From Chryseobacterium turcicum (GTDB taxonomy: Bacteria; Bacteroidota; Bacteroidia; Flavobacteriales; Weeksellaceae), in contig NZ_JAJNAY010000001.1 of the NCBI RefSeq assembly GCF_021010565.1, positions 2,956,001 to 3,020,000 of the forward strand: DNA of 64,000 nt. The letters are read 5' to 3'. Under the pieces are notes generated by a model. It made no database searches, was not told the DNA's origin, and saw only the letters and a list, made by a program, of their open reading frames with translations. This document shows, piece by piece, positions 1-64,000 of the stretch (position 1 is the first letter of the stretch; every line of letters starts with the position of its first letter). The translations under genes were made by a program, and so were the position numbers.

Positions 1-200
1 TTCTTATTTTCTTTAGAATTTTCTTCGGATAAAATTTCCTCTTTATGAGGGAAATATTTTTCCATCATCTTAAGTTTGAATTCTCTTACCTTCTGTCTAT
101 CTTCTTTTGTTAAGCTTGCAAAAAGAAACATGCTTGCAAAAAAACAAATAAGCAGTACCGACCTTTTTGTAAAAGGAAGTTTATTAAATGGTATTTTCAT
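1..200 (-). CDS. Partial small secreted or membrane-anchored protein (3' end outside window)
   Basis: The ATG at 200 opens a frame that runs without a stop to the window edge, giving 66 visible residues. Residues 1-30 form a basic start (MKIPFNKLPFTKR) followed by a hydrophobic stretch (VLLICFFASMFLFA), which looks like a signal peptide or single membrane anchor. The rest is charged and rich in Lys and Glu. It starts only 9 bases after the stop of the T9SS cargo gene, so the two probably form one operon. I do not recognise the family, and the C-terminus is missing. Confidence 0.6.
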   Translation of the reverse strand, partial: MKIPFNKLPFTKRSVLLICFFASMFLFASLTKEDRQKVREFKLKMMEKYFPHKEEILSEENSKENK

Positions 201-209
201 GATTATGGC

Positions 210-1592
210 TTAGTTGACAATAATTTTAAATGTTTTGATGACTTTTCCGTCTTTTGTAAGACTAATAAGATAAAAACTTTGAATAGCAAGTGAACTTGAA
301 TAAGACTTGGCCTTATGATCAATTTTCTCTAATCTCACTAATCTTCCCCCACCGTCGTATATAGAAATATTTAGGTTTTCCATAGCTGGAAATTTTATCG
401 TAAATAATTCATCTTTTTTTACAGGATTAGGATATAAAACGATTTGTTCAAAATCAAGTGAAATCTGATCTGGGGTAATTTCTGAAATAGGAGATGTTTT
501 TATATCATCTTTTTTATCAAGTCGTAATGGTGTTACTGCAAATGTGAACTTGTTAAATAGATTAGTATCGTAATCATTGATAAAGTTTACTTTAGAAAAA
601 TTAATGAAACTATCATCGGCTATACCTTGTATTTTAATTGTTTCACCATTTACACTCTTGAGAATCATCCAGTATACCAAAGGTAAATTATCTGGATTAA
701 CGGATTTTTTATCAATTCTTACTTTATAATCTTTTTTTGAAATAGTTGGACCTATGAAATTAATTTCCCAACTTCTTTCAAGAACATCAAAATTTCCATC
801 TTTTTTAAAAGACATTTTTTTGTTATCATCAGACCACATAACAAAGTTATTATGATCAAATATGCTGGGATTCTCAGCATTGAGATTTTTAATATAGGTT
901 TTACCAATCGTTAAAAATTGATCTTCCTGATTACATGACTGTTTTTGATATAATTCATTTCCATCATCTCTTCCAAGTCCGGTAGGTCTGTGGATAAACT
1001 CTTTCTGTTTTTCAGGATCCCAAATAATCTTTCCATCGCTCCCATAATATTTTCCTCTTTCTAGAGATATTCCATACTTTATTGATAAGTAAGAATGTAT
1101 TTTGTTAAGATCAATTGGCTTCGACTTTTTAGGAAGAAAAATTAGTTCATACAGATTATGATCATCAAAAGAGATTTGTAAACTGTCATTTTTTCCTTTT
1201 TCTCTTTCAGCATTGCTATTTAAGGTAAAAATGCTAGGCTTTTTTTTAATTTTAAAAACTTTTTTACCATCTCTAATTTCATATGCATTATTACTTAAAG
1301 AGCTCTTTCTTTCTTCTCTCTCCCAAATTTTATCATCTTCTTTTGAGGTATGTACAAGACTTAATGTATGACTTTTATTTATACTGTGTTTAATATACTT
1401 TTTGAAAAGTCGGTTTTTTATTCCTGGGTGAAAGTTCACTAGAGTTTCTTCACTCCTACTGGAGGCTTCACGAAGTGTAGGTGCCGATTTTTCCCAGATT
1501 TGAGCATCCGATCCAACCAGTTGCGAGAAAACATTCGATGAACACATGAGGATGAGTATCAACGTCGTTTTTAGACATAAAAGTTTTGACAT
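210..1592 (-). CDS. T9SS type A sorting domain-containing secreted protein
   Basis: A 460-residue protein with a signal peptide at about residues 1-24 (ending NVFSQ) and a C-terminal type A sorting domain over roughly the last 80 residues: LYPNPV, then a short beta-rich segment ending in KVIKTFKIIVN. The domain directs export through the type IX secretion system and, in known members, anchoring at the cell surface. The middle carries the motif series YLSIKYGI, GLGRDDGNELYQKQS and NFVMWSDD, which I associate with a recurrent extracellular domain of Bacteroidota T9SS cargo. That association is from memory. Ligand or enzymatic role is unknown. It is followed at 9 bases by a partial gene, probably in the same operon. 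Confidence 0.85.
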   Translation of the reverse strand: MSKLLCLKTTLILILMCSSNVFSQLVGSDAQIWEKSAPTLREASSRSEETLVNFHPGIKNRLFKKYIKHSINKSHTLSLVHTSKEDDKIWEREERKSSLSNNAYEIRDGKKVFKIKKKPSIFTLNSNAEREKGKNDSLQISFDDHNLYELIFLPKKSKPIDLNKIHSYLSIKYGISLERGKYYGSDGKIIWDPEKQKEFIHRPTGLGRDDGNELYQKQSCNQEDQFLTIGKTYIKNLNAENPSIFDHNNFVMWSDDNKKMSFKKDGNFDVLERSWEINFIGPTISKKDYKVRIDKKSVNPDNLPLVYWMILKSVNGETIKIQGIADDSFINFSKVNFINDYDTNLFNKFTFAVTPLRLDKKDDIKTSPISEITPDQISLDFEQIVLYPNPVKKDELFTIKFPAMENLNISIYDGGGRLVRLEKIDHKAKSYSSSLAIQSFYLISLTKDGKVIKTFKIIVN

Positions 1593-1816
1593 AATAGTGA
1601 TTATGTATTAATATTATTGGAGGTGAATTTTTTCAGTAAAAAATGAGGAGAATTCCTGAAAGTTAATGGAATATTGTATGTTTTGGCTTCATATTATGGT
1701 GAGTTAGTTATTAGTGCCGCAAAAGTAATAAAATAATCATAGTAAAGTAAAAAAAATATTAAAATATGTTAAATATCTTTTTTTTAGTTAGTTATCGTAC
1801 AAAACTAATAGCTTAA

Positions 1817-2212
1817 AGCGACAAAACTCGACGTATTTTTTTCCTATACATAATACATTGGATAATAAAACGGTTAGTTTATACAGATACATTTTTAAAT
1901 ATTGAAAAAGCAAAAATTTTTGCTAATTTATTCAGAAGTGATATTAATGAAAAATATGATTGGAAATACTTTTTAGGGCTAGCCGATTGCCTTAATAGTA
2001 TAAACATTAATGCTTTTTATTTTCTTAAAGAAATGGCGGAAATAGATTATGAAATTTCCAAAACACCAGAGAATAGAAAACTTCCTAGAAATGGGGAAAA
2101 GGAAGCCTTATTATATTCTTGTGGAATTGCACATGAAAGGAGTGGCTGGAGCTCTAGTTTTAATATATCTCAAGTTGGAAAAGATCTCTACGAATATGTA
2201 ATAAAAAATTAA
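1817..2212 (+). pseudogene. Orphan open frame lacking a start, probable gene remnant
   Basis: This frame stays open for 131 codons and ends in TAA at 2210-2212. The only ATG is internal, at about 2031, which would give a product of about 60 residues. The translation looks protein-like: it contains KYDWKYFLGLADCLNS and later GEKEALLYSCGIAHERSGW. I do not recognise the family. Missing its 5' end and lying next to an insertion sequence, it is most simply a decayed gene, but a short protein from the internal ATG cannot be excluded. Confidence 0.4.
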
Positions 2213-2444
2213 AATAAACTTATAAATAGGATTTATATGTCAAAAATGACCATACAGATGACGAAAAAAAAATGTCTAATGCTAAAAGCGGTTTTGCAAA
2301 ATTTGCGTTTCCGGGTTTAAATTAAAATTTGTTTTGAACTTTAGACAAATCAAGTCCCAAACTTATTAAATTCCAGAAACATACATATAAGTAATGGTTA
2401 AAATTTAATGTCGTATTTTGTTCCGAAATTAGTCAAAACAAGAT

Positions 2445-3011
2445 TTAATTTTCTTTGAGATTTTGAAATGATTGATAAGCCTCAAAATCTAACCATTGAT
2501 ACTTTATCCTTCGCCATAGAATTTCAATTAGATTTAACTCTGGAGAATATGGTGGCAAAAAGTAAATAAAAACATCTTTTTCTTTCCATTGTTCTATTTT
2601 AGCCATAAATTTCTTTGATTTATGGATTGGTGAATTGTCAAGAATGACGATCGTTTTTTTAACGGTTTGTTCCACAAAACGATTCATAAAGCAGATAAGT
2701 CTATCTGAATTAAAGGTTGTTTCAAGTATTTCGAAATGAAGTTTATTTTTACGGTTCATCAACCCAACTACATTCTGATATTTGCCTTTAGCAGCAGGTA
2801 ATACTATTTGATTATCCTTTGTTTGCCAAGCATAAGGTACATTAGGATGGAGTCCAAAATGACTTTGGTCTCCAAAATATACATCAATATAACCGATATC
2901 TTCCAAACTCTTTAATGTTTCTATTTGCTTTTGTTTAAATCGAAATTGTTCTTCGTTTCGTTTCCCTTTTAAAGAGAGCCTAGCTCTTTTCCATTTATAA
3001 CCCAGTAACTT
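2445..3011 (-). CDS. IS630 family transposase, downstream frame (DDE catalytic part)
   Basis: This frame is open from 3011 to 2445. From the first methionine at 2906 it encodes 153 residues with the full D,D,E triad: the first Asp in YFGDQSHFG (residue 13), the second in VILDNSPIH (residue 90), and the Glu in LPPYSPELNLIEILWRRIK (residue 128). It completes the helix-turn-helix frame that ends at 2995. Joining the frames requires a +1 (or -2) shift within about 2998-3011. Either ribosomes shift there, or the element carries an inactivating indel. The catalytic residues themselves are intact. Confidence 0.8.
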   Translation of the reverse strand, partial: KLLGYKWKRARLSLKGKRNEEQFRFKQKQIETLKSLEDIGYIDVYFGDQSHFGLHPNVPYAWQTKDNQIVLPAAKGKYQNVVGLMNRKNKLHFEILETTFNSDRLICFMNRFVEQTVKKTIVILDNSPIHKSKKFMAKIEQWKEKDVFIYFLPPYSPELNLIEILWRRIKYQWLDFEAYQSFQNLKEN

Positions 3012-3387
3012 TTAAAAAATTCTGCAATGTTTTTTTGCAGATGATAATATTGTGTTGCTGTTCAAAGTAAATTAATACATTTTTTAAATTTCTATTGTGA
3101 AGTTCTAATTGCTCTGAAACCTCTTTGGAATAGTCTTTCAAAAGGGTTTTCGCACCTCTTCCCTCTGATATAGCAAGGGAATCAACCCCTATTTTATCCC
3201 AATTATCAAACCAACGTTCAATTGTTCTGCGACTTACTTTAAAAATAGAAGCTAGCTCTTTAATCTTGTGCCGTTGATCTGATAAAACAAGGCATTGACT
3301 GCGTTTTCTAACAGTATTATTAGGGCTATTTTGATGAAGGTGCTCTAATAACTCAATCTCTCCTTTTTTAAGTGTTACATATCTCAT
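2995..3387 (-). CDS. IS630 family transposase, upstream frame (DNA-binding helix-turn-helix part)
   Basis: A 130-residue N-terminal part with a helix-turn-helix at about residues 38-65 (IKELASIFKVSRRTIERWFDNW), which is typical of the DNA-binding half of IS630/Tc1 transposases. It ends with TAA just where the catalytic frame begins, and the two frames overlap by only about 14 bases. The 5' end lies 51 bases inside the right terminal repeat. The product alone lacks the DDE core and would need frameshifting to make an active transposase. Confidence 0.8.
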   Translation of the reverse strand: MRYVTLKKGEIELLEHLHQNSPNNTVRKRSQCLVLSDQRHKIKELASIFKVSRRTIERWFDNWDKIGVDSLAISEGRGAKTLLKDYSKEVSEQLELHNRNLKNVLIYFEQQHNIIICKKTLQNFLKVTGL

Positions 3388-3601
3388 AATGAGATAAATA
3401 TACCGAATTTACCCATTGCAAACAATTAAATACGACATTATTTTATTCTAATTACTTAACATTGAAAATTTAAGAAGCAAAGATTATAAAACAAGTCGAT
3501 TAAGCATGAACTATTCATGAGCTTTATCATTCATCTTTACTTTCTAAAATATTTGCGTGAAAAATATAATCTATATCGATTAAGATATAAACTGCTTTAA
3601 A

Positions 3602-4696
3602 TTATTCCCACCAATTCTGAAAATGATGATTGGTTTTATTTAAATCTAAAACTTCACCGATTTTTGGAGTAAGAATCTGTAGATTTTTTTCTTTTCCAAG
3701 CGATGTTACCTTTTGCAAAGGCTCATTCCAGGGATGTAAAGCCAAAGCAAATTTTGCGGAATGTACAGGAATAATATTTTTTGCCTGGATATCTAAACTT
3801 GCCTGAATAACATCTTCTGGCAAAGCGTGAATGTATTTCCAGGCAGGATTGTACTGTCCGTTTTCCATAATGGCAAAATCAAATGGTCCGTATTGTTCAC
3901 CAATTGTTTTAAAATGAGTATCATAACCGCTATCACCACCTAAAAATAGTTTTTTCGTAGGAGTTTCCAAAACATAAGAAGTCCACAACGTTGTATTTCT
4001 TTGGAATTTTCTTCCCGAAAAGTGTCTTGCCGGAGTAAAAGTTATTTTAAAATCATTTTTTAAAGCTACCGTTGCGCCCCAGTCTTCTTCAATCAACTGG
4101 TTTTCAGAATAACCCCATCTTTCAAAATGCGCTCCTACTCCCAAAGGCATAATTACTTTTCCTACTTTCTCACGAATGGCTTTTACCGTCGGAAAATCTA
4201 AATGGTCATAATGATCATGTGTAATTACCAGATAATCGATATTTGGAATATCTTGAGGTTTAAACAAATCTGAACCGTCAAAAGCTTTATTAAAAAACTT
4301 AAAAGGCGAACCAAAAGTGCTCAAAACAGGATCAATCAGAAAAGAAACTCCATTGATTTTTATGAAATAAGAAGAATGTCCCATCCAAATGAAAACATCT
4401 TCACTATCAGAAATTTTACTTAAATCGGTATGAATTGCAGGAATTGCTTGTAATGGCTTTAATAATGGGTCTTTTTTACCAAACAAAAAATTGACCATTA
4501 CTTTTGGCATCGAAAAACCTTCCGCAATCTGTGGAGTAAAACTCTGATTTTGGAATTGTTTATTCTTGTAATTTTTAGAATTAAGTATTTTTTCAAGACG
4601 TTTTCCTTTTGCTTCGGCACCAAAAACCTCCTGAGACATTACAAAATAAGTTGCTGCTACCAATACTGCAATCAATATAATTAAATAAACCATCAT
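3602..4696 (-). CDS. MBL-fold metal-dependent hydrolase (NAPE-PLD/UlaG-like), membrane-anchored
   Basis: A 364-residue protein with an N-terminal membrane segment (residues 3-20) followed by a metallo-beta-lactamase fold. The metal motif THDHYDHLD is at residues 159-167. MGHSSYFIKINGVSFLIDPV precedes it and GGDSGYD follows, a pattern typical of the beta-lactamase superfamily 2 branch that includes NAPE-hydrolysing phospholipase D and RomA-like proteins. It probably hydrolyses a phospho- or carboxylic ester at the membrane. The substrate cannot be read from sequence. Length fits the family. It stands alone, with a 600-base noncoding gap on its 5' side. Confidence 0.8.
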   Translation of the reverse strand: MMVYLIILIAVLVAATYFVMSQEVFGAEAKGKRLEKILNSKNYKNKQFQNQSFTPQIAEGFSMPKVMVNFLFGKKDPLLKPLQAIPAIHTDLSKISDSEDVFIWMGHSSYFIKINGVSFLIDPVLSTFGSPFKFFNKAFDGSDLFKPQDIPNIDYLVITHDHYDHLDFPTVKAIREKVGKVIMPLGVGAHFERWGYSENQLIEEDWGATVALKNDFKITFTPARHFSGRKFQRNTTLWTSYVLETPTKKLFLGGDSGYDTHFKTIGEQYGPFDFAIMENGQYNPAWKYIHALPEDVIQASLDIQAKNIIPVHSAKFALALHPWNEPLQKVTSLGKEKNLQILTPKIGEVLDLNKTNHHFQNWWE

Positions 4697-5302
4697 TAAA
4701 ATTTGAAATTCAAATGTAAAAAACTTTCTTTAAGTTATCTACTCTTTCCTCAATGACGAATGAAAATGAATTTTACTTTTTTAATAAACAATTAAAATGT
4801 TGGTAATCGCAAAGAGCGCAAAGATTTTTAATTTTCATACTGTTTTTAAGGCGCAAGAAAATCAAAGATTTTCAGTTATTAAGTATTACATTTTATAAAA
4901 ATAGATATCTGATTGTAAGAGCTTGTTTAAGTTTTATTAATTTAAATTCTGTACGATTGGCTTTTGATTTTTTTTAATCATTTTTATATAATTCTCGCAG
5001 ATACAAAGATTTAGCTGATTAAAAGGAGAGTTATTAATCTGCTAAATCAGCAAAATCAGCGAGATAAATTATTTTTATTTAATTTTTCACAGGCTCTAAG
5101 TCTTCTATTTCATCTACTTATTTTGCTAAATTAAATATAAAATGATATTGTGATTCTAAAATTTTAGCTTTGATAAAATCCTTGCGCCTTAATAATTTTA
5201 AGTTTTAAAAAAGTTCTTTGCGCATTTGCGAAAACCAGCAAAAAGAAGACTTCAATATCCATCAAAAATATTTAAATTCGTTTACCGAAAAAACTTTCTA
5301 TT
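4697..5302. other. 606-base intergenic region with short direct and inverted repeats
   Basis: No reading frame with protein-like content is seen. The stretch holds short repeated phrases of the GCAAAGAGCGCAAAGA, CGCAGATACAAAGATTTAGCTGA and AATCAGCAAAATCAGCGAG kind, in both orientations, between two divergently transcribed genes. Similar short motifs occur elsewhere in the window (about 18.1-18.3 and 45.0-45.2 kb). It probably contains both promoters, but I cannot place a convincing consensus. Confidence 0.4.
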
Positions 5303-6847
5303 TTGAAATATTTTATCTTCACTTTATTGGCGTTAAGTTTTGCTTCATGCAATTCTGTGAAAAAATATAATGAGCAAAGATTAAGCATGGTTTCTCCTGA
5401 AAAACTGCGTGATGATGTCGATTTCACTTACCAAAAACTTCAGGAGATGCATCCTAATCTGAATTGGTATATTTCAAAAAAAGAACTCGATTTTAAATTT
5501 GATAGTTTAAAGATGGCTATCAATAAGCCTTTAACGCCTACTGAGTTTTATTTTAAACTACAACCTGTTATCAGTCAAATCCGCGAAGGTCATTTATCTT
5601 TAAAAATTCCTGCAAAAAGGTTTTCAAAAAAAGAAATTAAAGCTTTAAAAAATAAAAAAGGACTCTTTGGAAGATTTGAATATCATGTAGTAGATGACCA
5701 TTTGTATTTCATTGAAAATAAAGATTCTATTCAAAATATCAAACCGGGAACAGAACTTTTAAGTATTAATGGAGTTTCTGTGGCAGATTATCTTAAAAAA
5801 TATCGTGAACTCATAAGCAGTGACGGTTACAATTCTACTTTTTATCCTTATTATTTAAAAGATGTTTTCTTTAATTTTTTTACTGCTGAAAAAGGGATTT
5901 TAGACAGTGCAAAAATTGAAACTCTTTATGAAGATAAAAAACAAACTCTGGTTTTAAAAAGGGAAAGTAAAAACAAAACAGAAATTGAAAAAGAAAAAAT
6001 CGATAAAAAGAGAACTGCCGAAAAAAAACTTAATGATTATGTAGCATCAACAAGCTCTTACAATAGAAATTTCAATTTTTTAGACAAAGACAGTACGATT
6101 GCTTATATGAAAATTAAAAGCTTCACAAGAACATTTTCAGATAAATTTTATAAAGAATCTTTTGCCAAAATTAAAAATGCGGAATCTTCTTACCTCATCA
6201 TCGATATTCGTGAAAATTATGGTGGCTCGTTGTATGAAATCAATCAGCTTTATTCTTATCTCGCTCCTGAACCTTTTGTTTTGATAAAACCTTCTCAACT
6301 TACCTCGAGAGTAAGCCCGCTTAAAACCAATTATTTTAGAAAGTCAAGCCCACTGCAATATACTTTTAAAAGCCTTGCTTATCCAGGATATTTCTTTTAT
6401 CAGACGTTGAATGTGTATAAAGGAAAAGATGGTGTCGCTTATTATAAAATGAAAGAAAATAAATCTACCAAGCCAAAACAAGATGCTTTCAAAGGAAAAG
6501 TGTATGTTTTGATTAATGGCGGAAGTTTTTCAGCGTCGTCTATTATTTCATCTAAATTAAAATTTGACAAGCGTGTAACATTAGTTGGTGAAGAAACCGG
6601 CGGCGCCAATGACGGAACGGTTGCAGGATTTTATTCTTATCAAATGCTTCCCAATTCTAAAATAGATTTACCTATAGGATTACTTTTGGTGCAGCCCAAT
6701 ATTGATTTTACACATACAAAAAAAGGAGTCGTTCCTGATGTTGAAATTTCTCAAGGCGTTCAGGATATTATCGATAAAAAAGATGTACAATTAGACTGGA
6801 TAAAAGCTGAAATTGAAAAAGAGAAAAGTTTAAAAACTACTAAGTGA
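5303..6847 (+). CDS. S41 family (C-terminal processing) peptidase, lipoprotein
   Basis: A 514-residue protein starting at TTG. This start is chosen because it gives a complete lipoprotein signal peptide with the lipobox ASC (Cys16). The middle holds a PDZ-like region (KPGTELLSINGVSV, about residues 150-165). The C-terminal peptidase domain has YLIIDIRENYGGSLYEI, the nucleophile region INGGSFSASS (about residues 405-414) and GEETGGANDG, all typical of tail-specific proteases. It probably cleaves peptides or protein tails in the periplasm. The stop is coupled to the next gene (YdcF family), so the two likely form an operon. Confidence 0.85.
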   Translation: MKYFIFTLLALSFASCNSVKKYNEQRLSMVSPEKLRDDVDFTYQKLQEMHPNLNWYISKKELDFKFDSLKMAINKPLTPTEFYFKLQPVISQIREGHLSLKIPAKRFSKKEIKALKNKKGLFGRFEYHVVDDHLYFIENKDSIQNIKPGTELLSINGVSVADYLKKYRELISSDGYNSTFYPYYLKDVFFNFFTAEKGILDSAKIETLYEDKKQTLVLKRESKNKTEIEKEKIDKKRTAEKKLNDYVASTSSYNRNFNFLDKDSTIAYMKIKSFTRTFSDKFYKESFAKIKNAESSYLIIDIRENYGGSLYEINQLYSYLAPEPFVLIKPSQLTSRVSPLKTNYFRKSSPLQYTFKSLAYPGYFFYQTLNVYKGKDGVAYYKMKENKSTKPKQDAFKGKVYVLINGGSFSASSIISSKLKFDKRVTLVGEETGGANDGTVAGFYSYQMLPNSKIDLPIGLLLVQPNIDFTHTKKGVVPDVEISQGVQDIIDKKDVQLDWIKAEIEKEKSLKTTK

Positions 6848-7407
6848 TGAAAATTTTAATCAAATCATTTAAGTTTTTAGTCTTCCTGATGATTTCTTGG
6901 TTCATTGCACATACCATCTACATTGTCGTTGACGGGTTATCTGATGAAGGTAAAAAAGCAGATATTGCGATTATCCTCGGAAGCAAAGTAAATGAAGACG
7001 GTACTTTATCTACAAGACTTGAAAAACGTTTGGAAACCGGAATTAAACTGTACAAAAATCATCGTGTCAAAAAAATTCTGGTCAGTGGCGGTTTAGGTAA
7101 AGAAGGCTTTTATGAAGGTTCAAAAATGAAAGAATTTTTAGTTAATAAGGCAGTTCCGGACTCTATAATTTTAGTGGATAATTATGGTAATAATACCAGA
7201 TTAACTGTAGAAAACACTTTGAAATTTCAGCAAAAATATAAGTTTAAAAACATCATCGTTGTTTCCCAATATTTTCATGTAACCCGCACAAAAAAACTTT
7301 TTAAAGAAAAAGGTTTTACACAGGTAGAAAGTGTAAGCCCAAGATATTTTGAATGGCGGAATTTGTATTCAATTTTAAGAGAATTTCCGGCTTATTATAC
7401 CCAATAA
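6847..7407 (+). CDS. YdcF/SanA family membrane protein (DUF218)
   Basis: A 186-residue protein with an N-terminal membrane segment (about residues 9-27) and a DUF218 domain. ADIAIILGSKVNEDGTLSTRLEKRLETG, ILVSGGLGKEG, NYGNNTRLTVEN and IIVVSQYFHVTRTKKLF are characteristic of the family. Members act in or near the cell envelope; the biochemical role is unsettled, possibly envelope-polymer related. The ATG at 6847 shares its A with the stop of the S41 peptidase (TGATG), which suggests translational coupling. A GTG one codon earlier is possible. A hairpin follows at 7458-7480. Confidence 0.8.
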   Translation: MKILIKSFKFLVFLMISWFIAHTIYIVVDGLSDEGKKADIAIILGSKVNEDGTLSTRLEKRLETGIKLYKNHRVKKILVSGGLGKEGFYEGSKMKEFLVNKAVPDSIILVDNYGNNTRLTVENTLKFQQKYKFKNIIVVSQYFHVTRTKKLFKEKGFTQVESVSPRYFEWRNLYSILREFPAYYTQ

Positions 7408-7457
7408 GTGTTGATAGTTTTAATTTCAGCGCATTAAAATTTAATTTTAGCATTAAA

Positions 7458-7480
7458 AAAGCTCCCGAATTGGGAGCTTT
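7458..7480. terminator. Bidirectional hairpin terminator
   Basis: AAAGCTCCC pairs with GGGAGCTTT around a short loop, with A-rich and T-rich flanks. It sits between two convergent genes (YdcF and the GreA/Rnk-like gene) and can serve both. Confidence 0.75.
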
Positions 7481-7498
7481 CAAACTACATATTGATAA

Positions 7499-7876
7499 TT
7501 AGTTGATATGTTCTACGCTAAGAATTTCAATTTTTCTATCACCATTTTCAAAAGGCCAATCGATAATTTCGCCTTCTTTATTCCCTACAATCGCCAGTGC
7601 AATATTAGATAATACAGAATATTTTCCTTTTTTTACTTTGGCTTTATCCTCAGAAACAATCACAAATTTCTGCTCTTGAGGATGTGAAGAATCTTTTATT
7701 TTAACTTCGCAATTGATGGTTACAACATCTTTTGGCAAATCACGACGTAAAACCTGCTTTGCGTTTCTTAATTGAGCAAGAAGTATTTTTTCTTCTTCAG
7801 CAGTTGTTTTTTTTCTTCTTAAATGTTCTTTTATTAAATCATATACTCCTGTGGTTAAAATAATCTGTTCTGACAT
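7499..7876 (-). CDS. GreA/GreB/Rnk-like transcription factor, C-terminal domain protein
   Basis: Starting at the ATG at 7876 (MSEQIILTTGVYDLIKEH) gives 125 residues, the usual size for this short Bacteroidota family. A longer frame to 8002 is open, but its translation is not protein-like. After a short helical N-terminal part (about residues 1-50), the C-terminal half has the FKBP-like fold pattern of Gre factors: VTINCEVKIKD, KFVIVSEDKAKVKKGKYSVLSNIALAIVGNKEGE. It lacks the long antiparallel coiled coil of true GreA. It therefore probably binds RNA polymerase like Rnk without inducing transcript cleavage; that is inference. Confidence 0.75.
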   Translation of the reverse strand: MSEQIILTTGVYDLIKEHLRRKKTTAEEEKILLAQLRNAKQVLRRDLPKDVVTINCEVKIKDSSHPQEQKFVIVSEDKAKVKKGKYSVLSNIALAIVGNKEGEIIDWPFENGDRKIEILSVEHIN

Positions 7877-8218
7877 AATTTTATTTTTTAAAAATTGAGA
7901 TTTCTGAATGCAGAATATTGACTCAGACATAACCATTGTGCACAAAAATTTGTGATAAGGTATGCAGAATGCACATTCAGAAAAAAAAATGAATTGGTTC
8001 AAACACTTAATAATGCCCTGTCCCGAGTCTCGACAGGGATACTAAATAAACTCTTTAGAATTTTTTAAAAATTTATCATCATGCAGATATGACAAAGACA
8101 ACGAAAGTGTAATCGAAGTATACTTTACCGGAAAAAAGTACTTTTTTGTCATTTAATTGAATTGTTACGAAGATACGACTTATAATCGACATGATGAAAA
8201 TCGTAGCTTCGTATCAAT

Positions 8219-8821
8219 TTATTTTTTTTGAAATTCAATCAAAATATTTTCTATTTGCTGAACGTATTTTCCATAAAACATTTTATACCAATATTTCCCC
8301 AGCAAGAAAAGACCAAAAAGACCGATAGCAAGTGTAGAAAGAATCGTAGTCGCTACCTTAAAATCACTCATCGGTTTGGGATGCGGGATAAATTCGACAA
8401 CGATAATAAGTTCACAGACCAAAAATGGCACAAATGAAAGCATAAATGATAGATAATACTGCTTATTAAGGTCAAACTGGTACATTAAATCTTTCAAAGA
8501 ATCGTAGGTATTCATCATTGGGTTGCCTATATTATTGTATAATTTAAAAAACTTACTGAAGAAAAATGATACTACAATTACCATTGAGAAAAGCAAAACC
8601 GTCAAATAAAATTTAAACTTAAATGGAGCTTCCGGCACAGGAATCCAGACTACAGCGAATCCAAAGAGTAATATTCCTACGGTAGACCAAAATTCCATTC
8701 GCATGTTTTTTCTGATTTTTTCTAGCGGAAGATTAATTTTATTTTTCTGTTCAATACTGATTTCAGGCGTTTCATCAGAAACATCGTCATTCCATGCATT
8801 TTTTAGGTCATCTATATTCAT
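8219..8821 (-). CDS. Four-helix membrane protein, probable partner (anti-sigma-like) of the adjacent ECF sigma factor
   Basis: The start is placed at the ATG at 8821 (MNIDDLKNAWNDD), giving 200 residues. Codons further upstream only translate the GATTCGAG repeat. The N-terminal 45 residues are soluble and acidic or basic. Four hydrophobic segments follow: FWSTVGILLFGFAVVWI, FYLTVLLFSMVIVVSFFF, YYLSFMLSFVPFLVCELIIVV and TTILSTLAIGLFGLFLL. The C-terminus is cytoplasm-like. It lies just downstream of a sigma-70 gene. In Bacteroidota such pairs often consist of a sigma factor and a membrane regulator, so an anti-sigma role is inferred from position only. Confidence 0.6.
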   Translation of the reverse strand: MNIDDLKNAWNDDVSDETPEISIEQKNKINLPLEKIRKNMRMEFWSTVGILLFGFAVVWIPVPEAPFKFKFYLTVLLFSMVIVVSFFFSKFFKLYNNIGNPMMNTYDSLKDLMYQFDLNKQYYLSFMLSFVPFLVCELIIVVEFIPHPKPMSDFKVATTILSTLAIGLFGLFLLGKYWYKMFYGKYVQQIENILIEFQKK

Positions 8822-8849
8822 AATGTTTATTTTTTTGTTTGGAGATACA

Positions 8850-8908
8850 GGATTCGAGTTTCGGGATTCGAGATTCGAGATTCGAGATTCGAGTTTCGGG
8901 ATTCGAGT
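8850..8908. repeat. GATTCGAG-type short tandem repeat
   Basis: About seven copies of an 8- to 10-base unit (GATTCGAG, alternating with TTTCGG) lie between the sigma factor gene and its membrane partner. The number of copies could vary by slippage. In one frame it translates to repeated ES(R/N) residues, an artefact of the repeat. Confidence 0.7.
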
Positions 8909-8956
8909 ATTAAGTCTCACTTTCGAATCTTGTATCTCGTAACACGTATCTCATAT

Positions 8957-9448
8957 CTAATTACTATTTAAAATCTCTTTCAATTTATTTTTGGCGCGAT
9001 TCATTTTCACTCTTACATTTCCTTCCGAAATACCCATTTGCTCGGCGATTTGCTTTCCGGAAAAATCTTCTAAGTAATAAAAAATAAATGCTTTATCGAT
9101 TGGGTTTAGCTGATTGATTGCTTTATACATTTCGGCAAGCTTCTCTTCTTTTTCATGGTCGTATTCATCCTCTGTAATTTTATAATTCGAAAAATCTTCG
9201 TTGGCTATAAAGCTTCTTTTCTTTTCAGATTTTAAGAAAATAATGGCTGTATTAAGTGCAATTCTGTACAGCCAGGTTGAAAATTCACTTTCACCCTTAA
9301 ATTTTGGATAAGCTTTCCAGACCTGAAACGTAATCTCCTGAAAAAGATCATCGCGGTCATCTTTATCATCCATATACATTTTAGAAATCTTAAAAATGAT
9401 TCCTTTATGCTTTTCTATTTTGGTAATAAATTCTTGTTCTGAGGTCAT
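8957..9448 (-). CDS. ECF-type RNA polymerase sigma factor
   Basis: A 163-residue sigma-70 family protein containing only regions 2 and 4. Region 2 shows DRDDLFQEITFQVWKAYPKFKGESEFSTWLYRIALNTA (about residues 30-70). Region 4 has the helix-turn-helix SGKQIAEQMGISEGNVRVKMNRAKNKLKEIL (about residues 130-160). It directs RNA polymerase to a stress or envelope regulon. The next gene downstream is a four-helix membrane protein, probably its regulator, separated by a short repeat. Confidence 0.9.
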   Translation of the reverse strand: MTSEQEFITKIEKHKGIIFKISKMYMDDKDDRDDLFQEITFQVWKAYPKFKGESEFSTWLYRIALNTAIIFLKSEKKRSFIANEDFSNYKITEDEYDHEKEEKLAEMYKAINQLNPIDKAFIFYYLEDFSGKQIAEQMGISEGNVRVKMNRAKNKLKEILNSN

Positions 9449-9713
9449 GGTTTCTTTACGCTCTGTAGAGTTAGTAGTTTTTTGAAATAAATGTTACATT
9501 CTTTTTTATTTTTTTTTAGAAAACCCGATTAATAACTTTGTCAGCGTTATTTCCAGGGTACTAATTAAACTTCATAAGGTTTAACAAATATAAAAACTCA
9601 TTTTATTGGCTAAAAATATTAAAATCATCATAAATACATACCAAATCAGCATTTCACATCATTCGTGGCGTAAAATTTGTGTTTTATGCTGAACATCACA
9701 AAAAAATATTAAT

Positions 9714-10544
9714 ATGCCTTACCTTACAAAACAAGACAGCAAAAATGTTGAACTTTACTACGAAGATTTCGGTTCCGGACAACCCATTATTCTTATTCAC
9801 GGATGGCCGTTAAGCGGAAAATCCTGGGAGCTACAGATTCCTGTACTTTTAGATTTAGGATATCGTGTGATTACCTATGACAGAAAAGGTTTCGGAAAAT
9901 CTTCTCCTACTTTAGATGGTTATGATTATGACGGTTTAGCGGCTGATTTACACGAACTCATTACTCAACTAGAATTAAAAAATGTCATTCTTTTTGGCTT
10001 TTCAATGGGTGGTGGCGAAGCTGTACGTTATTTAACCAATTACGGTTCAGAAAATGTAGATAAAGTAGCCTTGATTTCTTCAATTATTCCTTTGGTAAAA
10101 CAGAAAGACGATAATCCGCATGGCGTTTCTGAGGAAGAATTATATGGAATTTTAACCAGCCTTAAAACCGACAGAGTTACTTTCCTTGAAAGTTTCCACA
10201 AAAACTTTTATAATTACGGATTGCTTTCTCAAAAAGTGAGTCAAAAACAGCTGGATTATGATTGGAATATTGCCTCTCACGCCTCTCCTATTGCAACAAT
10301 AAAGTGTGCTGAAAGCTGGGCAAATACAGACTTCAGACCAGAGTTAAGTAATGTTAATGTAAAAACGCTTATTGTACATGGTGACGATGATCAGATTGTC
10401 CCAATAGAAACCGCAGGGAAACAAGCTGCCGCAGGAATTGCCGATAATGATTTTGTCATTATTGAAGGCGCTCCACACGGATTAAACATTACACATGCAG
10501 ATCATTTAAATGAAATCTTAACAAGATTCCTTACCAACAAATAA
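9714..10544 (+). CDS. Alpha/beta hydrolase (non-haem haloperoxidase/esterase-like)
   Basis: A 276-residue alpha/beta hydrolase. It shows the oxyanion loop HGWPLSGKSWE (residues 29-39), the nucleophile elbow GFSMGG with Ser97, the acid in HGDDDQIVP, and the catalytic His in GAPHGLNITH. The pattern YDRKGFGKSS and the strong resemblance to cofactor-free chloroperoxidases point to an esterase or perhydrolase. Physiological substrate unknown. It is monocistronic, with two terminator hairpins downstream. Confidence 0.85.
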   Translation: MPYLTKQDSKNVELYYEDFGSGQPIILIHGWPLSGKSWELQIPVLLDLGYRVITYDRKGFGKSSPTLDGYDYDGLAADLHELITQLELKNVILFGFSMGGGEAVRYLTNYGSENVDKVALISSIIPLVKQKDDNPHGVSEEELYGILTSLKTDRVTFLESFHKNFYNYGLLSQKVSQKQLDYDWNIASHASPIATIKCAESWANTDFRPELSNVNVKTLIVHGDDDQIVPIETAGKQAAAGIADNDFVIIEGAPHGLNITHADHLNEILTRFLTNK

Positions 10545-10578
10545 AACTTTGTTCAATCAGATTGTTTTTAAAATCAGA

Positions 10579-10609
10579 AAAGCGCAATTAAAAATATTGC
10601 GCTTTTATT
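10579..10609 (+). terminator. Intrinsic terminator after the alpha/beta hydrolase gene
   Basis: AGCGCAAT and ATTGCGCT form an 8-bp stem followed by TTTATTTT, 35 bases after the hydrolase stop codon. Confidence 0.8.
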
Positions 10610-10640
10610 TTGTATGATACTTTATACCATCAAGTATACA

Positions 10641-10679
10641 AAAAAGCAGTACAATTATGAAAAATTGTACTGCTTTTTA
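10641..10679 (-). terminator. Intrinsic terminator of the HdeD-family gene
   Basis: A perfect 16-bp stem (AAAAAGCAGTACAATT with its complement) around a 6-base loop lies 17 bases past the stop of the minus-strand HdeD gene. The symmetric A/T flanks could also work in the other direction. Confidence 0.8.
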
Positions 10680-10695
10680 TAATTTTTTGAGAGAG

Positions 10696-11244
10696 TTACA
10701 ATTGTTTTAATTTTTTCAAAGTAATCCCGAAAATTATCTGTAGAACCCCAAACATAATGATGGAGAAAGCCGTATAATACACAATGGTTAAACCTCCAAT
10801 AAGAGGGTTAAAAATCATTAATAACGAAAGTAAAATTCCTAAAATTCCGAATATTAAGGGTGCTATCCACGCAGAAACATTCATTTCTTTAAGTGCAATA
10901 GCATGTCCAATCCCTGTAATAGAACGGAACATTATAATAAACCCAACGTATATCGGAAGAAAAGTAGCCGTTAACATGGGAGAAGCCATTAAAATAATCC
11001 CGAAAATTAAATCTATAATTCCGCCAACCAATGCCCAACCCCAATTTTGAAAATGCCTATTGCTGAGTGCATTTACAATTTCAAAAATCCCACTAATAAA
11101 GAAGATTGCAGCAAAAAGCATCGTGAGCGCCAAATAAGATGACAACGGGGTACGGAATATGTAGATTCCGCTAATGATAAAAATAATCCCAGTAATAATG
11201 GGTAAAAACCAATATTTGTAAGGTTTAGGGTAAGATTCGTTCAT
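10696..11244 (-). CDS. HdeD family membrane protein (DUF308)
   Basis: A 182-residue protein made almost wholly of six hydrophobic helices (for example YWFLPIITGIIFIISGIYIF, ALTMLFAAIFFISGIFEI, LVGGIIDLIFGIILMASP). Glycine-rich turns repeat as in the DUF308/HdeD family, whose founding member is linked to acid resistance in enterobacteria. The role in this organism is unknown. A terminator lies just downstream. The gene appears to be transcribed alone. Confidence 0.8.
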   Translation of the reverse strand: MNESYPKPYKYWFLPIITGIIFIISGIYIFRTPLSSYLALTMLFAAIFFISGIFEIVNALSNRHFQNWGWALVGGIIDLIFGIILMASPMLTATFLPIYVGFIIMFRSITGIGHAIALKEMNVSAWIAPLIFGILGILLSLLMIFNPLIGGLTIVYYTAFSIIMFGVLQIIFGITLKKLKQL

Positions 11245-11312
11245 AATAAAATTGTTTTTTTTGGTTAGATTTATAAATAATTAATGTGTTCTATTTTACT
11301 GTGTATTTTACG

Positions 11313-12101
11313 TTAAAAACTATAGCCAGCTCCCAAATTCAAATATACTGGCCTCATGGTAAAAGTTATGGTTTTAAAATCTGATTTAAACATATTATTT
11401 AAGCCAAAACTGAAATCACCAAAGACATTGAGATGTTTAGAAAACTGCCAAGTAGTACCCAACTGAAGACCATAGGAAAACTTTCTCAAATCATTTGAAA
11501 AATCATAAGAAGCTGTTTTGTCATCTTCAAAAATAACTTTTACGCCGGTAGGATCGCCTTCTCTAAGATAACCATCAAAAACATATCCTGAAAAATTCTT
11601 ATCCATGAGAAAAGACCAAAAAGCACCACCCGAAAAAGACCAACAATCATTTACTTTAAAAATAGCTAAAGTAGGAATGGTGATGTAAGAATTTGCGATG
11701 TGAGTCGACACGCCGCCCGTCCAATTTCCGGCTACCCTCTCACCTTCTCCGCCAATAATTTCCATTCTGTAATTTTTAACCATAGAATTGGCTTTCATCC
11801 CTTTGTTTTCTAATTTAACACCCGTTCTAATTCCCCAAGAACTAGGAGTTTGTTTGAACAAATAAATAATGCTTCCTTCAAGACTGATATTCAGCATCGG
11901 ATTAAAACTGCTCAGTTCTCTAATTTCTGCAGGAATCGGGATTGGAGTAAATCCGCCAATATTAATCCCAGCACGTAATTGATACTCAATAACTCCTTTT
12001 TCTTTTTTTTCAGTATCTAAATCTTGCGCAAAGATTAATGAGCTTCCTGCAAAAAGAAACACGAATGAATTGATGAAAAGGCGATAGAAATTGTATTTCA
12101 T
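11313..12101 (-). CDS. Outer-membrane beta-barrel protein (porin-like)
   Basis: A 262-residue protein with a signal peptide (residues 1-25, ending FAQ). It has alternating hydrophobic strands and a C-terminal strand ending in aromatic Phe (YLNLGAGYSF), as expected for a small outer-membrane barrel of the OmpW/OMP_b-brl type. Strand-like segments include IEYQLRAGINIGGF and LQLGTTWQFSKHLNVFGDFSFGLNN. It starts 2 bases after the PCMD lipoprotein gene, so the two are very likely co-transcribed and may work together at the outer membrane. Confidence 0.75.
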   Translation of the reverse strand: MKYNFYRLFINSFVFLFAGSSLIFAQDLDTEKKEKGVIEYQLRAGINIGGFTPIPIPAEIRELSSFNPMLNISLEGSIIYLFKQTPSSWGIRTGVKLENKGMKANSMVKNYRMEIIGGEGERVAGNWTGGVSTHIANSYITIPTLAIFKVNDCWSFSGGAFWSFLMDKNFSGYVFDGYLREGDPTGVKVIFEDDKTASYDFSNDLRKFSYGLQLGTTWQFSKHLNVFGDFSFGLNNMFKSDFKTITFTMRPVYLNLGAGYSF

Positions 12102-12103
12102 TT

Positions 12104-13189
12104 TTAATGTATTAATTCGACTTCATCAATTAAAAGAGTACTTTCTACGGCACCTGCAAAAGTATCTCCGTCAATACTTGATGTAAAAACCAAAGTCAGG
12201 CTATATTTTCCATCTTTCAATTTTTGCTGATCGATTGTTTTATTATTTAATACATTAAAAGGAATATAAAATTCCGTCCAATCTGAAGCTTCAATTCTTT
12301 GTACATCTGTAATTTGAGCAATAGAATAGATATTAGGATGGGTAAATTTATTTGTTCCATCAAGATATTTTAAGGCAGTATCTGTTTCAAAAAAAACAGC
12401 ATAGATGTCCCAAGTATCTTTCTTGTTGGGCTGTACCACTCCATTCTCTTTATATACTGGCCCTGCTTTATATTTGAAAAAACCTTTTACCCCATCAGGA
12501 ACAAAATCTACTGGCACCCCAAGGTGTAAGCTTTTTAAAGGATTGGTAATAGAAGCAGCTAAATCAAATTCTCCCATAAATAAGTTTCCTGCAGCTATAG
12601 GTTTCCCCATTGTAGCGCCTAAAGCTCCGGTAGATTGGGTGGTTAGTTTTACTGCCTGACCTACTTTTCCTGCTGCCCAACGTGCAGTAGGATACCCTTC
12701 AGGAGTAGAAGAAGCTCCTGTTAGGCTAAAAGCGATATTTCCACTGGCCCAATCCATAATATTTTGATTATTATGGTCTGTCTCAAAAAACACATCAAAC
12801 TTACCATTTTCAATACGTACGTTTTCAAAATTATACATCGAACTTACCGTCGAAACAATATAAGAAACCTCATATTTCTTTTGATACTGCCGATCTTCTG
12901 AAGTTACCGTATAAATCTGAGGTTGACTGAAGTTAAGCACCGTTCCACTTTCTGGAAAGATTGTAGCCCCAGGAGTTAATGTAAAAATGGGCGCCTGTTT
13001 GGTTATATCTGTGGATGGTATTACCAATATCTGAATACGGTCGTTCTGTATAATAGGGTCTTTTCGTAATATCGCAGGATCTACATCACATGATAATATA
13101 TCGGCTTCTGCATTGGGAAGTTCTGACTGTATGCAGGATAAAAGCCAACAACTGCACAAGAAAAATAAGATATATTTTAAATGTTTCAT
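12104..13189 (-). CDS. PCMD-domain lipoprotein (putative carbohydrate-binding)
   Basis: A 361-residue lipoprotein with the lipobox LLSC (Cys19). Residues 20-110 hold an Ig-like N-terminal region (PGATIFPESGTVLNFSQPQIYTV). The main domain starts near SSMYNFENVRIENG and has DWASGN, PTARWAAGKVGQAVKLTT and TLLIDEVELIH, which match the PCMD (putative carbohydrate metabolism) domain of Bacteroidota surface lipoproteins. Likely role: binding a glycan or other extracellular ligand at the outer membrane. It is transcribed together with the beta-barrel gene that follows at a 2-base distance. Confidence 0.75.
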   Translation of the reverse strand: MKHLKYILFFLCSCWLLSCIQSELPNAEADILSCDVDPAILRKDPIIQNDRIQILVIPSTDITKQAPIFTLTPGATIFPESGTVLNFSQPQIYTVTSEDRQYQKKYEVSYIVSTVSSMYNFENVRIENGKFDVFFETDHNNQNIMDWASGNIAFSLTGASSTPEGYPTARWAAGKVGQAVKLTTQSTGALGATMGKPIAAGNLFMGEFDLAASITNPLKSLHLGVPVDFVPDGVKGFFKYKAGPVYKENGVVQPNKKDTWDIYAVFFETDTALKYLDGTNKFTHPNIYSIAQITDVQRIEASDWTEFYIPFNVLNNKTIDQQKLKDGKYSLTLVFTSSIDGDTFAGAVESTLLIDEVELIH

Positions 13190-13376
13190 AGGTTAAAAAT
13201 AAATAAGTCGAACTTAAAAAAGCTCGTATTGAAGATACGAATTATTTATTTTAAAATTTATAAAAACTGAATTTTCAATTAAATAGACCATAATTTCTTA
13301 TTTTCTATCCTCTTATTCGATAGCTAAAAATGAATGAAACTTTCTTTCTTTTTCTTTAAAACACAATCGTAATTAA

Positions 13377-13982
13377 TTATTTTTTCTTTCTAAAGCTTTT
13401 TTTAGTTGTAATAATAACAACTCCATTATTACCCTTACTTCCATAAAGTGCAGTGGCTTGGGCTCCTTTAATCACATTTATGGTCTTAATTTTCTTAGAA
13501 TCAAAATCACGGATGGTTTTTGCTTCTACAATTTCATGATCAATCACCCATAATGGTTCGTTATTGCTCTGAATTGATGAAGGCATACCTCTCGTTGAAG
13601 CAAAAAACGTAGTATTTTCTGTGGGAGCAGAAAGACAAACTAGTTTCCCTTGTAAACTTTCCAAAAAAGAACGTTTTATGGTATCTTTTTCCTGAGCATT
13701 TACAGAAACAATTCCAGCTGCCGTTAAAATAAAACCCACGGCAAACTTTGAAAATAAGGAATTGATTGATGAATGCTGTATATTTCGGTTAAGCTGAGAT
13801 TGGTAAAAGTTACCACAGGTATTTTCAGAATCAGAATCAGAAAAATAATCTAAAATTTCATCATCAGAATCATTCGTAAAATCTCTGACAGTTTTCGAAC
13901 AAACAGTACAGAATCTTCCTTTTTCCTGCGGAGTCATGCTTTCCCATTTTTCATGACAAGGTTTTGGTAAAGTAATTTTCAT
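13377..13982 (-). CDS. Membrane protein with Cys-rich N-terminus and TonB-receptor plug-like C-terminus
   Basis: A 201-residue protein. The N-terminal 60 residues are soluble and carry Cys9, Cys25 and Cys28 (GRFCTVCSKTVRDF), looking like a small metal-binding or redox module. One membrane segment follows at about residues 79-97 (FAVGFILTAAGIVSVNA). The C-terminal 70 residues resemble the end of a TonB-dependent receptor plug: PLWVIDHEIV, INVIKGAQATALYGSKGNNGVVIITTKK. It lacks any barrel. Members of this class are common in Chryseobacterium-type genomes and uncharacterised. A link to a TonB system is inference. Confidence 0.65.
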   Translation of the reverse strand: MKITLPKPCHEKWESMTPQEKGRFCTVCSKTVRDFTNDSDDEILDYFSDSDSENTCGNFYQSQLNRNIQHSSINSLFSKFAVGFILTAAGIVSVNAQEKDTIKRSFLESLQGKLVCLSAPTENTTFFASTRGMPSSIQSNNEPLWVIDHEIVEAKTIRDFDSKKIKTINVIKGAQATALYGSKGNNGVVIITTKKSFRKKK

Positions 13983-14107
13983 TGTCTTTTTTATTTAAAA
14001 GATGCGTTATTAAATAAAAAGGTTGGAAAAGTTTCTTTATAATTTAAAAACATAGCTGAAATTCAAACCAAAATCCTGTAACTTTATCCATATTACAATA
14101 AATAAGA

Positions 14108-14638
14108 ATGACAGAGAAAATAATCTATAGACAAGAAACACAAAATGACTTTTCAGAAGTTTTTGAGCTTAATAATAAAGCTTTCGGGCAAGATAATGAA
14201 GCTAAATTAGTAAATGCTTTAAGAAAGAATCTGAATGTTTTTATTCCGGAACTTTCTATTGTTGCAACAGAAAAAAACAAGATTATTGGACACATTCTGC
14301 TGACCAAAATTACCATAAAAGACAATAATGGAAATCTTAATGAAAGTTTAGGGCTTGCTCCAATGGCTGTATTACCTGAGTTTCAGAGAAATGGAATTGG
14401 CGGACAGTTAATTAAATACGCCCTTGACACTGCTAAAAAATTGGGTTATCAATCAGTAATTGTTTTAGGACATGAGCATTATTATCCAAAATTCGGATTT
14501 GAACCTGCTGAAAAATGGAATATTAAAGCTCCGTTTGATGTTCCTTCTAACGTATTTATGGCCATTGAGTTGGAAAAAGATAGTCTTAAAAATATCTCGG
14601 GAACCGTTATTTATCCTAAAGAATTTGAATCGGTTTGA
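14108..14638 (+). CDS. GNAT family N-acetyltransferase (YhbS-like)
   Basis: A 176-residue acyltransferase. It has the GNAT core: SIVATEKNKIIGHILLTKI, LAPMAVLPEFQRNGIGGQLIKYALDTAKK (acetyl-CoA loop QRNGIGG at about residues 97-103), and VLGHEHYYPKFGFEPA. The last phrase is characteristic of the YhbS branch. It transfers an acetyl group from acetyl-CoA to an unknown amine. An A/T-rich promoter-like TAACTTTA lies about 25 bases upstream, one mismatch from TAnnTTTG. Confidence 0.85.
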   Translation: MTEKIIYRQETQNDFSEVFELNNKAFGQDNEAKLVNALRKNLNVFIPELSIVATEKNKIIGHILLTKITIKDNNGNLNESLGLAPMAVLPEFQRNGIGGQLIKYALDTAKKLGYQSVIVLGHEHYYPKFGFEPAEKWNIKAPFDVPSNVFMAIELEKDSLKNISGTVIYPKEFESV

Positions 14639-14751
14639 TTTTAAATAATTGAAATAAAAAAATTCCTTTAAAGATAGTATAGTTGAACATTCAGTCCTTT
14701 TATTAAACTAGCAGTAAACCATTAATTCATTTAAATATAAATTTTAAGACG

Positions 14752-15200
14752 ATGAAAAAACAGAATTTATTGAGGATGGATAATGTGGGAATTGTTGTAG
14801 AATCTTTAGACAAAACCATTGCTTTTTTTCTTGAGCTCGGGCTGGAATTAGAAGGAAGATCAATGGTTAGAGGCGAATGGGCGGGTCGCGTAACGGGGCT
14901 TGGTAATCAATCTGTAGAAATTGCTATGATGGCTACCCCAGACGGAAACAGCCGACTGGAGCTCTCCAGATTTATTAACCCGAAAATAATAGAAGACCAT
15001 CGCAATGCTCCGGTAAATGCTTTAGGATATTTACGTGGTTTGCCGTGACTGATTTAAATGAAACGCTCAACAGACTTTATAAACATGGTGCAAAACTTGT
15101 GGAAGAAGTCGTTGATTATCAAAACATTTATAAACTTTGCTATATTCGAGGACCTGAAGGAATTCTTATCGGACTGGCAGAAAAAATTGACAACAAATGA
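14752..15200 (+). pseudogene. VOC family (glyoxalase/bleomycin-resistance-like) protein, frameshifted
   Basis: Residues 1-94 (MKKQNLLRMDNVGIVVESLDK to NALGYLR) match the N-terminal half of a VOC metalloenzyme. The frame then ends in TGA at 15046-15048. The remaining half continues in another frame from about 15037 (FAVTDLNETLNRLYKHGAKLVEEVV, CYIRGPEGILIGLAEKI) and stops at 15198-15200. The junction needs one extra base, so a single-base deletion near 15035 is the simplest explanation; sequencing error is possible. The second half ends in ATGA shared with the next gene, showing the original coupling. Confidence 0.8.
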
Positions 15201-15709
15201 ATCTCGAAGATTATCTGCACAAATTTGAAAATAGTGTAAAAGCAGTTGATGCAAAAGCATTAAAAGAAAGTGGATTAGAAATTCAAACCGGTATTTGGCT
15301 AAACTCCACTGTTATCAGGCTTCAAAAAAAACATTGGGCCAATAATCCTAATGAACAGCCACATTCGGGTTCTGCTATTTTTATGGGAATTTGGATTAAC
15401 CAGCAAGCTTTTTCTAATCGAGTTCTTAATTATAACATTCATGCGTTAAGACTAAGACAACTTAATGGATATGCTTTGCAAAGTCGTGCTTTTGCAACAT
15501 CTTTTAGAGAAAAGTTTAAAGAATTTGAAAATAAATGGGAAAATGTGAGTGTGCAATTTGCTCCACAAACATTAATGGAAGGAAAAATAACACTCAACGA
15601 TGAAAATATTGAAAAGGACATTTTAAATATTGTAAACAATTTTATAGAAATAACCCCTTTAATCGATGAAACTCTTTTAGAATTCAAAAAGAAAACAACA
15701 AATCTCTAA
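15197..15709 (+). CDS. Uncharacterised soluble protein coupled to the VOC gene
   Basis: A 170-residue protein with no signal peptide or membrane segment. Its ATG overlaps the stop of the broken VOC gene by four bases (ATGA), so it was part of a two-gene operon. Visible phrases are IFMGIWINQQAFSNRVLNYNIHALRLRQL and VNNFIEITPLIDETLLEF. I do not recognise the family, and there is no catalytic motif I can point to. Confidence 0.65.
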   Translation: MNLEDYLHKFENSVKAVDAKALKESGLEIQTGIWLNSTVIRLQKKHWANNPNEQPHSGSAIFMGIWINQQAFSNRVLNYNIHALRLRQLNGYALQSRAFATSFREKFKEFENKWENVSVQFAPQTLMEGKITLNDENIEKDILNIVNNFIEITPLIDETLLEFKKKTTNL

Positions 15710-15793
15710 GCTTCGTTTTAAAATACTAATTCCCTACAATTATTAATATGCAACAACAAGCCTATTATTACCATTCTTTTTTATGATTTTCTT

Positions 15794-15801
15794 TATATTT
15801 G
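15794..15801 (+). promoter_or_regulatory. Flavobacterial -7 promoter element TATATTTG
   Basis: An exact TAnnTTTG match 18 bases upstream of the ATG at 15819. No clear TTTG -33 element is found at the expected spacing, so this is a partial match. Confidence 0.45.
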
Positions 15802-15818
15802 AAAAATAATTAAAGCAG

Positions 15819-16319
15819 ATGAAAGAAGAAAATATCAATAAACTCAATTCCCTATTCTCAAACTTAAAAACTGAAGACCAAAAACTGAAAGAAAGTCTGG
15901 AGAAAAAGAAAAGCGAAGATGATTTATTTATTGAAGGCTTCAGAACGTTATGTAAGAATTATATCGACCCCAAAATGCAGGAATTCAGAAGAATGCTGAG
16001 AGAAAATGGGTTTGGCTGTAAAATTACTTTTAATGAGGAAACTAAAAACGGTTTAGGCATCAATTCTCAAACTCATATCAAGCTTCAAATTTCAAAAAAT
16101 GTAGATTCTAATTTTTATACCAACGACAAATTTCCACACATTATGTTTGTTGCTGATAAAAACTTAAAAAGAATCGTTATCCATCAAGATACTATTTTCC
16201 AAAACGGAACAGGAAGTGCAGCTTTGAAAGAACAAAACTATACTCTAGAAAATATTAAAGAAGATGATATCGAAAAAGAAATCCTGGAATCTGTTGAAAA
16301 TATTTTGGTGAATAAGTAA
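15819..16319 (+). CDS. Uncharacterised soluble protein
   Basis: A 166-residue protein with a charged, coiled-coil-like N-terminal third (residues 1-45, rich in Lys and Glu) and a mixed alpha/beta C-terminal part (FGCKITFNEETKNGLGINSQTHIKLQI, HIMFVADKNLKRIVIHQDTIF). No export signal. I do not recognise a family. A flavobacterial -7 element lies 18 bases upstream, so the gene is likely transcribed alone. Confidence 0.65.
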   Translation: MKEENINKLNSLFSNLKTEDQKLKESLEKKKSEDDLFIEGFRTLCKNYIDPKMQEFRRMLRENGFGCKITFNEETKNGLGINSQTHIKLQISKNVDSNFYTNDKFPHIMFVADKNLKRIVIHQDTIFQNGTGSAALKEQNYTLENIKEDDIEKEILESVENILVNK

Positions 16320-16403
16320 TTGACAACTAGGTTGCTATAGTTTTACAACATTTTAATCATCAAACTTCTTGATATGCTTTACTACTCGAAATGGCTTTGC
16401 TCA

Positions 16404-17423
16404 TTATTTTTTTTGATACTGTACATTAGAAACTAAAACAGAATCATTTAATGTTGTTAAAAAAGCCAGTAAATTTTCTTTTTCCTGAGCGTTGAAGACA
16501 ATAGGTTTATGTAATTCTTTCGCTAAAGTCGGACTTTTTACTATTCCTTTTTCATAATGTTCCAAAACTTCATAAAGCGTTTTAAATCTGCCATCATGCA
16601 TATAAGGATAAGTGTAAGTAAGATTTCTTAAACTTGGAATTTTAAACATCAATTTATCTGCAGGCTCAAAAGTTTTGTTCCATTTTCCATTATCGTTGAG
16701 TTCAGGATTAAAAGGAAGTCCGTTATTGGCAAATTCATAGGTTGAAAAAAGAGGTTCAGCGTGACATGAGCTGCAATTTTCTCGAAACAATTGATAGCCT
16801 TTATTTTCGGAAGCAGTAAACTTCACTTTCCCTCGTTTCATTTTATCATATTTTGAATTGACTGAAACAATTGTTAACTGAAACTGAGAAAGTGCTTTCA
16901 TCAGTCGTTCAGAAGTCGCTAAACTGTCACCAAAACTTTTATAGAAAAGCGTTTTGTATTCTTTTGATTGATTGAGCTTCCGAACAGCAACATTAATATC
17001 TTCACCCATTTCTTTAGGATGATTAATAGGCGCCAAAGCCTGTACATCAATATTGACGACCGAGCCATCCCACATAAATGTTTTTTGCCAGGCTAAATTA
17101 AAAATCGCAGGAGAATTCCGGTCACCAATTCCGTCTTCAATCCCTTTGCTTAAATGATTTCCGGCGTGCGAAAAAGCCTGATTAGAAAGATGACAAGACG
17201 AACATGAAATTGTCTGATTCCTCGATAAAATAGGATCATAAAATAACTTTCTGCCCAATTCTACGGTAGAAGATTTCAATGGATTTTTCTTAAAATCATA
17301 AACAGGTTTTGGAAAATAAGAAGGATAAACCAATGATAAATCCTGAAAAGTATATGATAATACAGACAGTAAAAAACAAGCCGCCAAGAAAGGCTTAAAC
17401 TTAGAATATATTGATTTAATCAT
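16404..17423 (-). CDS. Di-haem cytochrome c peroxidase
   Basis: A 339-residue periplasmic protein with a signal or anchor sequence (residues 10-27). Two CxxCH haem motifs are visible: CSSCHLSNQAFSHAG and CSSCHAEPLFST. YPYMHDGRFKTLYEVLEHYEKG is also characteristic of the CcpA/MauG family. It reduces hydrogen peroxide using electrons from cytochrome c. Length fits. Its ATG lies inside the end of the upstream toxin gene (8-base overlap), an unusual arrangement that makes it the third gene of a toxin-antitoxin transcript. Confidence 0.9.
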   Translation of the reverse strand: MIKSIYSKFKPFLAACFLLSVLSYTFQDLSLVYPSYFPKPVYDFKKNPLKSSTVELGRKLFYDPILSRNQTISCSSCHLSNQAFSHAGNHLSKGIEDGIGDRNSPAIFNLAWQKTFMWDGSVVNIDVQALAPINHPKEMGEDINVAVRKLNQSKEYKTLFYKSFGDSLATSERLMKALSQFQLTIVSVNSKYDKMKRGKVKFTASENKGYQLFRENCSSCHAEPLFSTYEFANNGLPFNPELNDNGKWNKTFEPADKLMFKIPSLRNLTYTYPYMHDGRFKTLYEVLEHYEKGIVKSPTLAKELHKPIVFNAQEKENLLAFLTTLNDSVLVSNVQYQKK

Positions 17424-17718
17424 TCAGAGATTGATAATTTTCATCAGGGTTTTGGAAGTTTTGGAGAATGCGGACGATATTAATTTCATCGTTTTCTACT
17501 TTGTAAATTATAGTATTGTGTTTCGTTAAAAGAAGTTTTCTAAAATCAGTATCAAGATATTTTTCAAAATTGACATTTGCAGTTTCTAAAATATTAATAG
17601 CATCAATTAGTTTTTGATAAAAATCATCAGCAACTTTTTCATTCCATTTATTAAGCAAATATTCTTCAATTTTAATTAAATCTGATTTTGCATCCGAAGA
17701 AATTTTAACTTTTCGCAT
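17416..17718 (-). CDS. RelE/ParE family toxin
   Basis: A 100-residue protein with the RelE/ParE fold pattern: VKISSDAKSDLIKIEEYLLNKWNEKVADDFYQKL, then LLLTKHNTIIYKVENDEINIVRILQNFQNPDENYQ. Toxins of this superfamily inhibit translation or gyrase; the branch is not clear here. The start overlaps the upstream antitoxin gene by 14 bases, and the 3' end overlaps the start of cytochrome c peroxidase by 8 bases. Sequence context therefore supports a toxin-antitoxin pair with translational coupling. Confidence 0.8.
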   Translation of the reverse strand: MRKVKISSDAKSDLIKIEEYLLNKWNEKVADDFYQKLIDAINILETANVNFEKYLDTDFRKLLLTKHNTIIYKVENDEINIVRILQNFQNPDENYQSLND

Positions 17719-18043
17719 TGTGCAGTATTTTTAATTTGTCTCTGCGTTCAGCTACAAAATTGTAAAAATCTGTCGTTTCTCCGTTTTTTATTTCCTCTTC
17801 TGCTCGTTTCAAAGACTCTAAAATTTCTTCTTTGGTTTCATTTTTCCATTCTTTAATCTCAATGGTTTTTGATATCACTAAAAGTTCTTCCGGAGTAAAT
17901 CTTTTTTCTTTTAATTTTTTGAAAAAAGTAGGTTTCTTGATTCCCGATTTTTCGATAATATAAGACATTTTGAAAGGGGAATTTTTCAAAATCTCATCAA
18001 TATTATTTTGTATCTCTATATATTTTTCTATTTCAGCTATCAT
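17705..18043 (-). CDS. Probable antitoxin of the RelE/ParE pair, helix-turn-helix-like
   Basis: The preferred start is the ATG at 18043 (MIAEIEKYIEIQNN), giving 112 residues. An ATG at 18088 would add 15 residues of less convincing sequence. The middle (FKMSYIIEKSGIKKPTFFKKLKEKRFTPEELLVISK) looks like a helix-turn-helix DNA-binding segment. The acidic C-terminus (KRAEEEIKNGETTDFYNFVAERRDKL) would wrap the toxin. It overlaps the toxin gene by 14 bases. Function is assigned from position and size. I do not recognise the exact antitoxin family. Confidence 0.65.
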   Translation of the reverse strand: MIAEIEKYIEIQNNIDEILKNSPFKMSYIIEKSGIKKPTFFKKLKEKRFTPEELLVISKTIEIKEWKNETKEEILESLKRAEEEIKNGETTDFYNFVAERRDKLKILHNAKS

Positions 18044-18210
18044 AATGTTGTATGTTTTAGTATCACTTTGTGAGACAAATATAGTCAAATTCTTTAATTT
18101 TTATAAAGTATTGAAATTTATTTAAACGCAATGAGCGCAATGTTTTTGTTTAAATGCTTGAAAACATTTTCCGTTCGAAAAGGCGTTTCACTCAGCAATG
18201 AACGCATATG

Positions 18211-18247
18211 TCATTAGCTGAACGAAGTGCCTTTGCGAACGGAAAAA
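18211..18247. repeat. Dispersed intergenic repeat, copy 1
   Basis: The phrase TCATTAGCTGAACGAAGTGC followed by CTTTGCGAACGGAAAAA recurs almost unchanged at 45090-45125. In both places it is followed by an ACCCTTGCG- or ACCTTGCGTT-like end. It lies in a 217-base gap between the toxin-antitoxin operon and a YeeZ-like gene and has no coding potential. Confidence 0.65.
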
Positions 18248-18305
18248 TAAAGCAGTGATCAATAAAACTCTTCGCGACCCTTGCGTTGAAAAATTTCAAC
18301 ATAAC

Positions 18306-19067
18306 TTACAAATGAAAATACCTAGGATCTGGATATTGAAATTCAAAATCAAGCTCTGAAATTAATTTTGCAGGAGAAATCGTTCTTCCCACACTTGCTC
18401 TCTCACCATCATAAGACAAACCTTTCTGCGCATTAATGACTTCTTCTTTGCTTGGATATATCGGCGCAACAATGTTGTACACTTTAGATTCTGATTGATG
18501 ATCTAACATTTTCTCAACAACCGAACAAATATCTGCGTAATGAATATGATTCACCAACTGATCTAAGTTTGAAATGTTATAATTCTTCAGAAGTCGCTGG
18601 TCGCCCATCAATCCAGCTAATCGTAAGATATTGGTTTGTGGAAACTGCTCTAAAATAAACTGCTCACTTTCCACCGTTGAGGCAGGTTGCTCGTCTTCTG
18701 TAAACTCTTTTTCCGTGTCGGGATAAACACCGGTTGAGCTCATTAAAAACAACTGTCCTTTATAATTCCCTAAAAAGTTCAGGAGATTCTGACGTTTTTC
18801 GGTCATAGAAATCTGCGCTCCTCTTATTCCCGAAAAAGGAATTCCAATAATAATGGCATCTAATTCTGGTGCCACTTCCCACGCTGTCATATCATGATTA
18901 ATTTCATCAGGAAAATTGACTAAAGTCGGATGGAAACCTTTAGATTTAAAATCATCTATTTTGGATACTGTCGTTGTGGTGGGGAAAATTTCGTATCGGT
19001 TTGATAATCTTTCTGCAATGTGAGTTCCAAGCCAGCCGCAACCGATGATGCCTATTTTTTTGTTCAT
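18306..19067 (-). CDS. YeeZ-like NAD(P)-dependent epimerase/oxidoreductase
   Basis: A 253-residue protein beginning with a Rossmann nucleotide-binding motif (GIIGCGWLGTHIAERL, residues 6-21). The segments FLMSSTGVYPDTEKEFTEDE and ILRLAGLMGDQRLLKN, then VNHIHYADICSVVEKML, match the extended SDR-like YeeZ family. Substrate unknown; sugar-nucleotide or small-molecule reduction is possible. It appears to be transcribed alone, and the repeat zone starts about 100 bases upstream of it. Confidence 0.75.
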   Translation of the reverse strand: MNKKIGIIGCGWLGTHIAERLSNRYEIFPTTTTVSKIDDFKSKGFHPTLVNFPDEINHDMTAWEVAPELDAIIIGIPFSGIRGAQISMTEKRQNLLNFLGNYKGQLFLMSSTGVYPDTEKEFTEDEQPASTVESEQFILEQFPQTNILRLAGLMGDQRLLKNYNISNLDQLVNHIHYADICSVVEKMLDHQSESKVYNIVAPIYPSKEEVINAQKGLSYDGERASVGRTISPAKLISELDFEFQYPDPRYFHL

Positions 19068-19170
19068 AATTTTTTATTTATTCTCAAAAGCGTTTATAAA
19101 ACCTTTCGGTTTCATATTTTTTGTATAATGTAATTTTAAGAATCCCAAAAATATCATTTTAATCCCATAT

Positions 19171-19503
19171 AGTTTGTCATTCGTCAGAAATCTCAACATT
19201 ATATTAGAATTTATATATCAATATTCGCGTTTAGATTTTTTCAGAATGACAAGCTTTGCGATAATGCATTATACTTCTTAAATATCTAACCACACACTTT
19301 GTCTTTCCGTAGGAACCTCAACATCGTATCAGAGAATTGCTTGGGAATATCTGCGTTTAGATCCTTTCAGGATGACAAACGTTGGCGTTAAGTGTTCGTA
19401 CAAAACCCATAACACACACTTTGTCATTCCGCAGGAATCTCAACATTATATTAGAGAATTGCCTGGTTATATTCGCGTTTAGATTCTTTCAGAATGACAA
19501 ACA
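19171..19503. repeat. Palindromic repeat zone, three diverged units
   Basis: Units begin at 19171, 19295 and 19417. Each has a left arm like TTTGTCATTCCGCAGGAATCTCAACA and a right arm like TTAGATTCTTTCAGAATGACAAA. The two arms are roughly complementary and would form a long hairpin. The third unit ends about 17 bases before the 3' end of the GIY-YIG gene. The same family forms the 19908-20572 array on the other side of that gene. Confidence 0.8.
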
Positions 19504-19519
19504 TTGTGGCGAATGACAA

Positions 19520-19840
19520 TCAAAATTCCTGCTGAAAAAGATTATTCAAAAAATCTAAATTTGGGTTCTGAATTCTTATCAGGTCTAATTTTTTAATTCG
19601 AGATAAATTTTTTATTTCTTTTTCTCGTTCGATAGCTTGCTGAATCCATCCAAACTTTTCATAGTAAATCAAGAATTCTACATTGTATTTTGCAGTAAAG
19701 GAGTTAGGATTTGCCTTCGTCTTATGTTGATGTAATCTTCTATGTAAATTATTCGTTACGCCTGTGTAAAGAACAGTTCTGCTTGTATTGGTAAGAATAT
19801 AAACATAAAACGTATATATTCCTTCAGTAAATTCAATCAT
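19520..19840 (-). CDS. Single-domain GIY-YIG nuclease
   Basis: A 106-residue protein consisting of one GIY-YIG domain. It has FYVYILTN and VLYTGVTNNLHRRLHQHK (the two tyrosine motifs and the conserved Arg), then the Glu-containing helix AIEREKEIKNL. This is the short UPF0213/YhbQ-like type. Such domains cut DNA; the physiological substrate of stand-alone proteins is unknown. The gene is embedded in palindromic repeats, with units ending 17 bases from its 3' end and resuming about 68 bases from its 5' end. This suggests a functional or evolutionary link with the repeats (inference). Confidence 0.85.
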   Translation of the reverse strand: MIEFTEGIYTFYVYILTNTSRTVLYTGVTNNLHRRLHQHKTKANPNSFTAKYNVEFLIYYEKFGWIQQAIEREKEIKNLSRIKKLDLIRIQNPNLDFLNNLFQQEF

Positions 19841-19907
19841 TATTTGTTGTTTTTATTTAAACCAATATATTTAATTTATATCAAATAATCTGTAATATCT
19901 TACCATG

Positions 19908-20572
19908 CACTTTGTCATCCCGTAGGGATCTCAACATAGCATTAGAGAACCACTTGGAAAGATTCGCATTTAGATCCTTTCAGGATGACAAACATGACGC
20001 TTATCTTTTTTTTGCAAAACCCAAAAACCTCTGCACAAATTTCTACACACACTTTGTCATCCCGCAGGGATCTCAATATAGTATTAGAGAATTTATATGG
20101 AAAGATTCGAGCTTAGATCCCTACGGGATGACAAACATGACGCTTATTTTATTTTTGCACCAAAAAAAACTTTGCATACACTTCTACCCACACTTTGTCA
20201 TCCCGCAGGGATCTCAACATAGCATTAGAAAATTGCTTGGAAAGATTCGCATTTAGATCCCTACGGGATGACAAACATGACGCTTATCTTTTTTTGCAAA
20301 ACCCAAAAACCTCTGCACAAATTTCTACACACACTTTGTCATCCCGTAGGGATCTCAATATAGCATTAGAGAACCGCTTGAAAAGATTCGCATTTAGATC
20401 CTTTCAGGATGACAAACATAACGCTTATTTTTTTTTGCAAAACCCAAAAACCTCTGCACAAATTTTCACACACACTTTGTCATCCCGCAGGGATCTCAAT
20501 ATAATATTAGAGAAATCTTTATGAAAAGATTCGGGCTTAGATCCTTTCAGGATGACAAACGTTGGGGTTAAG
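19908..20572. repeat. Array of five ~141-bp palindromic repeat units
   Basis: Units start at 19908, 20050, 20191, 20332 and 20473 (spacing 142, 141, 141, 141). Each opens with CACTTTGTCATCCCGYAGGG, has an interior of about 40 bases (TAGCATTAGAGAA...GATTCGCATTTAG), and closes with AGATCCYTWCRGGATGACAAAC, the near-complement of the opening. The linker GACGCTTATCTTTTTTTGCA is also conserved. Arms pair over about 20 bases, so each unit can form a hairpin. Short frames reading MSSRRDLNIALEN here are translations of the repeat, not genes. Confidence 0.9.
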
Positions 20573-20618
20573 TGTTTGTATAAAACAAAAAAACTCACCC
20601 ATTCGCTGAGTTCTTTAT

Positions 20619-21317
20619 TTATAGATTATTTTCTTCTTTCCGTTGTATATCCGAATTTTTCGCTGCCTTCACCAGCTCATTGGTATCGCTGTAGAGAAGC
20701 TCCCAACTGGGAACGTCTTTCATGGCGGTTAGTAGGTTGAGGTAAGATTTCAGGGTTTTCTCCAAATCTTTTCGGATTGCCGAAGCACTCGTCATCTGTC
20801 GGAGGTCAGCATTAGCTTCTGCCTGATCCGCAAACAGCAGTTCAAAAGCCTCATGCTTGGTTTTCATATCAGTAAAAGCAGGGTTGATAGAAAGCACGTT
20901 TATTTTCTGCATATTTTCAGGCGTTTCCAAAACTTCGATGAGCTTTTTCATTTGTGCCGTTTGCGAAGAATAGCTTAGGCGGTCGAGGTTTAAACCAAAA
21001 GTTTTAAACACCGTGTACAAATCCTCTGCGAACTGATAATTAGGTGCCGAAGCAAGCTTTCGGTAGCCATTGAGAAAGGCTTTCAAATTCTTGTACGCCA
21101 CATCTCTTTCCAGATCTGCGGTGGCAACATCTTTACCTTTTCCGCTGTAGATTTGTTTGGTGTAGACCAAATCGTATTCTGTGTAGAAAGTCTGCAAAGT
21201 CGCTGTAAGCGGATGGTTGGAAATTACAGGATATTTTCCTGATTGGATGTTGCTGATAATTCTTTGAGCCAAAGTCGCAAGGTCTTTAGTGCTCAGCTTA
21301 GTGAGTGTAATTTTCAT
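20619..21317 (-). CDS. DUF6261-like helical protein
   Basis: A 232-residue, almost wholly alpha-helical soluble protein (MKITLTKLSTKDLATLAQRI..., DVATADLERDVAYKNLKAFLNGYRKLA, LRQMTSASAIRKDLEKTLKSYLNLLTAMKDVPSW). It fits a Bacteroidota-only family annotated as DUF6261, as I recall it. No catalytic residues are evident. Its GC content is visibly higher than the surroundings. It sits between the palindromic array downstream and an 83-bp tandem repeat upstream, and a similar-sized helical protein at 59058-59750 also has tandem repeats upstream. Confidence 0.65.
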   Translation of the reverse strand: MKITLTKLSTKDLATLAQRIISNIQSGKYPVISNHPLTATLQTFYTEYDLVYTKQIYSGKGKDVATADLERDVAYKNLKAFLNGYRKLASAPNYQFAEDLYTVFKTFGLNLDRLSYSSQTAQMKKLIEVLETPENMQKINVLSINPAFTDMKTKHEAFELLFADQAEANADLRQMTSASAIRKDLEKTLKSYLNLLTAMKDVPSWELLYSDTNELVKAAKNSDIQRKEENNL

Positions 21318-21370
21318 CTTGTTGTGTTTTAATGAATTAATATTTTAAAGATATGAAAAATTTCTTTAGT

Positions 21371-21560
21371 TACAAACAATCTTGTTTTAAACCAAAGAAG
21401 TCCTCCGAAGCTTTCCCGCAAATTGCAGGAGACTTCCGCAGTCCTCCGGAACTTACAAACAACTCTGTTTTAAACCAAAGAAGTTCTCCGAAGGTTTCCC
21501 GCAACTTGCAGGAGACTTCCGGAGGACTACGGAATAGGCAAACAGGGTTGCTTTAAACAA
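21371..21560. repeat. 83-bp tandem repeat, two copies and a partial third
   Basis: Copies start at 21371 and 21454: TACAAACAAYYYTGTTTTAA, ACCAAAGAAGTYCTCCGAAG, then TTTCCCGCAA, TTGCAGGAGACTTCC and CCTCCGGA. A decayed third copy follows. The GC-rich internal words are self-complementary (CTCCGGA/TCCGGAG). It lies about 50 bases upstream of the DUF6261-like gene, where its promoter or 5' leader should be. Confidence 0.75.
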
Positions 21561-21690
21561 ACGGAGGTGTTGGGAGGTTTGTTTTAAGGGTGTTTGTGAG
21601 GTTTTTAATGAAAGGATTCTTTAGTTATAGTTGCTTCTATAATATGATTTTCTTTTTAGTATTCTGAAAGTGTGTCAATCAAATTTTTAA

Positions 21691-21710
21691 ATGACAAAAA
21701 GTCATTTAAT
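21691..21710 (+). promoter_or_regulatory. Inverted repeat upstream of the four-gene operon (possible operator)
   Basis: AAATGAC and GTCATTT form a perfect palindrome around AAAAA, about 100 bases upstream of the first gene (ATG at 21806). It has no T-tract, so an operator for a dimeric regulator is more likely than a terminator. No regulator gene is seen in the operon. Confidence 0.35.
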
Positions 21711-21805
21711 TCACTAAACACAGAAAAAAAGTGGCAATTAAGTCACACGCAAATTACTGGGTGTGATATTTGTCATGTTTAAGGCTAATATTAAATTTAA
21801 ATTGT

Positions 21806-22438
21806 ATGCGTAATTTTTTACCTCCTACAGAATTTTTCAGAGAAAAAAAAATTGAAATTTTCTTTCTTGAAAAACAAAAAAAAATTGTTGATGAAATTAA
21901 ATCTTATTCAGAGTCATCAATTAATAAAATTAATTTTGAAGAAGAAGCTGATAATATTATCAAGCGTTCCAACTTTAAAGTTCCGAAGCTGATAAAAGAA
22001 GGAACAACAACTGGAATATCTACATTAATACTTTCAGGAAGACAACTTCCACCTGGTAGATTTTATCAACAAGGTCGAAATTACGAAGTAGAGGTTGCTG
22101 ACTATGGAGTTCCCTTTGAAGGTAATAAAGACTTTTTTAAAATATATCCAAGTAAGTATCACAGTAAAAATGTAGAAGCTGTATTAAATACTAATGGTTT
22201 AGTTTTTAGACTTACTAACTATGGAAAAATAACTGGAAACGAGACCGAAATAGAAAACCTAAAAAGAGAATTTCTTGCAAATATTGATGCTACCGAAAAA
22301 ACACTTCTTCAAATTGAGAAGGAGTTAACGGATTACCTGCCTAAACTCAGGGCTCTAATTATTCAAAGTTTAGAAAACAGAAAACAGTTTTTAAATAGTA
22401 AAAAAGATAGTACTGATAAACTAAATCCATTTAATTAA
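21806..22438 (+). CDS. Operon gene 1: uncharacterised protein with a coiled-coil C-terminus
   Basis: The start at 21806 (MRNFLPPTEFFREKK) is preferred over an earlier in-frame codon because the upstream 12 residues are not protein-like. The product has 210 residues: a helical N-terminus (residues 1-50), a beta-rich middle (YEVEVADYGVPFEGNKDFFKIYPS, VLNTNGLVFRLTNYGKI) and a C-terminal coiled coil (IENLKREFLANIDATEKTLLQIEKELTDYLP, then LIIQSLENRKQFL). From memory this order resembles an uncharacterised bacterial family whose coiled coil ends in (R/Q)-R-K-x-x-L. I cannot name it. It is the first gene of a tightly packed operon, 20 bases before gene 2. Confidence 0.6.
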   Translation: MRNFLPPTEFFREKKIEIFFLEKQKKIVDEIKSYSESSINKINFEEEADNIIKRSNFKVPKLIKEGTTTGISTLILSGRQLPPGRFYQQGRNYEVEVADYGVPFEGNKDFFKIYPSKYHSKNVEAVLNTNGLVFRLTNYGKITGNETEIENLKREFLANIDATEKTLLQIEKELTDYLPKLRALIIQSLENRKQFLNSKKDSTDKLNPFN

Positions 22439-22458
22439 AAATTTACAAAACCTAAAAG

Positions 22459-23166
22459 ATGAAGAAAATTTCAGTAAACAACATCATTATATTTAGACAA
22501 AAACCTGAGAAAAGCCAACAGACATTTCTAAATTTTCTTAAAAGAAAAAGTTTAGTTCAGGAAGCTACAGAAAGTAGCGGAGGAAATTACTGGGTAAGAA
22601 GTTTAAGTGCGATGAGTAACGCCTTCAGAGAGATTAGCAATAAGCCGGTAAAGGATAAAATTTCCGAAGTTGTAGATCTTTTCACACCTAAATTAACTAA
22701 GCAAACAAAAGATATGTATCAAAGAAATCTCGATATTCTACATAATTATGAGGATTTTGATTTTTCGAAATGGTTACCTGATAAAATAAATATAGTTTCT
22801 AAAACAAGTAAAAAATCTATAATTTATCTAAATACTGTTCCTGTACAAATCAACCCAAGTCAAATTTATACATTTGATAAAGATGATAAAAAATGCGTAG
22901 GAGCTATTTGGTTTGTAGCAAGATTAGAAGGATATAAAGAAGAAGAACTTGGGATGTTTGCAGAAGCCCTTTACATTTATCTTTCAAATAATTTTGACGA
23001 AGAATATTTTGTAAGTCCTGAAAATTGTTTAGTTGTTCACGTACTTGACAAAAAAGAAGTTACCTATAAAATGATTGTTGATAAAGAAATTCCATCAGTT
23101 TTCGACGCAACGTTAAAACAGATAAAAAAATTATATGTATATCCGTTTTTCATCATACTGCCGTAA
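22459..23166 (+). CDS. Operon gene 2: uncharacterised protein, last residue replaced by an IS insertion
   Basis: A 235-residue protein without export signal or membrane helix. It has a basic N-terminus (FLNFLKRKSLVQEATESSGGNYWVRSL), then SEVVDLFTPKLTKQTKDMYQRNLDIL, and an alpha/beta C-terminal half (CVGAIWFVARLEGYKEEELGMFAEALYIYLSNNF, NCLVVHVLDKKEVTYKMIVD). An IS1595-type element entered at 23133. Removing the element and one 8-base duplication gives an ending ...KKLI-stop at 24130, so only the last residue has changed to the ten IS-encoded residues YVYPFFIILP. The protein is therefore probably functional. Family not recognised. Confidence 0.65.
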   Translation: MKKISVNNIIIFRQKPEKSQQTFLNFLKRKSLVQEATESSGGNYWVRSLSAMSNAFREISNKPVKDKISEVVDLFTPKLTKQTKDMYQRNLDILHNYEDFDFSKWLPDKINIVSKTSKKSIIYLNTVPVQINPSQIYTFDKDDKKCVGAIWFVARLEGYKEEELGMFAEALYIYLSNNFDEEYFVSPENCLVVHVLDKKEVTYKMIVDKEIPSVFDATLKQIKKLYVYPFFIILP

Positions 23167-24124
23167 TGTTAGCAATAATGAGCCTTTCGAAGAGTTGGTC
23201 TCCAAAATATCTTCGGTTTAGTTTGTAGATAAATTCATTTAAGTATAGTTGTAAGTACTTTCTTTTGATTTTATGATAATTTCCCAATAAATTTCGCTTC
23301 GCATTGCTGATGGTAATATGAACCCATTTTAAAATCTCTTCCGTAGTTTCTTTGTCCGATTTTTCTGTAATATGAAGCTCAACAAAATCAGAAATATCTA
23401 CGTAAGATGTGCTTTTATCAGTGAAAACAATACTTTCATTATCGATACATTCTTTAATGGTTTCATTAATTTCTAAGGAAAGATGCGTTTCTAAAACTTT
23501 AGCCTTAAAATACCTACAAGAACTAGATTTTTCTCCAGTTTCAAGATTCTCCAAAGGGGTAGATTCAGCCATCACAGCAACGTTTTGTTTGCCTGCTGCA
23601 CCTCTGCCTCGAACTCCTTTTTCTTGTTCAATCTCGCTGGATTCTACCGTGAAATATCCTTCATCAAACTCTATCATCCCTTCCAAAGTATATCTTTCAT
23701 CGCGGGTTCCCATGGCTTTTCTTAGTTTATGAACCATTGCCCAAACTGGCTCATAACGCTTTAATCCTAATTGTTTCTGGATTTCTTTAGACGAAAAACC
23801 TTTCTTGGTAACGCTCATCAGAAACATGGTTTTGTACCAAACTAAAAAAGAAAGATTTGAGTTCTGCATAATCGTACCGCTCTTCAAGGAAATCCTTTTA
23901 CGACACTTTTTGCATTCGTAGCTCCAGATACTTTTAATCCAGAAATGCTCATTGTGACCGCATTTACAAACAACCCCAATTTTATCTCTCTGCTCTTTAA
24001 AATGAATTTTGCAATCTTCCTCAGTACCAAAATGAGCTGTAAAACTAAATATATCCATCTAACTTATTAAACTATAGGTAAATATACGAAATTATGGACA
24101 ATTACGGATATACATAAAAAATTA
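23126..24124 (-). mobile_element. IS1595-family (ISXO2-like) insertion sequence with 8-bp target duplication
   Basis: The element spans 23134-24116 (983 bp). Its termini share TATGTATATCCGT as inverted repeats, with imperfect continuation for about 15 more bases. It is flanked by direct repeats AAAAATTA at 23126-23133 and 24117-24124, an 8-base target duplication as is usual for the IS1595 family. One full transposase gene is inside on the minus strand. It separates gene 2 from gene 3 of an operon and so can be polar on genes 3 and 4. Confidence 0.92.
23153..24058 (-). CDS. IS1595 family transposase (ISXO2-like)
   Basis: A 301-residue transposase with an N-terminal zinc ribbon (CKCGHNEHFWIKSIWSYECKKCRKRISL, four Cys at about residues 31-56). 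A helix-turn-helix segment follows (KGFSSKEIQKQLGLKRYEPVWAMVHKLRKAMG). The DDE domain begins IEFDEGYF. Further acidic residues lie in IVFTDKSTSYVDI and in the C-terminal NLLGNYHKIKRKYLQLYLNEFIYKLNRRY. It appears complete and the element's ends are intact, so it may be mobile. Confidence 0.9.
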   Translation of the reverse strand: MDIFSFTAHFGTEEDCKIHFKEQRDKIGVVCKCGHNEHFWIKSIWSYECKKCRKRISLKSGTIMQNSNLSFLVWYKTMFLMSVTKKGFSSKEIQKQLGLKRYEPVWAMVHKLRKAMGTRDERYTLEGMIEFDEGYFTVESSEIEQEKGVRGRGAAGKQNVAVMAESTPLENLETGEKSSSCRYFKAKVLETHLSLEINETIKECIDNESIVFTDKSTSYVDISDFVELHITEKSDKETTEEILKWVHITISNAKRNLLGNYHKIKRKYLQLYLNEFIYKLNRRYFGDQLFERLIIANITAV

Positions 24125-24155
24125 ATATAAATATCAAAAAAAATAAAAATATACT

Positions 24156-24686
24156 ATGAAATTTAACTTTGAAAATTTAGACCAAACTATTCGCCAGCTA
24201 ATGATTAACGAGATGGATTTTGACATACAAAATAACAAGTTATATCTAAGTAAAAGATTTAATGATAATGGTCAAGAAAAATATGAAGATTTATTAAAAC
24301 AATCTTTAGAAAGTGGAGATGAGCAAACTTTAGCGGTATCTCTTAAAAATAATAATTGCTTTAAATCACAAGAGGAAAGAAAAACAAAAACCGGAACATC
24401 ATTGGTAAAAGTGCCAGAGAATGCTAATATAACTTTTGCTGAAGGTGAGTTTAATAGATTTTATATTAGAGCACTTTGCTTAAAAGCAATAGATGAAAAT
24501 TTAGTGTTAGAGGTTTATAGAGCAAGACATTCAGACAAAACTAGATCAGAGTCTGAAAATTTAATAGGTGAAATTGTTGATCCTCAAAATCTATTAAATG
24601 ATCTAAGGGAAAATATCGGGATAGATACAGCATTAGGACTTCCTCCGGGTCCAAATAGTGGTCTATCAATAAAAGTTAAGTTATGA
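24156..24686 (+). CDS. Operon gene 3: conserved uncharacterised protein ending in a GPNSGLS motif
   Basis: A 176-residue soluble protein. The N-terminal half is helical (NLDQTIRQLMINEMDFDIQNNKLYLSKRFNDNGQEKYEDLLKQSLESGDE). A striking segment follows, TFAEGEFNRFYIRALCLKAIDENLVLEVYRARHS, and the C-terminus is LLNDLRENIGIDTALGLPPGPNSGLSIKVKL. I recall a scattered bacterial family with the same EGEFNRFY...LPPGPNSGLS signature, but no function for it. Before the IS insertion it lay 25 bases behind gene 2. Its stop overlaps the start of gene 4 by four bases. Confidence 0.65.
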   Translation: MKFNFENLDQTIRQLMINEMDFDIQNNKLYLSKRFNDNGQEKYEDLLKQSLESGDEQTLAVSLKNNNCFKSQEERKTKTGTSLVKVPENANITFAEGEFNRFYIRALCLKAIDENLVLEVYRARHSDKTRSESENLIGEIVDPQNLLNDLRENIGIDTALGLPPGPNSGLSIKVKL

Positions 24687-24913
24687 GAGTCAATCTTTGG
24701 TACGATGACGGAAGGCACATTTGGGGTTATTTCGAAGACAATAAGTTTAGATTATGGGATGAAAATTCAAAATATATTTGGGGAGAATGTATAAGTGATA
24801 GGATTCAACTTTGGACTGATGATAATCAATACATTTGGGGGAATTTGGAAAACAATGAAATTAAATTATGGGATGAAAAAGAAAATTTTATATTTGGAAA
24901 AATAGATAAATAA
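24683..24913 (+). CDS. Operon gene 4: small protein of four 19-residue LW..IWG repeats
   Basis: A 76-residue protein made entirely of a repeat: four units starting at residues 5, 24, 43 and 62 (19, 19, 19 and 15 residues). Each has the form LW-D-x-x-x-x-(I/Y)-(I/W)-(W/F)-G-x-x-E-x-(N/D)-x-(I/F)-x. Alternating aromatic and acidic residues suggest a small all-beta solenoid or blade. The ATG overlaps the stop of gene 3 (ATGA). A strong terminator follows 14 bases later, so this is the operon's last gene. Family not recognised; it is reminiscent of WG repeats but shorter. Confidence 0.65.
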   Translation: MRVNLWYDDGRHIWGYFEDNKFRLWDENSKYIWGECISDRIQLWTDDNQYIWGNLENNEIKLWDEKENFIFGKIDK

Positions 24914-24926
24914 TGAATTTAATAAA

Positions 24927-24950
24927 AAAACCTGCCTCACAGCAGGTTTT
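24927..24950 (+). terminator. Intrinsic terminator of the four-gene operon
   Basis: AAACCTGC and GCAGGTTT form an 8-bp stem around CTCACA, with flanking A and T tracts, 14 bases past the stop of gene 4. Confidence 0.85.
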
Positions 24951-25069
24951 CATATTTTAAATCACAAACTTCTCGATATGCTTTTTTCAAAAGCTACTCG
25001 AAGTGACGGGATGATTGAGTATTTTCAAATGAACTCATTTTCAAATCTTCAAATTAATTTATTTTCAAA

Positions 25070-27055
25070 TTAAAAAAGACTTTCATCCACAAAATTCGGC
25101 AAAGTCACTTTCAAATTCGGTTCTGCTTCCATCGCTCTTTTGATGGCGAAAACAGCACCTTCATTTCTTGCCCAGCTTCGTCGGGAAATTCCGTTGTTGA
25201 CGTCCCAGAACAGCATTGATTTTAATCTTCTGTCGGCATCATCGCTACCATCGAGCAACATCCCGAAACCACCGTTGATGACTTCGCCCCAGCCAACGCC
25301 ACCACCGTTGTGAATACTTACCCAAGTTGCACCACGGAAACTGTCGCCAATCACATTGTGAATGGCCATATCTGCCGTAAATCTCGAGCCGTCGTAAATA
25401 TTGGAAGTCTCTCTGTACGGAGAATCCGTACCCGAAACATCGTGATGGTCTCTACCCAAAACCACCGCTCCGATTTCTCCGTTGGCAATGGCTTTGTTGA
25501 AGGCTTCTGCGATTTTCATTCTTCCTTCTGCATCAGCGTATAAAATTCTCGCCTGCGAACCAACAACTAATTTATTTTCCTGTGCCCCTTTAATCCAAGT
25601 GATATTGTCTTTCATCTGCTGTTGGATTTCTTCAGGAGAATTTTTAATCATTTCCTCTAAAACGTTGCAGGCAATTTCATCTGTTTTCTGTAAATCTTCA
25701 GGTTTTCCACTGGTACAAACCCAACGGAACGGCCCGAAACCATAATCAAAACACATCGGCCCCATAATATCCTGAACGTAAGAAGGCCATTTAAACTCTC
25801 TTCCCAAGGTAGGATTATCCGACATTACATCGGCTCCGGCTCTGGAAGCTTCCAATAAGAAAGCATTTCCGTAATCGAAGAAATAGGTTCCTTTCTCGGT
25901 GTGCTTATTGATTGCTGCAGCGTGTCTTCTCAAGGTTTCCTGAACTTTTTCTTTGAATAATTCAGGGTTTTCTGCCATCATCGCATTAGACTCTTCGAAA
26001 GTTTGTCCGACCGGATAATAACCGCCCGCCCAAGGATTGTGAAGCGAAGTCTGGTCGCTACCGATATCGATTCTTAAATTTTCTGCATCAAATTTTTCCC
26101 AAACCTCAACGATATTTCCTAGATACGCCAGAGAAACCACTTCCTGATTTTCCTGAGCTTTTCTAACTCTTGCCACCAATTCATCAAGATTTTCGTGAAT
26201 TTCATTCACCCATTTTTGTTCGTGACGGATTTTGGTAATCTTTGGATTCACTTCTGCAATGACAGTAACACAACCTGCAATATTTCCAGCTTTTGGTTGC
26301 GCTCCGGACATTCCGCCTAAACCTGAAGTGACGAATAATCCGCCTTTTGGTTCTTTATTTATTTTTCTGAAAGCATTCAGAACCGTAATCGTCGTTCCGT
26401 GAACAATTCCTTGTGGACCGATGTACATATAACTTCCCGCCGTCATTTGTCCATATTGTGTTACTCCAAGAGCATTGAATTTCTCCCAATCATCCGGTTT
26501 AGAATAATTCGGAATCATCATTCCGTTCGTAACCACCACTCTCGGTGCATCTTTATGCGAAGGAAACAATCCCATCGGATGCCCTGAATACATTGTTAAT
26601 GTTTGCTCGTCTGTCATTTCAGACAGATATTTCATCGTCAAAAGATACTGCGCCCAGTTGCTGAAAACCGCACCGTTTCCACCATACGTAATCAGTTCGT
26701 GAGGATGTTGTGCCACGGCATAATCCAGATTGTTCTGAATCATCAGCATAATCGATTTTGCCTGCTCAGATTTTCCGGGATATTCTGCAATGTCTCTCGC
26801 TTTCATCTCATAATCAGGGCGAAAACGGTACATATAAATCCTTCCAAACTCATTGAGTTCTTTTTTAAATTCTTGAATTAATTCTGCATGAAATTGCGGT
26901 TCGAAATAACGTAAAGCGTTCTTTAATGCTAATTTTTTCTCTTCATCCGTTAAAATTTCTTTACGTTTCGGAGCATGGTTGATATTGGTATCGTATGGTT
27001 TTGGCTGAGGTAACTGATTAGGAATACCTTGCTGTATTTGTTCTTGAAAAGTCAT
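25070..27055 (-). CDS. hutU: Urocanate hydratase
   Basis: A 661-residue enzyme that converts urocanate to imidazolone propionate in histidine breakdown, using tightly bound NAD+. Typical segments are LMIQNNLDYAVAQHPHELITYGGNGAVFSNWAQY, GHPMGLFPSHKDAPRVVVTNGMMIPNYS, FVTSGLGGMSGAQPKAGNIAGCVTV and GRDHHDVSGTDSPYRETSNIYDGS. The length matches the longer branch shared with some Bacteroidota and animals, rather than the roughly 550-residue enzyme. No other hut genes are nearby, so the pathway is not clustered here. Conserved throughout; confident call. Confidence 0.95.
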   Translation of the reverse strand: MTFQEQIQQGIPNQLPQPKPYDTNINHAPKRKEILTDEEKKLALKNALRYFEPQFHAELIQEFKKELNEFGRIYMYRFRPDYEMKARDIAEYPGKSEQAKSIMLMIQNNLDYAVAQHPHELITYGGNGAVFSNWAQYLLTMKYLSEMTDEQTLTMYSGHPMGLFPSHKDAPRVVVTNGMMIPNYSKPDDWEKFNALGVTQYGQMTAGSYMYIGPQGIVHGTTITVLNAFRKINKEPKGGLFVTSGLGGMSGAQPKAGNIAGCVTVIAEVNPKITKIRHEQKWVNEIHENLDELVARVRKAQENQEVVSLAYLGNIVEVWEKFDAENLRIDIGSDQTSLHNPWAGGYYPVGQTFEESNAMMAENPELFKEKVQETLRRHAAAINKHTEKGTYFFDYGNAFLLEASRAGADVMSDNPTLGREFKWPSYVQDIMGPMCFDYGFGPFRWVCTSGKPEDLQKTDEIACNVLEEMIKNSPEEIQQQMKDNITWIKGAQENKLVVGSQARILYADAEGRMKIAEAFNKAIANGEIGAVVLGRDHHDVSGTDSPYRETSNIYDGSRFTADMAIHNVIGDSFRGATWVSIHNGGGVGWGEVINGGFGMLLDGSDDADRRLKSMLFWDVNNGISRRSWARNEGAVFAIKRAMEAEPNLKVTLPNFVDESLF

Positions 27056-27152
27056 TATATAATTGATGATTTTTGTTGATTGTTATTTGGTTTTAAAGAT
27101 ATTCAAAATAGGAAATTCCTGCAACTCTAATGAGAAAATATGCAGAATAAGA

Positions 27153-27180
27153 GAATTCCCCTCCTTTGGAGGGGAATTTT
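27153..27180. terminator. Hairpin upstream of hutU
   Basis: GAATTCCCCTCC pairs with GGAGGGGAATT around TTT, followed by a T-rich run on the + strand. It lies in the hutU 5' region. On the minus strand it could act as a leader hairpin, or it may be a mobile CCCCTCC/GGAGGGG element common in these genomes. Confidence 0.5.
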
Positions 27181-27212
27181 AATCCTGTAAAAAAATAATT
27201 TAGATACAAATA

Positions 27213-27241
27213 AAAACCTCACTGAAAGTCAGCGAGGTTTC
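27213..27241 (-). terminator. Terminator of the giant T9SS type B protein gene
   Basis: AAAACCTC-CTGA and TCAG-GAGGTTT form an interrupted stem 25 bases beyond the stop of the 27266 gene, with a T-rich tail on the minus strand. Confidence 0.7.
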
Positions 27242-27265
27242 ATCATTTAAAATATTTTTAAAGTT

Positions 27266-30200
27266 TTAATTATTATTCTTCACTAAAACCCATCCTGTAA
27301 ACGTTCTTCCATCCGGAAGTGTAATTACATACCAATAACTTGAAGTAGGAATCGGTCTTCCAGCGATTGTTCCGTCCCAGATAATTTCAGTGTTTGTATT
27401 TTGCTCGAAAATTAAATACTGATAACGGTCAAATACTTTTACATTGGTCATTTTTGTTCCGAAAACATGAAGGTTTCTGATAATCCATTTATCATTCATC
27501 CCGTCTCCGTTTGGTGTAATGGCATTTTTAATATCTAGAATAACTCCATCCTGCTTTACAATACATTTTCCTTCAACATATTTTACGTAGAATGTTGTAA
27601 TTCCTGTCGGAAGATTGTAGAAAACATTTGTGGACTGCCAATTAATTCCGTCAATTGAATAGAGGATTGGCTGCGAACCGGTGGCTATAATTGTATAGGT
27701 ATTACCACTCGCAATCATATTCTGAATAACAGGAACATCATAATATTTTGCTTCAAAAGTAGCAGTGTAAGAACATCCGTTATCGGCAGTTACGGTAACT
27801 GTATAAGTTCCGACCAAATTCATATTAACAATCGTATCGGTAGTAGAAACTACCTGACCTGCAGGATTTGTCCATACATAACTTACAATATTAAATCCTT
27901 CTACTTCTAAAGTATAACTAAACCTTCCATCCGGACAGAAATACTGTATTGGAATTTCAAAGACAGGAACTTTTTTAAGCGAAATTTTAATCGTTGCCAT
28001 TTCAGGGCAAAATCCGGGAACACTTACTTTTACATAAATAATATCTGACCCTAAATTTTGATTAAAAGAATAATTTGCAGGATTTGTAATGGCATTCGTT
28101 CCTGAATTTAAATCAGCTAAAGAAGTGTAATAAGTAAAAGTAGCATTAGTCCCTGAAAAAATTTGCGATTGATATTGAGTAAGATTTACATTTTCAATTC
28201 CGTCATTTAGCGTATCACAAACATCATTTAGAAGAAACGGCCCCGCATTTTGAAGCACGACTTTACTACCAATAATAAAATTAATCGTTGCAATATCATC
28301 ACAGCCGGGAATATTCATCACTTTTACCCAAATCTGCTGTGGAAAAGGATTTGCCGTAAAACTTTGCGGATTTGAGATTGCATTGGTTCCGTTTTGCGCA
28401 TCACTTTGAGTAAGATAGAAAGTGAAAGTATTAATCTGATTCGGAATATCGACATAAAGATTGGTGTAATTCATTAGATTGACTTCGAAAATTCCGTCAA
28501 GATTATCATCACAAACCGTTATGCTAGAATTAATAGCTTTTGGAGGAAAATAGGTATTCAACTCAATCGGGGCTACCGAAAAACAACCCGTCGTTTTCGA
28601 CTGAAATCTTGCCCAAACCTGCACCGTAGAAACCGTTGTCACCATACTGTTTCCAATCTGAGTGGAAGGAATTCCTGCATTGGCTTCGGCTAAAGTATTG
28701 TAGTAAGAAATAGTCATATCGGAAAGTGGATACGTGTTCTGAGAAGCTAAAAATAGTTGTGAAACCGCATCATTGAGCTGAAAGGTTTCATTTAAATTAA
28801 AATCTTCATCACACGTATTTAAAACCGCATTCTTTAATACAATCACCGGTAAAAACGTCATCTGAATATTTAATTGTGCTGCAGAAAAGCATTCATTATT
28901 GTTGAATTTCACTTTCACATAAACCGTTGCACTCCCTTGAACAGGAAACTGAGTAGGATTACTAATAGTTCCCGAAAAAACGTGTGTCGTAGGATTGTAT
29001 GAAGTGTAATAGGTAAATGTAATATTCGAACCACTAAAAATTTGAGGCTGTGCCAATAAAAGATTGTACAGCTCTACTCCATCATTATTGTTGTCACAAA
29101 TATCAGTCAGATTAACATTCACAACATTATTTACCGCGGGAGTTGATACCAAACTAATCGTAACCGGATAAATCTGAGTACAATTGTAAGAATTTATTTT
29201 TACAAAAACCTGTCTTGTACCCACGACATTGACACTTGTTATAGGGTTGGTACCGTTCTGAGCTTCAGTCTGCGTAAGATAGAAAGTCGTCGTTGCATTC
29301 TGATTTCCGATAATAGCGCCAGAAAATTGGGCAAGAGAAACTACTTCTGTGTTATCATTATTAAAATCACAAACCGTAAAATTTGAATTTACAATAACCG
29401 GATGAACCAAATGTACAGTAATCGCTTTAATGGTATAGCAGGTTTCGCTTTCCTCAAACCGAACATAGAAAGTCTTGCTTACCAAGTTGCCATTCTCTGT
29501 AATAGTCTGGGTTGGTGAAATAGGACTTATCCCGTCTAATGCAGCTGAATAATTATCATAAAACTCTATAACAGGTACCGTTGCAGGAGCAATAAGCATA
29601 TTGGCAGACAATGTTTGAAGATTTACAGTAATATCATCGATTCCATTAAAACAGATATATTCATTTTTATCATTAACCAGAATCTTTATAAAAGTGATGT
29701 TTAAATTGACAGGGACTACCGCAAAACATCCTCCCGGAATCTGAACTCTTACATAAACCGTATACTGCCCTTCTTTAATAAATCCTATCACAGTTCCCGA
29801 ATTATTATAAGCCTCTGCAAAAGTCTGATATACCGTAAAAATAGCTCCGGGTTGTGTTGTAATTAGAGGGCCAATGTTTAAACCAAAATCAAAAGGTTCG
29901 TTATTATCTGCATTAATATCACATATCGTGTACGGAAAGTTAATCGGTGAATTGGCATTAACACCCGGCTGAAAAGTGAAACTAACAGGCCCGAGAATAT
30001 AAGTACACGTTGCATCCTGTATTCTCACCCAAAGTTGAGTGCTTGTTGTAATATTTGCAGTCGTTACGGCATTTGTATTATTTTGAGCATTCGCCTGAGA
30101 CAGATAATATGAAAATCCGGATGTTCCTGCAGGAAAAAGAAGATTATTAAAGAAACTTAAATCAAAATTGGATTCAATTCCATCATTGTTGGTATCGCAA

Positions 30201-31465
30201 AGCGAAATAGTATTCGTTAAAAGATTTTTAGTCGTAAAATTCAAGGTAAGAACCGCAACTCTAAAACATCCGGGAACATTGGGATTCTGAATTCTTACAT
30301 ATAAAATTTTATTGCCGTTCAAAGCATAGTTTGTAGAAATACTGTTTTGATTATTCTGTGCATCTGCTAAAGAATTATGAAAAGTAAAATTAAAATTCGC
30401 AGGATTCTGTGAAGTTACGTTGGCTTTAAAATCATTTAAATTAAGCTGAACCGGTGCATTTCCGCAAAAATTTTGGGTATAATTTCTTGAAATAGGATAA
30501 GAAGCATCAAAATCAAGCGTAAAATCATCCGTTAATGTCAAATTACTATTTCCACAAATATTAAAAATAACATTAGCAGTATATACTTCATTCTGTGTAG
30601 GGCATAAAGTAGCCTGAATTCCTGATGCTACGGTTTGTCCTGCAGAATTAGTCCATGTCACCGTTGGCTGAATCACACTTCCATTAGGTGTAAACTTCCA
30701 TGATTCCTGTAAAGCCTGCCAATTTCCGGTATTTCTTGAAGGCGGAGAATATCCTAAACTTCCGGTATCGTTTATAATGCCTATTACAGCATTTTCAAAC
30801 TTTCTGGTTGGGCATGGTGTCAGTTTTTTGTCTACAAAAACTTCTACAATATTTGTAGTTTCGTGCAAAACAATTTGTGACGAAGAGCGGTCGGTACACC
30901 CCGCAACTCTTCCGTCATAATAACTGATGACAAATTTTCTGTAAGGCGCTGTTCCCACTGTTGAATAATAAATCTCTGATGCATCTGCAGCAGAAAAAAC
31001 CATATCGTGATACACTCCGAAAATAGAATTCTTAGGCAAACCAGCATTTGGATTTTGCCAAAGAACATTAGGGTAATTAATATTTCCCTGCTGACTTAAA
31101 TCGAAAGTGACCATTCCGTTTGATCCAATCACAAGAGCTTCGAAATATTGATTGAAAAAACAAAATTTAAACGGTAAATCTATTTTTGGGGTGAATACAT
31201 CATCAAAGTTAGCGTTCAGCGCCGTTCCCTGATTCATCGGAATGGGTGGATTATACGTTCCCTGAGTAAGTTGGTACGTTGTAGATTGTTTCAGCTCCGG
31301 ATATTCTAAATGAAGCGGAATACAGCCATTAGCATCGAGGTCGTTTGTACAGGTTACGTGAAAATTTTCATTCCCTAAAGCGTCTTTAACTTTAATACTT
31401 ACGGGAGCCTGAGAATAAACATAGCAACTGATAAACAGTAAGTAAATCTGTAAATATTTTGTCAT
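27266..31465 (-). CDS. Large T9SS type B sorting domain surface protein
   Basis: A 1399-residue secreted protein. It has a signal peptide (residues 1-19, ending YVYSQ), an N-terminal beta-rich region (IDLPFKFCFFNQYFEALVIGSNGMVTFDLS), and then about eight degenerate repeats of roughly 80-90 residues. Repeats are marked by CD-x-N-x-D (CDTNNDGIE, CDINADNNE, CDFNNDNTE, CDNNNDGVE, CDDNLDGIF) and by YYLSQANAQNNTN/FYLTQSDAQNGTN. The C-terminus has the type B (CHU_C) sorting domain: ITPNGDGMNDKWIIRNL and WDGTIAGRPIPTSSYWYVI. It is likely exported by the type IX system to the surface as an adhesin-like protein. Ligand unknown. Confidence 0.9.
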   Translation of the reverse strand: MTKYLQIYLLFISCYVYSQAPVSIKVKDALGNENFHVTCTNDLDANGCIPLHLEYPELKQSTTYQLTQGTYNPPIPMNQGTALNANFDDVFTPKIDLPFKFCFFNQYFEALVIGSNGMVTFDLSQQGNINYPNVLWQNPNAGLPKNSIFGVYHDMVFSAADASEIYYSTVGTAPYRKFVISYYDGRVAGCTDRSSSQIVLHETTNIVEVFVDKKLTPCPTRKFENAVIGIINDTGSLGYSPPSRNTGNWQALQESWKFTPNGSVIQPTVTWTNSAGQTVASGIQATLCPTQNEVYTANVIFNICGNSNLTLTDDFTLDFDASYPISRNYTQNFCGNAPVQLNLNDFKANVTSQNPANFNFTFHNSLADAQNNQNSISTNYALNGNKILYVRIQNPNVPGCFRVAVLTLNFTTKNLLTNTISLCDTNNDGIESNFDLSFFNNLLFPAGTSGFSYYLSQANAQNNTNAVTTANITTSTQLWVRIQDATCTYILGPVSFTFQPGVNANSPINFPYTICDINADNNEPFDFGLNIGPLITTQPGAIFTVYQTFAEAYNNSGTVIGFIKEGQYTVYVRVQIPGGCFAVVPVNLNITFIKILVNDKNEYICFNGIDDITVNLQTLSANMLIAPATVPVIEFYDNYSAALDGISPISPTQTITENGNLVSKTFYVRFEESETCYTIKAITVHLVHPVIVNSNFTVCDFNNDNTEVVSLAQFSGAIIGNQNATTTFYLTQTEAQNGTNPITSVNVVGTRQVFVKINSYNCTQIYPVTISLVSTPAVNNVVNVNLTDICDNNNDGVELYNLLLAQPQIFSGSNITFTYYTSYNPTTHVFSGTISNPTQFPVQGSATVYVKVKFNNNECFSAAQLNIQMTFLPVIVLKNAVLNTCDEDFNLNETFQLNDAVSQLFLASQNTYPLSDMTISYYNTLAEANAGIPSTQIGNSMVTTVSTVQVWARFQSKTTGCFSVAPIELNTYFPPKAINSSITVCDDNLDGIFEVNLMNYTNLYVDIPNQINTFTFYLTQSDAQNGTNAISNPQSFTANPFPQQIWVKVMNIPGCDDIATINFIIGSKVVLQNAGPFLLNDVCDTLNDGIENVNLTQYQSQIFSGTNATFTYYTSLADLNSGTNAITNPANYSFNQNLGSDIIYVKVSVPGFCPEMATIKISLKKVPVFEIPIQYFCPDGRFSYTLEVEGFNIVSYVWTNPAGQVVSTTDTIVNMNLVGTYTVTVTADNGCSYTATFEAKYYDVPVIQNMIASGNTYTIIATGSQPILYSIDGINWQSTNVFYNLPTGITTFYVKYVEGKCIVKQDGVILDIKNAITPNGDGMNDKWIIRNLHVFGTKMTNVKVFDRYQYLIFEQNTNTEIIWDGTIAGRPIPTSSYWYVITLPDGRTFTGWVLVKNNN

Positions 31466-31701
31466 AAAATTTGGTGTTACGAAATTATCAATTAATCAAA
31501 AAATGATTTATCAATAAATATACTTCAAAAATAACACTTTTATTTTACAAAATAAATAAACATAAATAATTATTCACAATCAATTAAAAATTAATTAATA
31601 CTATAACAATAACCGAATATTAAAGCATTATACTCCCATTTAAGTACCACATAAACTCTAAAATACTCATTTTTAAAGCCTTAAAAATTCATCCATTTCA
31701 T

Positions 31702-31737
31702 AAAAAAGTGGAAATCTTTAAAATTTCCACTTTTTTT
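31702..31737 (-). terminator. Terminator of the holin-like gene
   Basis: AAAAAAGTGGAAAT pairs with ATTTCCACTTTTTT, a long stem with a 7-base loop, 19 bases past the stop of the 31756 gene. It is nearly symmetric. Confidence 0.8.
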
Positions 31738-31755
31738 ACTTTAAAATTATATTAA

Positions 31756-32100
31756 TTAATCTCCATCTGAAAACATAGAATTGGCAAGTGATGTCACTAC
31801 AGACAGTGCAATACTGAAAATAAATGCCCACCAAAAGCCGTCTACCATCATGCTATCGATAAAGTAATCTGCTATAAGAATAATAATCGCATTGATTACC
31901 AAAGCAAAAAAGCCTAAAGTAATGATGGTTAAAGGCAAGCCAAAAAGACTTAAAATAGGTTTTACAATAAGATTTAAAAGTCCTAAAACAATTGCAAAAA
32001 TAATTGCCGTTGAAAAACCATCAAAATGTACACCCGGCAAAATCTTGGTCAGTAAAAATGCGACAATAGCTGTAACCAGCAGTCTAATGATAAGGTTCAT
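31756..32100 (-). CDS. Phage holin family IV-type membrane protein
   Basis: The start at 32100 (MNLIIRLLVTAIVAFLL) is chosen over an ATG at 32139, because the extra residues look like a 5' leader and the hydrophobic start is typical. The 114-residue product has four transmembrane segments: LLVTAIVAFLLTKI, AIIFAIVLGLLNLIV, ITLGFFALVINAIIILIADYF and GFWWAFIFSIALSVVTSLA. This is the pattern of the small PF04020 'phage holin' family. These are widespread chromosomal genes and not evidence of a prophage. Confidence 0.8.
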   Translation of the reverse strand: MNLIIRLLVTAIVAFLLTKILPGVHFDGFSTAIIFAIVLGLLNLIVKPILSLFGLPLTIITLGFFALVINAIIILIADYFIDSMMVDGFWWAFIFSIALSVVTSLANSMFSDGD

Positions 32101-32194
32101 AGTATTTAATTTTTTAATATTATTGACTTTTATAAACAAAACTTATTCCAATCACACTCAATTGCCGATGAATAATGCTTTTGCTATTGTAAAT

Positions 32195-32617
32195 CTATTT
32201 AATTTTCATCATTGTTACCAAAGAAGTTGCCACATGACTTTCAGAACTTCGGTTTTCATCGACTGTATAAATTTCAGTTCTAATGACACTGATTTTAGAA
32301 CCACCTTTCACAACATACGCTTTTGAAACCAAAGCATCACCCATTGCAGGACGAAGATAATTAACCTTCAACTCTACCGTCACCACATAGCAATCTTCTT
32401 CATAATGGCTTACTGCAGCATAGCCAGACGAAACATCAACCAAAGAGGCAATCATTGCCCCATTAAACATTCCTGCTTTTCGGGTCATCAATTCCATTTT
32501 TGGGATTTTTATAGATACATAATCGGTTTCTACTTCTAATAATTCGGCTTTGTAGAATTTTAAAGTTTCTGAACGGTCGAAACTGTCGGTCATTAATTTT
32601 CTTTTTTCAGGAGTCAT
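32195..32617 (-). CDS. PaaI-like hotdog-fold thioesterase
   Basis: A 140-residue protein with the hotdog fold: helix SDRSETLKFYKAE-like start, then RKAGMFNGAMIASLVDVSSGYAAVSHYEED (hotdog helix with Asn and Asp) and VTVELKVNYLRPAMGDALVSKAYVVKGG. It hydrolyses an acyl-CoA or acyl-carrier thioester; substrate unknown. Its ATG lies 9 bases from an 11-copy octamer repeat, which therefore sits within its promoter or leader. Confidence 0.8.
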   Translation of the reverse strand: MTPEKRKLMTDSFDRSETLKFYKAELLEVETDYVSIKIPKMELMTRKAGMFNGAMIASLVDVSSGYAAVSHYEEDCYVVTVELKVNYLRPAMGDALVSKAYVVKGGSKISVIRTEIYTVDENRSSESHVATSLVTMMKIK

Positions 32618-32626
32618 GTCTATAGT

Positions 32627-32714
32627 GAGTGTTTGAGTGTTTGAGTGTTTGAGTGTTTGAGTGTTTGAGTGTTTGAGTGTTTGAGTGTTTGAGTGTTTGA
32701 GTGTTTGAGTGTTT
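32627..32714. repeat. Eleven perfect copies of the octamer GAGTGTTT
   Basis: 88 bases made of exactly 11 units of GAGTGTTT, with no mismatch. It ends 9 bases before the thioesterase start codon (minus strand). Perfect units of this length are prone to slipped-strand change of copy number. Position suggests an effect on transcription or leader length, but this is inference. Confidence 0.95.
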
Positions 32715-32865
32715 ATGCAAATTTCTTTAAATTATTTTGAATACAAAACACAATGGTTTATGTTTATTATATGCTATTCTTTATATTTGACAGACAAAAA
32801 AAATGAATTAAGGTTAGAGCTACTACCTGTATAAATACCTATATCAAGAAGAGATTTTCAAAAAT

Positions 32866-33867
32866 ATGACACGAATTATATTATTTTATTTACTTACCAC
32901 TTGTTTTTACAGTTTCGGACAAAAAACAACAACTAACACTGACATAGCAGATTCTAAAAACCCTTTATATATCGATTTAACTGAATATGATATTAATAAG
33001 CAAAAAGTTGATTATATCGCTAATTTAGATTTTAAAAATGCCATAATAACAAGTGACCTTAAATTTTCCCCTAATAAATATGACTTCTATAATGTTTATA
33101 AAAGTCCTCATCATGGTAATGTAAAACAAGTTAAAAGCTTAAAAAAAGGGAATAATTCATTTAAAATAGACAAGTTTAACGATAAAGGATACTTAATTGA
33201 GTCTGAATATTCCTCTGGTGGTAATTTTTATTACACTTATGATAAAAACAACAATTTGATTAAGGAAATTAAAATTAAAAATGGAGATACAGTTAAAGTT
33301 AAAAATCTCTACTATAACACCAATGGAAAGATTGAAAAAATAATAGAGAATAATCTAAAAGAAAAAAAGGATTACGAATTTAATTTAGATATTTTAATAA
33401 CATATGATGGTGAAGGAAGACCTACAAATATCACAAACAACAATCTAAAAAGAAAATATGCAAAAGAAATATCTTACAAAGACAATAAGGTAATCATCTT
33501 ATACAAGTCAAAGAATATAGAGGACAAAGAAGTTTATATATACTCACGTGAATACAAATTATTGAAGGAAGAAAATCAAAATTACATTACAATAAATAAA
33601 TAAATAAATAAATATGATGAATCTAGCAGACTAATTAGCTGTATGACCTATAGAGATAACGAATATTGTTGTACTGATTTTTATAACCATGACCAGAAAG
33701 GCAATACTACGGAGAGAACTTTCACCAATCATTTAAAAAACCACAAAGAAGTAACTACTTACAAATATGAATTTGATAATTTGCAAAATGTAACTTATGA
33801 GTTTAGTTCAAATAATATTTCTGGGAAAGAATATGAAACTTACTATGAAATTGAATATTTTGAGTAA
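32866..33867 (+). pseudogene. Secreted YD-like repeat protein gene interrupted by an in-frame stop in a tetranucleotide tract
   Basis: The upper part (32866-33603) encodes a signal peptide (ending YSFGQ) and 220 further residues with repeated short beta phrases: YYTYDKNNNLIKEIKI, VKNLYYNTNGKIEKIIE, ITYDGEGRPTNITNN. The same frame continues beyond the TAA at 33601-33603 as NKYDESSRLISCMTYRDNEYCCTDFYNHDQKGN to 33867. The stop lies in an (AATA)6 tract (33591-33614). With three units the frame would read through, giving about 329 residues. The phrases recall YD/RHS-type or 'toxin-antitoxin YwqK'-like repeats. Function unknown. Confidence 0.75.
33591..33614 (+). repeat. (AATA)6 microsatellite that introduces a stop codon
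   Basis: Six tandem AATA units within the reading frame started at 32866. The frame through it reads ATA AAT AAA TAA. Only a three-unit tract gives a continuous frame (ATA AAT AAA TAT GAT), so a 12-base expansion would explain the stop. Confidence 0.9.
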
Positions 33868-33973
33868 TAAAAAATCCTATCAACAATACTCATTTTATTT
33901 CTAAATTATTCTAAAAAGTGATTTCTTTTAAAGTGATTTAGTAGAGGTTTTACTATTTCCATCCAAAATCTCC

Positions 33974-33981
33974 TACCTTTG
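33974..33981 (+). promoter_or_regulatory. -7 promoter element TACCTTTG directly before the DEAD-box gene
   Basis: An exact TAnnTTTG match ends 4 bases before the ATG at 33986. A weak -33-like GGTTTT lies 22 bases upstream. With the usual spacing, transcription would begin at about the ATG, implying a leaderless or nearly leaderless mRNA. Confidence 0.6.
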
Positions 33982-33985
33982 CACC

Positions 33986-35293
33986 ATGGAATTAGAATCT
34001 ATTTATAAAAAACTGCAGATTCAGGATATGAATCAAATGCAGAAATCTACATACAAAACTTCCGAAAACAATACCGATGTTGTGTTGTTATCACCTACAG
34101 GATCAGGGAAAACGTTGGCTTTTCTCTTCCCTTTATTGAGAAATTTATCTAAAGAATCTACAGGAATTCAAGCTGTTATTTTGGTTCCAGCAAGAGAATT
34201 AGCTTTGCAGATTGAGCAGGTTTTTAAATCGATGGGGTCAGATTTTAAGGTGACGGTTTGCTATGGCGGTCATGATAAAAAAATTGAGGTTAATAATCTA
34301 AAGGAAGCTCCAGCGGTATTAATCGGAACTCCCGGAAGAATTGCCTATCATCTAAGAAATAAAAATCTTGATGTAAAAACAATTAAATATCTGGTTCTCG
34401 ATGAGTTTGATAAAGCCTTAGAATTTGGTTTTCACGATGATATGGAGTATATCATTGAAAATATGTACAACCTTTTTCAAAGAATTTTGACTTCAGCAAC
34501 TTCAATGGATGAAATTCCAAGTTTTACAGGTTTGAAAGACGAAAAAGTAATTGACTTCCTGAAAACCGGAGAAAACAAACCTGATATTCAATTAAAAAAG
34601 GTAATCACCACTTCTGAGGAAAAATTGGATACTTTATTTCACCTTATCTGTAAAATAGGAAATAAAAGAATGCTTATTTTCTGTAATCACAGAGAAGCAG
34701 TAGACCGTATTTCTGAGCTTTTGCGTGAAAAAGGTATTGACCGTGAAACGTTCCATGGCGGAATGGAACAAGACGAAAGAGAACGTGCATTATTGAAATT
34801 CAGAAACGACACCGCAAGAGTATTAATCACCACAGATTTGGCGGCAAGAGGTCTAGACATCCCAGAAGTAGAATCGATTGTGCATTATCAGCTTCCAACA
34901 ACTGAAGATGCTTTCATCCACCGAAACGGAAGAACAGCTAGGATGAACGCGAAAGGTTCTGTTTATTTAATTATGACTGAAACCGAAAAGTTCCCATTCA
35001 TCAGAAAAGACACTCCTGAAGAGTCTGTAACAGAATTTTCTACCGTTCCTAAAAACTCACCATTCCAGACGATTTACATCAGCGCCGGAAAAAAGGACAA
35101 GGTAAATAAAGTAGATATCGTAGGATATTTAATAAAAAAAGGGGAACTGCAGAAAGAAGATTTAGGTCTGATTGAAGTAAAAGACACCACTTCTTATGTA
35201 GCTGTTTCCAGAAATAAAGTAAGAGAATTACTTAAAAAACTAAGCACCGAGAAGCTAAAAGGTAAAAAAGTAAAAATGGAGGTTGCTTATTAA
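33986..35293 (+). CDS. DEAD-box RNA helicase (DEFD variant)
   Basis: A 435-residue helicase. Motifs in order: Q-motif region (NQMQKSTYK), motif I (LLSPTGSGKT), Ia (VPARELALQ), GG and TPGR (IGTPGR), motif II as DEFD (VLDEFDKAL) instead of DEAD, motif III SAT, then motifs IV-VI (MLIFCNHREAVDRI, LITTDLAARGLDIPEV, HRNGRTARM). It unwinds RNA using ATP and probably acts in ribosome assembly or RNA turnover. The DEFD variant occurs in this Bacteroidota group. A C-terminal extension (IYISAGKKDKVNKVDIVGYLIKKGELQKEDLG) resembles the RNA-binding DbpA-type domain. Confidence 0.9.
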   Translation: MELESIYKKLQIQDMNQMQKSTYKTSENNTDVVLLSPTGSGKTLAFLFPLLRNLSKESTGIQAVILVPARELALQIEQVFKSMGSDFKVTVCYGGHDKKIEVNNLKEAPAVLIGTPGRIAYHLRNKNLDVKTIKYLVLDEFDKALEFGFHDDMEYIIENMYNLFQRILTSATSMDEIPSFTGLKDEKVIDFLKTGENKPDIQLKKVITTSEEKLDTLFHLICKIGNKRMLIFCNHREAVDRISELLREKGIDRETFHGGMEQDERERALLKFRNDTARVLITTDLAARGLDIPEVESIVHYQLPTTEDAFIHRNGRTARMNAKGSVYLIMTETEKFPFIRKDTPEESVTEFSTVPKNSPFQTIYISAGKKDKVNKVDIVGYLIKKGELQKEDLGLIEVKDTTSYVAVSRNKVRELLKKLSTEKLKGKKVKMEVAY

Positions 35294-35330
35294 TTTGAGA
35301 TTGAGGCTAAGGTTGAGACTAAGAAAAATC

Positions 35331-35359
35331 AACCTTAACCTTAACCTTAACCTTAACCT
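35331..35359. repeat. Hexamer repeat AACCTT within a convergent-gene hairpin
   Basis: Almost five copies of AACCTT lie between the convergent helicase and SMP-30 genes. The preceding GGCTAAGGTTGA can pair with TCAACCTTAACC, so the stretch may double as a terminator. Confidence 0.75.
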
Positions 35360-36248
35360 ATTTCAATCCTGTTGTTTTCGTTGGTAAAATGTAAACTGAT
35401 TTTGAAGCAGTAATAAACAAAACATTATTCTTTTCGCCTCCGAAAGTTACATTTCCTGTCCAGTCTTCAGGAATTTTAACGTGATGTACTTTTTCACCTT
35501 GAGTATTAAAAACAGTGACCCCATCTCCTGTGATGTACAAATTCCCTTGTTTATCAAGCGTCATTCCGTCTGAACCCATCTCACAGAAAAGTTTCTTTTC
35601 AGACAATTTCCCTTCACCCAGAATATCATAAACATAGGTTTTTCCGGCATCAATATCTGAAACATAGAGTTTTTTCAACTTTACGCTTCCAATAATCCCA
35701 TTAGGCTGAACAAAAGTTTCCAGTTTTGAAATTTTACCGTTTTTATTTCTGTAATACAGATTTTTCTCAGGAATTTCTACTTTAAAATCTTGCCAATACT
35801 CTCTTTTATACAAAGGATCGGTGAAATAAATTCCACCATTACCATCTAACCAAAGGTCATTGGGGCCATTTAATCGTTTTCCTTCAAAACCTTTAGATAA
35901 AACCTCAACCGACTTATCTTTACCAATTTTCCAAATCTCACCTTCATTGTCTGAACACGTAATCAGATGATCATTTTCATCGAAATAAGTTCCGTTAGCT
36001 CGACCTGTTTTATCTAAAAACAAGGATACTTTATTGGTTTTCCAATCCCAGAAATAAATCTTATCGTTGGGTTGGTCTGTAAAATAAACATTTCCGGCTT
36101 TATCTGCGGCAGGACCTTCGGTAAATGAAAATTGGCTGGATATTAATTGCGGTTCGGCATTTTCAAGCATAGCATTATAATTTGTTGACTGGCAACTGGT
36201 CAATGCCAAAAGCAAACCAACAAGACCTGCATTCAATATATTTTTCAT
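35358..36248 (-). CDS. SMP-30/gluconolactonase family lipoprotein
   Basis: A 296-residue lipoprotein with lipobox LTSC (Cys19). The six-bladed propeller of the SMP-30/LRE family is visible: FTEGPAADKAGNVYFTDQPNDKIYFWD, GKRLNGPNDLWLDGNGGIYFTDPLY, FVQPNGIIGSVKLKKLYVSDIDAGKTYVYD, and SDGMTLDKQGNLYITGDGVTVFN. Conserved Glu, Asn and Asp metal ligands (EGP, NGPND, SDG) are present. It likely hydrolyses a sugar lactone in the periplasm. Exact substrate unknown. Confidence 0.85.
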   Translation of the reverse strand: MKNILNAGLVGLLLALTSCQSTNYNAMLENAEPQLISSQFSFTEGPAADKAGNVYFTDQPNDKIYFWDWKTNKVSLFLDKTGRANGTYFDENDHLITCSDNEGEIWKIGKDKSVEVLSKGFEGKRLNGPNDLWLDGNGGIYFTDPLYKREYWQDFKVEIPEKNLYYRNKNGKISKLETFVQPNGIIGSVKLKKLYVSDIDAGKTYVYDILGEGKLSEKKLFCEMGSDGMTLDKQGNLYITGDGVTVFNTQGEKVHHVKIPEDWTGNVTFGGEKNNVLFITASKSVYILPTKTTGLK

Positions 36249-36504
36249 TTCTATAAATTTAAGGCATACAATTTACGATTTGTAGAAAGCTTCCCCCAAT
36301 TTAAATGAGCAATTATTTAGTTTAAGTAAAAATAACAGAATGTCTCATCTGTCCTATTCTATAAGTATATAATATTATTTATTAAAACTTAAAATTAAGA
36401 GCTTTGTACCATCATTTATTAAGGACTATTTAGTCTGAATATTATTTCAGAATTGATTCATTAGTCATCTAAAAAAGTCCTTTTTATTAAATAAAATTCA
36501 AAAG

Positions 36505-37947
36505 ATGAGCATTCAGCAGGGAAATATAAAAATTCCGGGAAGTGATGGGGAAGCGTTCAGAGATTCTGTAGGAACAATGGACGATACAGGAAAGCGAAAA
36601 TGGGTATTTCCAAGAAAACCAAAAGGTAAATTTACCAATTACAGAGATTATACAAGTTATGTCTTATTAGCGTTATTTTTTGGAATTCCATTTTTAAAAA
36701 TCAATAATAATCCGTTTCTATTAATCAATCTTATCGATAGAAAATTTTTTATTCTGGGGCAATCTTTCTACCTGCAGGATTTTTTCATTTTAGCTTTGGG
36801 AGCGGTGATTTCTGTTATTTTTGTCATGCTTTTCACTGTCGTTTTCGGAAGAATATTTTGTGGATGGCTGTGTCCGCAAACCGTTTTCATGGAAATGGTT
36901 TTCCGTAAAATAGAATATTGGATTGAAGGTGACCGTAACAAACAAATGAAACTCGCCAGACAGAGTTGGGATTCTGAGAAAATAAGAAAGAGACTTTTAA
37001 AATGGTCAGTTTTCTTTATGACGTCAGTGATTATCTCCCACTTTATGTTTATGTACATTGTTGGATATGAAAACATTTTTAAAATCATTCAGGAAGGACC
37101 AGTAGAACATCCTTTGCATTTTACGGCAATGCTTTCTTTTTCATTAGTCTTTTATTTTGTTTTTGCCTGGTTGCGTGAGCAGGTTTGCACCTTAATCTGT
37201 CCTTATGGAAGACTGCAAGGCGTACTAATAGACAAGCAAACCATCAATGTCTATTACGATACAAAAAGAGGAGAAGGTCGCGCCAAATGGAGAAACGGAG
37301 AAGACAGAAAATCTTTAGGAAAAGGTGACTGTATTGATTGTGGACAATGCGTAGTCGTTTGCCCTACAGGAATTGACATCAGAAACGGTCAGCAATTAGA
37401 ATGTGTCAACTGTACTGCCTGTATCGACGCTTGTGATGAGGTCATGGTAAAAGTGGGTTTACCTACTGGATTGGTACGCTATGCCACAGAAGCAGAAATT
37501 GAAACCGGAAAAAAACTCGGGATAACTTCAAGGATGCTCATCACTACAATATTTTTGGGATTATTGATTGGGTTTTTAGGGTATTTATTAAACGACAGAG
37601 GTTCTATGGAAGCAAAATTTATAAAGCCGGCCGGCTCAACATTTTTCGTGAGAGACGGAAAAATCATCAATAATTTCACCTATACTTTTTTAAATAAAAC
37701 GAATGAGAAAAAAGTAATTACAATAAAAGTAACGCATCCCAATCATGCCGAAATTATCTCTTCAGGCCCGAGCAAAATCACTTTAAAAGGTGACCAGATT
37801 CTTAAAGGTTCTATCAGTATTGCTTTCCCTGAAAATGAAATAAAATCGGCCAAACAAAATATAACATTTGTTGTTTTAGATGATAAAAATGAAGTTTTAG
37901 ATACTTTTGAAACAACTTTTGAAGGACCTTTTAAGCTTACATTGTAA
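36505..37947 (+). CDS. ccoG: Cytochrome c oxidase accessory protein CcoG
   Basis: A 480-residue membrane protein. It has about five transmembrane helices, the motif CGWLCPQTVFMEMVFRKIEYWIEGD, CPYGRLQGVL, and a double [4Fe-4S] ferredoxin module (CIDCGQCVVVCPTGIDIRNGQQLECVNCTACIDACDEV). The C-terminal Ig-like domain (NFTYTFLNKTNEKKVITIKV) is typical of CcoG/RdxA. It takes part in assembly of the cbb3 oxidase, probably reducing copper for CcoNOPQ. The ccoNOP genes are not in this window. Confidence 0.9.
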   Translation: MSIQQGNIKIPGSDGEAFRDSVGTMDDTGKRKWVFPRKPKGKFTNYRDYTSYVLLALFFGIPFLKINNNPFLLINLIDRKFFILGQSFYLQDFFILALGAVISVIFVMLFTVVFGRIFCGWLCPQTVFMEMVFRKIEYWIEGDRNKQMKLARQSWDSEKIRKRLLKWSVFFMTSVIISHFMFMYIVGYENIFKIIQEGPVEHPLHFTAMLSFSLVFYFVFAWLREQVCTLICPYGRLQGVLIDKQTINVYYDTKRGEGRAKWRNGEDRKSLGKGDCIDCGQCVVVCPTGIDIRNGQQLECVNCTACIDACDEVMVKVGLPTGLVRYATEAEIETGKKLGITSRMLITTIFLGLLIGFLGYLLNDRGSMEAKFIKPAGSTFFVRDGKIINNFTYTFLNKTNEKKVITIKVTHPNHAEIISSGPSKITLKGDQILKGSISIAFPENEIKSAKQNITFVVLDDKNEVLDTFETTFEGPFKLTL

Positions 37948-37952
37948 AAGTA

Positions 37953-38831
37953 TCAATGTTTATGGTCTTTAATAAACTGCGAGGGTGTAATCCCTGTATT
38001 TTTCCGAAATATCCTCGCAAAATAAGAATACTCTTCATATCCTAATCTGAAAGCAATTTCTACAAGACCTTCATCAAGATAAATCAGCATTCTTTTGGCT
38101 TCCAGAATTACTCTTTCAGTGATAATTTCTGAAGCTGTTTTTTGCATAACGGTTTGAGTAATTCTGTTGAGGTGTTTTGCCGAAATTTTTAGTTGTGAAG
38201 CATAATAAGAAATCGATTTTTGAGAAGTAAAAGATTCTTCAAGTAAGTTTTCAAAATCCTGATAATGCTTAAAATAAGACACACTTCCCGCTAACGCATT
38301 TTCATCTTCTTTAGAAAACGCTCTTGCTGAATGAATGTAAATTTGAGAAATAAGAGAAAGAATAAAACCTTGCTTCATCACATTCTGAGCTTGATGTTCA
38401 CTTCCAATAGCTTCAAAAAGATGAATCATATTCATTAATTCCTCTGATTGAAGCTGAAGCTTTCTAGGAAAACTTGGAGAATTAAAAAACGGAAAATTTT
38501 TCAGTTTTTGGTTGACGTAATGCATTTCATAATAAGGCTGAGAAAAAAAGAAAATGTAGCCATCAGTATCCGGAGAAAGCTCCCAACTGTGCACCTGTCC
38601 CGGAGAAAGAAAAAACAAACTTCCTTCAGAAACATCATATTTTTGAAAATCTATCTCATGAATCCCTGTTCCTTTCGTAAAAATAACGGTGACATAAAAA
38701 TCGTGACGATGTGGTTTCTCGATGTGTTTATGACTTGAAACCAAATGATTTTTCAGCGTATTAAAGTAAAAATCCGGAGCGTTTTTCTCTGACTGAAAAA
38801 GATTGATATGCAATACCGAGATAGAATTCAT
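37953..38831 (-). CDS. AraC family transcriptional regulator
   Basis: A 292-residue regulator. The N-terminal cupin (residues 30-110) has KPHRHDFYVTVIFTKGTGIHEIDFQKYDVSEGSLFFLSPGQVHSW, typical of small-ligand sensing. The C-terminal AraC DNA-binding domain (about residues 195-290) shows two helix-turn-helix motifs ending GLVEIAFRLGYEEYSYFARIFRKNTGITPSQF. It is convergent with ccoG, with only 5 bases between stops. Target genes are unknown. Confidence 0.88.
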   Translation of the reverse strand: MNSISVLHINLFQSEKNAPDFYFNTLKNHLVSSHKHIEKPHRHDFYVTVIFTKGTGIHEIDFQKYDVSEGSLFFLSPGQVHSWELSPDTDGYIFFFSQPYYEMHYVNQKLKNFPFFNSPSFPRKLQLQSEELMNMIHLFEAIGSEHQAQNVMKQGFILSLISQIYIHSARAFSKEDENALAGSVSYFKHYQDFENLLEESFTSQKSISYYASQLKISAKHLNRITQTVMQKTASEIITERVILEAKRMLIYLDEGLVEIAFRLGYEEYSYFARIFRKNTGITPSQFIKDHKH

Positions 38832-38894
38832 CCTGATTGATTAAGTTTGAAAGAGAACAAAAATACGCTTAACCTGCACATTTTACAACGTGTA

Positions 38895-38927
38895 TTTGTA
38901 CTAAAGCTTAAAAAATATTTATCTTTG
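38895..38927 (+). promoter_or_regulatory. Consensus flavobacterial promoter of the MerR gene
   Basis: TTTG at 38895-38898, a 21-base spacer, then an exact TATCTTTG at 38920-38927, 18 bases upstream of the ATG at 38946. Confidence 0.75.
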
Positions 38928-38945
38928 AGTTTTTAGGATTTTATA

Positions 38946-39290
38946 ATGAAGACAAATTTACCCGACAAACTGTATTATTCGATAGGAGAAGTTGCAAAAG
39001 CATTCGATGTAAACGCTTCATTGATAAGATATTGGGAACAGGAATTCCCCATCATCAAACCTAAAAAAAACAAAAAAGGAAACCGCTACTTCACTCCGGA
39101 TGACATCAAAAACCTGAAAATCATTTATCATTTGGTAAAAGAAAAAGGATACACACTTGACGGAGCGAAAATAGCACTCACCACAAATTCAAAAATTTCT
39201 GAAACGGTGACCTTAATCGACCGTTTAGAATTTGTAAAGGCAGAATTACTTAAACTAAAAGATTCTTTGGTAGAAAAAGATTCTGAATAA
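38946..39290 (+). CDS. MerR family transcriptional regulator
   Basis: A 114-residue regulator with an N-terminal MerR helix-turn-helix (YYSIGEVAKAFDVNASLIRYWEQEFPIIKPKKNKKGNRYFTPDDIKNLKIIYHLVKEKGYTLDGAKIAL). A short coiled-coil dimerisation helix follows (LIDRLEFVKAELLKLKDSL). The effector domain is absent, and with no Cys cluster metal sensing is unlikely. It is followed 15 bases later by a small membrane-protein gene, probably co-transcribed. Confidence 0.88.
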   Translation: MKTNLPDKLYYSIGEVAKAFDVNASLIRYWEQEFPIIKPKKNKKGNRYFTPDDIKNLKIIYHLVKEKGYTLDGAKIALTTNSKISETVTLIDRLEFVKAELLKLKDSLVEKDSE

Positions 39291-39305
39291 AAATGTAATT
39301 TAAAA

Positions 39306-39476
39306 ATGATTAAAGTAAAACACCGAAAACATTTAAAAACTCTGGCTGGAGTCTCATTATTTCTTATAATTTTGGGAGCTTTTTTTAATGTGAACACCTA
39401 CTTAATGGCCGCTTTGATTGGAATTTTTGTAGTGTCGATTTTCCAAATTTTGAATCACAAAAAAAATGGTTCTTAA
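39306..39476 (+). CDS. Small membrane protein (56 residues) downstream of MerR
   Basis: The ATG at 39306 opens a 56-residue frame ending in TAA at 39474-39476. It has a basic N-terminus (MIKVKHRKHLK) and two short hydrophobic segments (VSLFLIILGAFFNV, LMAALIGIFVVSIFQIL) separated by NTY. Fifteen bases separate it from the MerR gene, so they probably share the promoter at 38895. Family not recognised. Confidence 0.6.
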   Translation: MIKVKHRKHLKTLAGVSLFLIILGAFFNVNTYLMAALIGIFVVSIFQILNHKKNGS

Positions 39477-39744
39477 GTTTTTTTGTACTAATAAACCCAC
39501 AATCAATTCAAAAACTTTCTAAGATATTGGCTTTATTGAATTAAAATTAACGGATTTTTTTGTAGAAAAGAATTCAGAACAAATCTATTTCCCCAAAAAA
39601 GCAAGTACGCCTTACAATTCACTGTAAAACAAATATTTAATTATTATTTTTTCATTTTATAAGCCTATGAATTAAATTAATTCATAACTTTATTGTATTC
39701 TGATTTCGGTAAATCGAAGTCAACCAAAACATAAATACACAACG

Positions 39745-41049
39745 ATGAAAAAAAATTACTATCAAAAGATGGGAGTTTTGGGAATACTCCTTCTTACGCT
39801 CACCATATTTCAAAATTACACGGATAAAAGTGAAATAAAATTTCCCGAACTTACTTTTATTTCTGAAAATCTACCTGCAGAATCACTTTCTGATTTTAAT
39901 CCCAACGATTTAGATGAAACTCAATGGCAAAAGCTCGGATTTTCAGAAAAACAAACCGCGACAATTTTAAAATACAAGAAAATTGTCGGTGGAAAATTTC
40001 TTTCCAAAGAGCAACTCAAAAAATGTTATGCTATTTCGGAAGAAAAATATTCTCAGTTGAATTCTTTTATTTTATTGCCTGAAACCAATTCTGAAGCGAA
40101 AGGAAATTCAGGTTTTAAAAGTTATGAAAAGAAATCTTTAAACATCACAAGGAAATTTAATCCTGACCAACTTTCACAAGCAGATTGGGAAAACATGGGA
40201 TTTTCTGAAAAACAAGCCGCTGCTATTCTGAAATATAAAAATTATTTAGGCGGAAGTTTTGTGAGTAAAGAAAAGTTCAAAGAATGCTTTATCATTAATG
40301 AAGAAAACTATACGAAACTTGAACCTTATTTAATTCTTCCCGCAAAAACTCCAGCGAATTTTAATGCGTATGCTGGAAAATCGAATTCGTTTAAAACTAA
40401 AACCGTACAAACCAACTTTGACCCGAATACTTTGGATGTAAATGGCTGGATGGCCTTAGGCTTTTCTGAAAAACAAGCCAATGTCATCGTCAATTACCGT
40501 GACAGAAACCTTAAAGGAAGTTTTAAAAATTTAGAAGATATTAAAAACTGTTTTGTCATTTCGGCAGAAAAGTTTGAAGAATTAAAGCCTTTTATCAAAC
40601 TGAACGTTTCTACAATGGCTAAAAATTCTGACGAGAAAAAGCCTGAACCCAAACAAGATAAAACTGATTTTTCAAAAACAGATATGAATTCTATTACATT
40701 CAAACAGCTTTTAGAGTTTGGTTTGGATGAAAAAAGTGCCGGTTCAATGATTGGTTTCAGAAAAAAACTGGGCGGATTTATGACCAAAGAACAGATTTTA
40801 GAAACTTATAATATCGATAAAGATTTGGTACAAAAATTATTAAGCATTGCTCCACTCGATAATTCAAAAGTTGAGCGACATACTTTGGTTGATGCACCTG
40901 AAGAATGGCTTAAAAACCATCCATATTTTAAATATTCTGCCGATAAAATTATTTATTACAGAATCAGCAATCCCGATGATAAAAAAATCTGGAAATTATT
41001 GAAAACCAAGCCAGAATATGAAGCGAGGATGAGACTTTATTTAAAGTAG
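39745..41049 (+). CDS. Protein with four helix-hairpin-helix (ComEA-like) repeats
   Basis: A 434-residue protein with an N-terminal hydrophobic segment (residues 8-23, GVLGILLLTLTIFQ) that acts as a signal or anchor. Four copies of an approximately 65-residue helix-hairpin-helix unit follow. They are marked by WQKLGFSEKQTATILKYKKIVGGKF, WENMGFSEKQAAAILKYKNYLGGSF, WMALGFSEKQANVIVNYRD and FGLDEKSAGSMIGFRKKLGGF, each followed by a Lys-Glu (KEQLKKCYAIS) loop. The repeats resemble ComEA, which binds DNA during uptake, but the overall architecture is longer. Role in DNA binding at the cell surface is an inference. Confidence 0.8.
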   Translation: MKKNYYQKMGVLGILLLTLTIFQNYTDKSEIKFPELTFISENLPAESLSDFNPNDLDETQWQKLGFSEKQTATILKYKKIVGGKFLSKEQLKKCYAISEEKYSQLNSFILLPETNSEAKGNSGFKSYEKKSLNITRKFNPDQLSQADWENMGFSEKQAAAILKYKNYLGGSFVSKEKFKECFIINEENYTKLEPYLILPAKTPANFNAYAGKSNSFKTKTVQTNFDPNTLDVNGWMALGFSEKQANVIVNYRDRNLKGSFKNLEDIKNCFVISAEKFEELKPFIKLNVSTMAKNSDEKKPEPKQDKTDFSKTDMNSITFKQLLEFGLDEKSAGSMIGFRKKLGGFMTKEQILETYNIDKDLVQKLLSIAPLDNSKVERHTLVDAPEEWLKNHPYFKYSADKIIYYRISNPDDKKIWKLLKTKPEYEARMRLYLK

Positions 41050-41059
41050 GACGCTGGAA

Positions 41060-41170
41060 GTTAGATGCTGGAAGTCCGACAAGTGCCATTTTCTTAGGCA
41101 GTCAAAACTTTCACTATTTGGACAATGTCTGATTTGATGGCTAAATAAACTTCCAACTTCAGACATCCAT
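41060..41170. repeat. Imperfect inverted repeat between HhH and topB genes, part of a dispersed family
   Basis: GCTGGAAGTTAGATGCTGGAAG and ATCCATCTTCCAGC are complementary in part, giving a weak hairpin between the two convergent genes. CTAAATAAACTTCCAACTTCAG is repeated near 48648-48690 as CTAAATAAACATCCAACTCCAA, so this is a dispersed intergenic sequence. Confidence 0.55.
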
Positions 41171-41183
41171 CTTCCAGCTTTAA

Positions 41184-43307
41184 TTATACTAAAACTGTCA
41201 TAAATTCAGGCGATAGAGAAACAATTCCTTCTGTTAAACTTTCGGGATGTGCTGTGAAGCCTTTTAATTTGGAGGTTTTTCCTTTTAAAACTAAATCCAT
41301 CAATTGTTTATCGGAAAGTTTTTTACCGAAAATATCAAATGAAACTTTAAAGCCGCAGTTTTTAAAATCGGAACATCCGATTGCGGTTTTTCCTTTCATC
41401 AAATTGTGTGTTTTACATTTCGGGCATTGAGTTTCTTCCCACGACTGTAATTCTTTTTTTACAGCAGGTTCACGCTTTTTCTTTTCTTTTACTTCTTCCT
41501 TTTCTTCATGCAAAGTGAATACTTTTGCTTTTCCATCTACGACTTTTTTGGTGAGCTCGGTCACCATTTGTATCAATTCATCTTTAAACTGGTTGGCTTC
41601 GTATTCTCCGCTTTCAATTTTACGAAGTTTTAATTCCCACTCCCCTGTTAGTTCGGGGCTTTTCAGCAATTCATCTTCGATGGTATCGATTAACTGAATG
41701 CCGGTTTGGGTAGCAATCAAATTTTTTCTTTTCTTCTCAATATATTTTCGCTTGAAAAGTGTTTCGATAATATTGGCACGGGTCGAAGGTCTTCCGATTC
41801 CGTTATTTTTCAGCATTTCACGAAGTTCATCATCATCCACTTGCTTTCCGGCAGTTTCCATCGCTCGAAGTAATGTTGCTTCCGTGTAAGGTTTTGGCGG
41901 TGAAGTTTTCCCCTGATGAATCATCGGGTCGTGAGGTCCTGTTTCCCCCACTTTAAACTCAGGAATCGTCTGTTCTTCTTCCTTATCTTTTTCTTTATCG
42001 GTCGGTTCTTCTTTGGCATCTTTTGCATAAACAGCTCTCCAACCCGGTTCGAGAATCTGTCTTCCGCTTGTTTTAAAGGGAATTGTTCCTACCTGAGCCT
42101 CAACCAGAGTATTAGAAATTTTACATTCAGGATAAAAAACGGCAATAAAACGTTTCGCAATCAAATCATAAATGAGTTTTTCTTCTCTCATTAAACTTTG
42201 AGAAGGCGGAATTTCGGTCGGAATAATTGCATGGTGGTCGGTTACTTTTGCATCATCAAATACCGTTTTAGATTTTGGAATCGGTTCTTCCAATAAAGGC
42301 GAAATTAAATCCTTATAAATAACCATACTTTGAAGAATACCTCCAATTTTCGGATACAAACTTTCTGATAGATACGTCGTATCAACACGAGGATACGTAA
42401 CATGTTTTTTCTCGTAAAGACTCTGAATATATTTTAAGGTGCTGTCTGCAGAATATCCGTATTTTTTGTTGGCTTCCACCTGAAGTCCGGTCAAATCAAA
42501 CAATCTCGGATTTTTTTCTTTTCCCTCTTTAATTTCAAATGAAACAATCTCAAAAGGATTTACTTTCAGATATTCCAAACCTTTTTCGGCACGTTCTAAC
42601 GTTTTGAGACGGTCAATCGCAGCATTGAAAATTACATCACGATATTTGGTTTTCAATTCCCAATATTCTTCGGTTGAAAATGCTTCAATTTCTTTCTGAC
42701 GTTGAACAAGCATTGCCAAAGTTGGAGTCTGCACTCTTCCAATGGATAAAACCGCTTTATTTCCACCAAATTTTTTGGTAAAAAGACGTGTTGCATTAAT
42801 TCCCAATAACCAGTCTCCTATCGCTCTTGCATTTCCTGCGAGATAAAGATTTTTGTAATCTTCGGCAGGTTTTAATTTTTGAAAACCTTCTTTAATCGCT
42901 TCTTCCGTCAACGATGAAATCCATAAACGTTGTACCGGTTTATCGCATTTTGCTTTTTGCAAAACCCAACGCTGAATAAGCTCTCCTTCCTGACCAGCAT
43001 CCCCGCAATTGATAACCTCATCACATTCGGCTACCAATCTTTCGATGACTTTAAACTGATTTTCAACCCCTTTATTCGGAATTAATTTGATACCGAAACT
43101 TTGGGGAATAATCGGCAGTAAAAATAAATTCCAAGATTTGTATTGCGGGCCGTAATCGTGAGGTTCTTTTAGGGTACAAAGATGTCCGAAAGTCCATGTC
43201 ACACAATAGCCGTTTCCTTCCATATAGCCTTGTTTAGGCATAGTTGCGCCCAATACTTTAGCAATATCTCTGGCAACACTGGGTTTTTCGGCAATACAAA
43301 GTTTCAT
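41184..43307 (-). CDS. topB: DNA topoisomerase III
   Basis: The start is the ATG at 43307 (MKLCIAEKPSVARDIAKVLGA). An upstream in-frame codon would add 19 residues without homology. The product of 707 residues is a type IA topoisomerase: TOPRIM start LCIAEKPSVA, DAGQEGELIQRW, then GRVQTPTLAMLVQRQ and the catalytic Tyr region THVTYPRVDTTYLSE (Tyr in TYPRVDT). The C-terminal part has zinc-ribbon Cys pairs (CPKCKTHNLMKGKTAIGCSDFKNCGF). It relaxes and decatenates DNA. Confidence 0.93.
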   Translation of the reverse strand: MKLCIAEKPSVARDIAKVLGATMPKQGYMEGNGYCVTWTFGHLCTLKEPHDYGPQYKSWNLFLLPIIPQSFGIKLIPNKGVENQFKVIERLVAECDEVINCGDAGQEGELIQRWVLQKAKCDKPVQRLWISSLTEEAIKEGFQKLKPAEDYKNLYLAGNARAIGDWLLGINATRLFTKKFGGNKAVLSIGRVQTPTLAMLVQRQKEIEAFSTEEYWELKTKYRDVIFNAAIDRLKTLERAEKGLEYLKVNPFEIVSFEIKEGKEKNPRLFDLTGLQVEANKKYGYSADSTLKYIQSLYEKKHVTYPRVDTTYLSESLYPKIGGILQSMVIYKDLISPLLEEPIPKSKTVFDDAKVTDHHAIIPTEIPPSQSLMREEKLIYDLIAKRFIAVFYPECKISNTLVEAQVGTIPFKTSGRQILEPGWRAVYAKDAKEEPTDKEKDKEEEQTIPEFKVGETGPHDPMIHQGKTSPPKPYTEATLLRAMETAGKQVDDDELREMLKNNGIGRPSTRANIIETLFKRKYIEKKRKNLIATQTGIQLIDTIEDELLKSPELTGEWELKLRKIESGEYEANQFKDELIQMVTELTKKVVDGKAKVFTLHEEKEEVKEKKKREPAVKKELQSWEETQCPKCKTHNLMKGKTAIGCSDFKNCGFKVSFDIFGKKLSDKQLMDLVLKGKTSKLKGFTAHPESLTEGIVSLSPEFMTVLV

Positions 43308-43514
43308 GAATTTTCGGGATTTTTGAAGAAGGACAAAAGTCGGGATTTTTTTTGGATTTCCCAATTTAGTTGAAATTTAACTCATACTCTTTTTTAACTG
43401 CAAAAGAGACATAAAATTTAATCGAGAAATTCAAATAATAGATATTGAATTTTATAAAATCTTTCGAACTCTTTGATGTTTTCTAATTTTATGTTTGAAA
43501 TTAACATATCATTA

Positions 43515-43684
43515 TTAATAATTACACATTCTATAATTTGTAAAAAATTCATTTTTAATAATTTCATTAACGTGTTTTTCTTCCCATTTTGTTCCAAATC
43601 CAGCTTTCAAGTTATAAAACAGTAATGTCTGTTCATAATTTGAAAGCTGAGCACGAAGAATTCTTAAATATTTTCTTTTATTTC
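43515..43684 (-). pseudogene. C-terminal fragment of a putAbiC-like (phage abortive infection) protein
   Basis: A short minus-strand frame encodes RKYLRILRAQLSNYEQTLLFYNLKAGFGTKWEEKH followed by about 20 residues and a stop at 43515. The phrase RAQLSNYEQTLLFYN is very like the C-terminus of the putative phage-abortive-infection family (PF16872), as I recall it. The upstream part is missing, with an in-frame stop just before it, and no full gene exists. It is a relic of an Abi-type gene. Confidence 0.55.
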
Positions 43685-43742
43685 AGTATGATATTGAATG
43701 AATATTATTCTTAACAATATAAGTATAAAGTTTTGTAATAAA

Positions 43743-44267
43743 TTATTTTAAATTTATCTTTTTGAATATTAATATGCCTAAAATAGCAAACAGTATTAAT
43801 AGAAGAAAATAGATACTTATATCAATAAATATTAATTTATATTTATCCATAATTGACCAAATCATTGAACCCAATCCAAAAACTAATCCTAAAATAGAAA
43901 TATACGGCGTTAATTTTTGATTTTTCAAAGTAATTTCTTTCAATTTATAATCTAAAGCTTTCAAGTCTTTTTCCTTCTGCTTTTCTAAATTGAGTGAATC
44001 TTCATACTCGTTCCAGTTATTAAACCGAAGAATATTTTTTCCTTTATCAGAAATACCAGTTATTATTGTGGTTCCTGTATTATTTTTTGATGTATATATT
44101 AAGCCCTCGTCTTTCAAACCATTGACAGCTTTTTCAAAATATTTTTTATAATTTTTATAATTCTCAATCGCATTATCAAGCTCCCCCTCAAATTGAATTA
44201 TATTATATGTTTGAATCATGTCTCTTACAAATACTAAAATTTTAAATTTTAAATAATTTTCTTCCAT
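43743..44267 (-). CDS. Uncharacterised protein with a C-terminal pair of membrane helices
   Basis: A 174-residue protein with a soluble alpha-helical N-terminal two-thirds (VFVRDMIQTYNIIQFEGELDNAIENYKNYKKYFEKAVNGL, then LNLEKQKEKDLKALDYKLKEITLKNQK, coiled-coil-like) and two C-terminal membrane segments (YISILGLVFGLGSMIW, LIFIDISIYFLLLILFAILGILIFK). No motif recognised. It lies 60 bases upstream of the putAbiC-like relic, in the same orientation, in an AT-rich strip. A role in the former defence locus is possible but not shown. Confidence 0.55.
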   Translation of the reverse strand: MEENYLKFKILVFVRDMIQTYNIIQFEGELDNAIENYKNYKKYFEKAVNGLKDEGLIYTSKNNTGTTIITGISDKGKNILRFNNWNEYEDSLNLEKQKEKDLKALDYKLKEITLKNQKLTPYISILGLVFGLGSMIWSIMDKYKLIFIDISIYFLLLILFAILGILIFKKINLK

Positions 44268-44398
44268 AAAATATATTAATTATCAAATCTAAACAACTTT
44301 ATGTAGTTAAGCACCATCAATTATACATCGAACAAAAAACGCCTGAATTTCTCCGCACTTTAATAAAAGTAAATAACAAGGAATTAATAATAAATTTG

Positions 44399-44953
44399 TT
44401 AATCTACATTTCCAAAATACTGAATCGCTCCCACTTCTGAAACATGCATTTGATCTTCGTTTAAAACATATTCTTCATTCTGAGAATTCTTCAGAAAAGA
44501 ATGACTATACAAAGCGTAAGAAGGCTGTTCGGCAAAGTCATTCTTCAGCATTTGATGTGCTTCTACAATCGGTTTTCCATATAATTTTCTAAAACTTCCG
44601 ATGTCGTATTGCGAAAACTTACCGTAGTGAACAATAAACTTTAATGATAAATCGATGGTGGTATTCAACATTTCACTCAATTCCTGAATTTTCATATTGA
44701 AAGCACTTCTCATATTTTTCAACATTCCAGAAATCTTTTTGTACGAAGGTTTATTGTCGTAGCGATAAAATAGAATCGCGTCGCCCTCAATTTCTGAAAT
44801 ATTAAAATACTGATTGTTTACATCAATCAAAATAGTAAGTAGTTGTTTTACAATATATTCTCCGGTATAAAGTTTTGTATTGAACACAAATTCAGTAAAT
44901 CCACTGAAATCGGGAATTAAAATAATTCCGTTGTTGCTGTTTGTATTCTCCAT
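44399..44953 (-). CDS. DUF2652 family protein (nucleotide-cyclase-like fold)
   Basis: A 184-residue protein. NNGIILIPDFSGFTEFVFNTKLYTGEYIVKQLLTILIDVNNQYFNISEIEGDAILFYRY resembles the start of class III adenylate/guanylate cyclases (Asp in PDFSGFT, EIEGDAILF), and the rest IDLSLKFIVHYGKFSQYDIGSFRKLYGKPIVEAHQMLKNDF fits DUF2652. The catalytic residues of true cyclases are only partly kept, so it may sense or bind nucleotides rather than make cAMP. Location is cytoplasmic, with no signal peptide. Confidence 0.75.
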   Translation of the reverse strand: MENTNSNNGIILIPDFSGFTEFVFNTKLYTGEYIVKQLLTILIDVNNQYFNISEIEGDAILFYRYDNKPSYKKISGMLKNMRSAFNMKIQELSEMLNTTIDLSLKFIVHYGKFSQYDIGSFRKLYGKPIVEAHQMLKNDFAEQPSYALYSHSFLKNSQNEEYVLNEDQMHVSEVGAIQYFGNVD

Positions 44954-45089
44954 AATTCTAGGTTTTAAACCTTTATTCTTTTAGACGAAAAAAGTGTGAT
45001 TTTACTTTATAAATCTGAGTCTTTTTAACTTAAATATTTTTAAATGAAACGTTTGCAAAGGCTTTTTATTCAGCAAAATTTATATCTAG

Positions 45090-45125
45090 TCATTGCTGAA
45101 CGAAGTGCCCTTTCGAACGGAAAAA
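45090..45125. repeat. Dispersed intergenic repeat, copy 2
   Basis: TCATTGCTGAACGAAGTGCC followed by CTTTCGAACGGAAAAA is a near copy of the 18211-18247 sequence, again between two minus-strand genes. The flanking ACCTTGCGTTAAAAAACG also matches the distal end of the first copy. Confidence 0.65.
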
Positions 45126-45183
45126 CATTTTCAATAAAAAAAAGAAAACTTTGCAAACCTTGCGTTAAAAAACGCACACACAA

Positions 45184-46239
45184 TTAAATATTTAATTGAA
45201 AACCTGCATCATAATTTTTAAGCTTATTTAAAAACATCGGAATATCTTTCACCAATTGATGACTGTGAAAAACACCGTTCGGAAGATTTCCATTAAGAAC
45301 TAAAATTGCAATTTCTACTGCAACAGAGGCGGTAATTCGACCTTCGTTATTTCCTTTGAGACTTAGTCCTTTTGAGTTTCCATTTTTATCTTTGGCAATT
45401 ACTTTTACTCCAAAAATATCAGTTCCCATTGGAAAGTTTTTAAAACTTTGAATCGCAAAATCCTGAACTTTCTTGTTTCTGAAAAGCTTGGTCAATCTTA
45501 ATTTTCTGAGAAATGCAGTAAGCTCTGTAAACCATTCTACATCAAAAGCCATTCTGGTCTGCACTTTTGGGACATCTAAAGTATTGAGCAAAACATGTTG
45601 GTCTGAAAAATTAAAAAGATAAAAATTTCTCTCACCTGAAAGATTGGTTTTCAAAGGTTGGGTAAAACTTTTTAGAGCTTTTTCCTCATCATTTATTTTC
45701 AGTATGTAATTGGAATCTACATTCTCAAACATCCATCGATAGGCATGATCTCCATGTTTTTCACCTAAACCTAAAAGCATAAATATATGAACTGATTTTA
45801 CATTTTCTATTTGAGAAACGACATGTTGTGCTAAAAGATTGGTAATTCCGGGAGCTAAACCTACGCTTAAAACTACTGTTGAATTATTTTGTTCGGCTAA
45901 AAAATGGAGCTTTTCAATTTTTTGCAAATTTTGGTAATCTGCTGAAATATCGATGTAGGAAATTCCTTTAGAAATACAAGACTCAACAAAGTCAGTATTC
46001 TGCTGATCGAGACACATAATAACCAATTCAACATCATTTAAAATTGAAAAATCGTTAGAATTATTAATATCCAACTGATGCGGAATAACTTTGTTTTGAA
46101 GGTGTTCTGCTTTTGCCTGAGCTTTCGAAAAACTTCGCCCTGCAATAATAATCTGATGTGGATATATCTTCATCAAATGCTCTGCAATCGAACTTCCTAC
46201 CGCGCCGTAACCACCGACAATTAATATCTTCCCTTTCAT
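45184..46239 (-). CDS. Saccharopine-dehydrogenase-like NAD(P)-binding protein
   Basis: A 351-residue protein with an N-terminal Rossmann motif (ILIVGGYGAVGSSIAEHL). It has DVELVIMCLDQQNTDFVESCISKGISYIDISADYQNL and VGLAPGITNLLAQHVV, typical of the saccharopine dehydrogenase/homospermidine synthase-like superfamily. The substrate cannot be told. It begins only about 90 bases downstream of a truncated phosphoesterase gene. Confidence 0.75.
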   Translation of the reverse strand: MKGKILIVGGYGAVGSSIAEHLMKIYPHQIIIAGRSFSKAQAKAEHLQNKVIPHQLDINNSNDFSILNDVELVIMCLDQQNTDFVESCISKGISYIDISADYQNLQKIEKLHFLAEQNNSTVVLSVGLAPGITNLLAQHVVSQIENVKSVHIFMLLGLGEKHGDHAYRWMFENVDSNYILKINDEEKALKSFTQPLKTNLSGERNFYLFNFSDQHVLLNTLDVPKVQTRMAFDVEWFTELTAFLRKLRLTKLFRNKKVQDFAIQSFKNFPMGTDIFGVKVIAKDKNGNSKGLSLKGNNEGRITASVAVEIAILVLNGNLPNGVFHSHQLVKDIPMFLNKLKNYDAGFQLNI

Positions 46240-46330
46240 AACCCCAAATATTTATGCAAATATCCTGGATTAATGAAAAAACCTGTTACAGAATTAAGGA
46301 ACGATGTTACGGAATTAAGGAAAACTATTT

Positions 46331-46582
46331 TTAAACTTCAATAATCAGTTCTTTTTCGTAACCATTGTACTTTTCGGTAATATAACCGTGTGGATTGCAA
46401 ATGACTTCCGTCTCTCCTATTTTATATCTTGTAGGCGTATGAATATGACCGTGAATCCAATAAAGAGGTTGATATTCTAAAATAAAATCTTCAAGATTGG
46501 AAGCGTAAGCTGAAGTAACAGGGTCATTTTTAATATTCTGTAAATTAAAATACTTTTCCAATTTAACCAAATCAAAACACAA
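46331..46582 (-). pseudogene. C-terminal fragment of a metallophosphoesterase
   Basis: A frame of 83 residues, openable only from TTG at 46582, with LEYQPLYWIHGHIHTPTRYKIGETEVICNPHGY. GHIH and NPHGY are the metal-binding end of calcineurin-like phosphoesterases. The N-terminal metal-binding motifs (DxH, GDxxD, GNH) are missing, so no active enzyme is encoded. It is a truncated gene adjacent to the met leader region. Confidence 0.7.
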
Positions 46583-46676
46583 AATAAAACACTGATAAAC
46601 AGTATTTTAAATAATTAAGTTAAAATTAAAACATAAAAAGTCTATTATTTTAGTGGACTAATAGAAATATATGTTT

Positions 46677-46684
46677 TATATTTG
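46677..46684 (+). promoter_or_regulatory. metN: -7 promoter element TATATTTG of the met operon
   Basis: An exact TAnnTTTG match, 27 bases upstream of the leader-peptide ATG. A TTTTAG at about -33 is a weak match. Transcription would begin near 46691. Confidence 0.6.
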
Positions 46685-46711
46685 CAACCGTATTCAAGTT
46701 AGGAAATGGAA

Positions 46712-46810
46712 ATGAAATCAAAATTCACCTACAATTTTATGTCGAAGATGAGCATCAAACATATGATGATGTATTGCTGTATGCCTTTGTGTGGGAATTT
46801 TAGTGGCTGA
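46712..46810 (+). CDS. Met/Cys-rich leader peptide of the met operon
   Basis: A 32-codon frame starting ATG at 46712 and ending TGA at 46808-46810. The peptide contains seven Met (three in a row, MMM at residues 18-20) and three Cys in its C-terminal half (KHMMMYCCMPLCGNF). It lies between a consensus -7 element and a terminator hairpin that precedes metN. This is the design of an attenuation leader: when methionyl-tRNA is scarce the ribosome would stall at the Met codons and the terminator would not form. The coding role is inferred from composition and position. Confidence 0.75.
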   Translation: MKSKFTYNFMSKMSIKHMMMYCCMPLCGNFSG

Positions 46811-46836
46811 CCTTACTTTTATTATAACATATTTTT

Positions 46837-46868
46837 AAAGGCTTTACCACGTTGTAGAGCCTTTTTTT
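46837..46868 (+). terminator. Attenuator terminator between leader peptide and metN
   Basis: AAAGGCTTTAC pairs with GTAGAGCCTTT (11 bp, one GU pair) around a 6-base loop, followed by a T run. It lies 26 bases after the leader-peptide stop and 21 bases before metN. Confidence 0.85.
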
Positions 46869-46889
46869 ATTTAAAAAACTGTAGAAAAA

Positions 46890-47918
46890 ATGATAGAGAT
46901 AAAGAATATTTCAAAAACATTTCATCAGAAAAAACAAGCTTTTAAAGCTTTAGACAATATCAATTTAAACATAGAAAAAGGTGATATTGTTGGAATTATC
47001 GGTTTTTCGGGAGCCGGAAAAAGCACATTAATCCGAACCGTTAATTTATTGGAAAAACCCGATGAAGGACAAATTATCATCGACGGAAAAGATTTTACAA
47101 AATTAAATTCCAGACAGTTGGCTCAAGAAAGAAAAAAAATAGGAATGATTTTTCAACATTTCAATCTTCTTTCATCGAGAACGGTTTTTGAAAACATTGC
47201 ACTTCCACTAGAATTGGATGATGTAAATAAAGATAATATCAAAGAAAAGGTAAATGAACTTTTAAAAATAGTAGGACTGGAAGATAAAGCGCATGAATAT
47301 CCGAAAAGTCTTTCTGGCGGACAAAAGCAAAGGGTTGCCATCGCAAGAGCCCTTGCAAATGACCCTTACCTCCTACTTTGTGACGAAGCAACAAGCGCAC
47401 TCGATCCGGCAACCACTCAATCTATTTTAGAATTATTGAGGGATATTAATCACCGTTTAGGAATCACAATTTTGTTGATAACCCACGAAATGGAAGTGAT
47501 AAAAGCCATTTGTAACCACGTTGCCGTCATCGATAAAGGACAATTAGTATCAAAAGGAACTTTGAGTGAAATGATCACCAACAAAGAAAATCCTATTATC
47601 AAACAATTTTTAAACTCAGGTGTTATGACTATACCACAAGAACTTAATAAAAAACTACAGAAAGAGCCACAAGATGGTTTGTTTCCGCTAGTTGAAATCG
47701 AACTTAACGAAAGTATCAGCGTAGAAAAACTACTTTCTGTAATCTATGATCAATATAAAATTCCGTACAAACTTCTGAAAGCTGATGTAGAATATCTCGG
47801 TAACTCCAACTTCGGAAAACTGTTGCTACAATTACAGGGTGAAGCTGAAGAAAATCAGAAAGCCATCTATTATTTTAATCAGAATAACATTCAAAATACA
47901 GTAAAAGGATATGCTTAG
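46890..47918 (+). CDS. metN: Methionine ABC importer, ATP-binding subunit MetN
   Basis: A 342-residue ABC ATPase: Walker A GFSGAGKST (residues 38-46), Q-loop IFQHFNLL, signature LSGGQKQR, Walker B LLLCDEATSALD and His-switch THEME. The last 80 residues form the NIL domain that binds methionine and inhibits transport when substrate is plentiful (QEPQDGLFPLVEIELNESISVEKLLSVIYDQY). It starts 22 bases after an attenuator and overlaps metI by 8 bases. Confidence 0.95.
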   Translation: MIEIKNISKTFHQKKQAFKALDNINLNIEKGDIVGIIGFSGAGKSTLIRTVNLLEKPDEGQIIIDGKDFTKLNSRQLAQERKKIGMIFQHFNLLSSRTVFENIALPLELDDVNKDNIKEKVNELLKIVGLEDKAHEYPKSLSGGQKQRVAIARALANDPYLLLCDEATSALDPATTQSILELLRDINHRLGITILLITHEMEVIKAICNHVAVIDKGQLVSKGTLSEMITNKENPIIKQFLNSGVMTIPQELNKKLQKEPQDGLFPLVEIELNESISVEKLLSVIYDQYKIPYKLLKADVEYLGNSNFGKLLLQLQGEAEENQKAIYYFNQNNIQNTVKGYA

Positions 47919-48567
47919 TGATACACTAATTTCGCTTCTGTCAAAAGGAATTTGGGAGACCGTTTATATGACTTTTGTTTCCGGATTTTTCGGTTTTGTG
48001 TTAGGACTTCCTGTTGGAATTCTTCTTTTTGTCACCCGAAAAGGACAGCTTTTAGAAAACAGAATTTATAACAGAATTCTGTCGATTTTAGTGAATATTT
48101 TCAGGTCGATTCCTTTTATTATTTTAATTGTCTGGATGATTCCTTTCACAAGAGCTTTGGTAGGAACTTCTATCGGAATGAATGCGGCATTGGTTCCTCT
48201 AAGCATAGGAGCTGCACCGTTTATTGCAAGATTGGTTGAAAATAGCCTTTTGGAAATTCCGAATGGATTGATAGAAACTGCGAGAGCTTTAGGAGCAAGT
48301 CCTTTACAAATCATCAGAAAAGTTTTATTGCCTGAAGCTTTGCCATCGCTCATCAATAATGCAACAATTACTTTGATTACTCTTGTAGGATATTCTGCAA
48401 TGGGAGGCGCTGTAGGAGCTGGTGGATTAGGACAAATTGGTTATCAATACGGATATATCGGCTACGATGCATTGATTATGAATCTCGTTCTTGGCTTGCT
48501 GGTTACTTTGGTTTTTATCATTCAGTTTTCAGGGGATCGATTGGCGAAAAGAGTTGACCATCGTTGA
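47911..48567 (+). CDS. metI: Methionine ABC importer, permease subunit MetI
   Basis: A 218-residue permease with five to six membrane helices. The coupling motif EAA-like GLIETARALGASPLQIIRKVLLPEALPSLIN contacts MetN. The length and the phrase FIILIVWMIPFTRALVGTSIGMNAALVPL are typical of MetI. Its start overlaps the end of metN by 8 bases, so they are translationally coupled. Confidence 0.95.
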   Translation: MLSDTLISLLSKGIWETVYMTFVSGFFGFVLGLPVGILLFVTRKGQLLENRIYNRILSILVNIFRSIPFIILIVWMIPFTRALVGTSIGMNAALVPLSIGAAPFIARLVENSLLEIPNGLIETARALGASPLQIIRKVLLPEALPSLINNATITLITLVGYSAMGGAVGAGGLGQIGYQYGYIGYDALIMNLVLGLLVTLVFIIQFSGDRLAKRVDHR

Positions 48568-48711
48568 GTTCTAGGGTTTGAGAGTCGGAGAATTTTAGTG
48601 TTTTTCGAGAATTGATAACATTTAATTATGGTAATTCATTTGTTTTGATAACTAAATAAACATCCAACTCCAATCATCCAGCTTCCAACCATTTAAAAAA
48701 AATAATTTACA
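48568..48711. other. 144-base spacer between metI and metQ with a dispersed repeat
   Basis: The spacer contains GATAACTAAATAAACATCCA and the next bases up to CCAACC, a near copy of the sequence before topB at about 41130. No terminator hairpin is clear, so metQ may still belong to the same transcript. Confidence 0.5.
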
Positions 48712-49521
48712 ATGAAAAATATAAAAATTTTAGGATTAGCAGTAAGCTTACTGTTATTCGGAGCATGTAATTCTCCAAAAAAAGACGACCCCAATTTTAT
48801 CAAAGTAGGAATAACTTCCGGTCCTGAGCAACAGATTGCCGAAACCGCTAAAAAAGTAGCTAAAGAAAAATATAATCTGGAAGTAGAATTGGTTTCTTTC
48901 AATGATTACGTGATTCCCAATGAGGCTTTAAATAATGGCGACATCGATGCGAATGCTTTCCAACACGTGCCTTATCTGAACGAACAATCAAAACAACGAG
49001 GTTATAAACTAGCCGTTATCGGAAATACTTTTGTTTATCCAATTGTAGCGTATTCAAAAAAGATAAAGAATATTAGCGAGCTTCAAAACGGAAGTACTAT
49101 CGTGATTCCAAACGACCCTACCAATGGAGGACGTTCTCTTTTACTTTTACAAAAAAAAGGGTTACTCAAATTAAAAAATGGAATTGGTTCCCTACCCAAA
49201 GTAACCGATATTGTAGAAAATCCTAAACAGTTGAAAATACTTGAAATAGAAGCACCACAATTGCCCAGAGTATTAGACGATAAAGAAGTGGTCATTGCTA
49301 TTATCAACAATAATTTTGCAGCTCAAGCTGGATTGGATGCCGATAAAAACGGAATTTTCAAAGAAGATAAAGATTCTCCTTACATGAATGTTATCGTTTC
49401 AAGAGAAGACAATAAAAATACAGATAAAGTAAAAAACTTCCTGAAAGCGTATCAGTCTAAAGAAGTGGAAGATAAAGCCAAAGAAGTCTTCAAAGGCGGC
49501 GCTGTAAAAGGCTGGAATTAA
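48712..49521 (+). CDS. metQ: Methionine-binding lipoprotein MetQ
   Basis: A 269-residue NlpA-type substrate-binding lipoprotein. The signal peptide ends in the lipobox FGAC (Cys19). Typical motifs are VGITSGPEQQIAETAKKVAKEKYNLEVELVSFNDYVIPNEALNNGDIDANAFQHVPYL and NLSELQNGSTIVIPNDPTNGGRSLLLLQKKGL-like (here NISELQNGSTIVIPNDPTN). It captures methionine in the periplasm and delivers it to MetI. Confidence 0.93.
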   Translation: MKNIKILGLAVSLLLFGACNSPKKDDPNFIKVGITSGPEQQIAETAKKVAKEKYNLEVELVSFNDYVIPNEALNNGDIDANAFQHVPYLNEQSKQRGYKLAVIGNTFVYPIVAYSKKIKNISELQNGSTIVIPNDPTNGGRSLLLLQKKGLLKLKNGIGSLPKVTDIVENPKQLKILEIEAPQLPRVLDDKEVVIAIINNNFAAQAGLDADKNGIFKEDKDSPYMNVIVSREDNKNTDKVKNFLKAYQSKEVEDKAKEVFKGGAVKGWN

Positions 49522-49561
49522 TCGAACAATTGGTTGATAGTTGTCAGTTGATGATTAAAAA

Positions 49562-49582
49562 TTCCCCTTCTCTGAAGGGGTG
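49562..49582 (+). terminator. CCCCTTC-GAAGGGG hairpin after metQ
   Basis: CCCCTTC pairs with GAAGGGG around TCT, with a later T-run, 40 bases past the metQ stop. The CCCCTYC/GRAGGGG phrase recurs elsewhere in these genomes, so it may be a dispersed element rather than a strict terminator. Confidence 0.55.
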
Positions 49583-49654
49583 GATTTTTGCGCCAGCAAA
49601 AAGACGGGGTAGTTTATACAGCCTTACACTTTAAAAATTCTATTATTATATGCG

Positions 49655-49698
49655 ATGCCGCTTCGGAAAAACCTTTGTCTCCGGAGCGGTATTTTTTA
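49655..49698 (+). terminator. Strong intrinsic terminator downstream of metQ
   Basis: ATGCCGCTTCGGA pairs with TCCGGAGCGGTAT (13 bp with two GU pairs) and is followed by TTTTTTATTTT. Confidence 0.8.
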
Positions 49699-49904
49699 TT
49701 TTGAAATACTCTTAAATTGAATAACATTCATTGAGTAAAACAAATCGCAAACAACCTACTTTATAAAATATTTCTTAATCAACCTTAACCACTTAAATGC
49801 CCTTAATAGTTCAAATTTAACACAAGTAATAATCTTTCAAACTCTAGAAATTTTATAAACTGTTAATCAAAATTAATCATTTCTCAAAAAATATATTTTC
49901 TCAA

Positions 49905-49935
49905 TTTGAGATAATAAATATTTTACCTATTTTTG
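49905..49935 (+). promoter_or_regulatory. Perfect consensus flavobacterial promoter of the GH3 gene
   Basis: TTTG (49905-49908), 19-base spacer, TATTTTTG (49928-49935), both exact consensus, 25 bases upstream of the ATG at 49960. Confidence 0.85.
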
Positions 49936-49959
49936 TAAACAATCAATAAAAAGTTTTTT

Positions 49960-52221
49960 ATGTTGAAGAAAACTGTACTACTAAGTTTGTTTACGCTAAT
50001 ATCTGCCTCATCAATGGCTCAAACCAATACGACTCCTGTTTATTTAGACGAATCTAAGCCTGTTGAACAGCGAATTCAGGACGCACTTTCCAGAATGACA
50101 CTGGAAGAAAAAATAGCTATGCTTCATGCACAGTCAAAGTTCAGTTCTCCCGGCGTTCCAAGATTGGGAATTCCTGAATTCTGGACAACCGACGGACCAC
50201 ACGGAGTTCGCCCCGAAGTAATGTGGGATGAATGGGACCAAGCCGGATGGACCAACGACTCCATTATCGCCTACCCTGCTTTGACCGCTTTATCAGCAAC
50301 ATGGAACAAGAAAATGTCTTGGAACTATGGTAAAGCCTTAGGTGAAGAAGCAAGATACAGAAAAAAAGACATTCTTTTAGGACCTGGAGTAAACATTTAC
50401 AGAACACCTTTAAACGGAAGAAACTTCGAATATATGGGTGAAGATCCGTATTTAACCTCTAAAATGGTAGTTCCTTACATTCAGGGAGTGCAATCTAATG
50501 GAGTGGCAACTTCTGTAAAACATTTTGCATTAAATAATCAGGAAATGTTCCGTCATACAAGCAACGTGATTATTGATGACAGAACGTTGTATGAAATTTA
50601 TCTTCCACCTTTCAAAGCTGCAGTAACAGAAGGAGATTCTTGGACAATTATGGGTGCTTACGATATGTATAAAAACCAATATGCAAGCCAAAATAAATAT
50701 CTTTTAAATGACATTCTTAAAGGAGAATGGAAATACAAAGGTGTTGTGGTTTCAGATTGGGGCGCAGTTAACAACACAGAACAGGCAATTCACAACGGAC
50801 TAGATGTAGAATTCGGAAGCTGGACCAATGGTCTTTCTGCAGGAACAAGAAATGCATACGACAATTATTATTTAGCAAAACCTTACTTAGACCTTATTAA
50901 ATCTGGAAAAGTAGGAACTGCAGAGCTTGACGACAAAGTGACAAGGCTTTTACGTTTAGCTTATAAAACTACGATGAACACCAAAAAACCTTTTGGAAAC
51001 ATCGCTTCTGAGGAACACAAAGCCGTAGCAAAAGAAATCGGTGAAGAAGGAATTGTTTTATTGAAAAACCAAAACAACGTACTTCCTATCGACATCAACA
51101 AAGCAAAGAAAATTGCGGTAATTGGTGAGAATGCTATCAAAGTAATGACTGTAGGTGGAGGTTCTTCTTCATTAAAAGTAAAATATGAAACGTTACCTTT
51201 AGACGGAATCAAAGCGAAGTTTGGAAAAAATTCAGACGTACAATATGCAAGAGGCTATGTAGGAGACATCGGTGGTGAATACAACGGTGTGAAATCTGGT
51301 CAGGATTTGAAAGATACGCGTTCTCCGGAAGAATTATTAAACGAAGCTGTTGAGTTGGCAAAAAAATCTGACTATGTTATTTTCGTAGGCGGATTAAACA
51401 AAGCAGATTTCCAGGATAGCGAAGGAAACGACAGAAAAAGCTACGGACTTCCGTACAATCAAGACAACGTAATCTCTGCTTTGTCAAAAGCAAACAAAAA
51501 TTTCACGGTTGTTTTAATTACAGGAAATGCAGTGGCAATGCCTTGGATTAAAGATGTTCCTTCAGTAGTTCAGGGTTGGTATTTAGGCTCTGAAGCAGGA
51601 AATTCTATCGCTTCTATTTTGGCGGGTGACGCCAATCCTTCAGGAAAACTGCCGTTTACCTTCCCTGTAAAATTAGAAGACAATTCAGCGCACACAATGG
51701 GTGAATATCCAGGAAATAAAGAAGAATTAGCTGCCGGAAAAGGAAAAGACCAGAAAAATCCTATCAACATTACCTACAACGAAGGAATATTTGTAGGGTA
51801 CCGTTGGCATGATACCAAAAAAATTAAGCCTCTATTCAGTTTCGGTCATGGTTTAAGCTACACTACTTTCGAGTTTGGAAAAGCCAAAGCCGATAAAACA
51901 AGCATGAATCAGGATGATAAAATCACATTCACGGTTACTGTAAAAAATACAGGTAAAAAAGCGGGTGCTGAAGTGGCACAGCTTTATATTACCGATGTAA
52001 AGTCGTCTGTTGAACGCCCTGCGAAAGAACTGAAAGGTTTCGAAAAAGTATTCTTAAACCCTGGTGAGCAGAAAGAAGTGACTTTCACCATCGACAAAAC
52101 TGCTTTAAGCTATTTCCATATTCAGAAACACGACTGGGTTGCAGAACCTGGAGATTTCGAAGCACAAATAGGAAACTCTTCAGATGCTATCAAAACAAAA
52201 GTGAAGTTTACGCTAAAGTAA
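49960..52221 (+). CDS. bglX: Glycoside hydrolase family 3 beta-glucosidase/xylosidase, secreted
   Basis: A 753-residue secreted enzyme with a signal peptide (residues 1-21, ending SSMAQ). The GH3 N-terminal domain has MTLEEKIAMLHAQ, TDGPHGVR, and the nucleophile motif VVSDWGAV (Asp in SDW). The C-terminal GH3 domain holds GEEGIVLLKNQNNVLPID and VVQGWYLGSEAGNSIASILAGDANPSGKLPFTFP. A fibronectin III-like end follows (VTVKNTGKKAGAEVAQLYI, VERPAKELKGFEKVFLNPGE). It removes glucose or xylose from non-reducing ends, probably in the periplasm. bglX is a family-level name only. It has a perfect consensus promoter. Confidence 0.9.
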   Translation: MLKKTVLLSLFTLISASSMAQTNTTPVYLDESKPVEQRIQDALSRMTLEEKIAMLHAQSKFSSPGVPRLGIPEFWTTDGPHGVRPEVMWDEWDQAGWTNDSIIAYPALTALSATWNKKMSWNYGKALGEEARYRKKDILLGPGVNIYRTPLNGRNFEYMGEDPYLTSKMVVPYIQGVQSNGVATSVKHFALNNQEMFRHTSNVIIDDRTLYEIYLPPFKAAVTEGDSWTIMGAYDMYKNQYASQNKYLLNDILKGEWKYKGVVVSDWGAVNNTEQAIHNGLDVEFGSWTNGLSAGTRNAYDNYYLAKPYLDLIKSGKVGTAELDDKVTRLLRLAYKTTMNTKKPFGNIASEEHKAVAKEIGEEGIVLLKNQNNVLPIDINKAKKIAVIGENAIKVMTVGGGSSSLKVKYETLPLDGIKAKFGKNSDVQYARGYVGDIGGEYNGVKSGQDLKDTRSPEELLNEAVELAKKSDYVIFVGGLNKADFQDSEGNDRKSYGLPYNQDNVISALSKANKNFTVVLITGNAVAMPWIKDVPSVVQGWYLGSEAGNSIASILAGDANPSGKLPFTFPVKLEDNSAHTMGEYPGNKEELAAGKGKDQKNPINITYNEGIFVGYRWHDTKKIKPLFSFGHGLSYTTFEFGKAKADKTSMNQDDKITFTVTVKNTGKKAGAEVAQLYITDVKSSVERPAKELKGFEKVFLNPGEQKEVTFTIDKTALSYFHIQKHDWVAEPGDFEAQIGNSSDAIKTKVKFTLK

Positions 52222-52262
52222 TTTATCGAAAAACAACACGTATATTTTAATATTATTTAGTG

Positions 52263-52294
52263 AAAATCCGCATTGTCATGATGCGGATTTTTTG
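52263..52294 (+). terminator. Intrinsic terminator of the GH3 gene
   Basis: AAATCCGCAT pairs with ATGCGGATTT around TGTCATG and is followed by TTTTGTTTTT, 42 bases past the stop codon. Confidence 0.88.
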
Positions 52295-52681
52295 TTTTTA
52301 AAGCTTTTTATTTCTTCGGATTCTATTTTTTTAGAAGCTATTTCCCGCTATCCACTCATACTCCTCACGCTAAAACTTTCCAACACCCAAGCCCTCCAAC
52401 TTTCCCACTGCTAGCTGCGGGGTAACCGTTTCTATCGGGGCTAGGGAAATCATTTCGCTTAAGCTACTTAGTCAAAAATCCTTTGAGTTTTCACCATTCT
52501 TCCAAAGGAACAAAAACACTAATACATGACAATCAAAACTTTAACATCTAACAATAACTGATTAAATATTCAAAAGAATTTATTTTGAAAATCTTTGATT
52601 TTCCTCTTAAGTGTTCTAAATATTTTCGAAGCTTTAACCTTAAAGCTAATGTGACTCATGTGTTAAAAAAAAAATGGTTAA
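52295..52681. other. Intergenic stretch with a partial AGCCCCGAT element
   Basis: No coding potential seen. On the minus strand it holds CCTAGCCCCGATAGAAACGGT (52421-52445), similar to the AGCCCCGATT element at 55494. A small hairpin GAAAATCTTTGATTTTC also occurs. Nothing else is distinguishable. Confidence 0.4.
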
Positions 52682-52715
52682 AAAAAACGTAACAGATTAA
52701 AATCCATTACGTTCT
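52682..52715 (-). terminator. Terminator of the MsrAB gene
   Basis: AACGTAA and TTACGTT form a 7-bp stem with a 14-base loop, and on the minus strand the stem is followed by a long T run (complement of AAAAAAA), 26 bases from the MsrAB stop. Confidence 0.75.
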
Positions 52716-52740
52716 CAAGATTCGAAAATCTTTCTTTCAT

Positions 52741-53829
52741 TTACTTTTTATTCAAAAGAGAAATATAATCTCCGTATCCTTTTGCCTTCATTTCACCTTT
52801 CGGAATAAACTTTAGGGAAGCAGAATTAATGCAATATCTCAATCCACCTTTATCTTTCGGGCCGTCATCAAAAACGTGACCCAAATGGGCATCACCGGTT
52901 TTACTTCTCACCTCTGTTCTCGCCATTCCGATTGAGTTATCATTTTTTTCATCGATTACATTTTTAGAAATCGGCTTCGAAAAACTTGGCCATCCGCAAC
53001 CCGATTCAAATTTATCCGTAGAAATAAATAACGGCTCTCCAGTTGTAATATCTACATAAATCCCTTCACGAAATTCTTTATCATATTCATTAGAATAAGG
53101 TCTTTCTGTTGCATTTTCCTGAGTCACTTTATATTGTTCAGCAGTTAGTGTTTTCTTCAAAACTTCCTTATCCTGCTTTTGGTATTTCGCTTTTGGAAGC
53201 GGATTGGCATTTTTTGCCATTTCAAACAATCCTGGCTCAATGTGACAGTAGCCTCCCGGATTTTTGTCTAAATAATCCTGATGATAAGATTCCGCAGTAT
53301 AGAAGTTTTTCAAAGGAATCGTCTCTACAACGACAGGCTTGTTGTAATTTTTAGATAATTTCTGAACTTCTTCTTTAATAATAGCCTCCGTATCTTTATC
53401 GGTAGAATAAATTCCCGTTCTGTACTGGTCACCTCTGTCATTTCCTTGTTTGTCGATGCTTGTAGGGTCAATGGTTTTAAAATACAAATCGATTAATAAT
53501 TTCAAATCAACTTGTTCGGGGTCATATTTTACTTTTACAGTTTCGGCAAAACCTGTAGTATGACTGACTACTTCTTCATAAGTAGGATTTTTCTTGTTTC
53601 CGTTGGCATACCCAACTTCAGTTCCTACAACCCCTCTGATTTGTTGAAAAAAATGCTCGGTTCCCCAAAAGCAACCGCCTGCAAAATAAACTTCTTTTAC
53701 ATTTCTAGCATTCATAGTGGTCTCATTTTCTTTTTTAATTGATGAAGATTGTTGTTTTGCATCTCCGCAGCTTGTCGCAAAGACTGCAATTCCCAGAGTT
53801 ATTCCGAGAAATGTGAATATATTTTTCAT
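52741..53829 (-). CDS. msrAB: Bifunctional methionine sulfoxide reductase MsrA-MsrB, lipoprotein
   Basis: The start at 53829 ([21 protein letters not shown]) is chosen because it gives a lipoprotein signal with lipobox ATSC and does not overlap the upstream gene. The 362-residue product has an MsrA domain ([13 protein letters not shown] with the catalytic Cys, [12 protein letters not shown]) followed by an MsrB domain ([44 protein letters not shown]). It repairs oxidised methionine, both S and R forms, in the periplasm. The MsrB part lacks the zinc CxxC near its start ([10 protein letters not shown] in its place). It follows DUF417 by 10 bases. Confidence 0.93.
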
Positions 53830-53839
53830 TTTTGTTTTA

Positions 53840-54292
53840 TTAGGTGTGTTCATTTTTTCCATTTAAAAGCATTAAACCAAATCCTAAAAGCATCAAATCT
53901 TTAAGAATAAAAAAGTCAGTAACGGGAACGCCGTCTACAATATGCCAAACATTCGGTGTTGTAAAGAGGTAACTTAACGTCACCAAAAAAGTAACAACCA
54001 TTCCGATGCCTCCATATTTTTTAAGAGATGCAAATTTCACGCTAAAGATTAATAACAAGGCAATGATAATTTCTATGACACCGATTATATTAGAAACCGC
54101 TTGTTCGCTCATAATATCATATACGAAAAACGTGAGAAAATGGTTTTCTACCAATGGTCTTATGGCAGCTGCTTCGGTAGGGGTAAATTTGAAAGCGCCA
54201 ATCCAAAGCAAAATAATTGCTGCTCCGAAAAGCGAAATATAATAACCGATTTTGTACGTTGGTAAGCCTTTTTGTTGAAATGTCTGTTGCAT
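53840..54292 (-). CDS. DUF417 (YkgB/RclC-like) membrane protein
   Basis: A 150-residue membrane protein with four helices ([64 protein letters not shown]). The phrase [36 protein letters not shown] is typical of DUF417. Enterobacterial relatives such as RclC are linked to reactive-chlorine resistance. Here it lies 10 bases upstream of MsrAB, which fits a role in oxidative stress. Confidence 0.85.
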
Positions 54293-54371
54293 TGTTTTTA
54301 GATTTTGAATTAATATGTATTATTTTCAAAACTATAGTCGCAATGATTTCAAAATCCTGACAATTCTTTTC

Positions 54372-54644
54372 TTAAAAATCTATCTTTTTTAATATCTTAT
54401 TTTTAAAATCCTGAATTTCAGATTCATTAAGTATATTTTCATCTTCCTTCGATAATCTTTTTTTCAAGAGAGAATCTAAAATTTTCAATTTTTCTTCGTA
54501 CGCTTTACACCATTTACAAATCTTCAAATGCATAGAAAGCTGCCAATTCTCTTTTTGAGAAATGTTGTTTGCATTGCGCTTTTCCAGCAATAAAGTCGCT
54601 GTACTACAGGGCAAAAAGAAAATATGTATTATTTTTCTAAACAT
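54372..54644 (-). CDS. Zinc-finger-like anti-sigma factor
   Basis: A 90-residue protein with the H-x3-C-x2-C zinc-binding motif of anti-sigma factors (MHLKICKWCKAYEEK, about residues 38-52), a helical C-terminus, and a hydrophobic N-terminal stretch (IIHIFFLPCSTATLLL). It starts 10 bases after the ECF sigma gene, and so is probably its cytoplasmic inhibitor. It has only weak similarity to known families, and the call rests on motif and position. Confidence 0.7.
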   Translation of the reverse strand: MFRKIIHIFFLPCSTATLLLEKRNANNISQKENWQLSMHLKICKWCKAYEEKLKILDSLLKKRLSKEDENILNESEIQDFKNKILKKIDF

Positions 54645-54653
54645 TTTTATTCC

Positions 54654-55208
54654 TTATGATTTTGAAAACCAATTCATTTCAAGACACTCTCGCAACTGCA
54701 TTCTGGTTCGCTGTAAAATCTTCCAAAGATTAGTCGTAGAAATATCTAATTCCTGACTTACTTCGGGTGCTTTTTTTTCCTCAAGGTAATACATTTTCAT
54801 GGGGATTTTCCATCGCGAAGGCAAATCTTCTATGCAATCTTCCAGACTTTTATTAAAATCCTGATTGTCTAAAAGTTCAGATTCCGGGTTAGAAACATTC
54901 CAGTCATTTAAGACCGAATCATTTTTCCAGGAACCGGTTTCATCAAAAAAATGGTCGAGTTTAATCGTTGGTTCCGACTTGTATTTTTTACGGTAAAAAT
55001 CAGCCACTTTATTATTAAGAATCGTGTTGAGCCAAGTTAAAGGTTTGCTTTTCCCTTCAAAAGAGTCGTAAGATGAAAAGGCGGCAATGAAAACTTCCTG
55101 AACGATATCTTCCGCCTCCAGCTTATCCGACAGCAGAAAAATAGCTCTTCTGAGCAAGGATTCAGAATATTCTTCAATCCAAATTTTTAAAGCTTCGTTT
55201 TTCGTCAT
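54654..55208 (-). CDS. ECF-type RNA polymerase sigma factor (second)
   Basis: A 184-residue sigma factor with region 2 (LRRAIFLLSDKLEAEDIVQEVFIAAFSSYDSFEGKSKPLTWLNTILNNKVADFYRK, about residues 19-75) and region 4 (LPSRWKIPMKMYYLEEKKAPEVSQELDISTTNLWKILQRTRMQLRECLE). It heads an operon: sigma, anti-sigma, DUF417, MsrAB, all on the minus strand with gaps of about 10-80 bases. This suggests that it switches on oxidative-damage repair. Confidence 0.9.
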   Translation of the reverse strand: MTKNEALKIWIEEYSESLLRRAIFLLSDKLEAEDIVQEVFIAAFSSYDSFEGKSKPLTWLNTILNNKVADFYRKKYKSEPTIKLDHFFDETGSWKNDSVLNDWNVSNPESELLDNQDFNKSLEDCIEDLPSRWKIPMKMYYLEEKKAPEVSQELDISTTNLWKILQRTRMQLRECLEMNWFSKS

Positions 55209-55350
55209 TTTTTTTGATTGTATCTTTTCAGATGCTAACGAAGGTAATAAGTTAAACTCAGAAGTGCAAAGTTTTTATTAATCCTTTTTAATGGTTCATC
55301 CAAGATTCTATGATGAACCGTTTTTAAACATAATCCGATGTTAACAGTAT

Positions 55351-55418
55351 TTTTGTCATTCCGTAGGAATCTCGACATTATAAAATTCAGCAGTTTAGAT
55401 TGCTACCGGAATGACAAA
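55351..55418. repeat. Isolated palindromic unit of the TTTGTCATTCCG family
   Basis: TTTTGTCATTCCGTAGGAATC and GCTACCGGAATGACAAAAT are the two arms, separated by about 35 bases. It is the same type as the 19908 array but shorter and alone. Confidence 0.7.
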
Positions 55419-55493
55419 ATTTACGTTCTTAATTTTATGATTATTGTGGACTTTTAAAATCTATTATGAATGTTTTGAAAATGGCTGTAAACC

Positions 55494-55563
55494 TAGCCCC
55501 GATTGCAGTGAAAATCCTTTTTTGAAAAAAAAGATTGTAACGAAAAGCGGGAAAAAGCTCCTG
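55494..55563 (+). other. CTAGCCCCGAT...GCGGGAAAAAGCTCCT element upstream of alaS
   Basis: The stretch begins CTAGCCCCGATTGCAGTGAA, has a hairpin ATCCTTTTTTGA/AAAAAAGAT, and ends AGCGGGAAAAAGCTCCT. I recall a near-identical phrase (AGCCCCGATAGAAGCGG ... GCGGGAATAGCTCC) from intergenic spaces in many flavobacterial genomes, without known function. It lies in the 530-base gap before alaS. A partial reverse copy is at 52421-52445. Confidence 0.55.
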
Positions 55564-55689
55564 AAAAAAAATTATAAATAATGAACGATTAATTATAGAT
55601 TTCTTATTCTTCGAAATGACAAACTCAAAACTATATTTTACAAATACATTAAAACATAAAACTATATTTTTCTATTCCTTTAAAAACCT

Positions 55690-55697
55690 TAAATTTG
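55690..55697 (+). promoter_or_regulatory. alaS: -7 promoter element TAAATTTG of alaS
   Basis: An exact TAnnTTTG match 45 bases upstream of the chosen ATG at 55742. It supports that start rather than one at 55616, since a promoter inside the reading frame would otherwise be needed. The -33 element (TTTT) is weak. Confidence 0.6.
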
Positions 55698-55741
55698 CAT
55701 CTTATCGAAAATTGATTAAAGCAAAGCAACACAATATAATT

Positions 55742-58345
55742 ATGACATCACAAGAGATACGTCAGAAATTTTTAGATTATTTTAAAAGCAAAGACCACCT
55801 TATCGTTCCTTCTGCACCCATTGTGCTGAAAGACGACCCTACCCTAATGTTTTCTAACTCGGGAATGACGCAGTTTAAAGATTTTTTCTTAGGCTACAAA
55901 ACGCCAACTGCCCCTAGAATTGCCGATACACAGAAGTGTTTGAGAGTTTCGGGGAAACATAATGATTTGGACGATGTAGGTAGAGATACTTACCATCACA
56001 CCATGTTTGAGATGTTGGGAAACTGGTCTTTTGGTGATTATTTCAAAAAAGATGCGATTGCTTTTGCCTGGGAATTGTTGACAGAAGTGTACGGAATTCC
56101 TAAAGAGAACTTGTATGTAACGATTTTTGAAGGAGATGCTTCTGAGAATCTTGAAAGAGACCAGGATGCCTATGATTACTGGAAATCTGTGATTTCTGAA
56201 GACCGAATTATCAATGGAAACAAAAAAGATAATTTCTGGGAAATGGGGGCAAGCGGACCTTGCGGACCTTGTTCGGAAATCCACATCGATTTAAGAACTC
56301 CTGAAGAAAAAGCGAAAGTTTCAGGATTGGAATTGGTGAACAATGACCATCCTCAAGTGGTGGAAGTTTGGAATCTCGTTTTCATGGAATTCAACAGAAA
56401 AGCAGATGGTTCTCTTGAGAAATTACCAGCTCAACATGTAGATACTGGAATGGGCTTTGAGCGTCTTTGTATGGCACTTCAAGCGAAAACTTCTAACTAT
56501 GATACTGATGTTTTCACGCCTTTAATTGCTAAAGTGGAAGAACTTTCAGGGAAGAAATATACCGGAATTTTAGAAGATGAAAAAGATATTGCAATCCGTG
56601 TAGTGGTAGACCATATTAGAGCGGTTTCTTTTGCAATTGCAGACGGACAATTGCCTTCAAACGGAGGTGCAGGTTACGTAATCAGAAGAATTTTAAGAAG
56701 AGGAATTTCTTATTCTTACCGATTCTTAGACATGAAAGAACCTTTCCTTTACAAATTGGTTGCTGTTCTTCAGGAACAAATGGGAACATTCTTCCCAGAG
56801 TTGCAGAAGCAAGGAACTTTGGTAACGGAAGTGATTAAAAGTGAAGAAGAATCTTTCTTAAGAACGATTGAGACAGGATTAATCAGAGTCGAAAAATTGA
56901 TTCAGCAAACCATTTCTGAAGGTAAAAAAGTATTACCAACTCAAGAAGTTTTTGAATTATATGATACCTACGGTTTCCCAGATGATTTAACAAGAATTAT
57001 CGCTGAGGAAAAAGGATTAACGATTGATGAAGCAGGATTTGAACAAGCTTTAAATGAGCAAAAGAAACGTTCAAAAGCAGATTCAGCTCAGAAAGTTTAC
57101 GACTGGGTAACTTTAGAAGAAAGAGAAGAAAACTTTGTAGGTTATGATGTTTTAGAGTCTGAAACCTATATTACAAGATACCGAAAAGTAGAAAATAAAG
57201 ACGGCGAATTTTATCAGGTCGTGTTGAGCAACTCTCCTTTCTATCCGGAAGGTGGTGGACAAACCGGTGACAAAGGTGTTCTTGAAAATGCTACGGAAAG
57301 TCTTGAAGTTTTAGAAACCAAAAAAGAAAACGGATTGATTATTTCTTTAATCAATGCGCTTCCAAAAGATGCAGGAGCAGTTTTCTATGCTAAAGTAAAT
57401 GCTACTGACAGAAAAAATTCTCAAGCCAATCACTCGGTAACCCATTTGTTGCACGAAGCTTTGAGAGACGTTTTAGGAACGCACGTTGAGCAAAAAGGTT
57501 CGTTTGTTGGTCCTGATTATCTTCGTTTTGACTTCTCTCATTTCTCTAAAATGACGGAGGAAGAATTAGCATTGGTTGAAGAAAAAGTAAATGCTAAAAT
57601 CAAAGAAAGTATTGCTTTGCAGGAATTCAGAAATATTCCGATTCAGGAGGCTTTGGAGAGAGGTGCAATGGCTTTGTTTGGTGAAAAATATGGTGACAGT
57701 GTGAGAATGATTCAGTTTGGAAGTTCTAAGGAACTTTGCGGTGGAACTCACGTAAAAAATACCAGCGAAATCGGTCATTTCAAAATTGTTTCTGAAAGTT
57801 CTGCAGCTGCAGGAATCAGAAGGATTGAAGCAATTTCTGGAGATAAATCTCAAGAATATTTCAACAGTTTAGAAAAACAAATTGCTGAACTTTCTCAGTT
57901 ATTAAAATCTAAAGACGTTGTAAAATCAATTGAGAAATTAATTGAAGAAAACGCAACTTTAAAATCTGAAGTTGAAGCTTTCAAAAAAGAAAAAGCAAAA
58001 GGCGAAATTGGAGACTGGAAAAACGCTTACGAGCAGAAAGATGGTAAATTACTTTTGGTGAAGAGAACTTCTTTAGATGCAGGTTCTGTAAAAGACATCG
58101 TCTTCCAATTGAAAAAAGAAATCCCAACTTCGATAACGATTATTCTATCAGATGCAGACGACAAACCCATGATTACCATTGGCGTTTCAGATGATTTAGC
58201 TGGAATCTATCAAGCTGGAGCATTGATTAAAGATTTAGCGAAAGAAATCCAAGGCGGCGGTGGTGGAAACCCAGGTTTTGCCACAGCCGGAGGAAAAAAT
58301 CTTGATGGCTTGGAAAATGCTTATCAAAAGGCGCTGAATATTTAA
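55742..58345 (+). CDS. alaS: Alanyl-tRNA synthetase
   Basis: The start is the ATG at 55742 ([19 protein letters not shown]), giving 867 residues, the family's usual size. An upstream in-frame start adds 42 residues without homology. The class II catalytic core has [54 protein letters not shown] and [11 protein letters not shown]. The editing domain has [10 protein letters not shown] and the zinc-binding CGGTHVKNT. The C-Ala tail ends [28 protein letters not shown]. It charges tRNA-Ala and clears Ser/Gly errors. A second copy of the 3' end is at 60262. Confidence 0.96.
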
Positions 58346-58450
58346 TTATTCTATAAAATATAAATAATAAAGCAACTGTCTTAATGGCAGTTGCTTTTAT
58401 TTTCACCGTATTTGAGTTTTCATAAACATCAATTCAATAAGCACATTTAT

Positions 58451-58656
58451 AATTCAATAGGGATGGGTTTTAACCCATCCATCAAAATTAACGAGGCAAT
58501 TGGCTTTAGCCAAAACTTATGATTGTTTTGGCTAAAGCCCTATTCTTGCTGTGAATTGAAAACATCAATATCGTTTTTAATCATCCCATTAAAATCAACA
58601 GCCACTTTGTCATTCCGCAGGAACCTCAACAACGCAAAAATAAAGCAGCTTAGATT
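58451..58656. repeat. 206-bp direct repeat, copy A
   Basis: AATTCAATAGGGATGGGTTT to GCAGCTTAGATT is repeated almost exactly 265 bases downstream (58716-58921). Inside are two inverted pairs (GGATGGGTTTTAACCCATCC; GGCTTTAGCC...GGCTAAAGCC) and an arm of the TTTGTCATTCCG family. Confidence 0.9.
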
Positions 58657-58715
58657 GACTTCGCGAACCACTACGTTAGGTTTCCTACGGAAAGACAAAC
58701 AAACCGATAAAAATA

Positions 58716-58921
58716 AATTCAATAGGGATGGGTTTTAACCCATCCATCAAAATTAACGAGGCAATTGGCTTTAGCCAAAACTTATGATTGTTTTGGCTAA
58801 AGCCCTATTCTTGCTGTGAATTGAAAACATCAATATCGTTTTTAATCATCCCATTAAAATCAACAGCCACTTTGTCATTCCGTAGGAGCCTCAACAACGC
58901 AAAAATAAAGCAGCTAAGATT
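58716..58921. repeat. 206-bp direct repeat, copy B
   Basis: A near-identical second copy at an offset of 265 bases from copy A. It ends in AGATTCTTCCAGAAATCAAA instead of the AGATTGACTTCGCG continuation of copy A. The inverted phrase GTCGGGCTAAAGCCCAACCC follows shortly after. Confidence 0.9.
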
Positions 58922-59057
58922 CTTCCAGAAATCAAAGATTCGACGAAGTCAATGACAAACAAGCTGTTAAAACGAAAAGGTCGGGCTAAAGCCCAACCCT
59001 ATTGAATAGATACACATCTCGAATGTCTAAAATGCTATAAATAATTCACCGTATCGC

Positions 59058-59750
59058 TTACTCCCCCTCCACTGGCGGTACCTCGGGCAAACCACTTGGG
59101 GTGTCGTAGATGATATAGTCGTTGTATTTGGCTTCGTTGGTTTCGTAGAAGATATCTTGGCCGATACCTGCGTATTTGATGAGCAGTTGGTAGAGCGTGT
59201 TGAGCACTTCTACCCTGCTTTCGGTGGCTAAATCCCTGTCTGAAATACCTTTCGCTTGGGTATCGATGGCGACGTCTAGGGTATTGCGTTGCATCATGAG
59301 AATGTTTATTTTCTCAGGAGTAAGACCTTCTGCGGATAGTTCGAAAAGATACTTTTCTGCGGTAAGACTCATGATTTTGGCAACCCGCACGATTTCGGCA
59401 TCGCTTTGCTGGCTGATGTCGGCATTGCCAAACTCTTTGTGTTTTGCACTGTACTGTCCGAAAACATTTTCTGCCATATTAAAAATACTGCGCATGGTTT
59501 TCTCGAGGGCTTTTCGGGCGGCATCTTTCTGTTCGGTAAGATTTATTTTAATGGCTTCCAGCTGTTCATCGTTGGGGAAGCTTTCTACGATGTCGCGGGC
59601 AGTTGTCAGTTCAAATTTCTTGGCGGCGTTGTAGCCACGGTCTGCAAATTCGGTAAAGTCTCTGTCGAGTAAATCGATGTATTCATCGGCTTTTTGTTTT
59701 AGGACAGCATCGGTTAGTCTGAAAATGCGGACTACTTGTTCTTTTTTCAT
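59058..59750 (-). CDS. Uncharacterised helical protein (DUF6261-like architecture)
   Basis: A 230-residue, almost all alpha-helical protein: FRLTDAVLKQKADEYIDLLDRDFTEF, DEQLEAIKINLTEQKDAARKALEKTMRSIFNMAENVF, LLIKYAGIGQDIFYETNEAKYNDYIIYDTPSGLPEV. The C-terminus is short and acidic, ending PPVEGE. Its GC content is above the surroundings. It resembles the 20619 gene in size, helical composition and neighbouring repeats, but no clear sequence identity is visible by eye. Function unknown. It may be a phylum-restricted or transferred gene. Confidence 0.6.
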   Translation of the reverse strand: MKKEQVVRIFRLTDAVLKQKADEYIDLLDRDFTEFADRGYNAAKKFELTTARDIVESFPNDEQLEAIKINLTEQKDAARKALEKTMRSIFNMAENVFGQYSAKHKEFGNADISQQSDAEIVRVAKIMSLTAEKYLFELSAEGLTPEKINILMMQRNTLDVAIDTQAKGISDRDLATESRVEVLNTLYQLLIKYAGIGQDIFYETNEAKYNDYIIYDTPSGLPEVPPVEGE

Positions 59751-59861
59751 AATGTTATTGTTATTTGTGTTTGAAAAATATAATTAAAGTCTCATTGCTA
59801 TAGATTATTTACGATTTATGTTTTCTCTAAAAGCTATGTAAAGTATTGAAATGTAACAAAT

Positions 59862-60085
59862 TGTACTTGATTGCCTCTTCGAAGTGCTTGATTTCCTATT
59901 CGTAATGCTTGATTGCTTCATCGAAATGATTGACGCTCTCATCGAAATGCTTGATTACGTTAACGAAACACTTTATTTTCTCAACGAAGTGCTTGATTCT
60001 CTCAACTGAATGCCTGAATGCTATTTCGAAGCGGTTGAAGCGGTCATCTAACTTCTTGAGTAGTTTATCGTAATGCTTTATCGCT
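59862..60085 (-). repeat. 21-bp tandem repeat encoding degenerate IKHFDEA-like heptads
   Basis: About ten degenerate units of 21 bases. On the minus strand one frame reads KHYDKLLKKLDDRF, then HSVERIKHFVEKIKCF, VIKHFDESVNHFDEAIKHYE, a TAG, and EIKHFEEAIKY. The heptad register with hydrophobic first and fourth positions resembles a coiled coil. No ATG precedes it and one stop interrupts it, so it is likely a decayed coding repeat or an intergenic tandem repeat. It ends about 110 bases before the start of the 59058-59750 gene. Confidence 0.7.
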
Positions 60086-60261
60086 TTTTAAGAGGAGCAA
60101 TATGTTTTGTATTATTAGTATTTTCTGAAATCCGGTGGTGCCGGAAGCGTGCGCATGAATTGCGGGGTTATTTTTAAATATCATCATTTTGTTTTTGTGT
60201 GTTGTTAAAGCAAATATAAAAATATTTTTGAATAATTATGGTAAAGTGAGATTGTTTTTTT

Positions 60262-60549
60262 ATGAGAAAAATAGCTCTTGATATAGGTTCTTTAAAATAC
60301 ATTCTCTTCCAATTGAAGAAAGGAATTCCAATTTCTGTAACGATTATTCTTTCTGATGCCGACGGAAAACCAATGATTACGGTTGGTGTTTCTGATTATT
60401 TAGCTTCAAGTTATCAAGCCGGAACCATCATTAAATATTTGGTAAAAAAAATCCAAGGTGGTGGCGGTGGAAACCCAAGTTTCGCTACAGCTGGAGGAAA
60501 AAATATTGACGGTCTGGAAAATGCTTATCAGAAGGCTTTGAATAGTTAA
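60262..60549 (+). pseudogene. Second copy of the alaS 3' end (C-Ala domain only)
   Basis: A 95-residue frame starting ATG at 60262. It corresponds to the last ~93 residues of alaS: both share [36 protein letters not shown] and [12 protein letters not shown]. Differences include Gly for Glu after FQLKK and Tyr for Asp after GVSD, so it is diverged (about three-quarters identical by eye). It has no catalytic or editing core. Either it is a decayed duplicate or a stand-alone C-Ala protein. Confidence 0.75.
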
Positions 60550-60586
60550 ATTACTAATAAATAGTACCATTTTTGCGGTTTCTATA

Positions 60587-60625
60587 CAAACAATCCCTTT
60601 CAGTTTTTGAAAGGGATTGTTTGTG
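60587..60625 (+). terminator. Strong hairpin after the alaS-like fragment
   Basis: CAAACAATCCCTTTC pairs perfectly with GAAAGGGATTGTTTG around AGTTTTT, followed by TGTTTAC. A 15-bp stem, 40 bases past the fragment's stop. Confidence 0.85.
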
Positions 60626-60644
60626 TTTACTGTTTTTTATTTTG

Positions 60645-60836
60645 TTAAATATTGAAAAAATCAAGAGAAAAAGTAATTTTCGGATTATTCTGACGAACTA
60701 TTACTCTTGTTCTATAACCTTCCTTATCATTCTCTAAAATAAAACTATAAATATTTGTATTTTGGTTTTCCCAGTTTTCACTTTTTCTCTAATCATAATC
60801 TAACTTTTGGAAATTTTCATTATTAATTAGTTTCAT
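60645..60836 (-). pseudogene. Small gene with an in-frame stop
   Basis: A minus-strand frame from ATG at 60836: MKLINNENFQKLDYD, then TAG, then RKSENWENQNTNIYSFILENDKEGYRTRVIVRQNN to a stop at 60645-60647. Both halves are in the same frame and protein-like, so a small (about 63-residue) gene appears interrupted by one nonsense codon. The family is unknown. It lies next to a zinc-protease-like gene in a disturbed strip. Confidence 0.5.
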
Positions 60837-60838
60837 TT

Positions 60839-61124
60839 TTGCTGAAAGGTAATTATGGTTTAGAACATATAGAATCTGAAACTCAATTCATTTATCTACA
60901 TGCAAAAAAGTTCAATAGAATAAGGAAAACTTCTTTCATCACGGCGATTGTGTATAAAATATTGCAAACAGTTTGGGTATTGCCGAAGGTGGGAGTTTTA
61001 AATACAAAAGGCCAGTCTAAGAACGAGGTTTGAATCTTATACAAATGCTCAATTGAAGTCATTCAGCCCCGCTTGTGTCAATACCTTGTTGTGTACACTG
61101 CTTCAGCATCACTCCTTTATTGAA
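60839..61124. other. Disturbed strip between the nonsense-mutated gene and the protease-like gene
   Basis: A short frame (60839-61033) ends in KVGVLNTKGQSKNEV. Its codon use and composition are not convincing, and I do not annotate it as a gene. The strip also holds CATTCAGCCCCGCTTGTGTC and nearby phrases that look like debris of recombined sequence. Confidence 0.35.
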
Positions 61125-61739
61125 TCAGTCGAACAGTCTCGTTTGGCTATTACTCATTCTATATTCGTCTATTAATTTCTCCTTGATCGTCTGAATATTT
61201 GTGTTCGTCATGATTTCTCTTAATCTCGTTGGGTTTATTGTCTTCAAAAAGAAATACGCCATAACAGCATGAGCGTCTAATTCTGAAAGCTGACATATAT
61301 ATTCTTTGTCATTTGTCCCATTATGCTTAATGTATTTTTCACCATGCAAATATTCAAATTCACCTTTTTGATAGTAATGCGTCAATTCATGAACGATTAC
61401 CGAACCTGCTTTAGTCATTTGAAGCTCTGAAACATTGGTTTCATCATATGTAAGAATTGATTTTAAACTATGGCTCGTCAGAATAAATGGGTCTAAGTAA
61501 TACATACTATCCGGACTGTCTGGATGAATAACTCCATTAATGTCGCTATGAATTCTGAAAACAGCATTGTACTCTGATAATTCGTCCCAAGCTGATACTT
61601 CTAATTTTCCGTCTTCCGGAATATTCGGTCGAACCTCTATGTTTAAGATGTTCATTATTTGTTGTGTTTCTATTTTTAGTTGTTCAATCATATCAGAATT
61701 AAATGTTTGGTTCGTCACTGTCAAAATAATTTTTTTCAA
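61125..61739 (-). CDS. Putative zinc metallopeptidase with HExxH motif
   Basis: A 204-residue protein without an obvious signal peptide. The motif VIVHELTHYYQKG (about residues 115-127) is a canonical HExxH zinc site. A possible third ligand Glu is in QLSELDAHAVMAYFF (about residue 155). The N-terminal half is beta-rich (KIILTVTNQTFNS, LEVSAWDELSEYNAVFRIHS). The organisation recalls small gluzincins. I do not know the family or its substrate. It stands in a rearranged area next to pseudogenes. Confidence 0.65.
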   Translation of the reverse strand: MKKIILTVTNQTFNSDMIEQLKIETQQIMNILNIEVRPNIPEDGKLEVSAWDELSEYNAVFRIHSDINGVIHPDSPDSMYYLDPFILTSHSLKSILTYDETNVSELQMTKAGSVIVHELTHYYQKGEFEYLHGEKYIKHNGTNDKEYICQLSELDAHAVMAYFFLKTINPTRLREIMTNTNIQTIKEKLIDEYRMSNSQTRLFD

Positions 61740-62180
61740 TCAATAATTGCAGAAGATTCATTCTATTTGCATTTTGAAATCTGTTTGTCGTTCGGCATTG
61801 TGCACAACATTTGGTTTTAGCCAATGCGTCAAACCAAATTATAATTTGCTAAAAATAAATAATATCTAATCATAAAGCAACTTTAATTCAAACCAAAATG
61901 AAAAAATAAAATTTACATCTACTTAATATAAAAAATTATTCTACAAATAATTTGAAGCTAGAATTGACTGAGATTTAACATTAGAAAAATTAGCCGCCGC
62001 AAAAACACTTAAAATCCTTAAACAAAACCTCATTTCTCATTCCAACGGGAATTGAAAAATATATAAACCAGCGGTATTGCATTGAAGTACAGTTGATTTT
62101 ATTTTTAACAAAAGATTATATTTTCTGTTATGGTTTTGTAACTTTCTAATCAATAGTTTTGTCTCATTAATAAAAACTCA
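61740..62180. other. 441-base intergenic region before the DUF5686 gene
   Basis: No gene seen. It contains an inverted repeat ATTTGGTTT...AAACCAAAT (61809-61840), which could be a hairpin. The sequence is strongly AT-rich, with no obvious consensus promoter but with TTTTTAACAAAAGATTATATTTTC-like AT tracts near the end. Confidence 0.4.
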
Positions 62181-64000
62181 ATGACAAAACTTTTATATCC
62201 TTTATTTTTATTTTTCACGGTGTTCTATTTCGGGCAGACCCAACTGAAAGTTTTTAATAAAACCGATAAAAAACCTATCAATAATGCAGCGGTTTACTGT
62301 GACGACAATTTGTTGGGAAAAACCAATTACGATGGTATTTTATCATTCAAAACAAAGTGCAAAAAGATAGAAATTCTTGCCAGCAATTTTGAAGATGCCT
62401 TAGTGGATGTTAAAAAATCGATGGAGGTTGCCATGCTGCCCTTATCTGAAAAACAAAGTAACATCGATAAAATTATCATCACCGATAAAAGTGACCCAAA
62501 AGCATTGAGAATTTTAGATGAAATGAATAAAAGAGAGAAAGAAAATTCGCCAAAATCTTTAGATACCTATAACTTTAAATCGTACACCAAGTTTTCGATT
62601 GACGTAGACAAAGATTCTATTGATACGTTTAAAAATTTCCTGGCATCGAGGCAAGATTCTCTTTCAAAAGTTGACCACAAAGAATTTAAGCAAAAAGAAA
62701 GCGAAAAGAAAGATTCATTAATTAACGAAGATTTTATTAACGCTTCCAGAGAAAGCCAAATGTTCCTCTGGGAAAAGGCTACAGAATACAAATATTCGCA
62801 GAAATTTGGCGAGAAAACCAATATTATAGACAATAGAATGTCTGGTTTTAAAAATCCTATTTATGAGGCTTTGGCAATTAACATCTCCAATCTCAACCGA
62901 ACTCCGCGACAATTAAGACCTGAAAACAGAAAGCTTTTTAATTTCTATATGTCGGATACTTTACAGTTGGACGGCAGAAAAACCTACGTGATTAAATTCA
63001 AAGAAATCACTGATAAAAAGAAGCAAAACCCTAGAAAGTTTAACGGTAAAATCTACATCGATTCTGAAACCTATGCCTTGAAAAAGTTTGAAAGTGCCAA
63101 CAAAAAAAGAAATGAAGGCGACATTATTTCTGTCTGGAAACCTATTGACGGAAAATGGTTTTTAGACTATGAAGACATTAAACTGAAAATGGGTGATCAG
63201 ACTTTTAACGTTGCTAAGAGAGACAGCGTAAAAACCGACAGTTTAAAAAAAGGCGCATACATCAGCGACAAGCGAAAATACCATCAAAAAATTTTTGGAA
63301 ATTATCTCTATGTAAAAAACCGTTTCTTTGATTTTCAGATAAACGAAACTCAGAAAGCATCAGAGTTTAAAGGCTATTCACTGGAAATGAAAAACTCAGA
63401 CGGAAGTCTTCTTAATCAATACAGAACCGATAGTTTGACCGCCAGAGAAAGTGCAACTTACACTCAAATCGACAGTTTCGTACAGAAACATGATTTTGAA
63501 AAAAAACTGAGTTTTTTAACCCAACTGATGAGAGGAAATCTGCGCTACAAAATGATAGATTTTGACTTAACAAAGTTTGCCAGCTACGATAAATACCAAG
63601 GTGTCCGTTTAGGAGCGGGTCTAAAACTCAACGAAAAATTCAGCAAAACATTTTCTCCGGATGGATATTTCGGATATGGATTTAAAGACCACACCTGGAA
63701 ATATGGTTTGGGCTTAGATATGAAATTATCTTCTACAAGAACCTCTGTTTTCCGTATCGATTATGTGGATGATGTCTTTGCCGCAGGAAGATTCAGTAAT
63801 AATATGTGGGATATGATGATGAAAGTAAATGACTTAAATTTAGATTTGCATAATGCTAATTTTTATAAAAATCAAAAATGGGGAGCGTCGTTTTTATATG
63901 ATATCTCAAATTCATTAAGCATGAAAATTGCGGTAAACAAAGAGAAACAAGAAGCTCTTTTTGATTATCAGTATAAAAATTTAGGAAACCGTTTTGATAA
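62181..64000 (+). CDS. DUF5686 family outer-membrane-associated protein (3' end outside window)
   Basis: The ATG at 62181 opens a frame that continues to the window edge (606 codons visible). It has a signal peptide (residues 1-19, ending YFGQ), a carboxypeptidase regulatory-like domain (TQLKVFNKTDKKPINNAAVYCDDNLLGKTNYDGILSFK), and then DUF5686 features: NFKSYTKFSIDVDK, MSGFKNPIYEALAIN, TYVIKFKEITDKKKQNPRKFNGKIYID. A beta-barrel-like C-terminal section follows (LGAGLKLNEKFSKTF, GYGFKDHTWKYGLGLDMKL). Members are large outer-membrane proteins of Bacteroidota with unknown roles. No stop within the window. Confidence 0.8.
   Translation, partial: MTKLLYPLFLFFTVFYFGQTQLKVFNKTDKKPINNAAVYCDDNLLGKTNYDGILSFKTKCKKIEILASNFEDALVDVKKSMEVAMLPLSEKQSNIDKIIITDKSDPKALRILDEMNKREKENSPKSLDTYNFKSYTKFSIDVDKDSIDTFKNFLASRQDSLSKVDHKEFKQKESEKKDSLINEDFINASRESQMFLWEKATEYKYSQKFGEKTNIIDNRMSGFKNPIYEALAINISNLNRTPRQLRPENRKLFNFYMSDTLQLDGRKTYVIKFKEITDKKKQNPRKFNGKIYIDSETYALKKFESANKKRNEGDIISVWKPIDGKWFLDYEDIKLKMGDQTFNVAKRDSVKTDSLKKGAYISDKRKYHQKIFGNYLYVKNRFFDFQINETQKASEFKGYSLEMKNSDGSLLNQYRTDSLTARESATYTQIDSFVQKHDFEKKLSFLTQLMRGNLRYKMIDFDLTKFASYDKYQGVRLGAGLKLNEKFSKTFSPDGYFGYGFKDHTWKYGLGLDMKLSSTRTSVFRIDYVDDVFAAGRFSNNMWDMMMKVNDLNLDLHNANFYKNQKWGASFLYDISNSLSMKIAVNKEKQEALFDYQYKNLGNRFD

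Follow-up and report, generated by a model that had tools for sequence, protein, structure and literature searches.

Of the described systems closest to the locus analysed here, PDC-S54 is a single-gene phage-defence candidate, and ACE1 (Argonaute-associated Cas4 family protein 1; PDB 9iac) is a nuclease of the Cas4/RecB family, in which Cas4 itself carries a four-cysteine cluster. UG5-nitrilase, Drt2 and UG19 reverse transcriptases and the MuF/Phage_Mu_F minor capsid proteins also bear on it. The MuF gene is described as the next gene downstream from the portal gene (PMC5576092), and phage Mu F as carrying a PBECR domain (PMC5512222). Searches of the literature on PDC-S54 and other PADLOC candidates, Cas4/ACE1/Argonaute, UG5/UG19, MuF defence and Chryseobacterium hotspots returned no title describing the locus.

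Four short genes, here named g1 to g4, lie in the window, a 64,000 bp stretch of the Chryseobacterium turcicum genome. They probably fall into two distinct units of interchangeable defence cargo. The explanation we favour, with moderate confidence, is that exchangeable defence cargo made up of at least two independent modules occupies the space between the hutU-type gene and the gene for a 232-aa protein, and recently received an IS1595 insertion.

Structure of the locus and its IS1595-family element

The features are listed in Table 1. As the first-pass annotation had it, g1 to g4 share one orientation, a 20-base gap separates g1 from g2, 25 bases lie between the old g2 stop and g3 when counted across the target duplication, and g3 shares its last 4 bases with g4. 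The ATG at 21806 agrees with the g1 start in three of five homologues; in the other two the listed start lies 14 residues further upstream. In the window, the g1 frame is likewise open back to a TTG upstream of this ATG (21770). The description of g4 as a pure 19-residue repeat is exact (4 x 19 residues), and self-comparison gave 16 identities at each of offsets 19 and 38, with at most nine at the other offsets tested (8 to 44). The intrinsic terminator reported after g4 is present as a hairpin, but by count it is not above chance, with one site of this type found and 1.2 expected in shuffled sequence; only its placement right after g4 backs the terminator reading. The right-flank gene is presumably a urocanate hydratase gene (hutU-type), by similarity.

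Table 1. Features of the g1 to g4 locus and its flanks, in window coordinates
Feature	Position	Strand	Remarks
Left flank gene of hotspot, 232-aa protein	20619..21317	-	78% identical to G420 left flank
83-bp tandem repeat, n=2 copies, left flank/g1 interval	21370..21534	.	
g1, 210 aa	21806..22438	+	PDC-S54 N-terminal-half match
g2	22459..23166	+	Predicted PD-(D/E)xK (Cas4/RecB-like) fold; own sequence to 23133, IS-derived tail to 23166
Target-site duplication AAAAATTA	left copy 23126..23133, right copy 24117..24124	.	
IS1595-family element, 983 bp	23134..24116	-	13-bp terminal match TATGTATATCCGT
IS1595 transposase, 301 aa	23153..24058	-	Pfam, NCBIfam
g3, 176 aa	24156..24686	+	phrog_30545 (function not named in PHROG)
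g4, 76 aa	24683..24913	+	Four 19-residue repeats
Terminator-like hairpin 3' of g4	24927..24950	+	
hutU-type gene, 661 aa, right flank of hotspot	25070..27055	-	

The interrupting element had been called IS1595-type, and we found it to be complete, at 983 bp, and flanked by an 8 bp target duplication. Its transposase matches Pfam DDE_Tnp_IS1595 (E 5.1e-22) and NCBIfam transpos_IS1595 (E 5.5e-57), and the element combines the features of the IS1595 family, namely an ISXO2/IS1595 transposase, terminal inverted repeats (either end starts with TATGTATATCCGT) and the 8 bp duplication. The same genome contains three partial matches and two more complete copies of equal length, at 99 and 98% identity. 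Each of these two copies has its own exact 8 bp duplication, so the ends are certain. Counting the one in g2, the genome has three almost identical full-length copies, and the insertion therefore appears to be recent. The element lies in the last codon of g2 and replaces the last residue, as had been noted; that this was the only change is incorrect, as nine residues have been added. The interrupted frame runs ...KKL, then through ten IS-encoded residues to a stop at 23166, and g2 homologues end in ...KKLM/I or similar.

Varied cargo beside hutU

The hutU 3' flank was examined in 40 of the 77 other genomes matched, and the border gene was recognisable in 30 of the 40. Other cargo, defined as at least one ORF of 120 or more aa pointing towards hutU, was found in 25 of these 30 bordered relatives. 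The cargo at this site amounted to 47 ORFs of 120 or more aa, a count that takes in two doubtful loci, with one similar pair between different loci. When ten cargo proteins were picked by eye, seven matched a PADLOC defence family at E <= 1e-20, and the types seen in relatives include OLD-like, type IIG and type II restriction-modification, HEC-06/Orf5-like, HEC-01A/AbiLi-like, AIPR and Schlafen-AlbA, among others. The hutU-side site is a hotspot of varied cargo. In one genome, G420, the site is bounded by the same two genes (78% identity for the 232-aa protein and 93% for HutU), and between them the order is TIR(PDC-S66), g2 and a gene for a 376-aa protein. The g2 products of G420 and the window are 76% identical. 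Thus, at a single site, g2 is common to both genomes and its partners differ.

The variable site with defence cargo in relatives, the similarity of g1 to a PADLOC candidate and the neighbours of g2 bear out the earlier view of an accessory, defence-type locus. A known defence gene was found no more than 300 bp from g2 in 11 of 17 places. Seven kinds were represented, namely UG5, Drt2 and UG19 reverse transcriptases, TIR, McrBC, type I restriction and Gabija. A reverse-transcriptase control (RVT_1) gave 17 matches in 16 genomes, and six of the 17 matches adjoin g2. No g2 match was found in phage records, and one viral contig contained a match.

Relatives and predicted folds of the g1, g2 and g3 proteins

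The first-pass annotation could name no function for any of the four genes; this can be softened, as g1 now has a family assignment and g2 a fold assignment. g1 matched PADLOC PDC-S54 (E 1.3e-23) across model positions 4-199 of 410, which is the N-terminal half, and BLASTP against one PDC-S54 protein gave E 2e-4 and 21% identity. Full-length relatives (L127-L131) are 410-417 aa, and run on into GKTDI...AECKFW...QL..YL, a motif read by eye. By the same reading, the C-terminal half of PDC-S54 would be a PD-(D/E)xK nuclease domain with an apparently intact motif. A short and distant relative of g1 has a PIN-domain gene 43 bp away, and no g1 relative was found in viral contigs. A profile comparison (A3 vs A6) was discarded as circular because A6 includes g1 rows.

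For g2, no named family was matched in the four libraries searched, PADLOC models among them. Foldseek places the predicted model with the Cas4/RecB-type PD-(D/E)xK superfamily, of which we take the entries at ranks 1-9 to be members (TM 0.41-0.47 in the top six). In an alignment of 125 rows, positions 128-155, which cover the D...ExK strands, include no acidic position conserved above 80%, and A149 (92%) and W151 (94%) occupy the expected E and K places, as assigned by eye. The prediction for g2 is therefore a Cas4/RecB-type fold that lacks the usual catalytic residues.

The g3 family is large: at E <= 1e-3 it numbers 2142 proteins in a set clustered at 90% identity, and it is spread over bacteria, archaea (mostly metagenome bins) and prophages. 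Among the matches listed, source names, where given, are only 'hypothetical' or 'uncharacterized'. Pfam matched none of 124 members, and PF04233 was absent from the 23 families matched by any of the 124 at E <= 1. Structure prediction gave a confident model, for which the PDB held no usable fold match. The best viral fold match had E 1.3e-3 and prob 1.00, with none at E <= 0.001 and TM by query up to 0.57. In the top 50 viral matches, 28 of the 32 that are functionally named are minor capsid, minor head, MuF/GpF-like or head-morphogenesis proteins, a raw count with the frequency of such names in the library uncounted. HHalign of g3 with MuF (28 of 30 rows, two incomplete ones having been dropped) scored 13.9 locally, against a mean of 10.9 (sd 2.0, max 18.4) for 60 column shuffles, and 0.8 globally, below the shuffles (mean 2.6). 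The g3 fold may weakly resemble those of phage MuF/minor-capsid proteins, and the viral matches could instead reflect a PBECR domain. In five related IMG/VR prophage contigs (L149-L153), judged by eye, an HTH repressor-like ORF and a 71-aa ORF precede g3.

In four other loci g3 adjoins NADAR, SIR2_2, TIR and ThsB_TIR genes, and clustering of its neighbours (711 ORFs within 4 kb) revealed no recurring partner beyond common families. In 12 of 97 loci the stop of g3 is overlapped or directly adjoined by a convergent partner of ~70 aa (phrog_34881), five of the 12 being closely related contigs and L148 repeating L015. In the window, g4 occupies the place of this partner after g3. A g3 fusion in L045, a 1048-aa ORF with a valyl-tRNA-synthetase-like part (by eye), was taken as an insertion artefact. 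Apart from the window's own copies, none of 235 loci contained a g4 relative.

Readings of the locus and comparison with known systems

The tight packing and shared direction of g1 to g4, the g3/g4 overlap and the hairpin past g4 would suit a rare defence system in which all four genes work together, and a single conserved system had been proposed. Across the 235 loci, many of them short or overlapping, this was not borne out. The genes largely occurred separately and in no conserved order, with 98 loci having g3 alone and 38 having g2 alone, and g3 was found beside g1, g2 or g4 only in the window's own copies. The best 120 of 133 g2 matches and the best 120 of 2142 g3 matches (118 of the 120 g3 sizes compared computationally, two by eye) share just one longest-contig size, 915 bp, which is too short for g2 and g3 together. 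An integrated system is therefore improbable. Three longest-contig sizes (2014, 104203 and 28321) are shared by g1 P0002, P0003 and P0005 with g2 P0132, P0129 and P0133, so g1 and g2 look like a conserved pair, as no other two of the four genes do. The locus might also be a decaying island remnant, with the IS a sign of relaxed selection on mobile-cargo leftovers that lack a present function. Three near-identical IS copies would fit decay, as would the 122-aa length of g1 relative P0006 and the broken g2 copies found elsewhere, with an internal stop (L107), a split frame (L112) or a truncation (L114). However, all four frames are open, g2 is intact but for its last residue, and g2 and g3 are well conserved over wide distances, and we regard decay as quite unlikely too.

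A somewhat less unlikely alternative, though still a doubtful one, is that the active site of g2 has moved to another place in the protein, which would still be a nuclease. g1 and g2 would then form a split restriction-type nuclease, with g1 recognising a phage signal or foreign DNA and g2 cutting DNA. In favour of this, positions 163 and 169, both on the helix past the core hairpin, are acidic in 98% and 100% of the 125 rows, and K67, K115 and a GG-YW stretch are also almost fully conserved. The intact-looking motif in the fused PDC-S54 relatives would also fit. Against this, the D/ExK strands lack a well-conserved acidic position, and D194 is H in the window's copy, as in 8 of the 125 rows.

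For exchangeable cargo, we infer the biochemical steps as follows. The first module, g1-g2, would be a two-gene relative of PDC-S54, in which g1 may be a sensor or regulatory module that recognises an infection cue. g2 may be a pseudo-nuclease that binds nucleic acid or DNA ends and either couples the sensor to an effector or restrains the effector. Its location beside unrelated effectors (reverse transcriptases, TIR, McrBC and Gabija) fits a general adaptor better than a dedicated enzyme. The second module, g3 (with g4), would be separate cargo with g3 relatives also in prophages. Given the weak MuF-like fold, the most likely role of g3, put forward tentatively, would be to interfere with or sense phage heads. 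A bolder version, which we consider speculative and unlikely to hold as a whole, would make the catalytically dead Cas4/RecB-fold g2 family a shared plug-in for UG5, Drt2, UG19, McrBC/type I restriction, Gabija, TIR, DUF4041 and PDC-S54-like g1, binding viral or damaged DNA ends and licensing the adjoining effector. In it, g3 would be a domesticated MuF-like saboteur or sensor of head assembly, and the Chryseobacterium hutU site would recombine the modules.

A nuclease fold minus its usual catalytic residues, found beside seven kinds of defence gene, could be a shared immunity adaptor or safety device. The hutU-side cargo site is a place to seek further systems in the genus, and a function for the g3 family would annotate thousands of genes.

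Among known systems, MuF/Phage_Mu_F proteins are linked to g3 by the weak viral fold matches, and differ in that g3 has no PF04233 match, a profile score not above shuffles and, in L149-L153 (by eye), no portal neighbour. UG5-nitrilase, Drt2 and UG19 reverse transcriptases adjoin g2 relatives in 6 of 17 places, but RVT_1 has no match anywhere in the genome that contains the window, and g2 matches no PADLOC model. Cas4/RecB nucleases, of which ACE1 is the closest, resemble g2 in predicted fold and in location beside defence genes. They differ in that g2 is without the conserved D...ExK and has a single conserved cysteine (C190) rather than the cluster of Cas4, and no Argonaute was found among the scanned g2 neighbours. 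PDC-S54 differs in being one gene rather than two, the window's g1 (210 aa) being without its C-terminal domain, and g2 would represent another, Cas4/RecB-like branch of the fold without canonical catalytic residues. Its N-terminal half aligns with g1, and both systems appear to include a PD-(D/E)xK-type fold, which is fused to the g1-like domain and apparently intact in PDC-S54 (by eye) and is supplied in the window by a separate gene, g2.

The interrupted locus and the hutU site

The genes g1–g4, their spacings and the g3/g4 overlap described in the first-pass annotation were borne out by the gene coordinates of the window. A complete IS1595-family insertion, whose 13-bp ends match each other and which is flanked by the duplication AAAAATTA, separates g2 from g3, with its transposase oriented opposite to g1–g4, and the genome holds two more full-length copies (99% and 98% identical), each with its own exact 8-bp duplication. 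The element had been held to change only the C-terminal residue of g2; this last residue is replaced, but nine residues are added as well. The repeated stretches to the left, probably members of one genomic repeat family, also gave below-threshold hairpin-like matches to unrelated microRNA models.

Features of the window (2956001–3020000 on contig 1; genome size 4.48 Mb) and of one phage record
Feature	Coordinates	Description
Repeated stretches	19910–20600	Similar short ORFs; left of the hotspot
Tandem repeat, 83 bp	21370–21534	Two copies, 89% matches; left flank gene to g1
g1	21806–22438	+ strand
g2	22459–23166	+ strand
IS1595-family element	23134–24116	983 bp
g3	24156–24686	+ strand
g4	24683–24913	+ strand
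g3 homologue, Erwinia phage pEa_SNUABM_54 (L145, 273-kb)	2989–4018 of phage	Followed 1 bp on by a NADAR gene

The insert is flanked on the left by the gene for a 232-aa protein with no assigned function and on the right by that for a 661-aa protein, which we take to be urocanate hydratase (HutU) and which was found in all 78 genomes searched within the genus, this one counted. The HutU 3′ flank was taken from 40 of the 77 other genomes, two flanks ending early at a contig end, and a border gene was recognised in 30, this being either the left flank gene or the conserved gene next in line (that of a 253-aa protein in the window). At least one ORF of at least 120 residues pointing to HutU, as called by our own script and no gene finder, was present in 25 of these 30, while three had none and two had doubtful ORFs alone. 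Among 47 ORFs of this kind, those of the two doubtful loci counted, similarity between different loci was limited to a single pair (L173/L187, 71%). Seventeen proteins from 16 loci, chosen by eye and mostly large, were scanned. PADLOC matched 7/10 cargo proteins at E ≤ 1e-20 (OLD, NsnB, PDC-S59, type IIG RM, HEC-06/Orf5, a type II methyltransferase and HEC-01A/AbiLi), matched L172 (5.8e-6) and L204 (1.5e-10) weakly and returned no match for L179; Pfam identified AIPR, Schlafen-AlbA (twice), RelA_SpoT, DUF4365, DUF3800, DUF4276 and a peptidase in others. Judged by these sequence matches, the hutU site, with cargo differing by strain, is a defence hotspot, the counts covering this site alone. 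The 3′ side of groEL (recognised by eye) is a second insertion site shared within the genus, holding g2 in G386 (L101) and g3 in G409 (L143).

g1, g2 and their partners

A search of 5.8 billion proteins returned six matches for g1, itself included, 133 for g2 and 2142 for g3. The longest contigs of three of the five other g1 matches (2014, 104203 and 28321 bp) are equal in size to those of g2 matches, which are 81–88% identical to g2. From this agreement in contig size we read g1 and g2 as a probable conserved pair. The fourth lies on a contig of 730 bp that could not hold the two genes together, and the fifth, a 122-aa g1, has no g2 match on a contig of equal size. When 120 listed matches each of g2 and g3 were compared, two of the g3 sizes by eye, a single size was common to both sets, 915 bp, which leaves no room for g2 and g3 together. 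Within the family, g2 is present in 16/320 genomes, g1 in 2/320 (the second a remote relative) and g3 in 4/316, and the window's own genome is the sole one to recur among the three sets. For g4, no match beyond the window's own copies was found among 235 loci compared.

PADLOC aligned g1 to residues 4–199 of the 410-residue candidate PDC-S54. Relatives occur in 7/197 genomes and are full-length in five of those seven. After the g1-like region, the full-length relatives have a second domain (GKTDI...AECKFW...QL..YL) in which Pfam named no domain and which we read by eye as carrying an intact PD-(D/E)xK motif. Remote short g1 relatives were seen 43 bp from a PIN-domain gene in G314 and beside a gene without family in G350.

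The genome G420 carries the same flanks as the window (78% identical on the left, 93% on the right), and between them lie, in order, a TIR protein (PADLOC PDC-S66, E 3.5e-101), a g2 76% identical to that of the window, and a 376-aa protein with no Pfam or PADLOC family. Thus g2 is common to both inserts and its partners differ, with TIR in place of g1 before it and the 376-aa protein in place of g3–g4 after it.

In 11 of the 17 places where g2 occurs, spread over 16 genomes, a known defence gene lies within 300 bp: TIR (L099), type I REase (L102), the UG5 reverse transcriptase (RT; L103, L109, L110), McrBC (L104), McrBC with type I REase (L106), Drt2 RT (L108, convergent, and L113), GajA of Gabija (L111) and UG19 RT (L112). 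The partner in the window is g1. No recognised defence gene was found within this distance at L100, L101 (contig end), L105, L107 (internal stop) or L114 (truncated). The broken UG5 RT gene of L109 was identified through its twin and RVT_1; in G373, the g2 and UG5 RT stretch is duplicated approximately 160 kb apart (L109, L110), with the RT frame whole in one copy. As a control, RVT_1 had 17 matches in the same 16 genomes and six adjoin g2, two of them within the duplicated G373 stretch; approximately 0.01 would be expected by chance, taking an assumed 3,900 or so genes per genome. A plasmid copy of g2 comes after a DUF4041 gene. In a wider phylum sample g2 occurs in 3/296 genomes, one doubtful, and two g2 loci of one of these genomes have no recognised defence neighbour.

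Distribution and fold of g3

g3 was found in 76 loci on genome contigs from many bacterial phyla and several archaea, often as metagenome bins, and in four plasmid records, three phage records (only partly matched in two) and 13 viral contigs. g3 stands behind an HTH repressor-like ORF and one of 71 aa in five IMG/VR contigs that are related to one another (by eye), a position commonly occupied by lysogeny-expressed genes. Neighbours elsewhere include NADAR, SIR2_2, TIR, ThsB_TIR, a GHKL ATPase (10 bp away) and, in Hymenobacter plasmids, DUF2235 as annotated; other loci are surrounded by genes of housekeeping appearance. A convergent gene of approximately 70 aa (phrog_34881), possibly a regulatory or antitoxin-like partner, either abuts the stop codon of g3 or overlaps it in 12 of 97 loci examined (L015, L026, L050, L057, L078, L148–L153 and L156), by 4 bp in nine.

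The predicted g3 model is confident (pLDDT 92). It had no usable match in the PDB, and in a viral structure library nothing reached E 0.001; none of 124 family members has a Pfam match. Of the top 50 viral fold rows, 32 carry a functional name, which in 28 cases is that of a minor capsid/minor head, MuF/GpF-like or head-morphogenesis protein, a count that covers these rows alone. PMC5576092 reports that MuF genes lie immediately downstream of the portal gene and that some MuF proteins carry toxin domains. HHalign of g3 against MuF gave a probability of 0.3% with full profiles; with trimmed profiles the local score was 13.9 (shuffles 10.9 ± 2.0, maximum 18.4), and in global mode it fell under the shuffles. 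Sequence, by Pfam search and by profile comparison, does not confirm a link to MuF. In a forced alignment, R122, R130, S133 and G138 of g3 fall on the MuF R...R..H....G, which is no more than suggestive.

A probable pair with exchangeable partners

In the arrangement we propose, g1 would sense a phage product and g2, whose partner varies by locus, would bind nucleic acid as a relay or restraint. g3 would act separately, perhaps on phage heads, and g4, whose frame overlaps g3 and encodes four 19-residue repeats, may serve as a scaffold for binding. The IS may now leave g3–g4 silent or transcribed from the end of the element. The original observation was confirmed and its interpretation, a four-gene candidate for an undescribed defence, signalling or conflict system, is supported in part. 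What deserves interest here is not so much an operon of four genes as a probable g1–g2 pair whose partners can be exchanged, together with an independent cargo gene at a hotspot; g2 is the most unusual member.
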